This document shows positions 1 through 64,000 of a DNA stretch of 64,000 bases, in pieces. Numbering within the stretch: position 1 is the first letter of the stretch; each line of letters begins with the position of its first letter. The translations under genes and the position numbers were made by a program. The stretch is from Candidatus Tectimicrobiota bacterium (GTDB lineage: Bacteria > JACPUC01): positions 175,975-239,974 of the forward strand of contig JACPUC010000029.1 of NCBI GenBank assembly GCA_016192455.1. Direction: 5' to 3'. The notes beneath the pieces were generated by a model. That model was not told where the DNA came from, made no database searches, and saw only the letters and a program-made list of their open reading frames with translations.

Positions 1-161
1 GGGTGTCGAGCGGCGCGGAGGGGACCGAGGTGAAGCTCTACGACCTCCGCTTCACGGGCCTGCTGCGGCGCGAGCCGCCGTTCGTGATGCGGGTGCACAT
101 CACCCCCAGCGGCCGCGCCAGCGCCATTCTCTTCGGGGACCACATCTACCCGGTCGAGTAG
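1..161 (+). CDS. C-terminal fragment of an unidentified protein
   Basis: An open frame runs from the left edge to a TAG at 159-161 and gives about 52 residues ending in FGDHIYPVE. Alternating hydrophobic and charged residues suggest a terminal beta-rich segment. The tail (LYDLRF, then MRVHI) faintly resembles the end of membrane-bound metal-dependent hydrolases of the YdjM/YbcI type, but that is a guess. The start lies outside the window. The next feature is the tRNA-Arg about 270 bases downstream, and I see nothing clear between them. Confidence 0.5.
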   Translation, partial: VSSGAEGTEVKLYDLRFTGLLRREPPFVMRVHITPSGRASAILFGDHIYPVE

Positions 162-433
162 GGCGGGCGCAGCCGCCGCTCCGCGGCGCCCCCCAGCGTC
201 CGGCTCGGCTTCCCTGCCACGTCGGCATCGACCCGGGGGGAGTTGCGTGTCGAGCTGGGCGCGCGACCGTGCTCCTGCTTGAAATCAGCGCCACGATCAG
301 CTATGTTTGTGCCTAGCGCATGGTGTGGTGGTCCCATACCCCAGGTTCACGGTTTGATTCCAACTGTCGTGCTCTGAGCCTGCAACGCTCTCCACAACGT
401 TCTTTGCAGGGGAGAACCCCCTCCTCACGCGGT

Positions 434-508
434 GCCCCCGTAGCTCAGGGGATAGAGCAGTGGACTCCGGATCCATGTGCGCAGGTTCGACTCCTGCCGG
501 GGGTACCA
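434..508 (+). tRNA. tRNA-Arg (anticodon CCG)
   Basis: The sequence folds as a complete cloverleaf. The acceptor stem is GCCCCCG pairing with CGGGGGT (terminal G:U). The D stem is GCTC/GAGC, the anticodon stem is GTGGA/TCCAT with loop CTCCGGA, and the T stem is GCAGG/CCTGC with loop TTCGACT. Loop positions 34-36 read CCG, decoding CGG arginine codons. The 3' CCA is encoded (506-508). The next gene begins shortly after, and its open frame runs back through the tRNA, so long upstream starts for that gene are excluded. Confidence 0.95.
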
Positions 509-580
509 TGTTTCCCTTTTGAAGCCCTGCCTCCAGGCGCCCGGCCTTCGTCATCAGCGGGGCGCGCTGTCGGCGCGGCG

Positions 581-1663
581 GTGTTCCCGGCCACGCCGCG
601 GCCGAGGTGTGGCCGCGGCAGTCGCGCCACCGCCGGGCTGGCGCGCTGGAGTGCGGCGCTGCTGCTGTTTCTTGCCAGCCTCCTGGCCGGGCCCGAGGCA
701 GGGGGCGCAGCGCCGACCTCCCCCTGGCTCAGCAGGGAAACCGCGCACTTCACGGTCCGCTACACCAAGGTTGATGCGTACATCACGGAGACGCTCGTCG
801 CCATCGCGGAGTCAAGCTATGCCGAGGTGGCCACGGCCTTGGGCGTGGCCGAGGCGTTCCGCGCGGACCTCTACGTGGCGCCCGACGAGGCCACCTTCGA
901 GCAGCTCCTGCGCGGCGCGGCGCGCCTTCCCGAGTGGGTCGCCGGAGTGGCCGTGCCGCAGCGGCGGCTCATCCTCCTCAAGTCGCCACGCCTGCTGAAA
1001 GGCCTCGAGCCTCACTACCCCTCCCTCCTGCCGCACGAGCTGAGCCATCTCCTCCTGGCGCAACGTCTGGGCGCGTGCGACGAGGCGCCGAGCTGGCTTG
1101 ATGAAGGCTTGGCGCAGTACCTGGCGCAGGAATGGGACATGGGCAAGCGGGCCACCCTGCTGAAGGCATCGCTGACCGGCAGCTTCCTGCCCTTGGGGGA
1201 GATCACCGCCGGCTTTCCACGCCAGCGGGAGCTGGCGGAGCTCGCCTATGCCGAAGGCCTCAGCTTCGTCAGCTACCTCATCCGGGTGCAAGGATGGTCG
1301 GGCATTCAGCGACTGCTCACGGCGCTGCGCGCCAGGTGCGACTTCGAGCCGGCCTTCAGGGAGGCCTACGCGGCCAGCCTGCGCAGCTACGAAGCGGCCT
1401 GGCTGGCGCGCCTGAAGGAGCGCTACACCTGGCTGCCCGTCCTCACCGGCGGCGGCTCCCTCTTCTTCCTCGGGGCGCTCCTGGTGGTGACCGGTTACGT
1501 GCGCAAGCGGCGCGCCACGAAAGCGAAGCTGCGGCAGTGGGAGGAGGAGGAGCAGGCGGCGCGGATGTCCGCTGCGGTGCGCGTGCTGCGCCACTCGCGC
1601 CCTCGCCCCGCCGCCCGGCAGGGGGACGCCGAGCCCGGCCCGGATGACCCGGAACGACACTAG
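581..1663 (+). CDS. membrane-anchored gluzincin (peptidase MA-like) metalloprotease
   Basis: A protein of about 360 residues. An N-terminal hydrophobic stretch (about residues 24-37) looks like a signal or anchor. The catalytic HExxH motif is HELSH at residues 152-156, followed some 25 residues later by WLDEGLAQYL, whose Glu would be the third zinc ligand. This is the arrangement of the peptidase_MA-like family. Near the C-terminus is a transmembrane segment followed by a basic, charged cytoplasmic tail, so the protease domain should face the periplasm. The start is uncertain: the frame is open back through the tRNA, and GTG 581 is the only start-like codon between the tRNA and the hydrophobic segment. 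It has no clear ribosome site. The substrate is unknown. Confidence 0.75.
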   Translation: MFPATPRPRCGRGSRATAGLARWSAALLLFLASLLAGPEAGGAAPTSPWLSRETAHFTVRYTKVDAYITETLVAIAESSYAEVATALGVAEAFRADLYVAPDEATFEQLLRGAARLPEWVAGVAVPQRRLILLKSPRLLKGLEPHYPSLLPHELSHLLLAQRLGACDEAPSWLDEGLAQYLAQEWDMGKRATLLKASLTGSFLPLGEITAGFPRQRELAELAYAEGLSFVSYLIRVQGWSGIQRLLTALRARCDFEPAFREAYAASLRSYEAAWLARLKERYTWLPVLTGGGSLFFLGALLVVTGYVRKRRATKAKLRQWEEEEQAARMSAAVRVLRHSRPRPAARQGDAEPGPDDPERH

Positions 1664-1953
1664 CTCGGCGGACGGTCCTGGGCGCCCGCTCCAGGCGGCG
1701 CAGGCGCAGTCCCGGCGTGCTCGTGTCCAAGCGCAGGAGACTTCCCGCGGCCCCCCCTTTGTTTGCGGTCTCCGCTTCTCCTTGAGCCGCACTCCTCGAA
1801 CCACCGGCAGCCGGCGATGAAGCCCGCGGCGCCGACCCGTGCCCCGAAGGACGCGCGTCGCCGCCGACCTGCCTGTCGGCGGACAGGGGCGCGGCGGGAG
1901 CCAGCGCGCCCGCCGATGTCCTCCTGTCGGCGGCAGGGAAATGAGGACGGATC

Positions 1954-2568
1954 ATGCCAGACGGCTGGTGGTCGATCATCGTGCTCCCCTTCATCAGTGC
2001 GGTCATCGGCTGGATCACCAATCTGCTGGCCATTACCATGCTCTTCCGGCCGCGCACCCCGCGGCGGATTCTGTGGTGGACCCTCTGGGGGCTGCTGCCG
2101 CGGCGGCAGGCGGAGCTGGCGCGCAGCATCGCCGCGGTGGTCTCCGATGAGCTGCTGTCGCAGCGGGATGTCGCCGAATTCCTGAAACAGAGCGCCGCTC
2201 ATAAGCACCTGCGCACGGTCCTCCAGGAGCGCCTCGACGCCGTCCTGGAGGAGAAGCTCGGCGCGCTCCTCCCCATCATCATCAGGTACCTGTCGTCGGA
2301 CTTTCATAGCAAGATCAAGGAGGCCATCGGCGAGGTGGTCGATCCGGTCATCTCTTGGTTCATCACCAAGGCGGCCGAGAACTTCGAGGAGGTGGTCGAT
2401 TTCCGCGCCATCGTGGAGGAGAAGGTGAACACCTTCGACCTGGCTGACCTCGAGCGCCTGGTGCGCCAGGTTGCCGGCCGGGAGCTGCGCTCGATCGAAT
2501 ACTTCGGGGGTGTCCTGGGTTTCCTCATCGGCTGGGTGCAGGTGCTGGTGCTGGCGCTGTCGCGCTGA
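1954..2568 (+). CDS. DUF445 family membrane protein
   Basis: A 204-residue protein. A hydrophobic N-terminus contains the motif IGWITNLLAI, typical of DUF445 (YheB-like) proteins. An amphipathic, charged middle region follows, and a C-terminal transmembrane helix (GVLGFLIGWVQ) repeats the N-terminal theme, as it does in the family. The start is supported by GAGGA a few bases upstream of ATG 1954. The family is widespread, is membrane-bound at both ends and has no settled biochemical role, so no function is assigned. It stands alone between the peptidase and the acyl-CoA ligase. Confidence 0.85.
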   Translation: MPDGWWSIIVLPFISAVIGWITNLLAITMLFRPRTPRRILWWTLWGLLPRRQAELARSIAAVVSDELLSQRDVAEFLKQSAAHKHLRTVLQERLDAVLEEKLGALLPIIIRYLSSDFHSKIKEAIGEVVDPVISWFITKAAENFEEVVDFRAIVEEKVNTFDLADLERLVRQVAGRELRSIEYFGGVLGFLIGWVQVLVLALSR

Positions 2569-2864
2569 GCCATTCGCCATGGAGTCGGTGATCGGGACCC
2601 TGGGCCGCCGCGCCGCGCCCCGCCGAGGCTGGCCACGGAGAAGCTCTCGATGGTAGGATGGGAGACCGCGCTGCCGCAGTCCCCCCAGTCTCTCCATGCC
2701 GCGCGGAGACCGCGGGACGGTCGGCGCTGCCGCGCGCTGAGGACGCCCCCTTCGCGCCGCGCCTGCAGCCGAGACCCTCGAAGGCGGCGGCCGCTTGGTT
2801 CGGCGAACAACGCCGCGACGCACTTGGAACCCTCGTTGCCTGCTGGTGCAAGGAGAAACGAACG

Positions 2865-4436
2865 ATGCTCCTCGGTGATATCCTGGCGCGGCACAGCCGC
2901 GTCATGCCGGCGAAGGTGGCGCTCATCTGCGGCGAAGACCGGGTGACGTGGGGGGAGCTTGAGCAGCGCACGACGAAGCTGGCCCAGGGGCTGCTGCAGG
3001 CGGGGTTCCGGCGCGGCGACAAGATTGCCATCGTGCTGCGCAACCGCATCGAATACCTCGAAACCCTCTACGCGCTTGCCAAGGCCGGCATGGTGGCGGT
3101 GATCCCCAACAGCAAGCTGAGCGCCGCCGAGCTCTGCCACCTGTTGAACGAGGCGGAGGCGCTGGCCGTGGTGACGGAGCCGAGCTTCGACGCGAAGGTC
3201 GCCGAGATGCGCCCGGGTTTTCGGACCATCGAGACGATCATCGGCGTCGATGGCGCCGGCGGCGCGGAGCGCGAGTTGGGCGAGCTGCGGGCGCGCGCGC
3301 CGGAGGGACCGCTGCCCTATCGCCCCAACGAGAACGACCACCTGCTCCTGCCGTTCACCAGCGGCACCACCGGGCTGCCCAAGGGCGTCATCCTCACCCA
3401 CAAGAACGCCTGCGCCGGGGCGATGACCCAGCTCATCGCCAAGGGGTTCCGGGCCGATGACCTGGGCTTCCTCGTCAGCCCCCTCTTCTTCGTTGGGCCG
3501 CTCTGCGGCAGCGTCGGCGCCCTGATGCTGCGCGGCTGCACGCTGATCCTCCTCGACTTCGAGGTGCAGCGTCTTCTCGAAACCATCCAGCGGCACGGCG
3601 CCACCACGGGGTCCCTCGTGCCGAGCATACTGCGGCGCGTGGTGCTGCATCCCGCCGTAGGTCGGTATAACCTCGGCAGCTTGCGCTCCGTCTTCACCTC
3701 AGGGTCGCCGGTTCCCCTCGACATGCTGCGCCACGCCCTGGAGGTGCTGGGGCCGAAGATTCAAACCGGCATGGGGATGACGGAGACGAGCTCGAACGGC
3801 GCCCTGCTCACGGAGGAGGAGGTCGTCGAGGCCACCCGCCAGCGCGGACCCGACGCACCCTCCCTCTGCGCCATCGGCGCGCCGATGTGCGGCATGGAGG
3901 CGACCCTCCTGAAGGACTCGGGGGAAGAGATTCCCTTCGGCAGCGACGAGGTGGGGGAGATCGCCTTGCGCGGCGACAGCGTCATGGTGGGCTACTGGAA
4001 GCAGCCGGAGGCGACCGCGGAGGTCCTCAGCCCCGACGGCTGGCTGCGCAGCGGCGACCTTGCGTTTCGCGATGCGCGCGGCTGGCTGCACATTGTGGAC
4101 CGCAAGAAAGACATCATCATCAGCGGCGGCATCAACATCACCCCGAGCGAGATCGAGATGTGCCTCGCCGAGCACGAGGCGGTGGATGAGGCCGTGGTGA
4201 TCGGCGTGCCGGACGAGCGCTGGGGCGAGACAATCAAGGCCATTGTGGTGCGCAAACCCGGCGCCCACTGCACCGCCGAGGACCTCATCGACTTCTGCCG
4301 CCGGCGCCTGGCCTCCTACAAGAAACCGACCTCCGTCGACTTCACCGATGAACTGCCGCGCAGCGCCACCGGCAAGGTGCTGAAGCGCACCCTGCGGGAA
4401 CGCTACTGGGGCAGCCGCCGCGAGCAGGTGTCGTAG
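2865..4436 (+). CDS. AMP-dependent acyl-CoA synthetase/ligase
   Basis: A 523-residue ANL-superfamily enzyme that would activate a carboxylic acid to its acyl-AMP and then its CoA thioester. The P-loop-like motif TSGTTGLPKG is at residues 165-174. Later come GYW, SGDLAF, DRKKDIIISGG (hinge region) and a C-terminal SATGKVLK containing the catalytic Lys. Length is normal for medium/long-chain or aryl-CoA ligases. The start is ATG 2865, preceded by AGGAGA at 2851-2856; the frame stays open about 200 bases further upstream, but that extension is not protein-like. The substrate cannot be read from sequence. It faces the minus-strand catabolic cluster tail to tail. Confidence 0.92.
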   Translation: MLLGDILARHSRVMPAKVALICGEDRVTWGELEQRTTKLAQGLLQAGFRRGDKIAIVLRNRIEYLETLYALAKAGMVAVIPNSKLSAAELCHLLNEAEALAVVTEPSFDAKVAEMRPGFRTIETIIGVDGAGGAERELGELRARAPEGPLPYRPNENDHLLLPFTSGTTGLPKGVILTHKNACAGAMTQLIAKGFRADDLGFLVSPLFFVGPLCGSVGALMLRGCTLILLDFEVQRLLETIQRHGATTGSLVPSILRRVVLHPAVGRYNLGSLRSVFTSGSPVPLDMLRHALEVLGPKIQTGMGMTETSSNGALLTEEEVVEATRQRGPDAPSLCAIGAPMCGMEATLLKDSGEEIPFGSDEVGEIALRGDSVMVGYWKQPEATAEVLSPDGWLRSGDLAFRDARGWLHIVDRKKDIIISGGINITPSEIEMCLAEHEAVDEAVVIGVPDERWGETIKAIVVRKPGAHCTAEDLIDFCRRRLASYKKPTSVDFTDELPRSATGKVLKRTLRERYWGSRREQVS

Positions 4437-4532
4437 CGCTGGGTCACCCGAGGCCCCCGCGCCGCCCCCGCGTCACCGGCGAGCCGCGCGCGAGGTTGGT
4501 GCACGGGAGCCGTTTGCCGCCGGGGGGAATCT

Positions 4533-5516
4533 CTACGCCGCGCTCTCCAGCTTCAGAAGCCTGGCGGCGGTCCCACCCAAGATATTGTGCAGCACGGTGG
4601 GCCCCAGGGAGAGCCCGGAGATCGCCTGGATATAGCCGCGGATGCCCTCGCCGCTGGTGATCTCCTGGGGATAGTCGGAGCCGAAGAGGAGGCGCTCCGG
4701 CGGCATGGTGAGGAGAAAACTCAGGAGCGCATTCATCCAGCCGAAGAAGCCGCCGGCGTCGAAGTAGAGACGGCTGATTCCGTCTCGGAACTGCTCCACC
4801 TTGGAGGGCTCATCGAGGCCGAAGAAGCTCTTCTCCTGGTAGCGCTCGATGCGCCCGGCGAGGGTGGTGAGGCCGCCGCCAAAGTGAGCGATGACGAGGT
4901 TCAGGCGCGGGTGGCGCTCCAGGACGCCACCCAGAATGAGCCGCACGATCGCCACCACCAGGTCGAACTCCCGGCCGATACAGCGCGCCAGATCATAGTC
5001 GTTCAAGAGGGCATAGCCTTTCGGCGCCGCGGGAGGGTGTACGAAAACCGGCACGTCGAGCTCTTCGACAAGGCTGTAGAACTCCTCGAGCTCCGGCGCG
5101 TCCAGTGAAGCCAGCCGCTCGCCGACCACCACTTGCGAGACGATCGAAACGCCGCGCAGACCGTTGCGAACGCTCCGCTCCAATTCCCGCAGGCCCTCGC
5201 TCCCCCCTGCCGGCGGCAGATGCGCCAACCCCACCATGCGGCGCGGATAGCGCTGCTGCAGCTCAGCCAGCTCTTCATTAACCAGCCGACACATCGCCAG
5301 CGACGCATTCCAGCCGAGCGGCGACGAGAGCACGGCGGTGTCGAGACCGGCGCGCTCCATGTCCTCGAGGCGCAGCTCCATGTTGTACTGCTTCTCGCGC
5401 GCAGTGAAGCGCGGCTGGCCATCGCGGTCGTAGACGACCGCCTGCGTCTGGCCGGGTTTGAGGTGCTCGCGCAGCAGGGCGAGGGGCATGAAGTGGGAGT
5501 GGAAATCGATGCGCAT
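4533..5516 (-). CDS. amidohydrolase family 2 (ACMSD-like) metal-dependent hydrolase/decarboxylase
   Basis: A 327-residue TIM-barrel amidohydrolase. The N-terminal DFHSH supplies the two metal-binding His residues (6 and 8). Further family signatures are FVHPPAA, IAHFGGG and the late FGSDYPQE with the conserved Asp. These mark the ACMSD/gamma-resorcylate decarboxylase branch, which decarboxylates or hydrolyses ring-cleavage and hydroxybenzoate-type compounds. It is the last gene of a minus-strand run that also includes a Crp/Fnr regulator, a solute-binding protein, a NicX-like protein and a molybdenum hydroxylase. That context supports a catabolic role on an aromatic or heteroaromatic substrate, but the actual substrate is not determinable. 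Confidence 0.88.
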   Translation of the reverse strand: MRIDFHSHFMPLALLREHLKPGQTQAVVYDRDGQPRFTAREKQYNMELRLEDMERAGLDTAVLSSPLGWNASLAMCRLVNEELAELQQRYPRRMVGLAHLPPAGGSEGLRELERSVRNGLRGVSIVSQVVVGERLASLDAPELEEFYSLVEELDVPVFVHPPAAPKGYALLNDYDLARCIGREFDLVVAIVRLILGGVLERHPRLNLVIAHFGGGLTTLAGRIERYQEKSFFGLDEPSKVEQFRDGISRLYFDAGGFFGWMNALLSFLLTMPPERLLFGSDYPQEITSGEGIRGYIQAISGLSLGPTVLHNILGGTAARLLKLESAA

Positions 5517-5624
5517 GAGCCTTGGCCTTCGTGGCGACGCGGTCGTTGAGCGCCGCGACCGGCGCGGCTCCGCGCCGCCAGCCGCGCGGCGGACTCGGCG
5601 GCGACGGCATCCGCCGGGGAATCG

Positions 5625-6317
5625 TCACTCGCCCTCGAGGAGCACCCGCAGCGCCCGCGGGTCGAGCAGGCGCACGCGGCCCTGCGCATCTTCGATCAGG
5701 CCGCTGTCGCGCAGCACGCTGAAGGTGCGGGACAACGTCTCGCTGGTGATGGAGAGCTGCGCGGCAAGGAGCTTCTTTTTTGTCGGCAGGCGCACCGTCG
5801 CGCCCGCCGCCGCCTCGTCACCCGCGAGGCTGAGGAGGTAGGCCGCGAGGCGCGCCCGGGCGTCGCGCAGGGTGAGGTTCTCGACCATGGTGGCGAGACG
5901 CCGCGCCCATTGGGAGATGGAGGCTAGGAGGCGCAGGAGAAGTTCGGGCCGGGCTTGCAAGGTCTTGAGGAAGGGAATGCGGCGCATGAAGACGAGCCGC
6001 GCATCATCCAGCACGAACGCCGTCGCGGGGTAGTCGCCGCCGGCGAAGAGCGCCACCTCGGCGAAGGAGTCGCCGGCGCGCACGACGTGGAGTACCTGCT
6101 CGCGGCCGGCGGGGGACATCTTGGAAATCTTCACGGTGCCGCGATCGACGATGTAGAACCCTTCACACCGGTCGCCCTCCGAAAAGAGAACGGCGCCATG
6201 CGGGTGCTCCTGCAGGAGGGCGGCGGCGGCGAGTTCCCGCAGCTCCTCTTCCCTCAAGCTGCTGAACATGGGGCAGCGGGAGAGGATGCCGACGATCTCC
6301 TCAGCCTTGGTTGCCAT
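5625..6317 (-). CDS. Crp/Fnr family transcriptional regulator
   Basis: A 230-residue regulator. Residues about 15-130 form the cyclic-nucleotide-binding-like beta-roll (ILSRCPMFSSL, then FYIVDRGTVKISK, GDSFAEVALF). A long dimerisation helix follows, and residues about 175-215 are a winged helix-turn-helix (KKLLAAQLSITSETLSRTF). There is no N-terminal Cys cluster, so it is not an oxygen-sensing Fnr proper; the effector is unknown. It lies about 110 bases upstream of the amidohydrolase on the same strand and about 340 bases downstream of the binding-protein gene, and may control the surrounding catabolic genes. Confidence 0.92.
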   Translation of the reverse strand: MATKAEEIVGILSRCPMFSSLREEELRELAAAALLQEHPHGAVLFSEGDRCEGFYIVDRGTVKISKMSPAGREQVLHVVRAGDSFAEVALFAGGDYPATAFVLDDARLVFMRRIPFLKTLQARPELLLRLLASISQWARRLATMVENLTLRDARARLAAYLLSLAGDEAAAGATVRLPTKKKLLAAQLSITSETLSRTFSVLRDSGLIEDAQGRVRLLDPRALRVLLEGE

Positions 6318-6654
6318 GCTGCCAGCTTATCGGGGCTGGGCAGTCTCCCCCACAGCCCCTTGCTCATCCCACCTCGCATGGGGAAAACGGCTGCCGCTGA
6401 CTGCCGCTCCTCTTCCATGCTTGCTTTCCTGATCCCGATCCACGGCCCCCCAGCCTGGCTCGCAGGGGGGAGAGCCTGCCCCTGCCGGCCTCCGGATCAC
6501 TCTCCCCGGCAGGCGCCACGCATCCCGCTGCCTTCGCCGGCCGCCCCCCGTGCGCGCACCGGGGCAGCGCACAAGCTGCTGACCTGCGGCCCCCCTCCGC
6601 AACCGCAGGTCAGCGCGCTCCACCGCGGCGCCACGTCGCGCCGCGGGCACGGGT
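6318..6654. other. intergenic region, no gene seen
   Basis: This is 337 bases of GC-rich spacer between the Crp/Fnr gene and the upstream solute-binding-protein gene, both on the minus strand. It should contain the promoter for the regulator. I could not identify a convincing -35/-10 pair, a Crp-type palindrome or a protein-like reading frame. Confidence 0.4.
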
Positions 6655-7824
6655 CTACTTCTTCAGATTCGTCCACTCGCCGTTCTTCACCTCCATGATG
6701 TAGATTTCCTTCGCCATGTCGCCGTTCGGCTGCATGCTGCTCATGCCGGACACGCCCTTGTAATCCTTCAGGTTCGTCCACCAGTCACGAATCTTGGCGC
6801 GATCCTCGGCCAGCTTGGCGGGGTCGTTCGTCACGCCGTTCTTCTCGATCGCATCCTTCATGATGAAGAGGTTGTCGTAGATGTTGGCCGAGTAGTGCGG
6901 CGGCACCTTGCCCGCGGCTCTCTCCTTGTAACGCTTCACGAAGGACTGGACGCGCGGGTCCGGGTTGTCCGGCCAGAAGGATTGGGCGGCCATGGTCCCC
7001 TCCACCGCCGCCTTGCCAAGCCGCGTATAGGCCGGGGAGATCGAGCCGATGCCGACGTAGAGCGGCACCTTGACCTCGATGCGGCGCAGCTCCCGCGCCA
7101 TGTTCGAGGCCTCGTAGTGCAGCGCCGGCATCACTACTCCCTCGGCGTTTGACGCCTTGATGGCGACTCCTTGAGGGGAGAAATCGAGGTTGCCGGTCTG
7201 GAAGGTCTGCTGCGTCACGACCTCGACGCCGTACTTCTTGAAGATACCAGGGAAGACCGTTGTCGCCTCGGTCTTGGAGAGGAAATCCGCGCTGTCATAG
7301 GCCATCGCCAGCCGCTTGATGTTGTAGCGCTCGATCCAGGACTTGAAGGCTGGTTCGTGGAGACGCTCGCTGGTCAGGACGTTGCGGAAGGTCCAGGGGC
7401 GATTGCGCTCGGTGATGCCCGGCGCGGCCGAGGCGGAGGAGACGGCCACGATGCCGATGCGGTTGGCCACCGGGAAGGCGACCTCGCAGAGGGCGCTGAT
7501 GTACGGACCGAGGACGCCCAGCACCTTGTCGCTGTTGGCCACGCGACGCATGAGGTTGATCGCCTGCTCCTGGCGGCTGGCGTCATCGTACTTGAAGATC
7601 TTCAGGGGCAACCCGCCGATGCCGCCGGCGGCGTTGATATCCTCCATGGCGAGCTCGACGGCGATCTCGTTATCCTTGCCGAGCGGCGAGCCCCAACCGG
7701 TGAACGGGTTTATGTAGCCGATCTTGACCTCCGTGCCCATCAGCTTGGCGGCGGCGCTGTGAGCGCTCATCATCAGAGCGACGACGGCAAGGATCACCAC
7801 CATGAAACGGAACTTCTGCTGCAT
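6655..7824 (-). CDS. branched-chain-amino-acid-type ABC transporter substrate-binding protein (Peripla_BP_6)
   Basis: A 389-residue periplasmic binding protein. A classic signal peptide (residues 1-26, ending HSAAA) is followed by the family opening VKIGYINPFTG and by GVLGPYISA and AVSSASAAPGI in the first lobe. The start is ATG 7824 with AGGAGGAAACC directly upstream, so the longer open frame back to 7977 is rejected. Members bind amino acids, amides or aromatic carboxylates. No permease or ATPase genes (livH/M/G/F type) adjoin it, so it must work with a transporter encoded elsewhere. Its position in the minus-strand catabolic run suggests uptake of the substrate degraded by its neighbours. 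Confidence 0.9.
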   Translation of the reverse strand: MQQKFRFMVVILAVVALMMSAHSAAAKLMGTEVKIGYINPFTGWGSPLGKDNEIAVELAMEDINAAGGIGGLPLKIFKYDDASRQEQAINLMRRVANSDKVLGVLGPYISALCEVAFPVANRIGIVAVSSASAAPGITERNRPWTFRNVLTSERLHEPAFKSWIERYNIKRLAMAYDSADFLSKTEATTVFPGIFKKYGVEVVTQQTFQTGNLDFSPQGVAIKASNAEGVVMPALHYEASNMARELRRIEVKVPLYVGIGSISPAYTRLGKAAVEGTMAAQSFWPDNPDPRVQSFVKRYKERAAGKVPPHYSANIYDNLFIMKDAIEKNGVTNDPAKLAEDRAKIRDWWTNLKDYKGVSGMSSMQPNGDMAKEIYIMEVKNGEWTNLKK

Positions 7825-8300
7825 CTGGTTTCCTCCTGCTGCAGAGCTCAAGAATGCGACGTCCGCTGCGGCTGCGGAACGTTCTCGCAGACCATCGGAC
7901 TCGCTGCCGAGGCGCCTTGCAACCGCTCGCCGCGCGCGTTCTCCGCGAAGGTGGCGCGAACAGAGCACGGCGAGCATACCACGCTTTCAGGCTCTAGACT
8001 AGCCGCGGCCCGCCGACCACGCGTCGGCAGCTCCAGGATGCCATGGTCGAGGTCGCCAGGCGCGCCTCTTGCCACGCCAGCGGCTCTCTCCCAACCGCGC
8101 ATCCCTTCGTTCGCCGCGCCGGCCGCTCCCTTCGAGCGCGCGACCCCGGCGCAGGAAACGCTGCGCCTCTTCACTATACAGTATCTTTGTCAACGTGGGA
8201 ATCGTGGAGGGACGGCAACGCGGCGGGGAGCGCGCCGCGGAGGCATCTCCACCGGAGACAGACCTGGGCGGCAGTTTCCCGCCGTGGGGAAGTGCTGTCC
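7825..8300. other. intergenic region with an AT-rich patch
   Basis: A 476-base gap upstream of the binding-protein gene. Most of it is GC-rich and featureless. An AT-rich patch at 8171-8195 contains a minus-strand TTGACA (8188-8193), but the only TATAGT-like hexamer lies 9 bases away, too close for a standard promoter. No protein-like frame is present. Confidence 0.35.
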
Positions 8301-9323
8301 CTACGACGCATCGCGGCGAGAGGGCTGCGCCTCGTCGATCACGAGCCTGCCTGCATCAAGCACCTGGCAGCCGTCCAGCCAGAGCGAGCAGCGCCGCATC
8401 GGCATGTCGAGGTGGCAGGGGGTATGGCGGCTGCCGCCGGCATCGGTGTTGGGTCCCGTGGAGAACTGGAAGTTGCCGAGGAAGGAGCGGGAGTCCATGC
8501 CGCGCGTCGTCGGCTCCAGATTGAGGGCGTTCCAGACGGCGCGCTCGTCGAGCCCCCAGCCGAGGTGGGAGACGGCGTAGCCTTCCGGGTCGTTCCAGCT
8601 TCGCAGGTAGGCGTCGAGGAGCTCGGCGTCGGGCCCGCCCTCGATGGCGCGGAGGTACCCTTTCTCGATCCGCAGGCTGACGGGGTGCGCGAGGTAGCGC
8701 CGCAGCGGCCAGACGAGGTCGCCGGTGTCGAGGACGACCGTGCCTTCGGCGTCGCCTTCATTCGGCCAGGTGTAGAGGAAGGTGGAGGGCCAGTGATCCC
8801 AGCGCCCCGGCTGATCGGTGTAGCCGTACTGCGTAATGACCGGATACTGGGTGATGGCGGCGCGGAAATCGGTGCCCGCCTCCGAGGCGAGGCGCAGCTC
8901 CTTCGCCTGCCGCAAGAGTTCCGCGCCTTGCTCCACGCGGCGCCGCTGCCGGGGGGTCGGGAAGAGGCGGCTGAGGATTTCGGGCGGCTCAAGGATGAGG
9001 AGCATGCGCGCGCCGGCCTGTAAAATCTCCACTTGCTCGGGCGAGTGCAGGATGAAGTGGTGATCGATGACCATATCGGCCCGTTTCAGCGTCTCGACGA
9101 CGAGGGGAAGATGGGCGAGGGGGCGGCCGGGAAGCGCCCCGCCTCCCTCCGGCAGGACCACCTGGAAGACGCGCGCCCCGAGCGCTTGCGCCGCGGTCAG
9201 GGAGGCCTCGACGTAGGCCGGGTTGCTGCGGGGCCCGGCAACCACCACCACGGACTCCTCCAGCCGCATCCGGCAGAGCTCGAACTCCGCCTGGAACAGG
9301 CGATGGAGCTGCTCTTGATTCAT
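8301..9323 (-). CDS. NicX-like / M29 aminopeptidase-T-like metalloprotein
   Basis: A 340-residue protein. The C-terminal half holds the most family-like signatures: SHLGWGLDERA, HTPCHLDMPMRRCSLWLDG and an EKGYLRAIEGG-type segment. These resemble 2,5-dihydroxypyridine 5,6-dioxygenase (NicX) and its relatives in the M29 leucyl-aminopeptidase superfamily, mononuclear-metal enzymes. NicX opens the ring in aerobic nicotinate degradation. Assignment to ring cleavage rather than peptide hydrolysis is an inference from the neighbours (molybdenum hydroxylase, two diiron-like proteins, ACMSD-like amidohydrolase). ATG 9323 is the only credible start. It lies 27 bases downstream of the next minus-strand gene and is likely co-transcribed with it. 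Confidence 0.65.
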   Translation of the reverse strand: MNQEQLHRLFQAEFELCRMRLEESVVVVAGPRSNPAYVEASLTAAQALGARVFQVVLPEGGGALPGRPLAHLPLVVETLKRADMVIDHHFILHSPEQVEILQAGARMLLILEPPEILSRLFPTPRQRRRVEQGAELLRQAKELRLASEAGTDFRAAITQYPVITQYGYTDQPGRWDHWPSTFLYTWPNEGDAEGTVVLDTGDLVWPLRRYLAHPVSLRIEKGYLRAIEGGPDAELLDAYLRSWNDPEGYAVSHLGWGLDERAVWNALNLEPTTRGMDSRSFLGNFQFSTGPNTDAGGSRHTPCHLDMPMRRCSLWLDGCQVLDAGRLVIDEAQPSRRDAS

Positions 9324-9350
9324 GCACCCTCCGGCGTCGCGGCGGCCCCT

Positions 9351-10013
9351 TCACAAGCGGGTCGCGGGCTCCGCGGCGGCATGCTCCGCGGCGAGGCGGT
9401 TGAACGCCTGGCGCGAGCGCTCGTGCAGATCGAGCACCTTGAACACGGTCCGGCGCACGCGCTGCTGGCTCGCCGCATCGTTCGCAAAGAGCTGGATGGC
9501 TGTCCGCCCCAGCCTCACATGGAACTCCTCGTCAGGATGGAACTCCTCGAAGAGGTCCTTCCACGCGCCGCCGAGGCGATGCCGGTAGTGCTTCTGGTTC
9601 TCGATGGCCACGAGCTCGCTGGCGAAGTTGTGGCCGGACAGCCGATCCAGGAAATCGCCCAGCTCCTCGATGTAGCGGTAGACGTTCCGCCACTCCGCAT
9701 AGGGCGCGTAGTCCTCCTGGTACTCCCCTTCCGTCTGCAGGAGGCTGCGGATGCGCAGGAAGTGCTTCGCCTCGTCGGCCACCTGGCGGGCCACCCCCAT
9801 GCGCAGGTTCGTGTCGGGAATGGTCTCCAGCCAGGAGCCGAGCACCGGCACCGACCACGCCTCGGTCCAGCAGGAGCGGCGCAGGCGCTCATACTTCTCC
9901 CACGCCTGCGGCGCCTGGTCCGGCGTCAGACGCTGCGCATCACGCTGACGCCATCCTGCCATGCGTTCCAGGCATTCCTCTTCAAGCTGCCGGAGGAACT
10001 CGGTGCCGTTCAT
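9351..10013 (-). CDS. ferritin-like / heme-oxygenase-like diiron-type protein (copy 1)
   Basis: A 220-residue all-alpha protein. Two ExxH motifs, EAKH at residues 81-84 and EEFH at 162-165, sit about 80 residues apart, as expected for a four-helix-bundle diiron site or for the heme-oxygenase-like diiron oxidase (HDO) fold. Further His and Glu residues lie between them. The next upstream gene has the same two motifs at nearly the same positions, so the two are probably paralogues. No closer family was recognised. Length and motif spacing also resemble PaaC/TenA-like proteins. The context argues for a role, oxidative or structural, in the same pathway as the NicX-like and CoxL-like genes. Confidence 0.6.
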   Translation of the reverse strand: MNGTEFLRQLEEECLERMAGWRQRDAQRLTPDQAPQAWEKYERLRRSCWTEAWSVPVLGSWLETIPDTNLRMGVARQVADEAKHFLRIRSLLQTEGEYQEDYAPYAEWRNVYRYIEELGDFLDRLSGHNFASELVAIENQKHYRHRLGGAWKDLFEEFHPDEEFHVRLGRTAIQLFANDAASQQRVRRTVFKVLDLHERSRQAFNRLAAEHAAAEPATRL

Positions 10014-10120
10014 ACGAGCCTCTCTTTCTCATCGCTGCTTCACCGCGCAGGGTGAAGCGAGGGGGAAGAAACCTCAGCGCGCAAGGGAATCCCACAGACC
10101 GGCGGCGGCGCTCCTCCCTG

Positions 10121-10140
10121 CCGCGCGCGGCCGCGCGCGG
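10121..10140. repeat. tandem GC palindrome
   Basis: Two adjacent copies of CCGCGCGCGG form a 20-base self-complementary block between the two ferritin-like genes. It can fold as a very stable hairpin in either strand. There is no following T-run, so it is not a canonical terminator. It may cause attenuation or mRNA end stabilisation within this minus-strand operon. Confidence 0.4.
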
Positions 10141-10231
10141 CGGTTGATGCCTGCACGCCAGCAGCCTCTGATGCAACCTGACCGGCTCCTCGTCAAATCC
10201 CGCCCAGGCTGCCCCCGCCCAGGCTACCTGC

Positions 10232-10888
10232 TCAGCTTGTGCGGGGCGCCGGCAAGCCCAGGCGTTCATTCAGCTCGCGCATCGCGTCGACCGAGAGTTT
10301 CTGCTGCAAGGCGGAGATGTCCCGCAAGCGCTGCTGAACCTCCGGTGTGGTGGCGTACTTCTCCAGGATGGCGCGCCCGAACTCGTGGTGCTCCTCTTCG
10401 TCTTCAATCTGGGGAGCGGCGATGTCCCGCAGATGGGGATCGGCGCCGTTCGCCGCCAGCTTGAAGAAGAGCACGGCCTTCGGCTCGCCGCCGTAGTTCT
10501 CCGCGGCAATTTTCTCCAGCGCCGTGGGGGCATTCTCCTGGTTATCGAAGTAGCGCTTCCAGGAGGGGACCGGCGTGTAGGCCGCGGGGTCGAAGTCCAC
10601 CCCCAACTCCAGGAGCTTGCGCCGCTCGATCTCGTAGTGGCTCGCCTCCTCATGGCATTGCTCGGCCAGCCCCAGCTTCAGGTCCCACTGCTGCATGGGC
10701 GTGTTGAGGAAGTGCTTGGCGTTGTGCAGGCAGCTCCGCCACTCCGCGTAGGCGTAATGCTTCAGCACCTCGATGAGCTGCTGGCGCGGCCACACCTTGT
10801 TGGCCCAGGCTTCGCTCAATGGACGCGCCGCCTCGAGCAAGGCCGCCACCTTCTCCTCCATCTCCGACGCAAACTCGTTGCCAGTCAT
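10232..10888 (-). CDS. ferritin-like / heme-oxygenase-like diiron-type protein (copy 2)
   Basis: A 218-residue helical protein with two ExxH motifs, EASH at residues 81-84 and EEHH at 165-168. These align in position with the motifs of the downstream paralogue. The surrounding sequence (AYAEWRSCLHNAKHF, GLAEQCHEEASHYE, IEDEEEHHEFG) is rich in acidic residues and histidines and suits a buried dinuclear metal site. A cyanobacterial or plant-type heme oxygenase is unlikely because no proximal-heme signature is evident. It lies between the CoxL-type gene and copy 1, all on the minus strand with gaps of about 160-220 bases. Substrate unknown. Confidence 0.6.
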   Translation of the reverse strand: MTGNEFASEMEEKVAALLEAARPLSEAWANKVWPRQQLIEVLKHYAYAEWRSCLHNAKHFLNTPMQQWDLKLGLAEQCHEEASHYEIERRKLLELGVDFDPAAYTPVPSWKRYFDNQENAPTALEKIAAENYGGEPKAVLFFKLAANGADPHLRDIAAPQIEDEEEHHEFGRAILEKYATTPEVQQRLRDISALQQKLSVDAMRELNERLGLPAPRTS

Positions 10889-11052
10889 GCTGGACCCCCC
10901 ATGAACGTGTCACGAGCAGAGGCGAGCGCCTGCGGCTGGCGTGCCCGCTCAAGGAGGCTCGGAGTGCCAGCCATTGGCGCCCCCCCGGCTCCTCGCGGCG
11001 CCGGCTCGCAGGCATGGCTTAACGCGAGAAGCAAGGACCGGCCTGCATCTCC

Positions 11053-13416
11053 TCACGCCGCTTCCGCCAGGTTCTCCCTCGCCTCCTTGATTGCCCGCAG
11101 GATGCCCTCCGGCGTCAGAGGAGAGGAGCGCAGGCGGACGCCGAAGGGTGCCAGGGCATCCTCCACGGCCCCGAGGATGGCGCCGCACGCCCCGATCGTG
11201 CCTCCCTCCCCCGCCCCCTTCACCCCAAGCGGGCTGAGCGGCGACGGGGTCTCTTGGTGCAGGATGGCGACCGAGGGCACCTCGCACGCCGAGGGCATGG
11301 TGAAGTCCATCAGGCTGGCGGAGAGATATTGCCCCTGTTCGTCGTAGACCATGCGCTCGTAGAGCGTCTCGCCGATGCCGTGCGCGATGCCCCCCATGAC
11401 TTGCCCCTCGACGATCATCGGGTTCAGCATCACGCCGCAGTCGTGGACGGCGGCGTAGCGCAGCACGCGCACCTCCCCGCTTCCGGCATCAACCTCCACC
11501 ACCGCCGCCTGCGCGCCGCTCGCCCACGCCTCGTCCTGCGGCTCGTAGAAGGCTGTCTCCTCAAGCCCCGCCTGGGCGCGCACCAGACTCTCGATGCTCA
11601 CCGAGCGCTGCGGGCTGCCGCGCACCCTGAAGCGCCGCTCGGTGAAGCGCTCCCGGGGGCGCGGATGCCTGGCGACGCCGTCCTCCTGGATCAGCTCCAG
11701 GTCCTCCGGGCGCGCCTCGAGCTGCGCCGCCGCCAGCTCGCCCAGCCGTCGCATAAGCTGCCGGCAGGCGAAGCTCGTGGCCGTGGCGGCGACGGTTGCA
11801 ATACGGCTGGCGTAGGCGCCGGCCCCCTTGCTGATCATCGCCGTATCCCCGGCGACCACCGTGACGTCCTCGAACGGCATGTCGAGTTCGGCCGCGCAGA
11901 CCTGGGCGAGGGTGGTGAGGGAACCCTGCCCCTGCGTCGCCGCGCCGGTGAAGACCGTGGCCTTGCCGGCGCTGTCGAGGACGAGGCGGGCGCCCTCATA
12001 CGGGCCCATGCCGGTGGCTTCGACGCTGAGCGAGAAACCGATGCCCCGGAAGCGGCCGGCCCGGCGCAGCCGCTCCCGCTCCCCGCGAAACGCCTCGTGG
12101 TCAATGGCGGCGGCGACCTTCTCGAGGAGCCCCGGGTAGTCGCCGCTGTCGTAGCGGATCGGGTACCCGCTCTCGTTCTGCAGCCCAGGAGCGTAAGGGA
12201 AGTCGGCGGGCTGGAGTAGGTTGCGACGGCGCACCTCGAGCGCATCGCAGCCGACCTCGCGAGCGATGCGGTTGAGGACGAGCTCCATCACCGCAACCGC
12301 CGGGGGGCGGCCCGCGCCGCGCACCGGGGCGACCGGCACGCGATTGCTGTAGGCGACCGTGAGCTCCGCCGCATAGGCCGGGATGCGGTACGGCCCCGGC
12401 AGCGTGCAGAGGGTCAGCAGCGGCACGATGACACCCTTCGGCACGTAGGCGCCGGTGTCGGCCAGGATGCGGTCGCGCAGGGCCACGATGCGGCCGTCGC
12501 GCCGCACGCCGACCTCCAGTTCGTGGACCTGCTCATGCTCCTGGTGGGCGCACATGAGCGACTCGCGGCGATCCTCGATCCAGCGCACCGGCCGCTGCAG
12601 CCGCAGCGCCAGGGAGGCGATGAGCACATCCTCGACGTACCCCGACCCCTTCGATCCGAAGCCGCCTCCCACATCCGGCGCCACGACGCGGATGCGCTCC
12701 TCGGGGAGGGCCAGCATCTCGGCCAGGATGCTGCGCAGGAAATGCGGCTGCTGCGTCGAGGACCAGACGGTGAGCAGTGAGGTCGCCGCGTCGAAGGCGG
12801 CCAGCACGCCGCGGGTCTCGATGGATTGCCCGCCGCTGCGGTGGATGCGCAGACGCTCCCTGATGACGAGGTCGGCGCCGGCGAGGGCCGCCGCAACGTC
12901 GCCGTAGCCATCGCGCACGTTGGCGGCGATGTTGTCGCCGAGCCGAAAATCGGCATCATCGTGCACGACCGGCGCCCCAGGCCGCACTGCCTGCTCCACA
13001 TCGGTGACGGGCGCCAGCGGCTCATAGTCGACGCGCACCGCCTCGGCGGCGTCCTCCGCGGCATAGCGACTGGCGGCGACCACCACGGCAACGGCCTCGC
13101 CGACGTACTTCACCTTGCGGCGCGCCAGCGGCGCCGCCGTGCAGGAGAGCAAGGCTGGATGCGGGCGCGTTTGCGGCAGCGACCTGGAAAGGGGTCCCAG
13201 GTCGGCGGCGCGATAGACCCCCCCCACCTCGGGCATGGCGGCGGCAGAGCTCTCAATGGCGCGGATGCGCGCATGCGCGTGCGGGCTGCGGACGATGGCG
13301 GCATGCAGCATGTCCGCCAAGCGCAGGTCGGCAACGTAGCAGCCTTCGCCGCGCAGCAGCCGCGGGTCCTCCTTGCGCAGCAGCCGTTGACCGATTGCGC
13401 TGCCGGTCTCGCGCAT
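11053..13416 (-). CDS. xanthine dehydrogenase family molybdopterin-binding subunit (CoxL-type, form II)
   Basis: A 787-residue molybdenum hydroxylase large subunit. Landmarks in order are RLLRKEDPRLLRGEG, PHAHARI, VVAPDVGGGFGSKG (molybdopterin-binding Gly-rich loop), VRGAGRP in the active-site loop, TQGQGSLTTLAQV, and a late GVKGAGEGGTIG carrying the catalytic Glu. The VRGAGR loop lacks the AYxCSFR signature of true CO dehydrogenase, so this is the broader form II (aldehyde or N-heterocycle hydroxylase) class. ATG 13416 is chosen because the frame upstream is not protein-like and GGGAGAGAGG precedes it. The usual FAD (CoxM) and 2Fe-2S (CoxS) subunit genes are absent on both sides, so it is an orphan large subunit here. 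Confidence 0.88.
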   Translation of the reverse strand: MRETGSAIGQRLLRKEDPRLLRGEGCYVADLRLADMLHAAIVRSPHAHARIRAIESSAAAMPEVGGVYRAADLGPLSRSLPQTRPHPALLSCTAAPLARRKVKYVGEAVAVVVAASRYAAEDAAEAVRVDYEPLAPVTDVEQAVRPGAPVVHDDADFRLGDNIAANVRDGYGDVAAALAGADLVIRERLRIHRSGGQSIETRGVLAAFDAATSLLTVWSSTQQPHFLRSILAEMLALPEERIRVVAPDVGGGFGSKGSGYVEDVLIASLALRLQRPVRWIEDRRESLMCAHQEHEQVHELEVGVRRDGRIVALRDRILADTGAYVPKGVIVPLLTLCTLPGPYRIPAYAAELTVAYSNRVPVAPVRGAGRPPAVAVMELVLNRIAREVGCDALEVRRRNLLQPADFPYAPGLQNESGYPIRYDSGDYPGLLEKVAAAIDHEAFRGERERLRRAGRFRGIGFSLSVEATGMGPYEGARLVLDSAGKATVFTGAATQGQGSLTTLAQVCAAELDMPFEDVTVVAGDTAMISKGAGAYASRIATVAATATSFACRQLMRRLGELAAAQLEARPEDLELIQEDGVARHPRPRERFTERRFRVRGSPQRSVSIESLVRAQAGLEETAFYEPQDEAWASGAQAAVVEVDAGSGEVRVLRYAAVHDCGVMLNPMIVEGQVMGGIAHGIGETLYERMVYDEQGQYLSASLMDFTMPSACEVPSVAILHQETPSPLSPLGVKGAGEGGTIGACGAILGAVEDALAPFGVRLRSSPLTPEGILRAIKEARENLAEAA

Positions 13417-13710
13417 GCCTCTCTCCCTGGCTGGAGCCTGCCATTCACAGGCTGACGTATTGTCCAGGCATTGCACCATTTTCGCAAGTGCAAAGTGTGG
13501 CGACGCGGAATACCCAACGGCATCTCGCGGCGGCAGGTGAGGCGGGAGCGGTGGAAGCGCCGCGGGCTGCGGGGCTCTGGGCGGGGCTCGATCCTCCACT
13601 TGCCCGCGCGGGCTTGCCGCACCCCTCTGCGCGCAGCGGGCGGGGAGGAGCCCGGCGCGGGAAAGAACGCAGGCAGACGCCGGAGCCGCGAGGATGGCGG
13701 AGAATAAAGG

Positions 13711-15747
13711 TTAGAAGCGCGCGGTGATGCTGACGATGAAGAGGTGCCCGCGGTAATCATCGGTTCCGGTTGGTTCGGAAAAGTCGAAGTAGGAGTAGCG
13801 TCCGTCCAGGTGGTAGCGCTTACTCAGCTCGTAGCCGGTCTCCAGGTTCAAGGTGCGGTAGTTATTGTGCACGGCGTTGCGGGCGATGCTCTCGGTCCAG
13901 CTCAGGTTTGCCGTCAAGCGGTCGATGGGGGTGACGCGCAGCCCTAGGGCATAGGTGACCGCCGACTGCTCGAAGCTGACGGGGGCGAAGGAGGCGGCAA
14001 TCGGCGGCAGCGCCTCGTCGATATCCCCGTCATCCACCAGCACGTCGAGGTAGCCGTAAGCAGAGAGCCTGGGATGGAGCTGGCTGTCCAGGTTCAGCGT
14101 CAAGTGCTGGGTGCGCTGCGAGGTGTCGGCATCGGGCGCGGTGTCCAGCTCGTAGCGGCTGTCCAGGTAGCGGTATTCGGTCACCACGGTGAGCTGCCGC
14201 AGCGGCTGCAGCGAGACGCCGAACTTCAGCTCATCGGCGACGCGGTTGGAGTCATCGAGCTGGAAGAAGTTGAGGGCGCGGGAGAAGTCCTTGTCCGCCT
14301 CGTGCCAGCGGCGCGCGTAGCCGCCCAACAGCCGCAGCCTGCGGATGGGGCGATAGGCCGCCTTCACGTAGGCGCGGCGTTCCGTCTGCTCCACGTCCTC
14401 GAACCGCTCGCCGCTGAGGCGGGCCACCGGCAGGAGGGTGCGGACGAGATCGAAGTCCTCGTTGCTCTCCTCGTTCTCGAACCCCGCCCGCACGGTCGTC
14501 TTGGGGATGCCGAAGAAGGCCGCCTCGATGCTCTCCGCGTGGCTGAAGCGATCCCGCTCCGTATCGTTGACGGTGGTGGCGGTGACGGCGGCGGGCCCGC
14601 TGAGGTCGGTGCGCACCTCGCGCTCGATGGCGAAGCCCTCCTCATCCTGCTTGGCCACCAGGGCCTTGGCGCGCAGCGACAGGCTGGGGAACGGCGCGTA
14701 GACGACACCGAGATTCTGGCTGTGCCGCCGTTTCGAGACCTCGCCCTCCTCGAGGAAGCGCAGGAAGTCGAAGAAGCGGGTGTTCGCAAAGAGGCGGCTG
14801 GCGCCGGGCTCCGCGTCGGCATCGAGGTAGGAGCCGCTGAGCGCCACGAAGAGCTTCCGGTGCAGGTAGCTGGAGACGGTCGCCGAGGTGGTGACGATAG
14901 CGGCGCGGTTGTGGTCATCCACCTGCACGGTCGTCTCGACATCGCGGCTGCCGAACTGCCGCTCGGTGATGCGCTCGGTGTTGCCCACCTGCTCGTAGGA
15001 CCCCTGCCACTCGACGTTGACGCGCCCGAAACGTTGATCGGCCTCCAGGAAGTAGCGCTGGGAGAGGGTGTCCTGATCCATCGTGGTGGGGTAGAGGCGG
15101 AGCTCGGGGCGCCCGCCCACCGGGCTTCCCTTCAAGAGCATCACGTTGCCGCGCTCGGCCCGCCGCTCGTAGCCGCCGCGCAGGTGGGGCCCCTGCGGCA
15201 GGCGCAGCTCGAGCTCAAGGCCGAGGTTGCGGCGGGTGGTGAAGATATTCTGTCCGAGGTCGAAGATGCCGGGGAACTCGCGGTAGGGTTCGCCGCGGGA
15301 GTCGTCGTAGTACTTGCGGGACTGCTCGTAGTTGCCGCGCAGGGCGAAGACCCCCCGCCGTCCCAGGACGAAGTTCACGAAGCCGTCGCGGCGCAGGGCG
15401 CCGAGGCCCGCATCGAAGTTCAGGTAGTAGCCGTCGGCGGTGGCGTTGCGCAGGCTGAGGGAATCGAGCGTGCCGGTCAGGTCTTGTTCGAACAGTCCCT
15501 GATCTTCGCGGAGATTGGCCTTGTCCTTCGCCACGTCGAGCACCGAGAGGCTCGTCGTGATGCTGCCGGCGAAGCCTTCCTGGCGCTGGAACAGGCCCGT
15601 GATGCCGGTCGCCGCGGCGTCGTCACCCTGGGCGCGGGCGGCGATGCTCCAGCACGCCAGCACGGCAAGCAGCGCGCCGAGCAGGCCGTACGCCATGCCG
15701 CATCGTCCGCCGCTCCTCCACGCACCCCGCTTCGTCGCTGCTGTCAT
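13711..15747 (-). CDS. MtrB/PioB-type outer-membrane beta-barrel of a decaheme porin-cytochrome conduit
   Basis: A 678-residue protein with a signal peptide (about residues 18-40, ending ARAQ). The rest is a repetitive alternation of amphipathic strands and polar turns (for example YYLNFDAGLGALRR, RGNYEQSRKYYDDS) and it ends in an aromatic residue (ITARF), as outer-membrane barrels do. Length and repeat character match MtrB/PioB/OmaB sheaths that surround a decaheme cytochrome to carry electrons across the outer membrane. It starts 8 bases after the stop of the decaheme MtrA-like gene, so the pair is certainly co-transcribed. That context is the strongest evidence. No N-terminal CxxC typical of Shewanella MtrB is seen. 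The start could be ATG at residue 18. Confidence 0.85.
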   Translation of the reverse strand: MTAATKRGAWRSGGRCGMAYGLLGALLAVLACWSIAARAQGDDAAATGITGLFQRQEGFAGSITTSLSVLDVAKDKANLREDQGLFEQDLTGTLDSLSLRNATADGYYLNFDAGLGALRRDGFVNFVLGRRGVFALRGNYEQSRKYYDDSRGEPYREFPGIFDLGQNIFTTRRNLGLELELRLPQGPHLRGGYERRAERGNVMLLKGSPVGGRPELRLYPTTMDQDTLSQRYFLEADQRFGRVNVEWQGSYEQVGNTERITERQFGSRDVETTVQVDDHNRAAIVTTSATVSSYLHRKLFVALSGSYLDADAEPGASRLFANTRFFDFLRFLEEGEVSKRRHSQNLGVVYAPFPSLSLRAKALVAKQDEEGFAIEREVRTDLSGPAAVTATTVNDTERDRFSHAESIEAAFFGIPKTTVRAGFENEESNEDFDLVRTLLPVARLSGERFEDVEQTERRAYVKAAYRPIRRLRLLGGYARRWHEADKDFSRALNFFQLDDSNRVADELKFGVSLQPLRQLTVVTEYRYLDSRYELDTAPDADTSQRTQHLTLNLDSQLHPRLSAYGYLDVLVDDGDIDEALPPIAASFAPVSFEQSAVTYALGLRVTPIDRLTANLSWTESIARNAVHNNYRTLNLETGYELSKRYHLDGRYSYFDFSEPTGTDDYRGHLFIVSITARF

Positions 15748-15755
15748 CGCGGCAC

Positions 15756-16844
15756 TCAGAATGTCGGGTTGAAGGATCGATTGGTGTTCGAGCCGTGGAC
15801 CTGGATGTGACAGTCAAGGCATTGCGCGCGGCCGCTCAGAAGGAACTGGTGGTTGAGCCGCCCGACCCTGGGGAACGTGCTCTCGAAGTGGCAGCGCAGA
15901 CAGAGGAAGTTGCTCGGTCTGCTGAGCAGCCGCTTATTGACGGACCCGTGCGGCGTGTGGCAGGCGAGGCAGCCGTCATCCATCGCCTGATGCTCCCACA
16001 CGAACGGGCCCCGCTGCCGCGCATGACACTTGAGACAGACCTCGCGGTCGGCGCCCCAGAAGCCGGTCGTGGCGGGCTTGCCGTGGGGGGAGTGACAGTC
16101 CTGACAGCCGACGCGGCCCTCGAAGAGGGGATGGTGGAACTGCCGACGGAACTCGGCTTCCTTCTCGGTATGGCAGGTGAGACATCTGCCGGACAGTCCC
16201 AGATTCCGGTGCCGGGCCGAGATCTGCGTGGGGACGTCCTGCGGGCGGCGGGCGCTCTTGGCGGCGGGGCCGTCGCCCTTCCCTCCCTCCTCGTCGCCTG
16301 CCTTCGCTTCCTTGGCGCTGTGCGGGAAGGGGAAGGCCTCGACATGGCAGTCGGAACAGTTGATGCCGGCGCGCGCGTGCTCGCTGGTCGGCCAGAAGGG
16401 GCGCTGGGATTCGTGACAGCTCAGGCAGAGGCCGGCGCGCTGCTCCGCCGAGAGCCGCCGCATGTCTTGTGGATTGACGATGTCCGCCGCATCGTTGGAC
16501 TCAACGTGCTTGCCGCCGGGGCCGTGGCAGTTCTCGCAGCCCGCCGCTTGCGCATCCTTGGCGCGCAGGAGCCGTCCGTGGGGGCTGCCCATCAGGCGCC
16601 CGAGGTCGTCCGCGGCGTGGCACTCGAGACAGGCCGCCGAGCCGACGCGCTTGGCCTCCTTGACCTTGCTCGTGACGATCTCCGGCACGGCGTTCGAGGT
16701 GCTGCGGAGCTGCACGCAGCCAACCAGGAGCAGCAGCGCCAGGGGCAGCAGCCCCCACAGCAAGGTCACGCTCCGAAGGCGCTCCGGGAGAGGCCAACCA
16801 GCGCTCGTCATGGCGCGGTTCCGCGTCGTGGAATCATGCTGCAT
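15756..16844 (-). CDS. decaheme c-type cytochrome, MtrA/DmsE family
   Basis: A 362-residue cytochrome with exactly ten CxxCH motifs (CLECH, CENCH, CLSCH, CSDCH, CLTCH, CQDCH, CLKCH, CLACH, CLRCH, CLDCH), the count and length typical of MtrA/DmsE/PioA. It would form the heme wire inside the neighbouring MtrB-like barrel. The N-terminus carries a lipobox (LLLLVGC), suggesting a lipoprotein; classical MtrA is soluble and periplasmic. A low-complexity charged insert (KAGDEEGGKGDGPAAK) lies between hemes 4 and 5. ATG 16844 is used, but ATG at codon 12 is equally possible because neither has a strong ribosome site. Confidence 0.9.
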   Translation of the reverse strand: MQHDSTTRNRAMTSAGWPLPERLRSVTLLWGLLPLALLLLVGCVQLRSTSNAVPEIVTSKVKEAKRVGSAACLECHAADDLGRLMGSPHGRLLRAKDAQAAGCENCHGPGGKHVESNDAADIVNPQDMRRLSAEQRAGLCLSCHESQRPFWPTSEHARAGINCSDCHVEAFPFPHSAKEAKAGDEEGGKGDGPAAKSARRPQDVPTQISARHRNLGLSGRCLTCHTEKEAEFRRQFHHPLFEGRVGCQDCHSPHGKPATTGFWGADREVCLKCHARQRGPFVWEHQAMDDGCLACHTPHGSVNKRLLSRPSNFLCLRCHFESTFPRVGRLNHQFLLSGRAQCLDCHIQVHGSNTNRSFNPTF

Positions 16845-17089
16845 AGGCTAGGATCATCCGCTGTCGGCACGTGGTAAGACCGCACGCCCCCCGGCAGTGC
16901 GGGGATGGCGATGGGGGGGCGACGGCGCCTTGGCGCCCTTGCCTTGTCGCTTGCCCGTGGAACCCGGCCAGGTGGCGCCGACCTCGCGCGCGCCAGGATG
17001 TCAATCCTTCTATCACATCCGCGCGCGCTTGGGAAGGCGCAATGTGCCGGGCGAACGGCGGGCGCCCCCCCCTCCCCTCCTAGTGGTGC

Positions 17090-17351
17090 GTCCCATAAGG
17101 TCGCTTACCTAGTTGCGGCGTTGCTCGCTGGATTGGCCAGGAGCTTATGAGGGACCCATGCTCCCCCATAGCCCCATCCCGTAGGGGCGGTTCGCGAACC
17201 GCCCCTACCAGGCGGGGTGCGCGAGGGGACAAGGTTCCCTCGCAGACGTAAGCGCCGGGCGGGGCAAGCCCCGCCCCTACGATCCGCTCCTTCGGAGTGC
17301 GCGGAGGAGACAAGGCCCCCTGTCAGAATTAGGTGTTGGAACTTATGGGAC
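17090..17351. mobile_element. MITE-like non-coding element with inverted ends and internal palindromes
   Basis: The intergenic space between two cytochrome genes contains a 262-base block whose ends are the inverted repeats GTCCCATAAG (17090-17099) and CTTATGGGAC (17342-17351). A third partial copy, CTTATGAGGGAC, lies near 17144. Inside are a perfect 28-base palindrome (17181-17208), a hairpin GGGCGGGGC/GCCCCGCCC (17257-17276) and a weaker hairpin (17221-17243). No reading frame looks coding. The structure suits a miniature inverted-repeat element or compound REP-type sequence. No target-site duplication was found. Confidence 0.5.
17181..17208. repeat. perfect 28-base palindrome
   Basis: GTAGGGGCGG, a central TTCGCGAA and CCGCCCCTAC form a fully self-complementary sequence able to form a 12-14 bp stem. 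Its uniform composition and GTAGGGGC ends are typical of dispersed intergenic repeats. A second hairpin with the same CCGCCCCTAC end follows at 17257-17280. Confidence 0.7.
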
Positions 17352-17357
17352 ACGATA

Positions 17358-18725
17358 CTAACGCCCCAGTCGCTCGTTGAGGGCGCCGGCCTGATCGCTC
17401 ACGTACTCCAGGAGCGCGGTCGCGTAAGGCATGTTGTGCATGCCGACGGCGTGCTTCACGAAGTTGACATTGAACTCGAGATCAGCCAGCAGCCGGGTGG
17501 TGCGTTCCCTCTCGTCGGCTCGCTGGGCGGCGCCGGCCACTGCCTTGCGCGCCTCTCCCAGGGCCTCGCTGGCCTTCTCCTCGGCTTCGCGCAGCTCCTC
17601 CTTCCAGTCCGCGACCATGGCGCCGTAGTCCTCGCCGTGGCACTTGTTGCACGCCTCCGGCTTGGCCTTGCGGATGATGCTGTGGCGGAATCCGTCGCGG
17701 CCGTTGGGTGGGCTGAGGTGGCAGGCGACGCAATCAACCTGCGCCAGGTACATGACGCTCGGCGAATCCTTGATGCCGCGCCCGCCGGTGCCGCGGTACA
17801 TATCGTACGGTCCTAGGTGATTGCGCTGGTGGCACTCGCCGCAGAGCATCACCGGCAGCGGCGCCGCCGCAGTCTTGCGGTGCTGGATTTCGATGTGGCA
17901 CTCGAAGCACTCCACCTTGCGCAGTTCCACGTGGTGCTTGTGGATGAACTCGGTGGCCTGGTAGCGCTCCAGCCTCTCCTTCTCGCCGTGGCACTTCAGG
18001 CACATCTGCTTCGGCACCTCCCCGGTGCCGACGATCGTTTCGAGGTGGCAGTCGGTGCAGCGCGCCCCATACTGCAAGACGCCGGCGTGCGAGTACGACA
18101 GCCCCGGGGCGAGGGCGATCTCCTTCTGCGGCGGCTCATGGCAGACCTGGCAGCGCGCCGTGGGCACATCGTGCGAGCGCCCGAGCTCGTCGCGCGCCCC
18201 CTTGAAGTGGCAGAGGAAGCAGGTATCCTCGGTGACGCTGATGTGCTGCCCCTGGACGATCTGCGAGTGACAGGTGGCGCACTGCAACTTCTTGCCGCGG
18301 CGCAGGTCTCCAAGATGCGGCTGGTGGTCGAAGATGATGCCCTTCTTGAACGTGACCTTACCCGCGAGCAGTCGCTGCTCGTGGCAGCCGGACCGCAGGC
18401 AGCTCGCATCCGTGACCTCGGCCGCGGGCTTCGTGCCATAGGTGCGCAGGACGTAGTTCACCACGCGGGAGAGCGACTGGAACTTACCCCAGAGCTTGGC
18501 CTGGGCTTCCGGGGGGAGATGGCACTCAAGGCAACCGACCTCGCTGTGGGTCGATTCCTGCCAGGAGGTGTAGAAGGGGGTCATGATATGGCAGGAGCCG
18601 CAAAACTGCGGCGTATTGCTGTAGGCGACCAGGCCCACCCCCCCACCGATGATGACGAGCACCACCACGCCGATGAGTATCTGGGTCTTCACTGTGCCCC
18701 TCGAGTTGGTTCTCTTCTGTTGCAT
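17358..18725 (-). CDS. NapC/NrfH-type membrane-anchored dodecaheme cytochrome c (ImcH-like quinol oxidase candidate)
   Basis: A 455-residue protein with one N-terminal transmembrane helix (ILIGVVVLVIIGGGVGLVA) directly followed by CGSCHIM. That CxxCHxM arrangement is typical of the first heme of NapC/NrfH quinol dehydrogenases. In total there are eleven CxxCH motifs plus one CX4CH (CLRSGCH), so twelve hemes are predicted. The C-terminal 80 residues are helical and charged and lack hemes. Family members take electrons from menaquinol and pass them to periplasmic cytochromes; ImcH of Geobacter is the closest functional analogue I can name. The start is ATG 18725 after AGGGGG; the frame also has an ATG 33 bases upstream. 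Confidence 0.85.
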   Translation of the reverse strand: MQQKRTNSRGTVKTQILIGVVVLVIIGGGVGLVAYSNTPQFCGSCHIMTPFYTSWQESTHSEVGCLECHLPPEAQAKLWGKFQSLSRVVNYVLRTYGTKPAAEVTDASCLRSGCHEQRLLAGKVTFKKGIIFDHQPHLGDLRRGKKLQCATCHSQIVQGQHISVTEDTCFLCHFKGARDELGRSHDVPTARCQVCHEPPQKEIALAPGLSYSHAGVLQYGARCTDCHLETIVGTGEVPKQMCLKCHGEKERLERYQATEFIHKHHVELRKVECFECHIEIQHRKTAAAPLPVMLCGECHQRNHLGPYDMYRGTGGRGIKDSPSVMYLAQVDCVACHLSPPNGRDGFRHSIIRKAKPEACNKCHGEDYGAMVADWKEELREAEEKASEALGEARKAVAGAAQRADERERTTRLLADLEFNVNFVKHAVGMHNMPYATALLEYVSDQAGALNERLGR

Positions 18726-19132
18726 CCCCCTGCCGACCCGTGCTAGAAGGGCGCGCAAGCATCCTCCTTCGCGCCCCGGACCTCAGAGGAGCTGGGTCTC
18801 CGCGCTCACCACGGGCAGACTTGGCGGTGCGAAGAGAACGTCGTCAGGGAGAAGCGTTCCGGCGGGCCTGGGTGAGACCTCCGCTCGTGGTCGCTGCCGC
18901 GCCTCGGTGCGTCGACCCATGGTAGCGCCGCCTCAGGGGCCAGGACACGCCCAGCGTGGTGGCGGCGCAGCGCGGACGTGCTGTCAGTCCCCCGCTGGGT
19001 TTGAACCGCGGGCCCGCAACGAGCAGGTTCGCCCGCGCCCGGCAAGGCGGAACCCGCTGCTGACGGGGGAGCGCTCCACCGACGCTGGGGAGCACGCACG
19101 ACTGGACCGAGTGCCTGTCGGAGGTGGTTGCC
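18726..19132. other. divergent intergenic region between two cytochrome genes
   Basis: This is 407 bases between the minus-strand dodecaheme gene and the plus-strand CbcL-like gene, so promoters for both should lie here. The sequence is GC-rich. I could not recognise -35/-10 or -24/-12 elements or a protein-like frame. Confidence 0.4.
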
Positions 19133-21250
19133 GTGCTCCGTTCAGCTCCCCGCGCCGGCAGGTTCCAGGGTGTGGTTCCGCGCCTCGCCCACCCGCTGCT
19201 GCACGCGGGCCCCAAGCCCCTCCTCAGCCTCCTGCTCGTCGCCGCCTCGTTCCTGTTCGCCGGCGCCGCCTCGGCCCGCGCCCAGGAGGCCGCGCCGACG
19301 AATGAGCAGTGCCTGGAGTGCCATGCCGACGCCGGCCTGACCGCGGAGCGAGATGGCCGTCAGGTCTCCCTCTTCGTCGAGGCGACGAAGTTCGCCGCCT
19401 CCGTGCACGAAAGCCTGCGCTGCGTCGACTGCCATGCGGGCCTGAAGGAGCTGCCGCACGCCGAGAAGCTAGCGCCCGTCGCCTGCGGGAACTGCCACGA
19501 GAAGGTCCAGCAACAGTACGCCGCCAGCGTCCACGCCATGCGCGCCGGCTTCAAGGAGAACCAGGGAGCCACCTGCCGCCACTGTCACGGCTCCCCCCAC
19601 GCCATCCTGCCGCGGCAGGATGCGGCGTCGCCCATCGCTCCCGACAACCTGCCGAACACCTGCGGAGCCTGCCACAGCGCCACCGGCGCCCTGCGCGAAC
19701 ATACCCTGCAGATTCCGAAGACCTTCAAGGAGTACGCGGCGACGATCCACGGCCAGGGGCTGCTGCGCGCCGGCGTGCTCTACGCCGCTTCCTGCAAGGA
19801 CTGCCACGCCAGCCACCTCGTGGTCCCAGCCGGTGACCTGCGTTCGCCGATCCACCGCGCCAACGTGGTGAACACCTGCGGACGCTGCCACACGGGGGTG
19901 CGGCAGCAGTTCCTCGGCAGCATCCATGGCAGCAAGCTGCAGGCGGGGGACACGGCGGTGCCGGTCTGCACCCAGTGCCATCGGGGACACCAGATCACCG
20001 AGCCGGCGCGGGATGAGTTCCAGCTCAAGACCGTGGCCGAGTGCGGCACCTGCCACGACAAGCTCCTCGCCAGCTATCGCCAGACATACCACGGCAAGGT
20101 CACCGCGCTGGGGTACGCCGGCGTTGCCGCCTGTTCGAGCTGCCACACAGCGCATAATGTGCACCCCCCCGGCGACTCCGCCTCCTCCATTGCGCCGGCC
20201 AACATCACCAGCACCTGCCGCCAATGCCACCCCACGGCAACCGCACAGTTTGCCGGCTTCATTGTCCATCCCGACTACGGCGATCGTGGGCGCTACCCGC
20301 TCCTTTACTGGGTCTACCACCTCATGCTGGCGATCCTGACGGCCACGATGATCGCCTTCGGGGCGCACACGGTCCTCTGGTACCACCGCGCCTGGAGGGA
20401 GCGCCGCACGGGCGGGCCGAAGCCAGCGGGGATGAGCGGCGAGGCGTTCCTGCGCCTGAGCCCCTTCAACCGCCTCCTGCACATGCTGGTGATGAGCAGC
20501 TTCATCCTCCTCGTCATCACCGGCATTCCGCTCGCTTTCAGCCACACCCGCTGGGCCGCCGCCGTCTTCCGCTCCCTCGGCGGCTACCAGGTGGCGGCGC
20601 TCCTGCACCGCTTCGGCGCCCTCATCACCTTCCTCTACGTGGCGCTGCACCTGGCCTTCATCGTCTGGCAGGGCCTCATCAAACGGAAACGCGGCTTCTT
20701 CCGGGGGCCGGCGTCGATGGTGGTGCGGCTGCAGGACGTGCGCGACTTCTTCGCGCACCTCGCGTGGTTCTTTGGGCGCGGGCCACGGCCCCGCTTCGAT
20801 CGCTGGACGTACTGGGAGAAGTTCGACTACTACGCGGACCTGTGGGGCGTGCTGGTCTTTGGCGGCACGGGGCTGCTCATGTGGTTTCCCACTTTCTTCA
20901 CGCGTTTCCTGCCCGGGGTGGCGCTCAACGTCTCACTCATCATGCACGGCATCGAGGCGCTGCTGGCGATCAGCTTCATCTTCACGATCCACTTCTTCAA
21001 CGCTCACTTGCGGCCTGGGAAGTTCCCCATGGACCCGGTGATCGTGACGGGACGGATAAGTCGAGAAGAATTTGAGGAGGAGCGGCCGAAGGAGCTGGCG
21101 CGCCACCTGCGCGACGGCACCCTGGACCTCATCCGCACCACGCCCGCGCCGCCCTGGCTGTTGCGCTACGCGCAGGTGATCGGCTTCGTCGCCCTGGCCT
21201 TCGGGTTGTCGCTCATCGCCTTGATCGTGGCCTCGTTGCTGTTAGGCTAG
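19133..21250 (+). CDS. CbcL-like fusion: undecaheme cytochrome c plus b-type membrane cytochrome
   Basis: A 705-residue protein. A signal peptide ending SARAQ precedes a periplasmic domain with eleven CxxCH motifs (first CLECH, last CRQCH, about residues 60-370). The C-terminal third has four main membrane helices rich in His (YHLMLAI...GAHTVLWYH, LLHMLVM, LLHRFGALI, MHGIEALLAI...IHFFNAH), as in FdnI/HydC-type diheme cytochrome b. The order c-hemes then cytochrome b matches CbcL of Geobacter, an inner-membrane menaquinol oxidase used at low redox potential. GTG 19133 is chosen because GGAGG (19120-19124) lies 8 bases upstream; GTG 19124 overlaps that ribosome site. It is the only plus-strand gene of the cluster. 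Confidence 0.88.
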   Translation: MLRSAPRAGRFQGVVPRLAHPLLHAGPKPLLSLLLVAASFLFAGAASARAQEAAPTNEQCLECHADAGLTAERDGRQVSLFVEATKFAASVHESLRCVDCHAGLKELPHAEKLAPVACGNCHEKVQQQYAASVHAMRAGFKENQGATCRHCHGSPHAILPRQDAASPIAPDNLPNTCGACHSATGALREHTLQIPKTFKEYAATIHGQGLLRAGVLYAASCKDCHASHLVVPAGDLRSPIHRANVVNTCGRCHTGVRQQFLGSIHGSKLQAGDTAVPVCTQCHRGHQITEPARDEFQLKTVAECGTCHDKLLASYRQTYHGKVTALGYAGVAACSSCHTAHNVHPPGDSASSIAPANITSTCRQCHPTATAQFAGFIVHPDYGDRGRYPLLYWVYHLMLAILTATMIAFGAHTVLWYHRAWRERRTGGPKPAGMSGEAFLRLSPFNRLLHMLVMSSFILLVITGIPLAFSHTRWAAAVFRSLGGYQVAALLHRFGALITFLYVALHLAFIVWQGLIKRKRGFFRGPASMVVRLQDVRDFFAHLAWFFGRGPRPRFDRWTYWEKFDYYADLWGVLVFGGTGLLMWFPTFFTRFLPGVALNVSLIMHGIEALLAISFIFTIHFFNAHLRPGKFPMDPVIVTGRISREEFEEERPKELARHLRDGTLDLIRTTPAPPWLLRYAQVIGFVALAFGLSLIALIVASLLLG

Positions 21251-21476
21251 GGCGATGCGCCGAGGCGGAGCGCTCCCCCCTTGGGGGCGACAGGCGGGGC
21301 TGCTCCCATCGGGGGATCGCCCTCTTTGCGCTGCCGGACCGAGCCCCGGCGCGCGCGCCGCGCACCTGGCCGCGCTGGCCTCCCCGAGGTCTCCCCCGCG
21401 CCGGCGAGCGAACCCACCTCCGCCTCCCCGGGCCCCCCGCCCGCGCCACGCCGGTCCTCTGGTACGAGGAGCGGCG

Positions 21477-22988
21477 CTAGGGTTGCTTCTCTTTCCGCTC
21501 CGACTCCGACTTGGGTGCGCGCAGCCGCAAGCCGATGCCCGCCAGCATGAGGATGATGCCGAGCAGGGGCCAGAGCGCCCAGAGCTTGCGGTACCGCGCT
21601 TCAGCAATGGCGGTCCGACCCACCTTCTGTCCTTGGCGCGCCACCTGGAGGCCCCCCGCGATGACGTCGTTGAACGCCTTCGGGTTGATCTCGTGCATGA
21701 CGTTGCGCGACTGGATGAGCGCCACGTTGGCGGCGCGGAACTCATAGAGGGCCTGGCTCACCTCAATCCCAGCGTTGGTGGCGCCGGCGAGGAGCTGTTT
21801 GCCCTTCTCCATCTCCGCTTTCAAGGACTCAATGCCGGCGCGCATCGCCCTGGCGACGTCGAATCCCTGGCTGCCGCTCTCGTGGCAACGCGCGCAGATC
21901 GCCCCCTGCTCGACGCCCAGCATCGCGTCCGAGGTAAGCTGGATGCTGTGGTTGCCGTGGCAGGTCGCGCACTCGTGGTGCCCCTCCTTGTCGAAGCCGA
22001 CCTTGTGCGGGCTCTTGACGAACATGTCCCGGTTAATCACGTGGCACTGCCCGCAGACATCGGCGATTGACGTCACCTCAGGCGGGAACGCGCCATGGTT
22101 GCCGTGACAGTCGTTGCACACCGGCGCGCCAAGGTCGGACTTCTCGTAGAGCAGCTTGCCATGCACACTGGTGCGGTACTGCGTCACCTGGTCCGTGGGA
22201 ATCTTGTACTGCGCCATGTACTGCGGGTTGCTATGGCAGCGCCCGCAGGTTTTCGGCACGTTGAGGGCATAGACCGGGGAGTTGACGTTCGCGGAGCGCA
22301 GAATGCCGTGCACACCGTGACAGTCGATGCAGGTGGCGACCTTCTTGTCTCCCTCTTCGAGACGCCGGCCGTGGATGCTGGTCAGGTAACGGTCGTACTG
22401 ATCCGTCCGTATGCTCGGATTCCTTTGCCGCATGAAGTTCGGATCGGCATGGCAGGCGGCGCAGAATTTCGGGATATCGGCGCGGGCGGGCTTGCCGCGG
22501 AAGCCGGTGCTCTTCTCCATGGAGCTTTCCTGCGGATCGCGCTTATTGCCGCCATGGCAATCCGCGCAGGACAAGCCCTTCTCCCGGTGGATGTCGGCCG
22601 ACCAGTTCTTCACGGCTTCGTCGCGCAGCTCGTCGACGTGGCAGCTCACACAGCTATCGCCCGTGTCTGCGGCAACCTCCTTCTTCTCCGCCGCGGCCGG
22701 CGCCGCGGCTTTTTCAGCCTTCTCTTCCTCCTTCCCTTTGCCGTTCTCTTTTTTCTCCTGGGCGAGCGCGAGGCGCAGACCGCTGTCGGCCCCAGCGGGC
22801 GAAGCCGGAGCTTCACGGTGGCGCTGGGAGAAGGCCGGGGAGGCTGTCGCCGCCGGCGCTTGGGGCTGCGCCGCAGCGCGGCTGACCAGCGCCACGAGCG
22901 TGACGAGGGCGAGAATGACGACGAACACCGCGTTCCAGAGAGATCTCTTGATCATGGTCTTGATCTTCTCGAAGGTTTCCATTGCCAT
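21477..22988 (-). CDS. membrane-anchored nonaheme cytochrome c associated with a bc complex
   Basis: A 503-residue protein. It has an N-terminal signal/anchor helix (AVFVVILALVTLVALVS), a low-complexity Ala/Lys/Glu linker (about residues 75-110), nine CxxCH motifs (CVSCH, CADCH, CAACH, CIDCH, CGRCH, CNDCH, CGQCH, CATCH, CARCH), a heme-free helical stretch and a second transmembrane helix near the C-terminus (LWALWPLLGIILMLAGIGL). It lies 19 bases downstream of cytochrome b, with the Rieske gene before that. It therefore replaces the usual cytochrome c1/f as electron acceptor of the quinol-oxidising complex. It converges with the CbcL-like gene on the opposite strand. Confidence 0.88.
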   Translation of the reverse strand: MAMETFEKIKTMIKRSLWNAVFVVILALVTLVALVSRAAAQPQAPAATASPAFSQRHREAPASPAGADSGLRLALAQEKKENGKGKEEEKAEKAAAPAAAEKKEVAADTGDSCVSCHVDELRDEAVKNWSADIHREKGLSCADCHGGNKRDPQESSMEKSTGFRGKPARADIPKFCAACHADPNFMRQRNPSIRTDQYDRYLTSIHGRRLEEGDKKVATCIDCHGVHGILRSANVNSPVYALNVPKTCGRCHSNPQYMAQYKIPTDQVTQYRTSVHGKLLYEKSDLGAPVCNDCHGNHGAFPPEVTSIADVCGQCHVINRDMFVKSPHKVGFDKEGHHECATCHGNHSIQLTSDAMLGVEQGAICARCHESGSQGFDVARAMRAGIESLKAEMEKGKQLLAGATNAGIEVSQALYEFRAANVALIQSRNVMHEINPKAFNDVIAGGLQVARQGQKVGRTAIAEARYRKLWALWPLLGIILMLAGIGLRLRAPKSESERKEKQP

Positions 22989-23007
22989 CCCCAGCAGGCG
23001 CCTCGCG

Positions 23008-24087
23008 TCACCCCACGGTATAGGCCAGGATGATCATCACTACCATGAAGAGAATGATGCAGACGCCGATGATCGTGAAGATCGGGTTCGGCTTGCCGCG
23101 CGCGGCGCCACGATCGAGGAGGGGAACGAGGAGGAGGTAGAGTCCACCGAGCATGAAGCCGACGATGCCGACGGTCTCCCCTTCCCAGAGGAGGATGCGC
23201 CCCGGCAAGTATTTCAGGGCCTGCGACATGTAGGTGAAGTACCATTCCGGCTTGATGCCTGCCGGAGCCGAGGCGAAGGGGTCGGCCTTGGTGCCCAGCT
23301 CCCAGGGGGAGAGGATGGAGAGGGCCAGCAGGACCGCCATGATGCCGAGCCAAACCATGGCCTCCCGCAGGAAAAAGTGCGGGAAGAACGGGATGGCCTC
23401 CTCCTGGCTGCTGTGGTGCTGCTGGGAGATCGGCTCGCTCATCCCTTGGCGCTGAATGAGGGCCAGGTGGAGAAGGAGGACGAGCACCGCGATCAACGGC
23501 AGCAAGGCGACGTGGATGCCGAAGAAGCGCGACAGCGTCAGCCCCGTCACCATCTCTCCCCCTTTCAGGGTCTCGCCGATGTAGCCGCCCAGCAGAGGAA
23601 CGGTGCTGACGATGGAGGTGCCCACTCTGGTGGCGAAGAAGGCGAGCTCGTTCCAGGGCAAGAGATAGCCGGAGAAGCCAAACCCCAGCGCCAGCCCAAG
23701 GAGGAGGAAGCCGGTCAGCCAGGTGATCTCGCGCGGCTTGCGGTAGGCGCGCATGAAGTAGGCGCTGAACATGTGGCAGAAACAGGCGAGGACGAAGAGG
23801 TTTGCGGCCCAGCTATGGGTGTTGCGGATGAGCCAGCCGAAGGGAACCTCGCCCACCAGGAAGCGCACGCTCTCGTAGGCGGCCTCCGGCGTGGGGGTGT
23901 AGTACATGAGAAGGAGGATGCCGGTGAAGACCTGCACGCCGAACAGAAACAGGACGACACCCCCGAAGTAGTACCAGGCGGTATAGCGGTGCCGCGGCAC
24001 GGTCTTGTGGGAGAGGAAGCGCACGATCTCGCTGATGCGCAGGCGCTCTTCGAACCACTGCCAAACCTTTGAATTCTGTGTTTTCAT
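23008..24087 (-). CDS. cytochrome b subunit of a bc/b6f-type complex
   Basis: A 359-residue membrane protein. Heme-ligand His pairs are H91/H105 (13 residues between) and H192/H207 (14 between); the 14-residue spacing in the second pair is the b6f/menaquinol-type pattern. The quinol-oxidation motif PEWY is at residues 280-283. Length is shorter than mitochondrial cytochrome b but covers both the b6-like and a subunit-IV-like region. It starts 3 bases after the Rieske gene and is followed closely by a nonaheme cytochrome, giving a compact three-gene quinol:cytochrome oxidoreductase operon in the inner membrane. Confidence 0.95.
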   Translation of the reverse strand: MKTQNSKVWQWFEERLRISEIVRFLSHKTVPRHRYTAWYYFGGVVLFLFGVQVFTGILLLMYYTPTPEAAYESVRFLVGEVPFGWLIRNTHSWAANLFVLACFCHMFSAYFMRAYRKPREITWLTGFLLLGLALGFGFSGYLLPWNELAFFATRVGTSIVSTVPLLGGYIGETLKGGEMVTGLTLSRFFGIHVALLPLIAVLVLLLHLALIQRQGMSEPISQQHHSSQEEAIPFFPHFFLREAMVWLGIMAVLLALSILSPWELGTKADPFASAPAGIKPEWYFTYMSQALKYLPGRILLWEGETVGIVGFMLGGLYLLLVPLLDRGAARGKPNPIFTIIGVCIILFMVVMIILAYTVG

Positions 24088-24090
24088 AGC

Positions 24091-24528
24091 TCAGGCTCGC
24101 TTCGAGATGAAAAATTCGTTGCCCCGTGTGACCACCTGCAGTTCCTCGAGGGGCCGCGGAGGGGGGCCTGAAACATTGCGCCCGAAGAGGTCGAAGTGGC
24201 CATTATGACAGGCGCACCAGATGTGGGCGAGATCGTCGCGATACTGGACGGTGCAGGCGAGGTGCGTGCAGATCGCCAGGAAAGCCCGCACCTCGCCGCC
24301 GGGCGGCCGCACGATGATCGCCGGCGAGCTGCCGTAGCGCACAATCTTGCCGCTGTTGGGCGGCAGCTCGGTCGTCTTCGCCGCCAAGACGGAGAGGCTT
24401 CCCACCTGCCCGCTGGCAGGCGGGATGACGTAGCGAAAGATCGCCTGGAGAATCGTTCCAAGCCAGATCAGCAATCCCCCGCCGACCAGGAGGTTGGAAA
24501 ACATTCTGCGGCTGAGTCTTCGTTCCAC
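24091..24528 (-). CDS. Rieske 2Fe-2S protein of the bc complex
   Basis: A 145-residue protein. An N-terminal transmembrane anchor (NLLVGGGLLIWLGTILQAI) is followed by the Rieske fold. Cluster motifs are CTHLAC (C87, H89, C92) and CACH (C105, C107, H108), so all four ligands and both disulfide cysteines are present. The Ala in CTHLAC replaces the more usual Gly. GTG 24528 is preferred over ATG 24504 because AAGGAG lies 7 bases upstream of it. It begins the operon with cytochrome b and the nonaheme cytochrome and accepts electrons from quinol at the outer side of the inner membrane. Confidence 0.93.
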   Translation of the reverse strand: MERRLSRRMFSNLLVGGGLLIWLGTILQAIFRYVIPPASGQVGSLSVLAAKTTELPPNSGKIVRYGSSPAIIVRPPGGEVRAFLAICTHLACTVQYRDDLAHIWCACHNGHFDLFGRNVSGPPPRPLEELQVVTRGNEFFISKRA

Positions 24529-25184
24529 CCTTGCACTCCTTGCGCTTGGCACCTGGCGCGGCGCGGCGCCACCTCCTGCGCTGGCAGGTGGCTGGCGCTG
24601 CCGCGTAACCTTACTCTCCGGCGGCCGCCGGGCGAATCCCAACCACGGGAGCGAAGCTCACACCTCCTCGCGCCGCCGCGGCGCTCATAAGTCAAGCAGC
24701 CTCGACCACGGAAAAAGCGCGGCCCTCCTTCCTCATCGGCTGGGCCGCTGCCGCAGCCTTCTCACCGCCGGCCCGCCGCAGGGTTCCAGTGCGAGTCTCG
24801 CTCCCTTACCGCTTACGATAGCCCCCGCCGGCGTTCGCCACCACTTTGGGCGTTACCTCACCCCTCGCCGCGTCCTCCCCGACGAGCGGGATTCCTACAA
24901 GGCTAGCTGCCCCTGCGCGCGGAGCACACTCGAATCCGCAGATTTCGCAGATGACACAGATTGATAGCTGCCTCGCGCGCGGAGCACACTCCTTACGCGC
25001 GAGGTTCCTCGAACCTTGGGAGAAGCGCGGGCCGCCTGGCGCAAGCGCCGCGCCGCCAGGCTGGCAGGGCGCGCTTCCGCCGGGCGCCAAGGGACCCGCC
25101 TTCAATCAACAGCCCATTCCTCTTGCAAGCCCACGGGAAGGGTGAGCGAGGCGCCCGGGGGGCTCCGAAAACGCCGCGGGCCCA
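24529..25184. other. intergenic region with short direct repeats
   Basis: A 656-base gap upstream of the Rieske operon. It should contain that operon's promoter, which I could not identify. The middle holds two near-identical direct repeats (annotated separately) around a less GC-rich spacer. No protein-like frame is visible. Confidence 0.4.
24904..24991. repeat. direct repeat pair flanking a GCAGAT-type spacer
   Basis: The units TAGCTGCC...GCGCGCGGAGCACACTC occur at 24904-24931 and again at 24965-24991, differing by a short indel. Between them lies an AT-richer segment with the internally repetitive phrases CCGCAGATTTCG and CAGATGACACAG. The GCAGAT-type phrase is reminiscent of dispersed intergenic repeats seen in many environmental bacterial genomes, but that is from memory only. 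Function unknown. Confidence 0.55.
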
Positions 25185-26597
25185 CTACCGCGCCATGGCG
25201 GTGGACTCCTTCCCCAACGCATGGATACCCTGGACGTTCAGCGCCGCCCATTCCTTGTCACGATCAGCGTGGCAGGAGAGGCAGGCGAACTCGAGGGTAA
25301 TGGCGTTGTTGGCCTGCAATCCATCCGCGGTGAACATCTGCGCCGTGACCTCCGGGTTGATGCGGACCAGATGCGACTGCACGTCGCCCACGTAGTCCTT
25401 CACCTTGATGGCGCTCTTCATTGCCTTCGGCATATGGCAATTCTGACACCTCACCCCGAGGCGCTGCATGGCACTGCCGGTAAAGTCTTGCGCTTGCTGG
25501 CTGTGGCAGCTCTCGCAGGTGCGGGTGATGGAGAAGACCGCCTTCTTGTGCGGGTCGTGACAGGTGACGCACTGCAGCCCCGCGTTCGCGTGCGGGCTCG
25601 CCTGAAACTCGTTGTTCTGCTCCTGGTGGCGGATGAAGCCGCCGCTCGCCGGGATGCTATCCGCCGCGCCGCGGGTATGGCAGCGGCCGCAGAGTGTCGC
25701 ACTGCTGTCCTTCGTGATCGCCGTGGGATCACCACTGGCGGCGTGGCGGCTGCCGGCGCCGTGGCAGTTCTCGCAGGTGATACCGCCGCTCACCCAGGTC
25801 CCTTTGATGCCTGGCCGACCATCCTGGTTGAGGATCTCCGAGAAGCCGGTGGTGTGGCAGGAGCCGCAGTCATACGGTTTCTGCACACCCGGCTCGTAAT
25901 CGCTCCAGGTGTTGTTCTCCAGGTTGTACTGGTTCTTCCCCGGAACGTCGCGGTCCGCCCCGGTGCGGGTGATGATGAACCCATCGAGGCCCATGAAGCG
26001 CGCCTTCCACTTGTAGCCGCCGATAACGTAGGAGATGTCGTCCCAGGTGAAGCCCGCCGGCAGCGGGATGGGGCGATTGCGGGCTTCACGGGCGGGCATC
26101 AGCTTGTAGGGGTGGCCGGAGACGCGCCAGTCGTTCACCTTCTGCTCATGGCAGCGGGCGCAGGCTTCCGCTCCGACGAACCGCGGGAGGTCAGCGGGGA
26201 AGGAGAAGGAGACTTCATTCGACGGCGGGCTGGCTTCCCCGGCTGAAGTGACAGCCGCGATGCTGAAGCGAAAGCCGCCTCCGAGCGTGGGCGGGGGAAC
26301 GTAGGAGAAGCTCGTCCTCTTGCCGACGTCCAACAAGCCCGACGCCGCGCCGCTGAAGTTGAGCTGGTAGGAGGCCACATCCGCTTCGGGAGACGCCTCC
26401 CAGGAAAAGACCACGAAGCCGCCCTCGATCGTCACGGCGAAGTTCGCCGGGGCCGAGGGCGGCGCGGCAAGGAGTGAAGCGGGGAATCCCAGGCCGACGA
26501 GCAAGGCCACCAAGAGGATGACGCGCAGCCTACCCCATGGCATGGTCGAGCGAGCAGGTTGCGGATTCACTGGCCGAATCATCGTCGTTCTCGACAT
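25185..26597 (-). CDS. exported FN3-domain octaheme cytochrome c
   Basis: A 470-residue protein with a signal peptide (hydrophobic core about residues 25-40, ending LLAAPP). A fibronectin-type III domain follows (about residues 48-130; PSAPANFAVTIEGGFVVFSW opening, SYQLNFSG, then AVTSAGEASPPSNEV). Eight CxxCH motifs come after it (CARCH, CGSCH, CENCH, CGRCH, CVTCH, CESCH, CQNCH, CLSCH). FN3 plus multiheme architecture suggests a surface-exposed or periplasmic protein that docks to another protein or polymer. ATG 26597 has GGGAGGAACTGCC upstream; the longer frame is not used. It is on the same strand as the adjacent c554-like and OmcA/MtrC-like genes. Confidence 0.85.
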   Translation of the reverse strand: MSRTTMIRPVNPQPARSTMPWGRLRVILLVALLVGLGFPASLLAAPPSAPANFAVTIEGGFVVFSWEASPEADVASYQLNFSGAASGLLDVGKRTSFSYVPPPTLGGGFRFSIAAVTSAGEASPPSNEVSFSFPADLPRFVGAEACARCHEQKVNDWRVSGHPYKLMPAREARNRPIPLPAGFTWDDISYVIGGYKWKARFMGLDGFIITRTGADRDVPGKNQYNLENNTWSDYEPGVQKPYDCGSCHTTGFSEILNQDGRPGIKGTWVSGGITCENCHGAGSRHAASGDPTAITKDSSATLCGRCHTRGAADSIPASGGFIRHQEQNNEFQASPHANAGLQCVTCHDPHKKAVFSITRTCESCHSQQAQDFTGSAMQRLGVRCQNCHMPKAMKSAIKVKDYVGDVQSHLVRINPEVTAQMFTADGLQANNAITLEFACLSCHADRDKEWAALNVQGIHALGKESTAMAR

Positions 26598-26835
26598 GGC
26601 AGTTCCTCCCTGCTTGGAATTGCCCCCCGCCTTGCTCTGCTGTGATTCTCCTCGCACCTCCCTTCCGAGGCGGGCTTGTTTGCCCCCACACCTGCGCACG
26701 ATCGTCAGAGCCGAGCCGTTGCGGCGCCAACGTCGTGGCGCCAGCCTTCCAGGAGCCACCAGAATCGCCGCCGGGCGGGGTTGGCAAGCTCTGGCAGCCC
26801 TGCATCAGCGTCAACCTTTCAGGCTCGGTCCAAGC

Positions 26836-27429
26836 TCACTGCTTCTCTTTCCAATGCTTGATTTGCGCTTTGCGCTCGGCGAACTTGAACTCTTTGTAGA
26901 AAGGGCTGTCGCTATTATGGCACTGCTTGCACTGCTCTTCCGTCGGCGGCATGATCATGCCGGCCTCCACCGCCTTCGCCCGCATCCCCTTCGCATCTTC
27001 CTGCCATTTCTTCTTGCTCATGATGGTGGTTTTGCGATACTCGCTGCCCGGCCCATGGCAGGCTTCGCACTGCACGTTCAAGAGATCGGCCTTGGCCTCG
27101 GCTGGCTTTCCCCAGCCGGTGGTATGGCACTTCAGGCATTTCTCGTCTTTCGTGTAGTCCTTCTGCGGATCAACCTTCGCGGCCTTCTTGGCCTCCACGG
27201 CAACGCCGGGCTTCAGGAGCTCCATGACCTTGGCGTGCTTTGACTTTTCCCAGATGGGGTACTCTTCGCCCCCCAGATTCGCGCGCGAGTGGCAGCGCTT
27301 GCACTTCTCAACCCCAGCGTACTCGGGGCTCTTTGCGTTGGCGCTGCTGACCAGCACCAGAGCCAGGAAAACGAAGCCAGCGGCCACCACGCAGAGACTC
27401 CCGAGCCTAGCACCCACTCTACTCCTCAT
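26836..27429 (-). CDS. cytochrome c554-like tetraheme protein
   Basis: A 197-residue exported protein. It has a signal peptide ending SSANA and four CxxCH motifs (CKRCH, CLKCH, CEACH, CKQCH). It also has the family phrases AGVEKCKRCH, HTTGWGKP and CHGPGSEY, shared with the cytochrome c554/c-prime family of small tetraheme carriers. A periplasmic shuttle between inner-membrane quinol oxidases and the outer-membrane conduit is the likely role. The start is ATG 27429 with GGGGAGGTGCACG upstream. It lies between the OmcA/MtrC-like gene and the FN3-octaheme gene, all on the minus strand. Confidence 0.88.
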   Translation of the reverse strand: MRSRVGARLGSLCVVAAGFVFLALVLVSSANAKSPEYAGVEKCKRCHSRANLGGEEYPIWEKSKHAKVMELLKPGVAVEAKKAAKVDPQKDYTKDEKCLKCHTTGWGKPAEAKADLLNVQCEACHGPGSEYRKTTIMSKKKWQEDAKGMRAKAVEAGMIMPPTEEQCKQCHNSDSPFYKEFKFAERKAQIKHWKEKQ

Positions 27430-27915
27430 CGTGCACCTCCCCTCATCCAGTCTTCGAGTCACAATCTCCAGCGGCAACCAGTCTACCAGAAAATCTCGCA
27501 GAAAAGGGGCCCCTTCGTGGAGCGCCAGGCAGCCCACCCTCTCCGTCTGGTTGTCACCTTGCGCCTCCCGCCGTGGCTCCCTCTCGGCGTGCAAGCCTGG
27601 AGCCCCCTCGGGAGGCCGGTTTCGACGCCTCGCCTTTCTCCCCTCCGCAAGCAGCGCTCCTCTGCCGCTCGCCGTGGGATGATGGCCTGGCGCGCGGCCC
27701 TCACGTGCAGAAACGACCCGTCACACCTCTCCCTCCGACCGAGCCCGAACGTCAGCCGGTCGCCGCTTCTCATCCGGGTCCTGGCTGGCTATTGCTCCAG
27801 GCAACCTGTGGCGTTTGAGCGCGGGGCGTCGACAGCCGTCCACGCCGCGCGCCACCCCGGGTACCGCGACCCGAGGTGGCGCGCGCTTCAGCACAAAGGC
27901 TACAGGACCTTCCCG
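27430..27915. other. intergenic region downstream of the OmcA/MtrC-like gene
   Basis: A 486-base gap between two minus-strand cytochrome genes. It contains a strong hairpin just after the decaheme gene (annotated separately) and otherwise GC-rich sequence with no protein-like frame. The c554 promoter should be in its lower-coordinate part. Confidence 0.4.
27847..27884 (-). terminator. strong hairpin after the OmcA/MtrC-like gene
   Basis: A 16-bp stem with one mismatch (GCGCGCCACCCCGGGT at 27847-27862 and ACCCGAGGTGGCGCGC at 27869-27884) closes a 6-base loop. It starts about 30 bases past the stop of the decaheme gene. No T-run follows on the minus strand, so it would be a non-canonical or Rho-assisted terminator or an mRNA 3' stabiliser. 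Confidence 0.6.
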
Positions 27916-30249
27916 CTACTGGTCGGCCGTCATGGTCTCTACATGCGCCGCAACGCTCGTCGAGTCATGGCACGAGGTGCAGGCCCGGCGAGACGGCTCC
28001 GTGTAGGCCAAGCTGGCGCCGTGGCAGGCCGTGCAGTTGCGCACGCCGCCCGGCATCCACGGGAACTCCACCTTCGAGAAGTCGTGCACGCTGTCCCCGA
28101 AGCCGATGATGATGGGTGGATCGTTGACTTCGGCGCCGTAGTGGATGCGATGGATCATGCGGCGGAAGTCCGTCGTTTCCCCAGGAGTCGCCTTCTCCGG
28201 ATCGGCGTTGATGCGGTCCTCCGCGCCCCCGGTATGGCACATGACGCAGACGTTCGTCGTCTTGCGCAGGCGGCCGTGCAGCGCCAGGTCGCCATGGCAG
28301 CGGTTGCAGTTGTCGGTATTGACGGCGGCACGCGCCACCAGCGGCCCCGGCGTGCCGAAGCGCACATCCTGGGTGACGGGATCAGCCTCGCGTTCACCCG
28401 TGTCGCCGATGTTCACCTGGGCGTAGAAGGCGACGGTGTACGTGCCAGGCTCCAGCGGCTGGCCGGTCCTCTCGCCGGCACGCGGGCCAAACGCCAGCGA
28501 GTCGTTATTCGGCGGCAGATAGGTCGCCGGGATGGCCGGGAAGGCGTAGGTGAGCGCTCCGTCGGCGCCGCTCACCACCGTGGCGAGGTCAAACTGGTGC
28601 TCGGCGATCACCCGCTGGTAGTTGCCCGTGGGGCCGGAGAACATGCCGCGCAGGGCGCGCAACGAGGCCGGAGCAATGTCCGCCCCGCTGTTGTCCTTGA
28701 TCGTGAAGGTGACCGTGGGCCGGTCGCCGACCTGGAAGACACCCTCCGCGCCACTGCCGCCGCCCACGGCGAGGAGCTCGACATTGACTCCCGCGAAGAG
28801 CGCCGGGTTCTTTTGTGGCGGCAGGTGGACCGCGGCGATGGCCGCCAGGCCGCCGGTGTCGGGCGGATGGCAGGTGGCGCAGGCGCTGTCGTTCGCCTGG
28901 GGTCCGCCCGGATGGTTCTCGCCGCTGGCGAAGTTCACATCATCGTGGCAGGCGCCGCAGGCCTTGCGGCTGGGGTTCTCCTTCCACTCATTGCCGGCGT
29001 GACAGACCTCGCAGTTGCGCACCCCCCCCGGCATGTACGGGAACTCCACGTTCGAGAAGTCGTGCACGCTGTCCCCGAAGCCGATGATCTGGAGGGGCTT
29101 CTCGTGGAGCTCGGCGCCGTAATGAATCTTGTGGATCATCGACTTGAACTCGATCGTGCGCCCTGGCGTTTGCTTCGCGGGGTCGGTGTTGATGCGGTCC
29201 TCGGCGCCGGCGGCGTGGCAGAGGACGCAGAGCCGCACGCTCTTGCGCAGGCCGCCGTGGAGCTGCAGGTCGTTATGACAGCGGTTGCAGTTCTCCTGGG
29301 CGATCACCCGGCGCGGCTGCAGCTCGGTGGCGCCGCCGAAGAGCACGTCCACCACCGCATTCCCGGCCTCGCGCACCACCTCCCCCTTGATCGTCTGCTG
29401 GGCGCCGCCGTACATGCCGATGCTGTACGTGCCGGGCAGCAGGGCCTCGCCGGTGAGCTCGCCATTCTCCGGGCCCAGAGCCGTGGAGTCGTTGAGGGGC
29501 GCCAGGTAGGTCGCCGGGATGGCGTTCGTGAACGTGTACGTCCACGAGCCATCAGCGTTCTGCGTGGACCCCTGTCTGACAGTATTCTCCACCGCCAGGA
29601 CGCGCTGGTAGTTCGAGGCGGGGCCGGACATCAGGAGGTTCAGGGACGACAGCGAGGTGACCGGGACGGCCTGACCCGCGTTGTTCTTCACCGTGTAGGT
29701 CACCGCGGGCCGATCGCCGACCTGGAAGGTCCCGTCGCTGCCGCTCGCCCCCCCTACATTGGTGATCTCGACGTTCACCCCTGGGAAGAGCACCGCGTCA
29801 AGCTGCGGTGGAAGGTGCACGGTGGCCACGGCGAACTCATGGTTCGGCCCGTGGCAGACGCGGCAGGCTTCGGTTTGCGGCGAAAAGGCGCCGTAGTAGA
29901 TGCCGAAGTTGCCCGTGAACTCGAACCTCCCGGCGGGGAGAACGAAGGCGAAATCAGCCCAGTAGTGATCCGGCTGCCCTGCCACGGTGATGTTGTTGAT
30001 CCGGATGCCGCCAGGAATGAACTCGAACGTCGCTTCGCTGAAGTCCTGGGCGAGCACGCCCGCAGGAACAGCAGCGACGAGCAGCGCCGCCAGGCAGAGG
30101 CAGGCGAGACCTCCTTGCAGGGCACGCTGCCCGCGGCTCCGCGTGGTGAACACTCCCCGGATGCGCGCCGACAATTGCGGCCACGCCCCGGCGCCCCTCG
30201 GCTCCTGCGCATTCCCTAGAGATCGCATCGGCAAGCCCTTCTCTGGCAT
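27916..30249 (-). CDS. OmcA/MtrC-family decaheme c-type cytochrome
   Basis: A 777-residue protein with ten CxxCH motifs arranged as two homologous pentaheme halves. Each half has a VHLPPQ...GVNVE beta domain with VGDRPxVT, then CNRCH, CVLCH/CVMCH, CEVCH/CTACH and CGACH/CTSCH, with nearly identical linkers (INxDP, IHxIHYGAE, GFGDSVHDFS). This double module is the OmcA/MtrC architecture, which places the terminal reductase at the outer face of the outer membrane. The signal region ends VLAQ, with no clear lipobox, unlike Shewanella MtrC. It ends soon after heme 10. ATG 30249 is used; ATG 30228 has an equally good ribosome site. Confidence 0.9.
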   Translation of the reverse strand: MPEKGLPMRSLGNAQEPRGAGAWPQLSARIRGVFTTRSRGQRALQGGLACLCLAALLVAAVPAGVLAQDFSEATFEFIPGGIRINNITVAGQPDHYWADFAFVLPAGRFEFTGNFGIYYGAFSPQTEACRVCHGPNHEFAVATVHLPPQLDAVLFPGVNVEITNVGGASGSDGTFQVGDRPAVTYTVKNNAGQAVPVTSLSSLNLLMSGPASNYQRVLAVENTVRQGSTQNADGSWTYTFTNAIPATYLAPLNDSTALGPENGELTGEALLPGTYSIGMYGGAQQTIKGEVVREAGNAVVDVLFGGATELQPRRVIAQENCNRCHNDLQLHGGLRKSVRLCVLCHAAGAEDRINTDPAKQTPGRTIEFKSMIHKIHYGAELHEKPLQIIGFGDSVHDFSNVEFPYMPGGVRNCEVCHAGNEWKENPSRKACGACHDDVNFASGENHPGGPQANDSACATCHPPDTGGLAAIAAVHLPPQKNPALFAGVNVELLAVGGGSGAEGVFQVGDRPTVTFTIKDNSGADIAPASLRALRGMFSGPTGNYQRVIAEHQFDLATVVSGADGALTYAFPAIPATYLPPNNDSLAFGPRAGERTGQPLEPGTYTVAFYAQVNIGDTGEREADPVTQDVRFGTPGPLVARAAVNTDNCNRCHGDLALHGRLRKTTNVCVMCHTGGAEDRINADPEKATPGETTDFRRMIHRIHYGAEVNDPPIIIGFGDSVHDFSKVEFPWMPGGVRNCTACHGASLAYTEPSRRACTSCHDSTSVAAHVETMTADQ

Positions 30250-31296
30250 CTTGGCCCCTGCGTTGACAACGCACAAACGCCCCTCTCTCCTTGCCCCCCG
30301 GGGAGAATGGAGCGCTACGCTGTCAGACCCAACCCTCTCGCGCGACGCATTCCCCTCCCTATTCAGACAGGCGTGCCCGGCGACCACGCATCACCTCTGA
30401 CTCCAGGGGTGATCTCCTCAGCCGCGCCCACCTGAAACTGCCACACGTGCCGGACTGGTGCGAACGCTGCGCAACTCACCCATGGGGGAACTCGGTCCCG
30501 GCGCCGACAAGCCACACCCCTGGAGTGACCACGGCGCCGCCGCTCTCCCCCCGTCCCTTCCCCGGACAGGCTGGTCCACCAATTCGCCAGGTTTGCAAAC
30601 TGAGGGTAATATACGCCCCCTGTTGAGAGGAGAAACATGACGCGGGTCATGTTCTACGCAAAAAAGTTTACTCTGTGCGAGGCTTTGCTTGGCAGACCAG
30701 GTACCGTTCCGAGACGGAATTCGCCTCGGCGCCCGCCCACACACCGTTGGGCGGAGCCCATGGCGGAAGCCGAGGCTGCAAGTGCGCCGCAACCTCGCCG
30801 CCGGCCGGCTTCAAGCTGGTGGAGCGCGGCGCAAGGAGATGGGGAGGGCTCGCCGTCCGTGCGCCGCGGAGGGTCTGAGGAGATGCCTGATACGCCTCGG
30901 AAGTCAATGGGAAAGAGCCGCGAGCGCCCTCCTGGCAACTTTCTCTCCAGGCGACCATACTTCATGGTAGCCTGGCGCCGTGGCAGAGGAGACGGGCGAC
31001 AGGAGTTGGATGGGCTTGGGTCAGCCGCGCCAGGGGGTGCCGGGAAGGCGGCCGCGCGCCGCTCCTCGCCAGCGGTGCGGCGCCGGCGTGGAGGCGGCGC
31101 GATCCGGCAAGCGGAAAAGATTGCGCCCGGCACGGACTCGGCGCTGCCGCGGCGACCTCGCGGTGTCTGGTCACCAGGGAGGGCTGCGGGGTGGCGACGG
31201 CGGCGAGCTTGCGGCAGCTAGCGCAGCCGAGCCTGCACTCCTCTGTCTGGGGGTTCAAAGCCTGCGCTCCAGGTGGTAGAGGTGTGACGCTCCGGC
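30250..31296. other. 1-kb intergenic region
   Basis: This region separates the divergent OmcA/MtrC-like gene (minus) and rhomboid gene (plus). The part 30590-30700 is distinctly AT-richer, includes a 20-base palindrome and probably holds promoters. The remainder is GC-rich with long but unprotein-like open frames on both strands. Confidence 0.45.
30634..30653. promoter_or_regulatory. 20-base inverted repeat, possible operator
   Basis: AACATGAC and GTCATGTT are perfect 8-base inverted arms separated by GCGG. The site sits in the AT-richest part of the intergenic region, about 385 bases upstream of the OmcA/MtrC-like start. Dimeric regulators commonly bind such sites. It does not match the classic Fnr/Crp consensus. 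A start codon inside it, preceded by GAGAGGAG, may be fortuitous. Confidence 0.4.
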
Positions 31297-31977
31297 ATGA
31301 TCCCGCTCAAAGGAAGTGTTCGAATCAAGCGCTACCCCTGGGTGACGGTGGCGATCCTCACCCTCAACGTGGCGGTGTACGTCTACGGGCTCTTCCTTGA
31401 CCCGCAGGCCCAAAGCATCCTCTTCCTGCGCGCCGGCGCCATTCCCCTCGAGCTCACCCAGAATCGGGATTTCGGCCCGTTCGCCAACCTCGTGCCGGTC
31501 CCTTTCACGATCTTCACCTCTCTGTTCCTTCACGCGGGGTTCATGCATGTCGCCGGCAACATGCTCTACCTCTGGATCTTCGCCCAGGCCATCGAAGATG
31601 CCATGGGCCGGGTTCGGTTCTTCTTCTTCTACCTGGTGAGCGGCGTCCTCGCCACCTCCCTGCACGTGCTCATGAACCCCTCCTCGCAGGTGCCGATCGT
31701 GGGCGCCAGCGGCGCCATCGCCGGCATCCTGGGCGCCTACATGATGCTCTACCCGTCCGCCCGCGTCCGCACCCTGATTTTCTTCTTCATCTTCATCCGC
31801 GTCATTGAGCTTCCCGCCGCCGTCATGCTCGGCTACTGGTTCCTCCTGCAGCTTCTGGGACTGAGCTCCGGAGGAGGCGTGGCCTGGTACGCCCACATCG
31901 GCGGCTTCGTCGCCGGCCTCATTCTGGTGCGCGTCTTCCTGCCGGTGCAACGCCCCAGCCGCGGCTGGTTTGGCTGA
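31297..31977 (+). CDS. rhomboid family intramembrane serine protease
   Basis: A 226-residue six-helix membrane protein. The catalytic Ser is S138 in GASGAIAG and the catalytic His is H200 in AHIGGF; HVAGNMLYLW (H84, N88) provides the oxyanion-side residues. It has the N-terminal PWVTVAILTLNVAVY opening common to bacterial rhomboids. Rhomboids cleave transmembrane substrates within the membrane; the substrate here is unknown. The gene stands alone on the plus strand, about 60 bases from the end of the convergent matrixin gene. Confidence 0.93.
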   Translation: MIPLKGSVRIKRYPWVTVAILTLNVAVYVYGLFLDPQAQSILFLRAGAIPLELTQNRDFGPFANLVPVPFTIFTSLFLHAGFMHVAGNMLYLWIFAQAIEDAMGRVRFFFFYLVSGVLATSLHVLMNPSSQVPIVGASGAIAGILGAYMMLYPSARVRTLIFFFIFIRVIELPAAVMLGYWFLLQLLGLSSGGGVAWYAHIGGFVAGLILVRVFLPVQRPSRGWFG

Positions 31978-32038
31978 GAGGAGCTTCGCCCCCGGCCAGC
32001 AAGGAGAGCCTCCGCGCGAGTGTTTCCAGGCGGGTGAG

Positions 32039-33913
32039 TTAGCGAACCGAGAAGGAGGCGCTGGCGATCTCCCCGAGCACGCCCTCGGTGAGGGGATTGG
32101 CGCCCGTGCGGGTGAAGGCAGCGAAGAACTGGTAGGAGCCCCGGGGTTCGGCGCCGCTGAACTGGAAGGAGAAGAGCCGCTCGCTGCCGCTGCTGACGAG
32201 CAGCGCCCGCCGCAACGGCGAGGGGCTGGGGCCGATGGACTCTCCCAGGAAGAGGAGGGCGTTGTTCGGCAGCAGCACGGCGAGGTAGAGGTCCGCCGCC
32301 TCCGGCGAGCCGGGGCTGGTTCGGCCGGTGACCTGCAGCGTGGCGCCGGAGGTGAACGAGGGTTGGTTCAGCTCGAGGGCGATTTCGGGAGGCGCTGCAG
32401 GCGCCGGGGCGGGCGGCTCGGTCGGATTATCGAACTCCGGCGCGCCGCTCACCTCCAGGGCATTGACAGCGACTGCCACATCCGCGCCGTTGGAGGCAAT
32501 GACGTTACGACCCCCCGGCGGCATGGCGGCGGGGAATCGCACAGTCACCGCCACCCCGCCCCCGAACTGATTGAAGAAGGAGGCGAACCCCTGTGTCTCG
32601 TTCGGCGCGGGGGAGACGGCGATGCCGGGGTCGCTGGTGCTGACCCTCGTGCCGCCGCTGATGCCGGGCCCCATGACGCTGAGGATGAGCTCGCTGCCCG
32701 GCTCCACCGGCACCACGCTCGCCGAGCGGATCGAGGTGCGGATGCTCGTGCCGCTGCGGACAATCGTGATGACCCCAAGCTGCCCGATGTTCAAGCCGGG
32801 CGCGCGCCCCACCTCGACCTCGAGGTTGACGGTCTGCGTCTGCCGGGCCTGGACGCTGATGGGAGTCGGCGCCTCGGCTCCCCCCAGGAAGAGGGTGGGG
32901 AACTCGCTCGTCGTCGCCCCGAAGCTGGCGAACTCGGTGAAGAAGTTGAGGAAGTTCTCGCTCGTCACCGGCCCATCGAGCGGCTCGACGAACAGCGTAT
33001 AGCTCCCCGGGAAGAGCGCCTGCAGGGTGAAGTTGCCGTCCGGCAGCGACAAGGCGTTGGTGAGTGAGCGCCCGAACGCGTCCACCGCCACCACGTTGGC
33101 CCCAAAGACGGCCTCGCCCGCGCGGCTCGTGATGCGCCCCGTGATGCCGCCGCGGCGCGGCGCGATATTCGCCGCCCCGGTCCCCGGGTAGAGGGTGGAG
33201 ACCGCGAAGACATCGTCGAAATCGAGGCTGCGCAGGTAGACCGAGCCCTCCGGCGTGAAGGGGAGCATGGTGGCTGTCAACAGGGTGGTGTGGTCGAGAC
33301 CCAGGAGGTGACCGATCTCATGGGTGGCGACGCTTTGCAGATCGTTGGCGCCCGCCGAACCCAGGGTGGAGAAGAGCTGCGTGCGGTTGAAGATGATGTC
33401 CCCGTCGAGGATCTCGCCGGGAAAGGCATCGGGAATAAAGCCGCCACCCGGCAGCGCCACATTCCCCCCCTCCGGGGCGGTCACCGTGATCGTCAGGCCG
33501 AGCACGCCAGGGCCAAGATCGTTTTGCGAATCGACCATGCTCACCAGGTTCACTTGATCGAAGGCGGGGCTTTCAAGATCGGTGAAGCCGTCATCGACGA
33601 AGGCGATGGAGGTGGTGGGCACTCCCTGCCAGGCCGCGAAGGCGGCGCGCAGCGCCCCCACCGCATCGCTGCCGGCCTCGACGTTCGGCAGCGCCTCGCG
33701 GGTGCGGCGATTGATGACGAAATGGATCGGCTGGCTGCGCGCTCCCCAGATGCGGTAGACGGGCGTGCCGTCGGTCTGGACCACATCGGGGGAGCGCACG
33801 TAGGCCGGCGCCGCCGCGCTCCACGCCAGGCCCCAGCCCAGAACGAGGAAGAGCATCGCCCCCCAGGCGAGGCGGCGGCTGAGGCGACGGCGCGGGGGGG
33901 GCGAGATGCGCAT
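32039..33913 (-). CDS. exported matrixin-type zinc metalloprotease with C-terminal Ig-like/carboxypeptidase-regulatory-like domains
   Basis: A 624-residue protein. It has a signal/anchor helix (residues about 18-36) and a metzincin catalytic domain with HEIGHLLGLDH at residues 198-208, which supplies three zinc His and the catalytic Glu. A downstream SSEGSV-like region (TLLTATMLPFT) contains the Met-turn. Residues about 240-330 resemble a carboxypeptidase-regulatory-like beta-sandwich (GGITGRITSRAGEAVFGANV), followed by further beta-rich repeats to the C-terminus. It would be secreted or periplasmic. The start is ATG 33913 with GGAGAGGGTGT upstream. No inhibitor or secretion genes adjoin it. 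Confidence 0.87.
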   Translation of the reverse strand: MRISPPPRRRLSRRLAWGAMLFLVLGWGLAWSAAAPAYVRSPDVVQTDGTPVYRIWGARSQPIHFVINRRTREALPNVEAGSDAVGALRAAFAAWQGVPTTSIAFVDDGFTDLESPAFDQVNLVSMVDSQNDLGPGVLGLTITVTAPEGGNVALPGGGFIPDAFPGEILDGDIIFNRTQLFSTLGSAGANDLQSVATHEIGHLLGLDHTTLLTATMLPFTPEGSVYLRSLDFDDVFAVSTLYPGTGAANIAPRRGGITGRITSRAGEAVFGANVVAVDAFGRSLTNALSLPDGNFTLQALFPGSYTLFVEPLDGPVTSENFLNFFTEFASFGATTSEFPTLFLGGAEAPTPISVQARQTQTVNLEVEVGRAPGLNIGQLGVITIVRSGTSIRTSIRSASVVPVEPGSELILSVMGPGISGGTRVSTSDPGIAVSPAPNETQGFASFFNQFGGGVAVTVRFPAAMPPGGRNVIASNGADVAVAVNALEVSGAPEFDNPTEPPAPAPAAPPEIALELNQPSFTSGATLQVTGRTSPGSPEAADLYLAVLLPNNALLFLGESIGPSPSPLRRALLVSSGSERLFSFQFSGAEPRGSYQFFAAFTRTGANPLTEGVLGEIASASFSVR

Positions 33914-34153
33914 ACACCCTCTCCAGAACGGGAGCCGCGGCCTCCAGAGGCTCGCGAACGATGCAGCCGGCAAGGGGAAGCGCCTCGACCGAGCGACCCG
34001 CGCGCCGGCGGTCGGTTCCTGCTTCTCTAGGCTAGGTGGTGGGCAAAGTCAAGGTGCGCGGGAGAAGGAGGCGGCTGTGGCGCCGTCGGTGTCGAGCCTC
34101 GCGCCCCACGCCCAGGGGCGGCTGGCGAGGGCCGGCCCTGGAGCAGGCCGGCC

Positions 34154-35206
34154 TTACGGCGGCGCAACCTCCCCAGGCAGGGGAGGAACGCCCCGCGCCG
34201 CACCCCCAGGCAGCGCCGCCCGCAGGCGTTCCTGGCTGGCCCGATAGTTCGGCTGGGCATAGCAGTAGAGGCAGGTATTGACGCAGGTCTCGTACGTGCC
34301 GATGTCCACCGAGCGCGTGCAGAGGCAATCGGGGTAGCGCTGGCCGCGGTCGCGCGCCAGGCTGCACGGCTCGCCATCCGGATGGACCTCGCTCAGCACC
34401 CGGCCATCGACGCAGCCGCGCCGCGTCCCCTCCCCCACGTAGTCCTTCGGCGAGACGCAGACGCGCAGGTCGCCGCCGTGGCGGCGGCAGCGCTGCTCGA
34501 GTTCGGCGATGACGGCGTGCACCTGCCGGCGGCCGTGGCGCACGTAGGCAACGCCGACATCGCGGGCCCGCGACGCGACGCGCCGGTAGCCGGCTTCCAC
34601 GTAGGCGGTGCTGAACTTGGTCACCCCCAGCGCGCGGCAGCGCTCGATGATCGGCTCGAAGAGGGCCGCCTGCATGTTGCCGAGGCGCTCGCCCGTCGGG
34701 GTCTCGACCTCCAGGAGCGGATCAAAGCGCACTTCCACGGCAGCCGGCCGCAGGAGACCTTCACCGAAGAGCCGCCGCAGATCAGCGAGGATTTCTTGCG
34801 TCGGTTGCGTGTCGAGCTCCAGCGCCGTGCCCTGGAGCATCGTCAGGCTGAGCTGCAGGTAGAGCTGCCCGCCGTGCTCGAGGAGCTGCCGCGCGGCGCC
34901 GCGCACCTCGGCGTGGCGCGTGAGGTTGCGCAGCGAGCGTTTCACCCAGAGAACAAGCGAGTGGATCGAGGAGAGGCACTCGCCGCGCTCCTCGTAGCCT
35001 GCCCCGGCGATGCGCGCCCCGACGAGCGGATCGGTGCGCAAACGGGCGACCAGCTTCGCCGGCCGGCCGAGCAGCTCCTCGCGGCGCGAGGCGCTGACCA
35101 CCGTGCGCAGGCGCCGCGCTTCGACCAGCGTTGACCCAGCGCCGTCCTCGTCCGCGAGCCGACACCCTCCAGGGCCGCGATCGGGAAGAAGCGGCGGTTG
35201 TTTCAT
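34154..35206 (-). CDS. DUF1848 family protein (Fe-S, radical-SAM-like)
   Basis: A 350-residue protein. The conserved C-terminal segment (about residues 294-315) reads [10 protein letters not shown], then TYETC and CLYCYA, a Cys-rich block typical of DUF1848 proteins and reminiscent of radical-SAM CxxxCxxC clusters, although located near the C-terminus. The body has TIM-barrel-like segments ([16 protein letters not shown]). The N-terminal 40-90 region differs from well-known members. ATG 35206 is chosen because the upstream frame is not protein-like. The biochemical function of DUF1848 is not established. The gene is monocistronic and convergent with nothing nearby. Confidence 0.8.
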
Positions 35207-35526
35207 GGTCCTACCCGGGCAGGCATCGCGCCAGCCCCCTGCTGCCCCTTGCCACGTTCGCCTCCAACGACAGGACGAGCATAGAACGAGGCTCTCCGTC
35301 GCACAAGAGTTGCCTCGCTGGCTCAACCCTTGCAAAAAGCTCTTGCGAAAGCCGAATTGAAGGCCTATATACAAGCGCGTTTTGCCGCTTGCCGAGGAGC
35401 AGGCGGCACTTCTTTGCTGCAACGCGGCGCGTCGCCGCGGCGAGCGCCGGCGCCGGCTCACCCCATCCCCAACCCCCGATGAGGCACCCCCCTGGGGACC
35501 CAGGGGGAGCTTGGAGGACCCAACCC
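35207..35526. other. divergent intergenic region
   Basis: This is 320 bases between the minus-strand DUF1848 gene and the plus-strand PxxKW gene. The part 35280-35370 is less GC-rich and likely promoter-bearing, but no clear hexamers were found. No gene seen. Confidence 0.35.
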
Positions 35527-35805
35527 TTGGAATGCGTAACCATCAAGCAGGGTAGTAACTGTCAGTTCATGGTGAAGACCGGTTGCTGCTTCAACGGCGG
35601 CCAGTGTCACCCCATCGTCGAGAAGTGCGAAGGCTGCGCCCACATTCAGGACCTTCCCTCCGGCCGGTACTGCGATACCTACGCCCATCCTGCCATTAAA
35701 TGGATGTATGGCGCCTGCAACTTCGCCACCCACATCCAGCCCGAGCAGAAGCAGGAAGCCAAGAAGCTGAACCCCCTGAAAGCTTCGAAACGGGGCATCC
35801 GCTAA
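35527..35805 (+). CDS. PxxKW family cysteine-rich protein
   Basis: A 92-residue protein starting at TTG 35527, with GGAGG nine bases upstream. Family members begin ECVTIKQG, which here follows the TTG directly, so the upstream ATG-initiated frame is unnecessary. Nine cysteines are spread through the chain ([22 protein letters not shown]), and the name-giving PAIKW motif lies near residue 60. The Cys pattern suggests metal or Fe-S binding in the cytoplasm; the function is unknown. The family is mainly known from anaerobic deltaproteobacterial-type genomes. Next to it lies the MetE-like selenoprotein candidate, on the opposite strand and convergent. Confidence 0.85.
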
Positions 35806-36031
35806 GCTCCCGGAACGCGCGGCAAGCGTCACGAAGCCCGGGTTGCCACGCTCCCGCAGGCAAACCATGGCGGGGAGGGGTGTGCCCGCGGCCGCAGTCA
35901 GACGCCGAGCCTCTCCGGGCGGCGCAGCAGCTCGCGCGGCCACGGAAGAGCCCCGGCCCGCGCCAGGAACGTTTCCTCCCGATCCCACCAGCCAGGACGC
36001 GCATTCCAACCTCAACCCCGATGAGGCGGCG

Positions 36032-37159
36032 CTACGAGCCTTCTTCCCAGACCTGTCGCGCCGTCTGCGCCACCAGGCGCAGCTTCTCCTCCTGGTCCCG
36101 CGGCGAGAGGCGGTTGCCAAGCACCGAGCTGGCGAAGCCACACTGCGGACTCAGCGCCAGGCGCTCCAAGGGGATGTAGCGGCTCGCCGCGCGGATGCGC
36201 GCCGTCAGCTCCTCGGTGGTTTCCCGCCGCGGCGACTTCGTCGTCACCAGCCCCAGCACCACCACCTTCCCCTCCGGCACGTGGCGCAAGGGCTCGAACG
36301 ATCCCGAGCGCTCGTCATCGTACTCGAGAAGCAGGCGCTCGGCGCGGATGCCGCGAAAGATCGGCTCGGCGATCGGCTCGTAGCCGCCCGAGGCCAGCCA
36401 CCGGCTGGCCTGGTTGCCGCGTCAAAGGTGGAAGCCGAAGGTGACCCCCGCGGCCGCTTCGAGCACCGCGTTGTCCAGCTCGATCCCCTGGCGCAGCCAG
36501 CGCTCCACGCTCCAGCCCCGCCCTTCATAAAAGGGACGGGTGCGTGGATCGAGGAGCAAGGGGTAGTGCGGCGCGTCGAGTTGCAGGTAGCGCGCGCCGA
36601 GCTGCGCCAGCTCCGCCACCTCCTGGCGCAGCATGTCCACCACGTCGGCAAGAAAGCCCTCCAGCGTGGGGTAAACCCAGGTGGAGCGCTCCGGCGACCA
36701 GAAGTTCGCCCACAGGCTGGGGCTGGGCAGGGTGATCTTCGGCACCAGCGCGGTGCCGGCAAGGCACTCCCGAAAGGAGAGAAACTCTCCCGCCGACAGG
36801 GAGCGCCGGCGCCGCAGCCGACCGACCACCCCCAGCCCCGCCGGCCGCGGCGCGCGCCAGGACCCCACCTCGTTGCTCCCCTGCCAGTCACCCCAGACGA
36901 ACGCCTCCAGGCCGACCGGGCCGAACCCCTCGACGGCCTCCGTCATCTGGCTCTGGAAGGAGAGGCGGCGCATCTCGCCATCGGTGACGATCTCCAGCCC
37001 CGCCTCCTGCTGCAGGCGGATCGCCGCCTCGACGGCGCGGTCCTCCTCCGCCCGCAGCATCTCCGCGCTCAGCGTGCCGGCGGCGAAGGCTTGCCGCGCT
37101 TCTAGCAGCTCCGGGGGGCGCAGCAGGCTCCCCACCGTCTCCGCATGGGCGCTGATCAT
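36032..37159 (-). CDS. MetE-like (COG0620) methyltransferase with in-frame TGA at the zinc-ligand position: candidate selenoprotein
   Basis: A single reading frame of 376 codons contains one TGA, at codon 246 (36422-36424). Translation before it ends GVTFGFHL and resumes RGNQASRWLASGGYEP in the same frame. In cobalamin-independent methionine-synthase-like proteins this place is H(L/I)CRGN, where His and Cys bind zinc, so TGA replaces exactly the metal-binding Cys. The second Cys ligand is kept (SPQCGF, Cys340), and the rest of the family sequence is intact to the stop. A perfect hairpin follows the TGA (annotated as SECIS-like). The start is ATG 37159 with GGAGGGTGCC upstream. The expected activity is zinc-dependent (or Sec-zinc) methyl or alkyl transfer. 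A nonsense mutation or sequencing error is the alternative. Confidence 0.75.
36391..36411 (-). promoter_or_regulatory. putative bacterial SECIS element
   Basis: On the minus strand, 10 bases after the TGA, a perfect 9-bp stem forms: AGGCCAGCC, loop GGT, GGCTGGCCT. The loop begins 19 bases after the TGA and its first base is G. These values fall in the range generally described for bacterial SECIS elements (loop roughly 16-37 bases from UGA, with a G in the first two loop positions). No other hairpin this strong occurs near the TGA. In GC-rich DNA a chance hairpin is possible. Confidence 0.6.
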
Positions 37160-37368
37160 GGCACCCTCCGAAGTTCCGGTCGCGTCGCCTGGGCATCGTG
37201 CCGCCCAGGCTTGTTTCTTTCGCGCCTCTGCGGCACGATAGACGCGGCCAGCACCTGCCACTCGAGCGCGCTTCCATGTGCTGACGTGACGGCCACCTCC
37301 TCCATGGGGTCGCCGGGTGAGGGGAGTATCTTGTACGACGCCCAAGGACATTCGCAAGGAGACGCACC

Positions 37369-38199
37369 ATGACGAAGAGCTACAAGACAGTCCTCGTGGA
37401 AATCAAGGACGGCATCGGCAAGGTGAGCTTCAACCGGCCCGAGAAGAAGAACGCCATGAGCCCACAGCTCCACCGCGACAGGGCCGCGGCGCTGCAGGAC
37501 CTGAAGTACAACGACGAGGCCCGCGTCGTTGTCCTCACCGGGGTGGGGGAGAGCTGGTCGGCGGGGATGGACCTGAAGGAGTACTTCTACGAGCTGCGCG
37601 ACAAGCCGAAGGAGTGGGAGCAGGTCCGGCTGATCGCCAATAGCTGGATGACCGACGCCTTGCAGAACTACCCCAAACCAACCATCGCCGCCGTCAACGG
37701 CTGGGTCTTCGGCGGCGCCTTCGTGCCCCTCATCTCGTGCGATCTGGCGATCGCGCTTGCCGACGCGAAGTTCGGACTCTCCGAGATCAACTTCGGCCTC
37801 ATCCCGGGTGGCACCGTGACGCGCATGCTCATCGACATGCTGCGCCCGCGCGACGCCCTCTACTACATCCTCACGGGACGCTCCTTCGACGGCCGCAAGG
37901 CAACCGAGATCGGCCTGGTGAACTACTGCGTCGACACCCTGGACGATCTGTGGGCCGAGATCAACGACCTCGGCAAGGAGCTCTGCGGCAAGCACCCCGT
38001 GGCCCTGCAGCTCGCCAAGGAGCTCTACCGCAACAGCCGCCGTATGGACTACCAGCAAGCCTACGACTACTCCATCGCCAAGGTGGCGCAGCTCACCGAA
38101 CTCGAAAAGGGTGAGTGGTACGACCAGGGGATCGTGCGCTTCAAGAAGGGCGAGTTCCGGCCCGGCATGGGGCACTACGACCGCGGCAAGAACGTGTAG
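37369..38199 (+). CDS. p-hydroxycinnamoyl-CoA hydratase/lyase-type enoyl-CoA hydratase
   Basis: A 276-residue crotonase-fold protein. The segment GESWSAGMDLKEYF is the hallmark of hydroxycinnamoyl-CoA hydratase-lyase (HCHL/Ech), which converts feruloyl- or coumaroyl-CoA to vanillin or hydroxybenzaldehyde plus acetyl-CoA. The oxyanion-hole helix (NGWVFGGAFVPLISCDLAIA) and SEINFGLIPGG with the catalytic Glu are present, as is a C-terminal QGIVRFKKGEFRPG like that of HCHL proteins. Length is normal. AAGGAG lies just upstream of ATG 37369. It is divergent from the MetE-like gene; a CoA ligase encoded 2 kb away could supply its substrate. Confidence 0.78.
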   Translation: MTKSYKTVLVEIKDGIGKVSFNRPEKKNAMSPQLHRDRAAALQDLKYNDEARVVVLTGVGESWSAGMDLKEYFYELRDKPKEWEQVRLIANSWMTDALQNYPKPTIAAVNGWVFGGAFVPLISCDLAIALADAKFGLSEINFGLIPGGTVTRMLIDMLRPRDALYYILTGRSFDGRKATEIGLVNYCVDTLDDLWAEINDLGKELCGKHPVALQLAKELYRNSRRMDYQQAYDYSIAKVAQLTELEKGEWYDQGIVRFKKGEFRPGMGHYDRGKNV

Positions 38200-38261
38200 C
38201 AAGGTGGGGGCGCCCGTTTCTCACCCGATGAGGCGGGGGAACTCCGGCGGCGGCAGGGGGG

Positions 38262-39958
38262 TTACCCGCGTTTCTGCTCTGCCAGCGACCCGGCGCGGCG
38301 CGCCCACGGCAGACCAGCTTCGAGGAAGGCCCGCCGCACGGCGACGGCGAGGCGTTTCCCCACCGTCTCCTCCTCATCGACGACGACCTGGGCGCCGGCC
38401 AGCGTGAACTCCTGCGTAAACTCATGGTAGCGCGCCCGCACCACCACCGGCACGTGCGGCGCCAGGCTCTTTGCCGCGTACAGCACCTGCAAGGCGCTGC
38501 GGTGGTCGGGCACCGTGCAGACCACGGCGTGCGCCGTCTCGACCTGGGCGTGGCGCAGCACCTCCACCTGGGCGGCATCGCCGAGCTGCGCCGGCAGGCC
38601 CTGTTGCCGCGCCAGCGCGACGTTGCGGGGTTGCAGGTCGATGATGAGGAGCGGCAGGCCCCAGGCGCTCAACACGTCAGCGAGCCGCTGCCCGGCCGGC
38701 CCGAAGCCGATCACCACCACGTGCCCCTCGAGGGAGGTACGCCGCCCGCCCTCGGCGTCGCGCGGCACCCCGGCGGACCGGGGGCGCAGCCGCCGCTCCA
38801 CCCACCGTCCCACGCTCGGCGCCACCGCCACCTCATACGGCGTGAGGAAGAGCGTCACCACGGGACCGACACGAAGAGGAGGAAGGTGTCGTCGGCGATC
38901 ACCCCTCTCTCCACCGCTTCCTCGGCCATGACGAAGGAGAATTCCCCTACCTGCGCTAGGCAGAGGCCCATAGCCATCGCATGCCGCAGCGGGTAACGGA
39001 GGAGCACGGCCACCCCCGCCGCCAGCAGCGCCTTGCCCACCACGATCGCCCCCGCCAGCCCCGCCACCAGCCGCCAGTGCTCCAGCAGCCAGCCGGGGTG
39101 CGCCACCATGCCGAGCGAGGCGAAGAAGAGGGTGGCGAAGAGGGTGCGCAGCGCCCCCACGTCGGCGCGAATTTGCAGCGCAAACGGCGACTCCGCCAGG
39201 AGAACGCCGGCGAAGAACGCTCCCACCGCCGGTGACAGCCCCAGCCGGTGCGCCGCCCATGCCGAGCCGAGCGCCAGGATCGCCGCCAGCAGGATCAACA
39301 GCTCGCGATTGCGCGACAGCACCGTGGTGCCGAAGAGCCGCGGCAGGAGGTAGGTGCTCGTCAGGTAGAACGCCCCCGCCAGGCCCACGATGAGGAGGAG
39401 GGCGCGCCCGACGACCGCCGGCACGCCCGCGGCCGACGTGGCTCCCCCCAGGATGGAGATGAGGAGGACCAGCGGCACCACCGCCACATCCTGCAGCAGC
39501 AGGATGCCGAGCGCCCCCCGACCGTGGACGCTGTCAATTTCGGCCCGATCGAGGAGAACGCGCAGGACGCACGCCGTGCTGCTCAGGGAGACCATGGCGG
39601 CGACGGCGATGGTCGGGGTGGGGGCCATGCCCACTGCCCAGCCTACGGCGGCGGCCGCCCCACCGGTAAGGAGGAGCTGCAACGTCCCGCCGCCCAGGCC
39701 GATGCGCCCCAGCCGCAGCAGGCGGCGCAGCGAAAACTCCAGGCCGATGGCGAAGAGGAGCAGGGCGACACCGAGCTCGGCCAGGCCGCGCACCACCTCC
39801 TCGCCATGCACGAGGTTCAGCGCCCGCGGCCCCAGGAGCATCCCCGCCAGCAGGTAGCCGAGGATGGCGTTCTGCCGCAGGCGCTCGAAGACTACCCCGA
39901 GGAGGAGCGCCGCGGCGAGCACGACGAGGTAATCGGTGAGGTAGGTCCAGATGCTCAT
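38262..39958 (-). pseudogene. KefB/CPA2-type cation:proton antiporter with TrkA-N domain, frameshifted
   Basis: The N-terminal about 365 residues (from ATG 39958) form the multi-helix CPA2 exchanger domain (ILGYLLAGMLLGP, LLLFAIGLEFSLRRL, FFAGVLLAES). The frame then ends ...LLFVSVPW at the TGA at 38855-38857. The missing remainder continues at once in another frame as VVTLFLTPYEVAVAPSVG and runs through a Rossmann TrkA-N domain (GFGPAGQRLAD) to the stop at 38262. One G missing from the run near 38860-38863 (VPVV would be restored) explains everything. It may be a real loss-of-function mutation or a consensus error. The intact protein of about 565 residues would exchange K+ or Na+ for H+. Confidence 0.8.
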
Positions 39959-40099
39959 GGCCTGGAAAGCAGGTGGCGCAACGGGCCGCTTTGTGGTGTG
40001 CGGACGCCGCGAGGACGGCGATCCCGGCATGGCTGACGGGGCGGCCGCGCCCTCCACTCGGACCGGGAGCCATCCTGTCGGCGCCTCCCCGCCCGCGTC

Positions 40100-41716
40100 T
40101 CAACGCAGCTTCAGACCCAGGAGCCGGCAGCCCTCCTGGCGCAGCTCCTGCTTGCGCACCTTGCCTGAAGCCGTGAGGGGGAACTGATCGGTGAAGTGGA
40201 CGTAGCGCGGAATCTTGTAGCCGGCGATGCGGCCCTTGCAATACGCCTTCAGGCTCTCAGCCGTAAGGTCGGCGCCGGGACGCAGCTCCACGAACGCCAT
40301 GCCGACTTCGCCGTAGAGATCGTCCGGCACGCCCACCAGCCATACCTGCTCGATGTCGGGGTGGCGGTGCAGGAAGTTCTCCACCTCCGCCGGGTAGACG
40401 TTGCTGCCGCCCCGGATGTACATCTCCTTCAGGCGGCCGGTCATGCGCAGGTGGCTATCCGGCTCCTGCGCGAAGAGGTCGCCGGTGCGCAGCCAGCCGT
40501 CCGGCGTGATGGCGCGCGCTGTCTCCTCGGGAAGGTTGTAGTAGCCGCGCGTGACATTGAGGCCGCGCAGCCAGAGCTCCCCGGAGACGCCGGGCGGCAC
40601 GTCCTCGCCGGTCTGCGGCTCCACGATGCGCCCCTCGAGGTAGTCGTGCAGCACCCCCAGGGTGGTGGCGAGCTGTTCGGGGGTATCCCCCGGAAGGGCC
40701 GCCGACGCCCCCATCGTCTCCGACATGCCGAAGCCGGTGGAGACCCGCGCGCCGGGGAACTGCCGCATGATCTCCTCGATCAGAGCCGGGGTGGCGGGGG
40801 CGCCGCCGAAGTACACCACCCGCAGTGTCGAGCGGTCGCGCCGCGCGAACTCGGGGCGCGCCATCATCATCTGGTACATCGTCGGGGTGCCGGAGACCAT
40901 GGTGACGCCCTCCCGCTCGATGATCTCCAGGGCGCGCTGCGCATTGAACGTCGCCAGCACCACGGTGGCGGCGCCGGCGTGCAGGGGCCCGTTCACCCCG
41001 TACGAGAAGCCCATGATGTGGAAGTAGGGACCGAGGACGAGGATGCGATCAGTGGGAGCGAGAGTGCGGGAGAGCCTCAGGGCGCTGAGCAGCACCTGCC
41101 CCTGATCGTGCATCGCCCCCTTCGCCACGCCGGTGGTGCCGGAGGTGTAGATGATGAGGGCGAGGTCATCCGGCGTCACGGCGGCGCGCCGCGCCTCGAG
41201 GTGCGAGGCGCTGACGCCCTGCCCGGACCCCTCGAAGGCCGCCAGCGTCATCCCCCCCGGGAACGGCTCGTGACCCAGGCTGACGACCTGCCGCAGCTTC
41301 GGCAGCGCCGCGTCGCCAACGCGGCTGATGATCTCGCCGAGCATGGCGTGGTAGTTGATGCCGACGAACTCCGGCATGGTGAAGAAGAGGACGCTGTCGG
41401 ACTGCCGCAGGCAGTACGCCAGCTCCTCCACCTTGTAGCGCGTGTTCACCGGCACGAGCACGGCGCCGACCTGCATGACGGCAAGCTGCACGGCCAGCCA
41501 CTCCGGGCAGTTCCGCAGCAGGGCCGCCACGTGCTCGCCGCGCCGCACCCCATGCGCCAGGAGGGCGCGCGCCAGGGACGTGCTGCGCTCGGAGAGATGG
41601 CGGTAGGTCCAGCGGTCTTCTCCATCAATCGCCGCGGGCGCCTCGGGGTCGCGCTGCACGACCTCGCAGAAATGCGGCCACACCGTTTGGGTCGGCCGGG
41701 TCATCACCGTGCTCAT
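40100..41716 (-). CDS. AMP-dependent acyl/aryl-CoA ligase
   Basis: A 538-residue ANL enzyme. It has IIYTSGTTGVAKG (nucleotide-binding loop), GFGMSETMG, GYYNLPEET, WLRTGDLF, MTGRLKEMYIRGG (hinge) and C-terminal TASGKVRKQEL with the catalytic Lys. It differs clearly from the ligase at the left of the window. ATG 41716 is chosen because GGAG lies 6 bases upstream and the long upstream frame is low-complexity. Together with the hydratase/lyase gene nearby, it could activate hydroxycinnamates such as ferulate or coumarate, but fatty acids cannot be excluded. It is transcribed toward the frameshifted antiporter gene. Confidence 0.9.
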   Translation of the reverse strand: MSTVMTRPTQTVWPHFCEVVQRDPEAPAAIDGEDRWTYRHLSERSTSLARALLAHGVRRGEHVAALLRNCPEWLAVQLAVMQVGAVLVPVNTRYKVEELAYCLRQSDSVLFFTMPEFVGINYHAMLGEIISRVGDAALPKLRQVVSLGHEPFPGGMTLAAFEGSGQGVSASHLEARRAAVTPDDLALIIYTSGTTGVAKGAMHDQGQVLLSALRLSRTLAPTDRILVLGPYFHIMGFSYGVNGPLHAGAATVVLATFNAQRALEIIEREGVTMVSGTPTMYQMMMARPEFARRDRSTLRVVYFGGAPATPALIEEIMRQFPGARVSTGFGMSETMGASAALPGDTPEQLATTLGVLHDYLEGRIVEPQTGEDVPPGVSGELWLRGLNVTRGYYNLPEETARAITPDGWLRTGDLFAQEPDSHLRMTGRLKEMYIRGGSNVYPAEVENFLHRHPDIEQVWLVGVPDDLYGEVGMAFVELRPGADLTAESLKAYCKGRIAGYKIPRYVHFTDQFPLTASGKVRKQELRQEGCRLLGLKLR

Positions 41717-42069
41717 CCGTACTCCAAGCGAAACGGCGGCGGGCAGGCGCGCGCTGGGCACGCCGGGCACTGCCGGCGCCGCCAGCCTTGACGGCGCGTC
41801 GTCGAGGGATTCCCGGAGACCGCCGGCAGAAGGCGATCCCTCCTGGGCTGGAGCGGCCCCGCCGGCTATCATAGCGCGTCGGCGGGGCGGCGCAAGGTCT
41901 GCCACGCGAATGGCGCAGAGCAGCGGCAACTCTCCACGAAGGAAGCAAAAAGAGCAGGCGGGGCCGCCTGCTCTTTTTGCTTGCGTGGGGCTGGCTCGGC
42001 TCCCACCTCCCTCCGTAGGCTCAGCCGAAGCTGTGTCTGGCCTTGAGCGCCGCACTCCTCGCTGGACGC
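41717..42069. other. intergenic region with a bidirectional terminator
   Basis: This 353-base gap holds the perfect terminator hairpin at 41945-41980 (annotated separately) and the ribosome site of the CoA ligase. The open frame across it is GC-biased and not protein-like. Confidence 0.5.
41945..41980. terminator. bidirectional Rho-independent terminator
   Basis: A perfect 17-bp stem (GCAAAAAGAGCAGGCGG pairing with its complement) with a GG loop has A5 on the left arm and T5 on the right, so it can terminate in both directions. On the minus strand it lies about 90 bases past the stop of the small secreted-protein gene, which it most likely ends. Confidence 0.85.
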
Positions 42070-42408
42070 CTAGAAGTTCGCCGGCATTAAGAAGATCGCC
42101 TGCTCCTGGCGCAGGAGGTAGGAGTCGAGGCTGCTCTGCTCTGGGCTCGAAACCTGGGCCGCGGCCCTGCTGCCGTCACTCATCACCTTGTCGGCGCCGG
42201 GCTGCTTGGCAGAGGTCTCGGCAACACGCACCGCCGAGCCGCGCATCGTGGCTGCCGCGGTGAGCTCGGCAGCCTCCAGCTTGAGCTGCTCCACGAACAG
42301 GATATCAGCGCTGGAGAAGTAATCATCGGCGCGGGCGATGGTCCCGAACCCCACCATAAAGAGCAGCGCCGCCGCCATTGCCACACCCTTGAACATCTCC
42401 TTTCGCAT
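42070..42408 (-). CDS. small exported protein of unknown function
   Basis: A 112-residue protein. It has a clear signal peptide (KGVAMAAALLFMVGFGTIARA, residues about 7-27) followed by a mature chain of about 85 residues. The chain is predicted helical and rich in Ala, Ser, Glu and Gln, with no Cys and no recognised motif. The start is well supported: AAGGAG lies 6 bases upstream of ATG 42408. A perfect terminator follows the gene, and 860 bases without a gene precede it, so it is a self-contained transcription unit. No family was recognised. Confidence 0.7.
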   Translation of the reverse strand: MRKEMFKGVAMAAALLFMVGFGTIARADDYFSSADILFVEQLKLEAAELTAAATMRGSAVRVAETSAKQPGADKVMSDGSRAAAQVSSPEQSSLDSYLLRQEQAIFLMPANF

Positions 42409-43267
42409 GGTCTCTCCTTCGGCTCGCGCGGAACGATCTTCGTCCGCAGGGAGCTCGCTAGGTACTTCGGGTTATCCTTAAAAGCTTCCGATGCTTTCCT
42501 GGGCTGAGAAGTTGGCCAACTCTCGTACGCTCACTGTTGCCTCTGTAACATCGATCCCCGTGCAGATATTCCTCCGGGTCATGAAAAATTTGTTCACTGG
42601 TCTGCCGCGCTCCTCCTCATGGCCGCGCCGGTGCTCAGAAGAGTCGCGCACCAATGGAGGTGCGGCGCCAGCGGCGAGGAAGCTGCTCGGCTTTGCCGGC
42701 CTGAACGCCTGGCGAAGGGCCAGAAAGGCGCGCCAGGGCGACCATCCGCCCGGCGGCGCTCCGCCGCGAAGAAGGGAAAGAGCTTGCAGTGAATCCTTGC
42801 GATGCGGAAAGGAGGTTCTGACGGCAGGAAAATTTGCAACGCGGAGGTACCTTGCTGCAAAACTGAAAGTGAGAAATTCTTGACTTTACACGCGAGGTTC
42901 CACGGTAGTCAGAAGGGAGAGCATTGCGGAAACGGCGAGCTGCTCGTCTGATAAAAACGATGCAGGGCGTCGAAGTAGTGAGATGCTGTTAAACTTGCAC
43001 CGAGGCAAGAAGTCGCAGTATTCCCCTGGGCAGGATCTTTTTTCTCCCCTTTTTGCCCTCGAGGACGCTCTCGAGAAGCTGGGTTCAACGGCGAGAACAT
43101 GGTACGATGGCGGCAAGCGGCCCGCTGCGCCGCGCCAGGCGTCGGCGCGGCAGACCCGCCGCGACGCTGCTCGTGTCGGGACCTTGCGGGGCATGGCTGG
43201 CTTGGCGCCCGGGCCGCGGCGCGCTGGTCGGGAAGGCGCCCCGCCGCGGCATGACGAAAGGCCCCTC
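42409..43267. other. 859-base intergenic region with AT-richer stretches
   Basis: This region separates the divergent small secreted-protein gene and the first glmS. It is clearly less GC-rich than its surroundings, especially at 42460-42600 and 42830-43050, and must hold promoters for both genes. A 10-base palindrome GTTGGCCAAC is at 42511-42520, and a TTGACT hexamer near 42881 lacks a good -10. Open frames here do not look like protein. Confidence 0.45.
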
Positions 43268-45091
43268 ATGTCGGGGATCATGGGCTACGTCGGGCATCGC
43301 GCAGCGCTGCCGGTCCTCCTCGAAGGCCTGAAGCGCCTCGAGTACCGCGGCTACGACTCGGTCGGCGTCGGCGTCATCGAGGCCGGCGCGCTGCACATCC
43401 AGAAGACGATCGGCACGGTGCAGCGGCTCGAGCGCCAGCTTCGCGGCCTCGACCTGCGCAGCACCGTCGGCATCGGCCACACGCGCTGGGCCACCCACGG
43501 CCAACCGACGCTCGAGAATGCTCACCCGCATGCCTCGGGCCGCATCGCCATCGTCCACAACGGCATCATCGCCAACTACCTGGAGCTGCGGCAGGAGCTC
43601 ATCGCCGAGGGGGTGCGCTTCGCCTCGGATACCGACTCCGAGGTCATCGCCGCGCTCATCGACCGCGCCTACCGCGGCGACCTTGCGGCGGCCGTACTGG
43701 CCGCCCTGCCGCGCCTCTCGGGGACCTACGCCCTGGGGGTCATCTGCCGCGATGAACCGAACGTCCTCCTCTGCGCCCGGCAGGCGGTGCCCCTCGTCGT
43801 CGGCCTGGGAGTGCGCGAGGCGTTCCTCGCCTCCGACGTCACGCCCTTCGCGCCCTATACCCAGAACTGCTTCTTCCTCGATGACGGCGAGGTGGGCATC
43901 CTGAGCGGCGGCGGCGTGCAGATTCTTGACCTGCGGGGGCAGGTCGTGCCGAAGGAGATCGAGCACATCACCTGGAACCCCGTCCTGGCGGAGAAAGGGG
44001 GGTACCGCTTCTACATGCTGAAGGAGATTTTCGAGACCCCCCAGGCCGTGCGCGAGACGCTGCGCGGCCGCCTCCTTCCCGGCGCGCCCTTCGTGCACTG
44101 GGCCGAGCGCGGCCCGGAGGCAGACCTGCTGCGGACCTGCCGGAAGGTCATCCTCCTGGGCTGCGGCAGCTCCTACCATGCCGCCCTCATCGGCAAGCTC
44201 TACCTCGAGGAGATCGCCGGGCTGGCGACGGAGGTGGAGCTCGGCTCCGAGTTCCGCTACCGCACCCCGCTGGTGGATCGCCGCACCATCGTCATCGGCA
44301 TCAGCCAGTCGGGGGAGACCGCCGATACCCTCGCCGGCATGCGCGCGGCGCGGGCCAGCGGCGCCACCATCTACGCGCTGACGAACGCGCCCCTCAGCAC
44401 CGCCGCCCGCGAGGCCGACGGCGTGCTGCGCCTGCACGCCGGGCCGGAGATCAGCGTCGCCTCGACGAAGACCTTCGTAGCCGAGCTGGCGGTGCTCTGC
44501 ATGCTCGCCCTGCACGCCGCGCACCTGCGCCGGCGGCAGCCCGAGGCGCACCTGCGGGAGCTCGCCGCCGCCCTCGGCACGGCCCCCGCGGCCATCGAGG
44601 CGGCGCTCGCCGTTGAAGAGGAGGTGGAGGCGCTGGCGCGCCGCTACAGCCGCTTCGACCACTACATCGTGCTAGGACGCGGCGTCCACTACCCGGTGGC
44701 GCTCGAAGCCGCCCTGAAGATCAAGGAGCTCTCTTACGTGCACGCCGAAGGGTGCGCCGCCGGCGAGGTGAAGCAAGGGCTCATCGCCCTCGTCGATGAG
44801 CGCGTGCCGGTCCTCGTGCTGGCGCCCCAGGGGCGCGTCTACGAGAAGACCCTCGACAACCTCGAGGAGGTGAAGGCGCGCGGCGCCCGCATCGTCGCCA
44901 TCGGCACCCAGGGCGACGTGGAGCTGCGCGCCCGCGCTCATGATCTCCTCGAACTGCCGAGGCTGCCGGAATTGCTGAGTCCGCTCTGCAGCTCCCCCCT
45001 CGTGCACCTCTTCGCCTACCACCTGGCGCTGCGCCGCCGCCGCGACGTCGATCACCCCCGCAACCTCGCCAAGAGCGTCACGGTGGAGTGA
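43268..45091 (+). CDS. GlmS-like glucosamine-6-phosphate synthase paralogue lacking Cys1 and the isomerase His
   Basis: A 607-residue protein colinear with GlmS: N-terminal glutaminase domain (GHTRWATHG, HNGIIANY, TDSEV), two SIS domains (SQSGETADT, STKTF), and the C-terminal tail NLAKSVTVE containing the catalytic Lys603 equivalent. Two key positions are changed. The N-terminus is MSGIMGYVG, so the nucleophile Cys1 is Ser. The GELKHG loop is GEVKQG, so the ring-opening His504 is Gln. Glu481, Lys485 and Glu488 equivalents (LEAALKIKE) are kept. It may be a degenerate or repurposed enzyme. The intact paralogue lies 4 kb downstream. GAAAGG precedes ATG 43268. Confidence 0.85.
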   Translation: MSGIMGYVGHRAALPVLLEGLKRLEYRGYDSVGVGVIEAGALHIQKTIGTVQRLERQLRGLDLRSTVGIGHTRWATHGQPTLENAHPHASGRIAIVHNGIIANYLELRQELIAEGVRFASDTDSEVIAALIDRAYRGDLAAAVLAALPRLSGTYALGVICRDEPNVLLCARQAVPLVVGLGVREAFLASDVTPFAPYTQNCFFLDDGEVGILSGGGVQILDLRGQVVPKEIEHITWNPVLAEKGGYRFYMLKEIFETPQAVRETLRGRLLPGAPFVHWAERGPEADLLRTCRKVILLGCGSSYHAALIGKLYLEEIAGLATEVELGSEFRYRTPLVDRRTIVIGISQSGETADTLAGMRAARASGATIYALTNAPLSTAAREADGVLRLHAGPEISVASTKTFVAELAVLCMLALHAAHLRRRQPEAHLRELAAALGTAPAAIEAALAVEEEVEALARRYSRFDHYIVLGRGVHYPVALEAALKIKELSYVHAEGCAAGEVKQGLIALVDERVPVLVLAPQGRVYEKTLDNLEEVKARGARIVAIGTQGDVELRARAHDLLELPRLPELLSPLCSSPLVHLFAYHLALRRRRDVDHPRNLAKSVTVE

Positions 45092-45095
45092 GGCC
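45068..45095 (+). repeat. glmS-tail direct repeat, left copy
   Basis: This 28-base sequence covers the last codons of the first glmS (AKSVTVE, stop) plus four bases. It recurs at 45785-45812 with 27 of 28 bases identical. The two copies bound a segment of about 690 bases carrying an XRE-type gene, as attL/attR of an integrated islet would. Confidence 0.65.
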
Positions 45096-45218
45096 AGAGG
45101 ACGCGCGCGCGCTCCTCCATGGAAGGTGAAGCGGCCGCACATCTCCTCAACCGCTGTGGTTGTGATTGCGCCGCGCTTCGGTATCACAACGCGTGAGAGC
45201 ATATGAGAAAGCCCGGCA

Positions 45219-45557
45219 ATGAGTGATCTGGAATTTGAAAAGAGCAGCGGCAATGTTTTTGCCGACATTGGGTTGGATCATGCAGACGATCGTGCCGCCA
45301 AGGCAAAACTCGCCTCTTGCATCAACCGCATCATCACGAGCAAGCGGCTCAGCCAGAGCGAGGCGGCTCGCCTGCTTGGGATCGACCAGCCCAAGGTGTC
45401 CGCCTTGAAACGAGGCCGGTTATCCGGGTTCTCCCTGGAGCGCCTGTGCAAGTTCCTCGTGAAGCTGGGACACGATGTAGAAATTAGAGTGCAGCCGAAG
45501 CCTGAAGGAAAGGCGGCGTCGACCCTCGAGGCGACTGTCTTTGAAGACCATCCCTGA
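45219..45557 (+). CDS. XRE-family helix-turn-helix protein (HigA-like antitoxin type)
   Basis: A 112-residue protein. Residues about 40-85 form a helix-turn-helix: ITSKRLSQSEAARLLGIDQP then KVSALKRGRLSGFSLERLC. The acidic N-terminus and the C-terminal LGHDVEIRVQPKP are typical of the antitoxin half of HigBA/RelBE-like modules, in which the toxin gene usually lies just upstream. No toxin gene is present in the 127-base gap from glmS or downstream, so it is an orphan. Base composition is visibly less GC-rich than in flanking genes, and it lies between direct repeats of the glmS tail, both signs of acquisition. Confidence 0.8.
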   Translation: MSDLEFEKSSGNVFADIGLDHADDRAAKAKLASCINRIITSKRLSQSEAARLLGIDQPKVSALKRGRLSGFSLERLCKFLVKLGHDVEIRVQPKPEGKAASTLEATVFEDHP

Positions 45558-45784
45558 ATCTAAAGTGAGCGATATGCCCCAAGTTTGCACTTCACCCTTT
45601 GGCTTACGCGTAGCGACCCGAGGCGGTGGTGCAACTTCGACAGTTGCAACATGTTGACTCAGAGGGTTGTTTTCTCGAGGCGGAAATCGGTCAGCTAAAT
45701 GCCCTGAGCTTGCTCCCGGAAGCACCCAGAATCGCTCCTGCATCGCGTCGTATTCTTCCTCTGGAGCAGGCATCCTTTCTCTTT

Positions 45785-45812
45785 GCCAAGAGCGTTACGG
45801 TGGAGTGAGGCC
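45785..45812 (+). repeat. glmS-tail direct repeat, right copy
   Basis: The sequence repeats the end of glmS (AKSVTVE, stop, then GGCC) with a single C-to-T change. It is not part of a functional glmS, since sequence immediately upstream is unrelated. It marks the right boundary of the XRE islet and is either an att-type duplication or the remnant of an earlier glmS 3' end. Confidence 0.65.
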
Positions 45813-45888
45813 GGAGCGCCGGGCACTTCCCAGCAAAGCAAGCGGGGGGATCAAACGACCGCCCACACCCCCCGTCCCCGCGAGCTGC

Positions 45889-45911
45889 GCGAGGGGGCGA
45901 GGTCCCCTCGC
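45889..45911 (-). terminator. hairpin downstream of the beta-barrel gene
   Basis: GCGAGGGG and CCCCTCGC form a perfect 8-bp stem around a 7-base loop, about 47 bases past the stop of the minus-strand porin-like gene. A very similar hairpin (GCGAGGG/CCCTCGC, loop GACAAGGTT-like) is at 17221-17243, so this is probably a dispersed repeat. Termination is possible, but no T-run follows. Confidence 0.45.
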
Positions 45912-45957
45912 ACATCTCCACGATGGAACATGGTGGGACGTTGGAGGGACCGCACGC

Positions 45958-47235
45958 CTAGAACTTGTAGGTCAGCTCGACGGCGACGCTGTCGCGGTTG
46001 TCGCGGGCGCGCAGGCCGCCGCGCTCGAGGTAGGTGTCGCGCGACGACCAGTCGTGGCGGTACTCGAGGAGGCCGCCGAGGTTGTCGGTGATCTTGAAGG
46101 TGGGGGCGAAGGTGAAGCTCTTCAGTTCCTGCCCGCCGGCGTCGCTGAGGAGTGGCGCGCCGAACGCCGCCACGCGGGCGCCGTCCTCGTCGTTGAAGTA
46201 GTCGAAGCGCCAGGTGAAGCCGAGCCAAGAGAGGAGGTCGTAGTGCACGGTGATGAGGACGCCGAACCAGTCGGCGTCCGCGGTCCGGCCCGCCGCCAGC
46301 ACGAACGGCTCGTCCTCCTCGCGGCCGTAATTGAACTCGCCGCCGACGAGGAGCTTCTCGGTCGGCTTGATGGTGTAGTCGAGGTCGAGGACGACGCGGT
46401 TGTTCCTCGTGTCATCATCCTGCTCCGCACCCGTGATGGCCGAGAGGCCCACGTTCAGCCACTTGCGCGGCGTGAAGCCGAAGCGCCCGCCGACGGTCTT
46501 GGTGTCGTTGTTGTCGTGATTGGTATCCCAGCCGTTAACGAGGTAAACCTGCCAGTCGAACCATCCGACCGGCTGCTGCAACAGCCGCACGCCGGTCGCG
46601 AGGCTGGGAATGCCGAGATTGAAGACGTTGGAGTGCGAGAACTGGTACAGATCGGGTGCGTCGAGCAGCTCCCAGCCGATGGGAACATTGAACTTGCCGA
46701 AATCGGCCATGACGCCCCGCCCCAGCTTCACCGACATGATGGCTTGCTCGACATCCACGCTGAAGCCGCCGGCGGCGTCGCGGTTGTAGTCGAGATCAAC
46801 CCGGAAGCCGGCCCGATTCCCCACGGGTTTGATGATGTCGAGCTCAACGCTGTCAATCTGAAAGCTGCTGCGCGCGTTGCCGTCGCCCACGTCCTCGCGG
46901 TTCGAGGCGGTGAAGCTGCCATCCACGAAACCGTGCAGCTCGATGCCCGGCGAGGTCTTCAGGGGAGCCAGGGCCTCCTTCTCGGGCTCCGCCTTGGCGG
47001 GCGGCGCGGGTTGGGGGAGCTGGGCTTGCAGCCGTTGAATCTCTGCCGCCTGCTGCTGGATGGTTGCCTGCATCTGCTGCAGCGTCGCCTCGAGCTGCTT
47101 GAGCCGCGCCGCCACGTCATGGTTATCGGCGAACGACAAGCCGGGGGCACCCGCAAGCGCAACGAGCGCAAACAGGATGACGTAACACCAGCGCATCGTG
47201 ACGCTGCGGTCTGGGAGGTAGGGGGAAGCGTTCAT
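45958..47235 (-). CDS. outer-membrane beta-barrel protein with N-terminal coiled coil (porin-like, BBP2-type)
   Basis: A 425-residue protein. A signal peptide (ALVALAGAPGLSFA) is followed by a Gln-rich coiled coil (about residues 44-75; KQLEATLQQMQATIQQQ). A Pro/Ala linker follows, and then a barrel of alternating strands opening GIELHGFVDGSFTASN and closing with the aromatic C-terminus VAVELTYKF. Motifs such as GKFNVPIGWELLDAP and FGFTPRKWLNVGLS match the putative beta-barrel porin-2 family. Trimeric porins often carry such a periplasmic coiled coil. The transported solute is unknown. AGAGG precedes ATG 47235. It is not adjacent to the cytochrome cluster. Confidence 0.83.
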   Translation of the reverse strand: MNASPYLPDRSVTMRWCYVILFALVALAGAPGLSFADNHDVAARLKQLEATLQQMQATIQQQAAEIQRLQAQLPQPAPPAKAEPEKEALAPLKTSPGIELHGFVDGSFTASNREDVGDGNARSSFQIDSVELDIIKPVGNRAGFRVDLDYNRDAAGGFSVDVEQAIMSVKLGRGVMADFGKFNVPIGWELLDAPDLYQFSHSNVFNLGIPSLATGVRLLQQPVGWFDWQVYLVNGWDTNHDNNDTKTVGGRFGFTPRKWLNVGLSAITGAEQDDDTRNNRVVLDLDYTIKPTEKLLVGGEFNYGREEDEPFVLAAGRTADADWFGVLITVHYDLLSWLGFTWRFDYFNDEDGARVAAFGAPLLSDAGGQELKSFTFAPTFKITDNLGGLLEYRHDWSSRDTYLERGGLRARDNRDSVAVELTYKF

Positions 47236-47898
47236 GGGGCCTCTTTTCCGAGATGATGCCAGGACGCGCGCTCCACACTCCGAGGGTCATCGGCGCCAGA
47301 GCGGTCTCCACCCCCGCAGGAGGAATCCGCCGCGCAGTCCGGGTAATATCCCCAACGCCTCAGGCAACGAGCGTGCCGGCCAGGACGAGCTGCCCGGCCA
47401 ATCCCTCGTGGTTTGGTTAACCTCTGTGTTTTCAATATATTAGGTAGTGTTCTTGCGAATCGACGGGGCACGGGCGAGCGAGCTTGAGATGCCCGTCAGC
47501 ATCCTTGCAGTGCACTACGGAGAATCTAGTGCACAGTTCTTGTGCAGGGAAGGGGGTTCACGCCGCAACGATGCGGCAATGGTGCAGGCGCAGTTCTAGG
47601 GCTGGTGCTGCCTCTTTATTTTTCACTGTGGGGTTTCGCGAGGCGCTCTCCATTCCATCGACGCGTTCCTGGCATGGAACCTCGGCCCCTTCGCTCCTTC
47701 TCTCTTGATGCATCTGCTGCGGGCTTGGGCTGGGGTAGCACAGGGTGGGGGAAGGAGCAATCCCCTCGGGCGGGCGCTGGAGAAAAAGCGTTTGCCGCCT
47801 TCTCATGCTTCTGCTACGCTGCCTCCACGTATCTCCGAGGCGGCGCCGGCGCGCGGCGTGCCGGGCGCAAGGGGCCTCGAGGAAGGAGCGTGCGGTCC
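47236..47898. other. 663-base divergent intergenic region
   Basis: This region lies between the minus-strand beta-barrel gene and the plus-strand nucleotidyltransferase-glmS operon. It is less GC-rich around 47400-47560, where a sigma70-like promoter candidate lies (annotated). No gene was seen; the open frame leading into the nucleotidyltransferase is not protein-like. Confidence 0.45.
47413..47441 (+). promoter_or_regulatory. sigma70-like promoter candidate
   Basis: TTGGTT and TATATT are separated by exactly 17 bases in an AT-rich patch of an otherwise GC-rich intergenic region. The -10 matches consensus at 5 of 6 positions and the -35 at 3 of 6. It points toward the nucleotidyltransferase-glmS operon, which begins 458 bases downstream. 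Confidence 0.35.
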
Positions 47899-49113
47899 AT
47901 GAAGGCGATCATCCTCGCGGCCAGCCGGGGCGCCAGCCTCGATCCCTTCACGCGCACCCGTCCCAAACCGATGATCACGGTAAGCGGGCGGTACCTCCTG
48001 GAGAACAGCATCGATCTCCTGAAGGCCGCGGGGGTGACGGACTACCAGCTCATCGTCGGTCATCAGCGCGAGAAGATCATGTCGTTCTTCCAGCAGGGCG
48101 CCGAGCACGGGGTGAACATCAGCTACATTTTGCAGGAGGACCCGCACGGCATCGGGGCGGCGCTGGCGGAGGCCCGCAACACGGTGCTGCCGGGCGAGTA
48201 CTTCCTGCTCGTCTATGGCGATATCCTGACGCGGGGCAATATTTTTATTCAGACCCTGCAGTCGTTCCACTCCTGCCGCGCGCCGGTCGCCGCCATCTGC
48301 CTGACGCCCTCCGCCGAGCTGTACGGCAACGTCTACCTCGATGAGCAGATGCGCATCACCCGCATCATCGAGAAACCCCAAACCGGGGGCCTCGGCAACT
48401 ACGTGCTGGCCGGTGTCTTCGTGCTGCCCAGCCAGTTCTTCGAGATTCTCGACCGCGCCGGCAATGACATGGAGCAGGCCCTGGCGCTGCTGGTCAAGGA
48501 CCCCGGCCTGTCGGCCTCGATCTGGGAGGATGACTGGATCGACATGGTGCATCCGTGGGACATCCTGCGGGGCAACCACATCATCATGGAGCCTTGGGAT
48601 GCCGCCTTCATCTCCTGCGAGGCGCAGCTTCGCGGCGATGTGAAGATCGAAGGCCCGGTGTACGTCGCCCCCGGGGTGGTCATCGAGTCGGGGAGCGTGC
48701 TGCGGGGGCCGTGCTACGTGGGACCCAACACCTACGTCGGCAACAACGTCCTCATCCGCAAGTACACCTCGATCGGGCGCGACTGCGTCATCGGCTACGG
48801 GGTGGAGCTGAAGAACTGCGTCATGTTCGGCCACTCCCGCGTCGGGCGGCTGTCGTTCATCGGCGACAGCGTCATCGGCGAGCACGTGAACATCGGCTCC
48901 GGCACGATGACGGTGAACGCCAACCTGGAGGATAAGACCGTCCAGGTGCTGGTGGGGGGCGTATTGCAGGACAGCGGCTTCAAGAAGCTGGGCGCCTTTA
49001 TCGGCGACCACGTGCAGATCGGCGCCAGCAACACCCTGCCGGCCGGCCTCTGCATCGAAGCCGGCGAGTACCTCCCCCACAACACCAGCATCTCGCTCCG
49101 GGGAGGGCGCTAG
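47899..49113 (+). CDS. sugar-1-phosphate nucleotidyltransferase-like protein with left-handed beta-helix (degenerate GlmU/RmlA type)
   Basis: A 404-residue protein. Residues 1-225 are the nucleotidyltransferase fold and residues about 245-400 a hexapeptide-repeat beta-helix (VYVAPGVVIESGSVLRGPCY and later IGSGTMTVNANL), like GlmU-type bifunctional enzymes. The signature loop is altered. Where active enzymes read LAAGxGTRLxPLT, this protein reads LAASRGASLDPFTRTRPKPM, losing the Gly, Thr and catalytic Arg, while the later Lys of RPKP remains. LVYGDIL matches the metal-binding Asp motif. It is probably impaired or has altered substrate. The start is ATG 47899 with AAGGAG upstream. It is 3 bases from the next gene, the intact GlmS paralogue. 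Confidence 0.85.
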   Translation: MKAIILAASRGASLDPFTRTRPKPMITVSGRYLLENSIDLLKAAGVTDYQLIVGHQREKIMSFFQQGAEHGVNISYILQEDPHGIGAALAEARNTVLPGEYFLLVYGDILTRGNIFIQTLQSFHSCRAPVAAICLTPSAELYGNVYLDEQMRITRIIEKPQTGGLGNYVLAGVFVLPSQFFEILDRAGNDMEQALALLVKDPGLSASIWEDDWIDMVHPWDILRGNHIIMEPWDAAFISCEAQLRGDVKIEGPVYVAPGVVIESGSVLRGPCYVGPNTYVGNNVLIRKYTSIGRDCVIGYGVELKNCVMFGHSRVGRLSFIGDSVIGEHVNIGSGTMTVNANLEDKTVQVLVGGVLQDSGFKKLGAFIGDHVQIGASNTLPAGLCIEAGEYLPHNTSISLRGGR

Positions 49114-49116
49114 CCG

Positions 49117-50928
49117 ATGTGCGGCATCAGCGGCGTTGCCGGCCTCACCGACGTGAGCCACATCCTCCTGGCGAGCATCAAGAGCCTCGAGTACCGCGGC
49201 TACGACTCGTGCGGCATGGCGATTCTGGCGCAGCGCCGCATCGAGATTCGCAAGGACGTCGGCACCGTCGACGAGGTGATCCAGCGCCAGCGGCTCTACG
49301 AGGTGCACGGCCTGCTCGGCATCGCGCACACGCGCTGGGCCACCCACGGGGGCGTCACGAGCGTCAACGCGCACCCGCACCGCAGCAGCGACGGCGCTTT
49401 CGCCGTCGTGCACAACGGCATCATCAGCAACTACCGGCAGCTCCGCGGCGAGCTCGAAGAGCTCGGCTACGTCTTCAGCTCCGAGACCGACTCCGAGGTC
49501 ATTCCGCACCTGCTGCACTTTTACTACCGCCGCGAGCAGGACGTGGAGCGCGCCCTGCAGTGCTGCCTGGCGCGGCTGGAGGGGAGCTATGCCTTCGCCC
49601 TGCTGACGACACACGAGCCCGAGCGCCTCTACTGCGCCAAGCTGCAGAGCCCGCTCATCCTCGGCATCGGCAGCAACCAGAACTTCATCGGCTCGGACTT
49701 CAACGCCTTCATTGCCTACACGCGCAGCGCCGTGGTCCTCGACGACCACGAGTACGCCGTGCTGACGAACGACAGCTATCGCATCATCAACGCCCTCACC
49801 AGTCTGCCGATCCGCAAGAACCTCATGCACATCGCCTGGGACCCGGAGCAGGCGCAGAAGGGGGGCTACCCCCACTACATGCTGAAGGAGGTCTTCGAGC
49901 AGCCGCAGACCGTGAGCAAGGTCCTGGCCATCGAGCGGGGAGAACTGGAGAAACTGGCCCGCAGCCTCTTCGACGCCGGCCGCGCCTACTTCATCGGCGC
50001 CGGCACGACGTACTACGCGGCTCTTTTCGGCCAGTACCAGCTTGCCGAGCTGGCGCAGCTCTTCGTGCCGGCGATCAGCAGCGATGAGTTCAAGTTCGGC
50101 GCCCTGGTCGACGCCGAGACCCTCGTGGTGGCGATCTCGCAGTCGGGCGAGACCTACGACACCCTCGAGGCGCTGCGGTTCGCCCGCGAGCATGGGGCGC
50201 ACACTGCGGCGATCGTCAACGTGCAAGGCTCGTCCATGACCCGCCTCGTCGATCAGGTGATCATGCAGGGCTCGGGGCCGGAAATCTGCGTCGTCAGCAC
50301 GAAGTCGGCCCTGGCGCAGATGCTCATCCTGACGCGCCTCGCCCTGGTGGCGGGGCTGCTGCGCGGCACCCTGAGCGCCGTCCAGTACGACGAGCGGGAA
50401 GCCGAGCTGCGCCTGCTGCCCGCCGTCATCCAGCGCATCCTCAATGAGAAGTCAGGGTTCATCAACACCATCGCCCGGCGCCACTGCCACGTGAACGACT
50501 GGCTCTACCTCGGGCGCGGCATTTACTACGCCGTGGCCATGGAGAGCGCCCTGAAGATGAAGGAGGTGGCCTACCTGCACGCCGAGGGGATGCCGGGGGG
50601 GTTCTTGAAGCACGGCACCCTGGCGCTGATCGGCGAGGGGGTCAACACCATCGTCTTCACGCCGCCGCGGGCGCAGCGCGAGCTGCACGACCTCTCTCTC
50701 GGCAGCACCGAGGAGGTGAAGGCGCGCGGCGGCTACCTCATCGGCATCCACTTCGACGCCGAGCCGTCGCTCTACCAGGACCAGGTACAGCTCCCGGAGA
50801 TGCCCGCCATCCTCGGGCCGTTCGCGCAGCTCGTCGTCGGCCAGCTCCTGGCCTACTTCGCGGCCACGGCGCTGAAGCGCAACGTCGATAAGCCGCGCTC
50901 CCTCGCCAAGTCGGTGACGGTGGCGTAA
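49117..50928 (+). CDS. glmS: glutamine:fructose-6-phosphate aminotransferase (isomerizing)
   Basis: A 603-residue GlmS that makes glucosamine-6-phosphate for UDP-GlcNAc synthesis. Cys1 is present (MCGISGVAG), as are HTRWATHGG, HNGIISNY and SETDSEV in the glutaminase domain. In the isomerase domain it has SQSGETYDT, MESALKMKE (Glu481, Lys485, Glu488 equivalents), LKHG (His504) and the C-terminal LAKSVTVA (Lys603). One oddity is GGFLKHG, where GlmS usually has GELKHG. This paralogue, not the one at 43.3 kb, looks catalytically complete. It begins 3 bases after the nucleotidyltransferase-like gene and is clearly co-transcribed. Its 3' end borders an AT-rich insertion. Confidence 0.9.
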   Translation: MCGISGVAGLTDVSHILLASIKSLEYRGYDSCGMAILAQRRIEIRKDVGTVDEVIQRQRLYEVHGLLGIAHTRWATHGGVTSVNAHPHRSSDGAFAVVHNGIISNYRQLRGELEELGYVFSSETDSEVIPHLLHFYYRREQDVERALQCCLARLEGSYAFALLTTHEPERLYCAKLQSPLILGIGSNQNFIGSDFNAFIAYTRSAVVLDDHEYAVLTNDSYRIINALTSLPIRKNLMHIAWDPEQAQKGGYPHYMLKEVFEQPQTVSKVLAIERGELEKLARSLFDAGRAYFIGAGTTYYAALFGQYQLAELAQLFVPAISSDEFKFGALVDAETLVVAISQSGETYDTLEALRFAREHGAHTAAIVNVQGSSMTRLVDQVIMQGSGPEICVVSTKSALAQMLILTRLALVAGLLRGTLSAVQYDEREAELRLLPAVIQRILNEKSGFINTIARRHCHVNDWLYLGRGIYYAVAMESALKMKEVAYLHAEGMPGGFLKHGTLALIGEGVNTIVFTPPRAQRELHDLSLGSTEEVKARGGYLIGIHFDAEPSLYQDQVQLPEMPAILGPFAQLVVGQLLAYFAATALKRNVDKPRSLAKSVTVA

Positions 50929-51000
50929 GGGGCGGCAATGTAAGGCACACCGCCTGCAGTTCCACAACCCTCACAGAAAGCTTTCTTTCTCCTGCGAGGA

Positions 51001-52002
51001 ATGCGTAGAATGGAACGTAACCCCCTACCCAGACTCGATAACAATCCCCATATTCGTGAAAGTCTCCTGCCTTTCTGTCGCTTGCGAGACGGGGAGATTT
51101 GGGAAGATCCAGAAGGAAAGCACAGAGTAGGCTGCCTCGATGCAGCTAATCCAGATAACGTATCACTACTTTTACATAACTTTTCTGCCCACTTGGCCAT
51201 CAACGACCCCCCGTATAACTTGATTGCATTCGAAGAACGCAGTCTGATCGAATATATCGGCTGGTGTGAGAGATGGGTGCGAAATACTCTAGCGCACTTA
51301 GCCCAAGATGCCTCCTGTTATATATGGTTAGGAGCAGATCAGAATAATCAATTCCAACCTCTGCCTGACTTTATGATAATGATGAGAAACTTTCAAGAGC
51401 TTAAGCCACGTTCTTTTATTACTCTCCGTAATCAGCGAGGTTACGGAACACAGCAGAACTGGATGGCCATCCGACAGGAGCTCCTCTATTACACAAGGGG
51501 ACATCCACCTTTTTACGTTCAATACACGGAAATTCCCAAAATTCTTCGAGGATATTATAAGGAAGTTAATGGAGCGTTAACAGAAAATCTACAACGCAGC
51601 AAGGCCCTCACTATCCGCCCCGGGAATGTTTGGGTTGATATTCAGCAGATCTTTTATCGCCTAGGGGAGAATGTCTCTGGTTGTTATGCGCAAAAGCCTT
51701 TGCGCGCAATAGGGCGAATCATTTCAGCAAGCTCAGATCAAGACAACGTTGTCCTCGATTTCTTTGCCCACGCAGGGACCACTCTACTTGCCTGTGAACG
51801 CTTAAGAAGACAGTGCTTCACAATGGACATTGATCCTGTCTATTGCGAAATAACTATTCGAAGGTTGGAATTATTCAGGCGACATGGTCTGCTAGGCTGG
51901 CAAAATGGAGATCCTTTTGCTGGTTGTATTGAAGATATCCGAGCATCTTCAAAAGAGTCCGACCTTCTTACACCTAATCGCCAAGTAAGTCTTTTTGAGT
52001 AA
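51001..52002 (+). CDS. site-specific DNA methyltransferase (N6-adenine or N4-cytosine, beta-type order)
   Basis: A 333-residue methyltransferase. The catalytic motif DPPY is at residues 69-72, and the AdoMet-binding motif follows much later as DFFAHAGTTLLAC (about residues 250-262), a variant of DPFxGSGTT. Catalytic-before-AdoMet order is typical of beta-class amino-methyltransferases. The DNA is distinctly AT-richer than the flanking genes. It precedes an endonuclease-like gene by 6 bases, so the two form a type II restriction-modification system. ATG 51010, with GAGGA nine bases upstream, is an alternative start. The pair sits immediately after glmS. Confidence 0.88.
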   Translation: MRRMERNPLPRLDNNPHIRESLLPFCRLRDGEIWEDPEGKHRVGCLDAANPDNVSLLLHNFSAHLAINDPPYNLIAFEERSLIEYIGWCERWVRNTLAHLAQDASCYIWLGADQNNQFQPLPDFMIMMRNFQELKPRSFITLRNQRGYGTQQNWMAIRQELLYYTRGHPPFYVQYTEIPKILRGYYKEVNGALTENLQRSKALTIRPGNVWVDIQQIFYRLGENVSGCYAQKPLRAIGRIISASSDQDNVVLDFFAHAGTTLLACERLRRQCFTMDIDPVYCEITIRRLELFRRHGLLGWQNGDPFAGCIEDIRASSKESDLLTPNRQVSLFE

Positions 52003-52008
52003 AGAAAA

Positions 52009-52674
52009 ATGGACGAGCTAGAAAAGCAGCTATACGAACGTATAGCTGCTCTTGAAGATGAGGAATCCTTCCGAAGCAGATTAGAGGATTTAATCTCAGT
52101 TTATCCCTTCAATGAGTATGAGTTTATTATTTCGACTCTTCTTGGCATGGACAAGCTTACTGTTGAGGAGTATTATGACCTAAGGGAAGAGTACATATCA
52201 AGAAACATGTTTTTATACATCTTTGAGATTAGTGCTCTCCGAGGTTTTGGTGGGACGTGGGCACATGGTCATTTGAAGGAACTACATCAGGAACTTGAAA
52301 AACCAACGAAGAAGAAAGATCAGAACTATCGAGGCGAATACGATCTTCTTTTAGATAACGTTATAAAGATTGAGGTAAAAGCATCTAGAGCGGTTGAATT
52401 TGCTCGTGATGAGCCGCTGTATGTCAAGGCCCTTTCTTCGAGATTTACGCAACCATTTGACATGAACTTTCAACAGGTTAAACCAGCGTGTTGTCATGTC
52501 TTTGTCTGGATTGGTGTTTGGCGTGATCTTATACGCTACTGGGTACTAGCCTCAAAAGAGGTGGAACAGAGCAGACATTTCTCCAAGGGACAACACAGGG
52601 GAAACATCGGAGAGGGTCAACAAAGTCGAGTATTCACTATCATGTGTCAATGCCGGCGTAGTAAGATACAGTAA
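52009..52674 (+). CDS. putative type II restriction endonuclease (PD-(D/E)xK type)
   Basis: A 221-residue protein. The segment GEYDLLLDNVIKIEVKASRA places D112, E122 and K124 in the spacing of the PD-(D/E)xK nuclease core. The N-terminal part is helical and acidic; the C-terminal part has beta-rich segments (CCHVFVWIGVW). It begins 6 bases after the methyltransferase and shares its low GC content, so it is most likely the cognate restriction enzyme. The recognition sequence cannot be inferred. No closer family was recognised, and a DNA-mismatch or Vsr-like nuclease is less likely because of length. Confidence 0.75.
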   Translation: MDELEKQLYERIAALEDEESFRSRLEDLISVYPFNEYEFIISTLLGMDKLTVEEYYDLREEYISRNMFLYIFEISALRGFGGTWAHGHLKELHQELEKPTKKKDQNYRGEYDLLLDNVIKIEVKASRAVEFARDEPLYVKALSSRFTQPFDMNFQQVKPACCHVFVWIGVWRDLIRYWVLASKEVEQSRHFSKGQHRGNIGEGQQSRVFTIMCQCRRSKIQ

Positions 52675-52791
52675 TCTTTATTACTTTGAGCCCAAATTCG
52701 TTGGAGGTGGTTACGCGGATGGATGACCAGAGGAGATATATAATAGACATCTCGATCCGCCCAGGTCTCTCTTAACATCAGTTGAGATCCC

Positions 52792-53613
52792 ATGACTACC
52801 CTTCCCTCACTCGACGACTTCTTCGCCGACCTCGATCACTTTGCCCACGCGGAGCTCATCCGCGGCGCGGCGCCGATCTGGTCGGTCCTCGGGCGCATCG
52901 GCGGCTACCTCGACGACTACTTCGCGGCGCTGCGCCGGGCCGGCATCATGGCCGATCCGCCGGAGGGGCTGCGGCTGGAGCGGCAGCCCGACGCCGACGG
53001 CAAGTGGCTGCTGACGGCGGAACGCTGCACGCGCCTGGAGACGACCGTCGTCCTCCTCGACCAGCGCATCGCCCTCGGCGCCGGGGCCGTCATCGAGCCG
53101 GGGGTGGTGATCAAGGAGGGCTGCATCGTCGGCGCCGGCTGCGAGCTGCGTCAGGGCGCCTACCTGCGGGGCAACGTCATCCTGGGCGACGAGGCGGTGG
53201 TCGGCCACGTCACCGAGGTGAAGAACTCCATCTTCATGCAGCACGCCGAGGCGGGGCACTTCGCCTACGTCGGCGACAGCCTCCTGGGGGCGCACGTCAA
53301 CCTCGGCGCCGGCACGAAGCTGGCGAACCTGCCGCTGCGCACGGCGGAGCAGAAGGAGAGCGGTCGGCTGGCGCCCATCCGACTCACCCTGAACGGCAAG
53401 GAGCACGACACTGGCCTCGTGAAGCTCGGCGCCATCCTCGGCGACCAGGTGGAGATCGGCTGCAACACCGTCACCGCGCCTGGCTGCCTGGTGGGCAAGG
53501 AATGCTGGGTCTACCCCACGCTGACCGTGAAGAAGGGCTACTACCCGCCCCGTCACATCATCAAGACCAAGGCCGGCGAGCTCATCGCCGAGCCCATGCG
53601 CCGCAACCCATGA
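52792..53613 (+). CDS. left-handed beta-helix acyltransferase-like protein (GlmU C-terminal-like)
   Basis: A 273-residue protein. An N-terminal alpha-helical extension of about 70 residues precedes a hexapeptide-repeat left-handed beta-helix (ALGAGAVIEPGVVIKEGCIV, then GAYLRGNVILGDEAVVGHV). The helix ends with LVGKECWVYPTLTVKKGYYPP. GHVTEVKNSIF and LGAGTKLANL correspond to acetyltransferase-site regions of GlmU-like enzymes. It lacks a nucleotidyltransferase domain, so it could supply the acetyl transfer step missing upstream. It overlaps the helicase start by 4 bases (ATGA). It was probably once next to glmS before the restriction-modification insertion. Confidence 0.82.
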   Translation: MTTLPSLDDFFADLDHFAHAELIRGAAPIWSVLGRIGGYLDDYFAALRRAGIMADPPEGLRLERQPDADGKWLLTAERCTRLETTVVLLDQRIALGAGAVIEPGVVIKEGCIVGAGCELRQGAYLRGNVILGDEAVVGHVTEVKNSIFMQHAEAGHFAYVGDSLLGAHVNLGAGTKLANLPLRTAEQKESGRLAPIRLTLNGKEHDTGLVKLGAILGDQVEIGCNTVTAPGCLVGKECWVYPTLTVKKGYYPPRHIIKTKAGELIAEPMRRNP

Positions 53614-55925
53614 CCTCGCCGACCCCGCAAACAAAGTCTGCGCCGCCCCTCAACCCGCAGCAACGCGCCGCCGTCGAGCACACAGAGGGGCCGCTCCTCG
53701 TTTTCGCCGGCGCCGGCTCGGGGAAGACGTTCGTCATCACCCAGCGCATCGCGCACCTCGTGCACCAGCGCGGCGTGGCGCCGCAGCAGATCATCGCGCT
53801 CACCTTCACGAACAAGGCCGCCGGGGAGATGCGCGAGCGCCTTGCCGCCGCCCTCGGGCCGCTCGCCCGGGGCATTTGGATCAGCACCTTCCACGCCGCC
53901 TGCACGCGCATCCTGCGCCGCCACCACGAGCTCCTCGGCCTGCCGCAGCGCTTCGTCATCTACGACGCCGCCGATCAGAAACACCTCCTGAAGCAGGTGC
54001 TGCGGGACCTGAAGATCGACGCGACGCGCTTCCCGGAGGCGGCCTTCGCCAGCCGCATCAGCCGCCTGAAGAGCGACCCGCAGGCGCCGCCGCCGGAGCC
54101 GGCGGCAAAGCCGCGCTTCGGCATCGAGCAGCACCTCGCGGCGGTCGCCGCGGCCTATGACGAGGCCCTGCGCGCCAACGGCGCGGTCGATTTCGACGAT
54201 CTCCTGCGCCTCACCGTGGAGCTGTGGGAGAGCTACCCGGCGGTCCTCGAGACCTACCGCGAGACGCTGCGCTACGTGCTCGTGGATGAGTACCAGGACA
54301 CGAACGCCATGCAGTGGCGTCTCCTCGACCTCCTCTGCCGCACGCATCAGAACCTCTGCGTGGTCGGCGATGACGACCAGAGCATCTACCGCTGGCGCGG
54401 CGCCGACGTGGGGAACATCCTCGAGTTCGCGCGCCACTACCCGAAAGCGCGGGTCATCACCCTGGGGGAGAACTACCGCTCCTCGGAGACGATCCTGCAT
54501 GCGGCCTCCGCCGTGGTGGCGCGCAACAGGCGGCGGCAGCCGAAGGAGCTCTTCACCGGCCGCGGCCCGGGGGAGAAGATCATCCTCTTCGAGGCGTACG
54601 ACGAAGAGGAAGAGGCGAGCTTCATCACCGCGGGGGTGCGCCACCGCCGCGAGGCGGAGGGGACCGATTACCGCGACATCGCCGTCTTCTTCCGCACCAA
54701 CGCCCAGTCGCGCGTCGTCGAGGATGGGCTGCGCCGCGCCGGCATCCCCTACCAGGTGGTCGGCGGCTTGAAGTTCTACGACCGCAAGGAGGTGAAGGAC
54801 CTCCTAGCCTACGTGCGCCTTCTCGTCAACCCGCGGGACGACGTCAGCCTGCTGCGCATCATCAATGTGCCGCCGCGCGGCATCGGCGCCGCGACGCTGC
54901 AGCGCCTTACCGATTACGCCAAGCGCGCCCGCCTCCCCCTCCTGGAGGCCGTGCGTCACGCGGCGCACCCGCACCTGGCCCGCGCCGAGGATGCCGACCT
55001 CGGCGCCGCCGTCGCCGGCAAGGCGGCGCGCGGCCACCTGCAGCAATTCGTTCTCCTCCTCGACGAGCTGGGGAAGATGGTGGCCGAGGCGTCGGCCTCG
55101 GAGACCCTCACGGCGGTCTTGCGGCGCAGCGGCTACCTCGAGAGCCTGGCGAAGGAGGAGGACGCCCAGGCCGAGTCGCGGCGCGAGAACCTCAACGAGC
55201 TGATCAGCGCGGCGCAGGACTTCGAGCAAGAGAACGACGGCGAGGTGGACGTGGCGGCCTTCCTCGATCACGCGGCCCTGGTGGCGCACCAGGACGTGAT
55301 GAGCGATGCGAGCGGCGTGGTCACGTTGATGACGCTGCACGCCTCGAAGGGGCTGGAATTCGACACCGTCTTCATGGCCGGCATGGAGGAGGGCCTCTTC
55401 CCGCATGAGCGCTCGCGGCACACCACGGCGGAGCTGGAAGAGGAGCGCCGCCTGTGCTATGTTGGCATGACGCGCGCCAAGAACCGCCTCCTCATGAGCT
55501 GGGCGACCACCCGCCGGGTGGGGGGCCAGCGCCGCTCGTCTCTCCCCTCGCAGTTCCTGGCGGATCTCCCGCAGGAGGACCTCACGGAGGCGGCGGTCCC
55601 GCATCGCTTGGGGGGTCAGACTGCCGCACTCGACCGCGCGACGCTCGCCGACGGCATGCCGCGACGGAAGCCGCGGGCCTCCCGGGAGCGGCGTGAGTTA
55701 GCGTACGAGGTTGAACCGGCGGCTCAGTCCGGAGGAGAGGCGAGCACGAGCGATGGCTACCGGCGCGGCATGCGGGTGCGTCATGCCATCTTCGGGGTGG
55801 GTGTGGTGCGCGAGGTCTCCGGCAGCGGCGACACGCTGAAGCTGAGCGTTGAGTTCCCCGGCGCCGGCGTGAAGAAGCTGATGGTGAAGTACGCCGGCCT
55901 GGAGGTCGTCGAGCCTCGTCGCTGA
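53610..55925 (+). CDS. pcrA: UvrD/PcrA-type ATP-dependent 3'-5' DNA helicase
   Basis: A 771-residue superfamily 1 helicase for nucleotide-excision repair and removal of recombinase or RNA polymerase from DNA. Motifs in order: Walker A AGAGSGKT (about residue 34), TFTNKAAGEMRER, STFHAACTRILRR, DEYQDTN (motif II), GDDDQSIYRWRGA (III), ENYRSSETIL (IV), LMTLHASKGLEFD (V) and CYVGMTRAKNRL (VI). A C-terminal Tudor-like segment (MRVRHAIFGVGVV) typical of PcrA closes the protein. The start codon overlaps the stop of the preceding gene (ATGA), indicating translational coupling. It heads a pcrA-gatC-gatB order. Confidence 0.95.
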   Translation: MTSPTPQTKSAPPLNPQQRAAVEHTEGPLLVFAGAGSGKTFVITQRIAHLVHQRGVAPQQIIALTFTNKAAGEMRERLAAALGPLARGIWISTFHAACTRILRRHHELLGLPQRFVIYDAADQKHLLKQVLRDLKIDATRFPEAAFASRISRLKSDPQAPPPEPAAKPRFGIEQHLAAVAAAYDEALRANGAVDFDDLLRLTVELWESYPAVLETYRETLRYVLVDEYQDTNAMQWRLLDLLCRTHQNLCVVGDDDQSIYRWRGADVGNILEFARHYPKARVITLGENYRSSETILHAASAVVARNRRRQPKELFTGRGPGEKIILFEAYDEEEEASFITAGVRHRREAEGTDYRDIAVFFRTNAQSRVVEDGLRRAGIPYQVVGGLKFYDRKEVKDLLAYVRLLVNPRDDVSLLRIINVPPRGIGAATLQRLTDYAKRARLPLLEAVRHAAHPHLARAEDADLGAAVAGKAARGHLQQFVLLLDELGKMVAEASASETLTAVLRRSGYLESLAKEEDAQAESRRENLNELISAAQDFEQENDGEVDVAAFLDHAALVAHQDVMSDASGVVTLMTLHASKGLEFDTVFMAGMEEGLFPHERSRHTTAELEEERRLCYVGMTRAKNRLLMSWATTRRVGGQRRSSLPSQFLADLPQEDLTEAAVPHRLGGQTAALDRATLADGMPRRKPRASRERRELAYEVEPAAQSGGEASTSDGYRRGMRVRHAIFGVGVVREVSGSGDTLKLSVEFPGAGVKKLMVKYAGLEVVEPRR

Positions 55926-56014
55926 GCCGCCGCGGGGCGCCGCTGGGCTGCCAGCCGAGCCGTGGCGGCGCGGTCGAGGCGGAAGCCGGCTTCTCCCCAA
56001 GCAGGACGCGCAGG

Positions 56015-56302
56015 ATGAAGATCACCGACGCCCAGGTGGAGTACGTGGCGCAGTTGGCGCGCCTCGAGCTGAGCCCCGAGGAGAAGGCGCGCCTGCGCGA
56101 CCAGCTCAACTCCATCCTGGAGTATATGGAGAAGCTCAACGAGCTGAACACCGACGAGGTGGAGCCGACGTCGCACGTGCTGCCGATCACGAATGTTATG
56201 AAAGAGGACCGGGTGGAGCCGAGCCTGAGCCGCGAGGCCAGCCTGGCGAATGCCCCGAACCATGAGGACGGGCACATCCGGGTGCCGAAAATCATCGAGT
56301 AG
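56015..56302 (+). CDS. gatC: Asp-tRNA(Asn)/Glu-tRNA(Gln) amidotransferase subunit C
   Basis: A 95-residue GatC, the small subunit that clamps GatA and GatB in the tRNA-dependent transamidation of Glu-tRNA(Gln) and/or Asp-tRNA(Asn). It shows the family pattern: VEYVAQLARLELSPEEKARL, LNSILEYMEKLNELNTD and the ending IRVPKIIE. It lies about 90 bases after pcrA and 76 bases before gatB. In most genomes gatA sits between gatC and gatB; here it does not. Confidence 0.95.
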   Translation: MKITDAQVEYVAQLARLELSPEEKARLRDQLNSILEYMEKLNELNTDEVEPTSHVLPITNVMKEDRVEPSLSREASLANAPNHEDGHIRVPKIIE

Positions 56303-56378
56303 GGGAGCGCGCGGCCGCGGGCGCCGCGGGGGGAGAAGGCCCGGCGCCGGCCGCGTTCCCGGCAGTGGATGAACCACC

Positions 56379-57815
56379 ATGGAACTGGAAACCGTCATCG
56401 GGCTGGAGGTGCACGCGCAGCTCCTGACGCGCTCGAAGATCTTCTGCACCTGCACCACCGAGTTCGGGCGCGCGCCGAATGAGTCGGCCTGCCCGATCTG
56501 CCTCGGCATGCCGGGGGTGCTGCCGGTGCTCAACCGCACCGTGGTCGAGTTCGCCATGAAGCTCGGCCTCGCCGTGCATGCCACCGTGGCGCGCTCCTGC
56601 CGCTTCGCCCGCAAGAACTACTTCTACCCCGACCTGCCGAAGGGCTACCAGATTTCACAGTTCGAGCAGCCCCTCTGCGTCGGCGGCCACATCGACATCC
56701 AGCCGAACGGCGGTTCCAAACGCATCGGCCTGACGCGCATCCACATGGAGGAGGATGCCGGCAAGCTCATCCACGGCGAGAACCTCGGCGACCCCAACTC
56801 GAGCTACGTGGACCTCAACCGCGCCGGCATCCCCCTGGTCGAGATCGTCAGCGAGCCGGACCTCAGCTCGCCCGAGGAGGCGCGCGCCTACCTTCTGAAG
56901 CTGAAAAGCCTGCTGCAGTACCTCGAGGTGTGCGACGGCAACATGGAGGAGGGAAGCCTGCGCTGCGACGCCAACATCTCGCTGCGCCCCAAGGGGGCGA
57001 CGGCGTTGGGGACGAAGACCGAGATCAAGAACATGAACTCCTTCCGCAACGTGCAGCGGGCGCTGGAGTACGAAATCGAGCGCCAGCGCGCCATCCTCTC
57101 GGGCGGCGGCACGATCCACCAGGAGACCCGCCTGTGGGATGCCACCCAGGGCGTCACCCTGCCGATGCGCTCGAAGGAGCACGCCCACGATTACCGCTAC
57201 TTCCCGGAGCCGGACCTCGTTCCCCTCGTGGTCGATGAGGCCTGGATCGTGGCGGTGCGCGCCACCATCCCCGAGCTGCCCGACGAGAAGCGCCAGCGTT
57301 TCGAGCGCGACTACGGTCTGCCCGCCTACGACGCCGAGGTGCTGACCACCAGCCGGCCCCTGGCGGACTACTTCGAGACGGCGGCGCGGCGCTACCCGAA
57401 GCCGAAGGTCGTCAGCAACTGGGTGATGGGGGAGCTGCTCGGCGCCCTCAACCGCAGCGGCAAGGAGATCGGCGCCTGCCCGATCGCTCCAGAGAACCTG
57501 GCCGAACTCCTGCAGCTCATCGACGCCGGCACCATCAGCGGCAAGATCGCCAAGACGGTCTTCGAGGAGATGTTCGAGACCAGCGCCTCCCCCAGGGCCA
57601 TCGTGGCCGAGAAGGGGCTGACCCAAATCTCGGACAGCAGCGCCGTGGAGCGCGTCGTTGACGAGGTCATCGCCGCGAACCCGGAGCAGCTCATGCAGTA
57701 CCGCGCCGGCAGGACGAAGCTCCTCGGCTTCTTCGTGGGGCAGGTGATGAAGGCGACGCACGGCAAGGCGAACCCGCAGCTCGTCAATGACCTGCTGCGC
57801 GAGAAGCTGCGGTAA
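56379..57815 (+). CDS. gatB: Asp-tRNA(Asn)/Glu-tRNA(Gln) amidotransferase subunit B
   Basis: A 478-residue GatB of normal length. The N-terminal kinase-like cradle opens [14 protein letters not shown] and contains the zinc-binding cysteines (CTCT, then CPIC). The segment [16 protein letters not shown] is the family signature, and [12 protein letters not shown] and [12 protein letters not shown] follow. The C-terminal helical YqeY-like domain (from about residue 330) ends NDLLREKL. It phosphorylates the misacylated tRNA before amide transfer by GatA. gatA is not in the window, so the complex must be completed from elsewhere. Confidence 0.96.
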
Positions 57816-57932
57816 TCGAACGCGCCGCCGCGGCTGCGGTCGTCCGCGAAAACCCGGCAAGGGGGTCGCCGGCGGGCCGCCGAGAACGCCGCTGCGGCAG
57901 GCCGTCTCCTCTTTCCTCTTCCCCATCACGGT

Positions 57933-58196
57933 ATGGCACCACTGGCGCGGTTCACCTCGCACTCGCTCACCACGCTCCTCCATGCCTTTCAGTTCGGCAA
58001 GCTCACCGAACGCTCCTTCCTCATCGTCGCGGCTCTGATCATCGGCGTGCTGAGCGGCTTCGGCGCCGTGGTCTTCCGCCTCCTCATCCACGGCGTTCAG
58101 CAGTTCGTTTACGGCAGCCACGGCGGCTTCCGGGCGGTGCTGGCGCGGGCGCCGACGGCGGTCCATTGCCGCGCCACCTCCCGAGGCGGCGACTGA
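57933..58196 (+). pseudogene. N-terminal remnant of a ClC chloride channel
   Basis: An 87-codon frame. Its central part (FLIVAALIIGVLSGFGAVVF, then RLLIHGVQQFVYGSHGG) parallels the first membrane helix of the full ClC gene 300 bases downstream (VMVAAGIIGVLAGFGTVGF...KHGG). After that helix it loses similarity and stops. It lacks all pore motifs. It appears to be the broken remainder of a tandem duplicate; a short real membrane protein is less likely. No ribosome site is evident. Confidence 0.55.
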
Positions 58197-58214
58197 CCTT
58201 TCTCGCACCTGGAG

Positions 58215-60074
58215 ATGCTGACGGTGAGCGACTCCCCGCGGACGACTCCCGCCCATGACCCGTCCCTGAAGCCGCGCCTCTGGTTCAGCCGCGAGGACTT
58301 CCGCCGTTTCGCCACCTCGCAGCTCTCGGCCGAGAGCACCTACGTGATGGTGGCGGCGGGGATCATCGGCGTGCTCGCCGGTTTCGGCACCGTCGGTTTC
58401 ATCAAGCTCATCGAGCTGGTGCAATGGCTCCTCTTCAAGCACGGCGGGGCCTTGCTCGTGGCCGTGGCGCAGATCCCCTGGTACTACGTCGTGCTCGGAC
58501 CGGCGCTCGGCGGGCTCGTGGTGGGGCCGCTCATCCGTTACGGCGCCGCCGAGGCAAAGGGGCACGGAGTGCCGGAGGTCATCGAAGCCCTGGTGCTGCG
58601 CGGCGGAATCATCCGCCGCCGCGCCACCGTCGTGAAGGCCCTGGCCTCCTCGATCACCATCGGCAGCGGCGGCTCGACGGGACCGGAGGGGCCGATCATG
58701 CAGATCGGCGCCGGCATCGGCAGCGCCGTCGGCCAGCTCCTCAAGGTCTCCACCGAGCGCCTCCGCCTCTTTGCCGCCTGCGGCGCCGCCGGCGGCCTGG
58801 CGGCGATCTTCAACGCCCCCATCGCCGGCGCCCTCTTCATCCTCGAGACGGTCCTGGGCGACTTCGGCTACGAGACCTTCAGCCCCATCGTCGTGGCCGC
58901 CGTCCTGGCCACCGCCATGAGCCGCTTCGTCCTCGGCGACTTCTCCGTCATCACCGTCCCCGCCTACGCCCTCGTCAGCCACTGGGAGTTCATCCCCTAC
59001 CTCATCCTCGGCATCGCGGCGGGCTTCGCGGCGGTCTTCTTCATCCGCCTCCTCTACTACGTGGAAGACAGCTTCAACGGCCTGCGCCTGCCGGAGATTC
59101 TGAAGCCGGCGCTCGGCGGTCTCCTCGTCGGGCTGGCGGCGCTGGCGCTGCCGCACCTGATGGGGGAAGGCTACTTCACCATCGAGCAGGCCATCTCCGG
59201 CACCTTGAGCTGGCAGATTTTGGCGGCGCTCGTGCTCACCAAGATGCTCGCCACCAGCGTCAGCCTGGGAAGCGGCGGCTCGGGCGGCATCTTCGCGCCC
59301 TGCCTCTTCATGGGCGCGGTGCTCGGCGGCGCCTTGGGGAACCTCTTCCAAGCGGTCGCACCCAGCCTGGTGGCGGACTCGGGAGCCTACGCCATGGTGG
59401 GCATGGGCGCCATGGTGGCGGGCACCACCCACGCCCCCCTCACCGCCATCGTCATCCTCTTCGAGCTGACGGGGGACTACACCACCATCCTGCCGGTGAT
59501 GATCACCTGCACCGTCAGCACCCTGATCTCGTCGGTCCTCACGAACCGCGAGTCGGTCTACGGGCTGAAGCTGCGGCGCAAAGGCATCCTCGTCCGCCGC
59601 GGCCGCGACCACCGGGTGATGGAGCGCCTGCGCGTGGCCGACGTCATGCACCCGGGGATCGAGACCCTGCCCGAGGAGATGCCGTTCCGCCAGCTTCTCG
59701 AGCGCCTCACCCAGGGAGTCTCGACGTATTACCCGATCGTCGACGCGCAGGGGCGGATGACCGGCATCCTCTCCCTGAAGGATGTGCGGCCCATCCTCCT
59801 CGAGCAGTCCCTGGCCGACCTCGTCGTCGCCAAGGATATCGCCACCCACAAGGTGATCAGCGTCCGGCCGAGCGACAGCCTGGCGGAGGCGATGGAGAAG
59901 TTCGCCCGCAAGGGCATCCCGTTCCTCCCCGTCGTCGCCGCCGACGAGCCGCGGCGGCTGCTCGGGCGGCTGCACCGGCGCGACGTCCTCGCCGCATACA
60001 ATCAGGCCATTATCAGGAGCCGCCAGCCGACCCCCACCCAGGAGGAGCCCGGCGCGGCGGCGGGGGAGACGTAG
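58215..60074 (+). CDS. ClC-type chloride channel/transporter with CBS domain pair
   Basis: A 619-residue protein. Residues about 45-440 are the ClC membrane domain with selectivity-filter segments GSGGSTG, GPEGP (gating Glu of the GxEGP motif present) and GGIFAP. From about residue 470 two CBS motifs follow (VADVMHPGIETLP and HKVISVRPSDSLAEAM), which bind adenine nucleotides and regulate gating. Cl-/H+ exchange is likely because the gating Glu is kept. The start is ATG 58215. It directly follows the partial ClC remnant and probably arose with it by duplication. Confidence 0.92.
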   Translation: MLTVSDSPRTTPAHDPSLKPRLWFSREDFRRFATSQLSAESTYVMVAAGIIGVLAGFGTVGFIKLIELVQWLLFKHGGALLVAVAQIPWYYVVLGPALGGLVVGPLIRYGAAEAKGHGVPEVIEALVLRGGIIRRRATVVKALASSITIGSGGSTGPEGPIMQIGAGIGSAVGQLLKVSTERLRLFAACGAAGGLAAIFNAPIAGALFILETVLGDFGYETFSPIVVAAVLATAMSRFVLGDFSVITVPAYALVSHWEFIPYLILGIAAGFAAVFFIRLLYYVEDSFNGLRLPEILKPALGGLLVGLAALALPHLMGEGYFTIEQAISGTLSWQILAALVLTKMLATSVSLGSGGSGGIFAPCLFMGAVLGGALGNLFQAVAPSLVADSGAYAMVGMGAMVAGTTHAPLTAIVILFELTGDYTTILPVMITCTVSTLISSVLTNRESVYGLKLRRKGILVRRGRDHRVMERLRVADVMHPGIETLPEEMPFRQLLERLTQGVSTYYPIVDAQGRMTGILSLKDVRPILLEQSLADLVVAKDIATHKVISVRPSDSLAEAMEKFARKGIPFLPVVAADEPRRLLGRLHRRDVLAAYNQAIIRSRQPTPTQEEPGAAAGET

Positions 60075-60227
60075 AGGCGGCCCGCCAGGAGAGCACCGGC
60101 GAAGCCCGCCCCGCGCGGGATGGGATCATGCTGCGGTCCCCCGCGTCAAGCACCCCGCGGGGGCCCCCCGCGCCCGGCGGCGTCCGCCACCATGGCCCCG
60201 CGGGAAAACACCGGAAGGAGCCCCCCC

Positions 60228-60563
60228 ATGCTCAGCATTGCCTTGCTCTGGTTGACCTCCGCCCTGACCATTTTCGTCCTGTCGCGCAGCTTGCCAGGCT
60301 TCCGCATCAAGAGCTTCGGCACCGCCCTCGTCGTCGCCGCTGTTTATGGCGTCCTGCACCTCCTCTTCTACCGCCTCCTCGTGATCATCGCCTTCCTTCC
60401 CTATGTCATCACCTTCGGCCTCTTCGGGCTGGTCATCAACGCCTTCCTCCTCTATATTGCCGACAAGCTCATCCGCGATTTCGAGATTGCGTCGCTCGGC
60501 AGGACGTTCCTGGCCGCGATTCTCCTGACGCTCTCCAACGTGGTCTTCCAGGCGCTCCTCTGA
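60228..60563 (+). CDS. phage holin family (YvlD-like) membrane protein
   Basis: A 111-residue, four-helix membrane protein. It opens MLSIALLWLTSALTIFVLSR and contains LPGFRIKSFGTALVVAAVYG, then LLVIIAFLPYVITFG and LVINAFLLYIADKLI, the pattern of the YvlD/phage_holin_4_2 family. These are chromosomal envelope-stress-type membrane proteins and not phage lysis genes, and no phage genes surround it. The start is ATG 60228, with AAGGAG upstream in a poly-C context. It lies between the ClC channel and polA on the same strand. Confidence 0.88.
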   Translation: MLSIALLWLTSALTIFVLSRSLPGFRIKSFGTALVVAAVYGVLHLLFYRLLVIIAFLPYVITFGLFGLVINAFLLYIADKLIRDFEIASLGRTFLAAILLTLSNVVFQALL

Positions 60564-60643
60564 ACGCCGGCAGGAGAGGCGTGCGGAGGGTGGGAGGCGC
60601 GGCGAGGGCAAGCGCCTGCCCGCTTTCCGGACAGGTGGCACCC

Positions 60644-63322
60644 ATGGGCGGCCGCAAGAAGCTCTGCATCATCGACGGCTTCTCCTACGTCTTCCGCGCT
60701 TTCTTCGCCATCCGCCAGTACCTCTCGAACTCGCGCGGCCAACCCACCAACGCCATCTACGGCTTCCTCAGCATGCTGCAGCGGGTGATCAACGAGGAGC
60801 AGCCCGACTGCCTCGCCGTGGCCCTGGAGAGCAAGGAACCGACCTTCCGCCACGAGGCCTACGACGCCTACAAGGCGAACCGGCCCGAGATGCCCGCCGA
60901 CCTCGCCCAGCAGCTCCCCTATATCTTCCGCCTCATCGAGGCGTTCAACATCCGCGGCCTGTCGGCGGCTCGCTACGAGGCGGACGACGTGATCGCCACC
61001 GTCGCCCGGCGCGCCGTCGAGGAGGGGTTCGACGTCACCATCATCAGCGGCGACAAGGACCTGCTGCAGCTCGTCGGCCCGCGCCTCCGCATGCTTGACA
61101 CCATGACGAACAAGCTCTGGGACGAGGCGGCGGTGAAGGAGCGCTGGGGCGTGGCGCCGGAGCAGATCCAGGACCTCCTCGGCCTCATGGGCGACAGCGT
61201 CGATAACGTCCCCGGCGTGCCCGGCATCGGCGAGAAGACCGCCGTCGCCCTTCTCCAGGAGTACGGCGACCTCGAGACGCTGCTGGCGAAGGCCGACACG
61301 GTGCAGCGCAAGAACGTGCGGGAGAACCTGCGCACCTACGCCGAGCAGGCGCGGCTGAGCAAGGCGCTCGTGGGGCTGGAGCGCAACGTGCCGCTGGAGA
61401 TCGCCTGGGAGGAGCTCGCCGCGCGTCCCGCCGACCGCGCCCGGCTCATCGAGCTCTACCGCGAGCTCGAGTTCGTCACCCACCTGCGCGACCTCACCGG
61501 GAGAGAACGCAGCGAGGCGGACGGCGGCGAGCCGGCGGCCGTGTGCATCGACACGCGGGAGACTCTGGCGGCCTGGATCGAAGAGCTGCGCCGCGCCGCG
61601 GCCGTGGGGCTTGCGCTGCTGGCGGACGGCAACCCGCTGGCCGACGGCCGCCTGGTCGGCCTGGCGCTGGCGGCGGCGGACGGCGCCGCGGCGTACGTCC
61701 CCCTCGGCCAGGCCGGGGCAGGTGCCCAGCTCGAGGCCGCCGAGGTGCTGCCGCAGGTGGTTGCTCTGCTGGCGGGATATGACGGCCGCCTCGCCTGTCA
61801 CGATGTGAAGCAGGCCCGCCACCTCCTCGGCGCCGCCGGGCACGCCCTCCCCGACGCCTGCTTCGACACCATGCTGGCCGCCTACCTGCTGGGCGTGTCG
61901 CGGGCGCCGTACCGCCTCGAGGACATGGCGCTCGAGCTGCTGGCGGAGCGCATCGTCTCGGAGGAGGACGTGCGCGGCAAAGGGGCCAAGGCGCAACCCT
62001 TCGCCGGCCTGGCGGTCGAGCGCGCCGCGGCCCATGCCGTGAGCGCCGCGCGGGCCCTCGTGCGGCTCCGCCCCGTCCTTGAGGAACGCCTGCGCGCGGA
62101 CGACCTCGAGGATCTCTTCACCACGGTGGAGGCGCCCCTGGCGGCGGTGCTCGCGGAGATGGAGGAGGCCGGCGTCAAGGTGGACGTGCAGCGCCTGCGC
62201 CAGTACTCGCAGCGCCTCAACGAGGAGATCGCCGCCAAGCTCGAGCGCATCTTCGTGCTGGCCAAAGGCGAGTTCAAGGTCGATTCCCCCAAGCAGCTCG
62301 CCGAGGTCCTCTTCGAGCGCCTGGGGCTGAAGCCGCTGCGCAAGACGAAGACCGGCTACTCGACCGATATGGCCGTGCTGGAGGAGTTGGCCCTGCAGCA
62401 CCCCCTGCCCGCCGTGGTGCTCGAGTACCGCCAGCTCGCGAAGCTGAAATCGACCTACCTCGACGCCCTGCCGAATCTCGTCAACCCGCGCACCGGGCGC
62501 ATCCACACGAGCTTCAACCAGGCGGTGGCGGCGACGGGTCGGCTGAGCAGCAGCGACCCCAACCTGCAGAACATCCCCATCCGCGGCGACGGCCGGGAGA
62601 TCCGCCGCGCCTTCGTCGCCGAGCCGGGCCACCTCCTCCTCTCGGCCGACTACTCGCAGATCGAGCTGCGCGTCCTGGCGCACCTGAGCGGCGACGAGCG
62701 CCTCCTCGATGCCTTCCAGCGCGGCGAGGACATCCACACCCGCACCGCCAGCGAGGTCTTCCTGGTGCCGCCGGAGCGGGTGAACGAGGAGATGCGCCGA
62801 CGCGCCAAGACGGTGAACTTCGGCATCATCTACGGCCTCAGCCCCTTTGGCCTGGCGCGCAGCCTCGGCATCGAGGTGGGCGACGCGCGGCGCTTCATCG
62901 ACCTCTACTTCGCCCGCTACGAGGGGGTGAAGGGCTACCTTGACGGCATCGTCGCCACCGCCCACCGGCAGGGCTACGTCACCACCCTCCTGCGACGCCG
63001 GCGCTACCTCCCCGACCTGCAGAGCAAGAACCGCACCGCCCAGCAGGCGGCGGAGCGCACCGCCATCAACACGCCGATCCAGGGGTCCGCGGCGGACATC
63101 ATCAAGCTCGCCATGCTCGCCGTTCATCGCCGCCTGCGGCGGGACGGCCTGCGGGCGCGCATGCTCCTGCAGGTGCACGACGAGCTCCTCTTCGAGGTCC
63201 CGGAAGCCGAGCTGCCGGCCCTCACCAACCTGGTGCGTGCCGAGATGGAGGGCGCGACGCAGCTCGTCGTACCGCTGAAGGTGGAGCTCGGTCATGGCCC
63301 AAGCTGGTACGAGGCGCATTGA
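60644..63322 (+). CDS. polA: DNA polymerase I
   Basis: An 892-residue PolA. Residues 1-290 are the 5' nuclease domain (IIDGFSYVFRAFFA, YEADDVIATVA, SGDKDLLQLV, GDSVDNVPGVPGIGEKTA). Residues about 300-480 occupy the place of the 3'-5' exonuclease but lack the acidic DxE metal-binding motif (ALLADGNPL instead), so proofreading is probably absent, as in Bacillus and Thermus Pol I. The polymerase domain has motif A DYSQIELRVLAHLSGD, motif B RRRAKTVNFGIIYG and motif C QVHDELLFEVP. It fills repair gaps and removes Okazaki primers. ATG 60644 is preceded by AGGTGG. Confidence 0.96.
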   Translation: MGGRKKLCIIDGFSYVFRAFFAIRQYLSNSRGQPTNAIYGFLSMLQRVINEEQPDCLAVALESKEPTFRHEAYDAYKANRPEMPADLAQQLPYIFRLIEAFNIRGLSAARYEADDVIATVARRAVEEGFDVTIISGDKDLLQLVGPRLRMLDTMTNKLWDEAAVKERWGVAPEQIQDLLGLMGDSVDNVPGVPGIGEKTAVALLQEYGDLETLLAKADTVQRKNVRENLRTYAEQARLSKALVGLERNVPLEIAWEELAARPADRARLIELYRELEFVTHLRDLTGRERSEADGGEPAAVCIDTRETLAAWIEELRRAAAVGLALLADGNPLADGRLVGLALAAADGAAAYVPLGQAGAGAQLEAAEVLPQVVALLAGYDGRLACHDVKQARHLLGAAGHALPDACFDTMLAAYLLGVSRAPYRLEDMALELLAERIVSEEDVRGKGAKAQPFAGLAVERAAAHAVSAARALVRLRPVLEERLRADDLEDLFTTVEAPLAAVLAEMEEAGVKVDVQRLRQYSQRLNEEIAAKLERIFVLAKGEFKVDSPKQLAEVLFERLGLKPLRKTKTGYSTDMAVLEELALQHPLPAVVLEYRQLAKLKSTYLDALPNLVNPRTGRIHTSFNQAVAATGRLSSSDPNLQNIPIRGDGREIRRAFVAEPGHLLLSADYSQIELRVLAHLSGDERLLDAFQRGEDIHTRTASEVFLVPPERVNEEMRRRAKTVNFGIIYGLSPFGLARSLGIEVGDARRFIDLYFARYEGVKGYLDGIVATAHRQGYVTTLLRRRRYLPDLQSKNRTAQQAAERTAINTPIQGSAADIIKLAMLAVHRRLRRDGLRARMLLQVHDELLFEVPEAELPALTNLVRAEMEGATQLVVPLKVELGHGPSWYEAH

Positions 63323-63396
63323 GGCGGGCGCGGCGGACGGCGGCACGAGGCGAGAAGCCGGGGGCGTGGCGCGACGACGGCGGCTGATCCCAGCCG

Positions 63397-64000
63397 TCAC
63401 TGCGCGTTGGCGGCAGGAGCGCCGAGCGCTCGCTCGAAGAGGCGCTCGATGCTCTGGCGGTGCCGGGTGCTGAAGGACCCGCCGGCCTCGGTGGAAAGGG
63501 ACGGGGGAGCGGGCGACAGCCCATCGCCGTGGCAGGCAGCGCAGTCGCTGACCATGAGGAGGCGATCAATCTCGTCGCGCTGGAAGGGGCGCGCCCCGGA
63601 CGGCACGAGATCGAGGAGCTGCTTGCCCGTCTGGTCAACAAGCTTGTCGAGGGGCGGCAGGCGGAGCGGCGGGTCCGCCGGCGGTTGCTCGGAAGCCGGC
63701 GTGGGACTCGTCCCTGCAAGATAGAGGCTGCGATCGCCGTAGGCGCTCGGCCCCTGCGAGATGGGAGGAGGGACGCGGGCGCCCGGGGCAGCTTCCTGGT
63801 AGCCGTCGCCGAGACCGAGGGCCTTCCCTGAGCTGTGGCAGTCGGTGCAGTCGCGCGCCAGGCGGGTGATGCTGTGCGGCTGCACGGGTCGCATGGCGAG
63901 GCCGGGGAGGCCGGCGGCGGTCTTGAAGACCTGTCCGGAGGCCCGCGTCGCCCCCTGCCGGTCGCGGTGGCTGAAGAACGTCTGGTAGAGCGGCACGAAG
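63397..64000 (-). CDS. C-terminal part of a multiheme c-type cytochrome (partial)
   Basis: An open frame enters from the right edge and stops at 63397, giving about 200 residues. It holds two CxxCH motifs, CTDCH and CAACH, about 100 residues apart, with a Pro-rich linker between them (PPADPPLRLPPLDKL). The GTG near the edge is not taken as a start because the frame remains open beyond the window. Further hemes are expected in the missing N-terminal part. It shows that c-type cytochromes are encoded outside the main cluster as well. Its role is unknown. Confidence 0.7.
   Translation of the reverse strand, partial: FVPLYQTFFSHRDRQGATRASGQVFKTAAGLPGLAMRPVQPHSITRLARDCTDCHSSGKALGLGDGYQEAAPGARVPPPISQGPSAYGDRSLYLAGTSPTPASEQPPADPPLRLPPLDKLVDQTGKQLLDLVPSGARPFQRDEIDRLLMVSDCAACHGDGLSPAPPSLSTEAGGSFSTRHRQSIERLFERALGAPAANAQ

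Follow-up and report, generated by a model that had tools for sequence, protein, structure and literature searches.

The window, a stretch of 64,000 nucleotides from a contig of Candidatus Tectimicrobiota bacterium (JACPUC010000029.1), carries a MetE-like gene on its minus strand. The gene was read as a single continuous frame whose sole interruption is a TGA at codon 246 (Table 1), as had been stated in a preliminary description made from the letters without database searches. Translation of the minus strand, which the preliminary description had left unnamed, gave around this codon ...TFGFHL-U-RGNQASRW..., and the Shine-Dalgarno sequence GGAGGG was rated good. The TGA had been placed on the cysteine of an HxC zinc motif, and alignment to Cys643 of MetE confirmed this position. 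Similarity had also been said to resume in the same frame past the TGA; when the window protein was compared with its nearest relative, L074, identity was 67% before the TGA and 75% after it. Conservation of the frame across the TGA is far beyond chance.

Table 1. Features of the MetE-like gene (positions of the window)
Feature	Position	Strand	Remarks
MetE-like selenoprotein gene	36032..37159	-	375 codons from ATG to TAG; Sec at the internal TGA (strongly supported); PF01717 and 13 TGA homologues
TGA codon 246 (Sec)	36422..36424	-	Aligned to MetE zinc ligand Cys643; HxC motif
Shine-Dalgarno-like GGAGGG, 5' of ATG	37164..37169	-	Sequence
Candidate bacterial SECIS hairpin	36392..36410	-	Core stem 36407-36395 CAGCC/GGCUG; apical loop GGU 36402-36400
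Ser11 codon	37127..37129	-	Homocysteine carboxylate; MetE Ser433 / MesD Ser22
Glu62 codon	36974..36976	-	Homocysteine amino group; MetE Glu484 / MesD Glu73
Asp195 codon	36575..36577	-	Homocysteine amino group; MetE Asp599 / MesD Asp188
His244 codon	36428..36430	-	Predicted zinc ligand; MetE His641; invariant
Glu279 codon	36323..36325	-	Predicted zinc ligand; MetE Glu665; invariant
Cys340 codon	36140..36142	-	Predicted zinc ligand; MetE Cys726; invariant

The Pfam model PF01717 (Meth_synt_2) matched the protein with 61.5 bits (cut-off 21). The best NCBIfam match, the generic methyltransferase model NF005085, scored 250 bits, below its cut-off of 313, and none of the named methionine synthase models reached its cut-off for the window protein. 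By these profile scores the protein is placed within the Meth_synt_2/MetE superfamily but outside every named family. The best solved relative by sequence was 1ypx from Listeria (1.1e-52), in which HICRGN aligns to HL(U)RGN and QCGF to QCGF. An AlphaFold model built with Cys at position 246 and without metal adopted the MetE fold (pLDDT 92.9, pTM 0.92), and its top fold matches in the PDB were 1ypx, the zinc-bearing MetE of T. maritima and MesD (3rpd), with E values of 1e-22 to 1e-13. Residues S11, E62, D195, H244, C/U246, E279 and C340 were invariant among 33 aligned homologues comprising both Sec and Cys forms; the reference residues were S433, E484, D599, H641, C643, E665 and C726 of MetE and Ser22, Glu73 and Asp188 of MesD (PMC7857596). 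The distance between Glu279 and C340, 61 residues, equals that between Glu665 and Cys726 in MetE. The earlier assignment of the TGA codon and of a later cysteine, C340, to zinc ligands holds by alignment to the MetE residues, C340 corresponding to Cys726. We infer a zinc site composed of H244, U246, E279 and C340, in which Sec246 would be bound to the metal.

Homologues were gathered by a genome scan and by phylum-wide searches, and codon 246 was then read in each of them. Apart from the window gene, 13 homologues from other genomes, with protein identities of ~60-70%, have TGA at the equivalent codon (L014, L031, L015, L029, L016, L017, L061, L074, L075, L076, L087, L088 and L090). The hosts belong to Methylomirabilota, to a 'Deltaproteobacteria' MAG and its phylum group, and to the phylum groups of an Acidobacteria MAG, of the bacterium G003 and of a Chloroflexia MAG; within the window's own phylum the search yielded one genome only. 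Other relatives, the nearest of them included, carry TGC or TGT (Cys), and neither TAA nor TAG was present at codon 246 of any homologue in which this codon was read. Around the HLCRGN motif, where the preliminary description had proposed a search of homologues for further TGA codons, the relatives are not all Cys forms. L014/L031 and L087/L088/L090 are near-copies, and about 10 of the 14 TGA rows are independent. Stops were counted by codon position: L051 and L103 each contain one TGA, located away from codon 246. In the tree, all TGA genes fall inside one clade of 30 rows (14 Sec, 16 Cys; SH-aLRT 100), on which at least four switches between Sec and Cys are needed. The TGT gene L091 branches within the group of near-identical TGA genes L087, L088 and L090 and looks like a recent change from Sec to Cys (TGA to TGT); the hairpin described below is weaker in this copy (-5.0 versus -7.7 kcal/mol in the three TGA genes), and its genome retains tRNA-Sec. 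In genome G298, a second, shortened MetE-like homologue of 103 residues (L136:10448-10759, minus strand) is found upstream of the full-length TGA gene; it may be a duplicate in decay or an artefact of the contig.

With the T of the TGA counted as 0, the candidate SECIS hairpin was defined as a 5-bp stem (17-21/25-29) with a triloop (22-24). The exact stem was fixed after inspection of the sequences, and the Cys genes were subsequently scored by the identical definition. All 14 TGA genes possess the 5-bp stem with a GGU or GUU triloop, the strongest version being that of the window gene (8 bp without mismatch, -15.5 kcal/mol). Beyond one position that is often mismatched, a further G-C or G-U pair occurs in 14/14 genes and another in 11/14; the sixth pair is unpaired in 9/14. 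The requirement for GU in the loop is known from E. coli fdhF. When the genes were shuffled synonymously according to the codon use of each, a hairpin with a GU loop was expected in 1.2 of the TGA genes and observed in all 14; for the Cys relatives, synonymous shuffling gave an expectation of 1.4, and 3 of 20 had the hairpin. After removal of near-copies the proportions were 10/10 for TGA and 2/16 for Cys genes (Fisher p = 1.2e-5, which serves as a guide only since the rows are related). This contrast stems largely from synonymous choice, arginine being encoded by CGG or CGT in Sec genes and mostly by CGC in Cys genes. The stem pairs hardly vary among the TGA genes and show little compensatory change. 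Folding of 51 nt by minimum free energy gave mixed structures, the fixed local hairpin test being decisive, and an Rfam search returned no relevant match and hence no SECIS match. The element is predicted to act as a bacterial selenoprotein SECIS, with a hairpin close after the UGA and G or GU in its apical loop.

The genes selA, selB, selD and tRNA-Sec, for which a search of the window's genome (G000) had been suggested, are all present. The gene for tRNA-Sec scored 75.5 bits (gathering score 47; ARAGORN anticodon tca), selA 596 bits (cut-off 268), the adjoining selB 366 bits (cut-off 242) and selD 389 bits (cut-off 125). The latter has an in-frame TGA of its own at the usual UxxK Sec site. 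SelD (L110, G000:C3:190907-191827) is itself a selenoprotein, with the TGA at a UAAK site followed by a GC-rich hairpin. Twelve of the 14 genomes with the TGA form yielded a tRNA-Sec, which was not found at the cut-off used in G298 and G1260. It was also detected in about 16 of 18 genomes with the Cys form; the machinery is therefore necessary but does not discriminate Sec from Cys forms.

A nonsense mutation, either in a decaying pseudogene or mimicked by a sequencing or assembly error for TGC or TGT, might be suspected because the sequence comes from one genome assembly, itself 88% complete, and because some close relatives encode Cys. Such an origin is hard to reconcile with the 13 other genes that share the TGA at this level of identity, with synonymous divergence near saturation, or with a hairpin specific to the TGA genes. 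Compared with the TGA homologues, the window gene had protein identities of 58-67% before the TGA and 58-75% after it, and dN was ~0.17-0.41 on both sides as compared with dS of ~1 or more (several values saturated). Pseudogene decay, which would have spoken against the preliminary description, was sought and none was found, dN lying far below dS on either side. As judged from these rates, purifying selection acts both before and after the TGA, as on a working gene, and its persistence downstream argues further against a nonsense codon. Pseudogene and sequencing error were both rejected given the conservation of the TGA across phylum-level groups; we regard them as very improbable. Insertion of Trp, Gly or Cys through an altered genetic code or general readthrough would likewise leave the frame open once the TGA is read as a residue. 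However, 10 of the 19 G000 genes checked use TGA as their normal stop, selA, egtD and glmS being among the ten, and a reassigned code was excluded for this reason. Moreover, one other internal TGA was examined, which is the known Sec site of SelD, and homologues align Cys in column 246, never Trp or Gly, so that this explanation, too, has hardly any likelihood. The substitution of Sec for Cys at the TGA, as originally supposed, is supported by the TGA homologues, the Sec machinery and the lack of decay. Decoding of UGA 246 in the window gene as Sec, and with it the status of a true selenoprotein, is strongly supported. Recoding to Sec in a MetE-like zinc enzyme we consider highly probable, a judgement that concerns the recoding and not the substrate.

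In the window no selenium or ergothioneine gene is adjacent to the MetE-like gene, and its neighbours (enoyl-CoA hydratase, DUF6811, DUF1848 and KefB-like) are not common to its relatives. The small, Cys-rich DUF6811 protein (118 bits; 35545-35802, plus strand) is encoded convergently with the selenoprotein gene. Elsewhere in the window an MtrC/MtrF-like outer-membrane multihaem cytochrome (PF22113; 27916-30387, minus strand) suggests extracellular electron transfer. Among the relatives, Sec or Cys members from three phylum-level groups lie near senA, senB, egtD and genes for betaine-type ABC transporters. In Methylomirabilota, L141 and L143 have the order egtD - metE(Sec) - senA - OpuAC betaine-type ABC transporter (in L141, EgtD 386 bits, cut-off 291; SenA 516 bits, cut-off 420); the neighbourhood of L140, from the same phylum, ends at the contig end. 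The gene metE(Sec) adjoins senA (519 bits) in L144, and in L134 senB (408 bits, cut-off 300) and a senA fragment at the contig end (375 bits) are located ~6 kb from it. L148 has its Cys form near both senA (523 bits) and egtD; that of L150 stands between egtD and a senA fragment at the contig end (195 bits, below cut-off), and that of L149 near egtD. In L158 a Cys form immediately follows MttB-like methyltransferase genes on their downstream side. When equal flanks of 1.5 kb were considered, egtD or senA occurred in six rows of the clade and in zero of the fetched rows outside it. The two MttB-like genes of L158 (721-2256 and 4826-6373; TIGR02369, below cut-off) enclose a peptidase-like gene, and a DddP/M24-like gene (2305-3621) is situated near the Sec form in L136.

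G000 itself carries egtD (372 bits) on another contig (C7:294733-298320; L236:14733-18320), followed by genes for an ABC ATPase and an OpuAC-permease fusion, whose identities to the senA-linked transporter of Methylomirabilota are 67% and 62%, respectively. Neither egtB nor senA adjoins this cluster, which looks like a betaine uptake system of the hercynine/ergothioneine type, and the part of the G000 genome that was read, ~47%, yielded no senA. The neighbourhoods of the relatives link part of the Sec/Cys clade with hercynine, selenoneine and ergothioneine metabolism.

The sequence strongly supports decoding of UGA 246 by SelB and tRNA-Sec, directed by the predicted hairpin that begins ~14 nt past it. 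The protein corresponds to the catalytic barrel of MetE-superfamily enzymes and lacks the folate-binding half of MetE, and Sec246 would take the place of Cys in the zinc site His244-Sec246-Glu279-Cys340 predicted by homology. Sec would bind zinc as a softer and more labile ligand that better withstands oxidation, and it might render this site faster. The role of the zinc would be to activate an acceptor thiol or selenol, most likely homocysteine because all three homocysteine-holding residues are kept; conversion of homocysteine to methionine is the likeliest reaction, to which we would give roughly an even chance. The folate half of MetE is missing, and therefore methyl-folate is not an obvious donor; judging by the neighbourhoods, a methyl-corrinoid, betaine or a methylated sulfur or selenium compound may serve instead. 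EgtD uses three SAM per hercynine, that is per histidine, and at this cost local regeneration of methionine would make sense. On the best reading, the protein would be a zinc-dependent methyltransferase that lacks a folate domain, has Sec as zinc ligand and acts on homocysteine (or on a thiol/selenol).

Alternatively, the protein could be a selenoprotein in which Sec246 is a redox or nucleophilic catalyst, e.g. a selenol accepting a methyl or alkyl group, rather than a zinc ligand. Redox chemistry is the role of Sec in most selenoproteins (PMC13188914), the neighbourhoods of the relatives are antioxidant-related, and zinc binding is here a prediction; yet neither Sec nor Cys forms vary at H244, E279 and C340, and the spacing of E279 and C340 matches MetE, which makes this role unlikely. 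The main alternative is compatible with recoding and concerns the acceptor, which would not be homocysteine: the enzyme would (de)methylate or de-alkylate a selenoneine/ergothioneine-pathway metabolite that contains selenium or sulfur. It draws on the gene order in L141 and L143, on metE(Sec) beside senA in L144 and 6 kb from senB-senA in L134, and on the Cys forms, flanked by senA and egtD in L150 and close to the two genes in L148. On the other hand, the three residues that would hold homocysteine (S11, E62 and D195) do not vary, many members from Chloroflexota are without such neighbours, and egtD of G000 lies on a different contig. We deem such an acceptor possible though short of probable. 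With similar reserve, a family of zinc-Sec methyltransferases may be envisaged in selenoneine/ergothioneine metabolism that makes, recycles or remethylates around a selenium small molecule and offers a natural case of catalytic Zn-Se(Sec) coordination.

Thioredoxin-like proteins and binders of Mo, W or Ni make up most of the known selenoprotein families. The MetE/Meth_synt_2 family is absent from the 119 families of prokaryotic selenoproteins inventoried in 2026 (PMC13188914), in keeping with the initial remark that it is missing from standard lists; the methyltransferases in this inventory are arsenite, MduS-like and DNA-repair types. Methionine synthase was not found in a 2022 review (PMC9312934) or in the deep-Sep paper (PMC12013277), nor did the literature searched describe a MetE-like selenoprotein as part of the selenoneine pathway. 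A MetE-like Sec family distributed over several phyla is apparently new to the literature, recent papers having been covered in part. The occurrence of Sec or Cys members near selenoneine/ergothioneine genes in three phylum-level groups is also new here. An enzyme of the MetE superfamily thereby joins the selenoproteins, with Sec predicted as ligand of the catalytic zinc, and a Sec protein becomes linked to the selenoneine pathway. If a role in selenoneine metabolism is true, selenium use in protein and in a small molecule would be joined in one pathway. The Sec and Cys forms, including L091 with its change from TGA to TGT, constitute a natural set for probing the role of Sec in zinc-dependent methyl transfer, and genes of this kind are likely annotated as truncated in several uncultured groups.

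Among known systems, 1ypx, a putative B12-independent methionine synthase of Listeria (PRK06520/PRK06233 group), resembles the window protein in length, fold and the HICRGN...QCGF motif but has Cys instead of Sec and is only ~26% identical. MetE has the catalytic barrel, zinc ligands and homocysteine residues in common with the window protein (375 residues), which lacks the N-terminal folate half and has Sec in place of Cys643; with 31.4 bits against a cut-off of 929.95 for TIGR01371 (MetE), the protein does not count as a folate-dependent MetE. MesD, one of the core (folate-independent) methionine synthases (PMC7857596), consists of a single catalytic domain like the window protein, and its Ser/Glu/Asp substrate residues align (3RPD). 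Membership of MesD, the Mes family compared, was set at more than ~30% identity, since Mes families share less than 30% with one another; identity to 3RPD was about 20%, which places the window protein, with its predicted Sec zinc ligand, outside MesD. The genes senA and senB (NF041186 and TIGR04348) belong to the biosynthesis of selenoneine, a selenium antioxidant, and adjoin the MetE-like gene in some relatives. Known bacterial selenoproteins are mostly redox proteins in the published list (PMC13188914), unlike the MetE-like protein; the exchange of UGA and Cys, the hairpin just past the UGA and a genome with SelABCD are features that they share with it.
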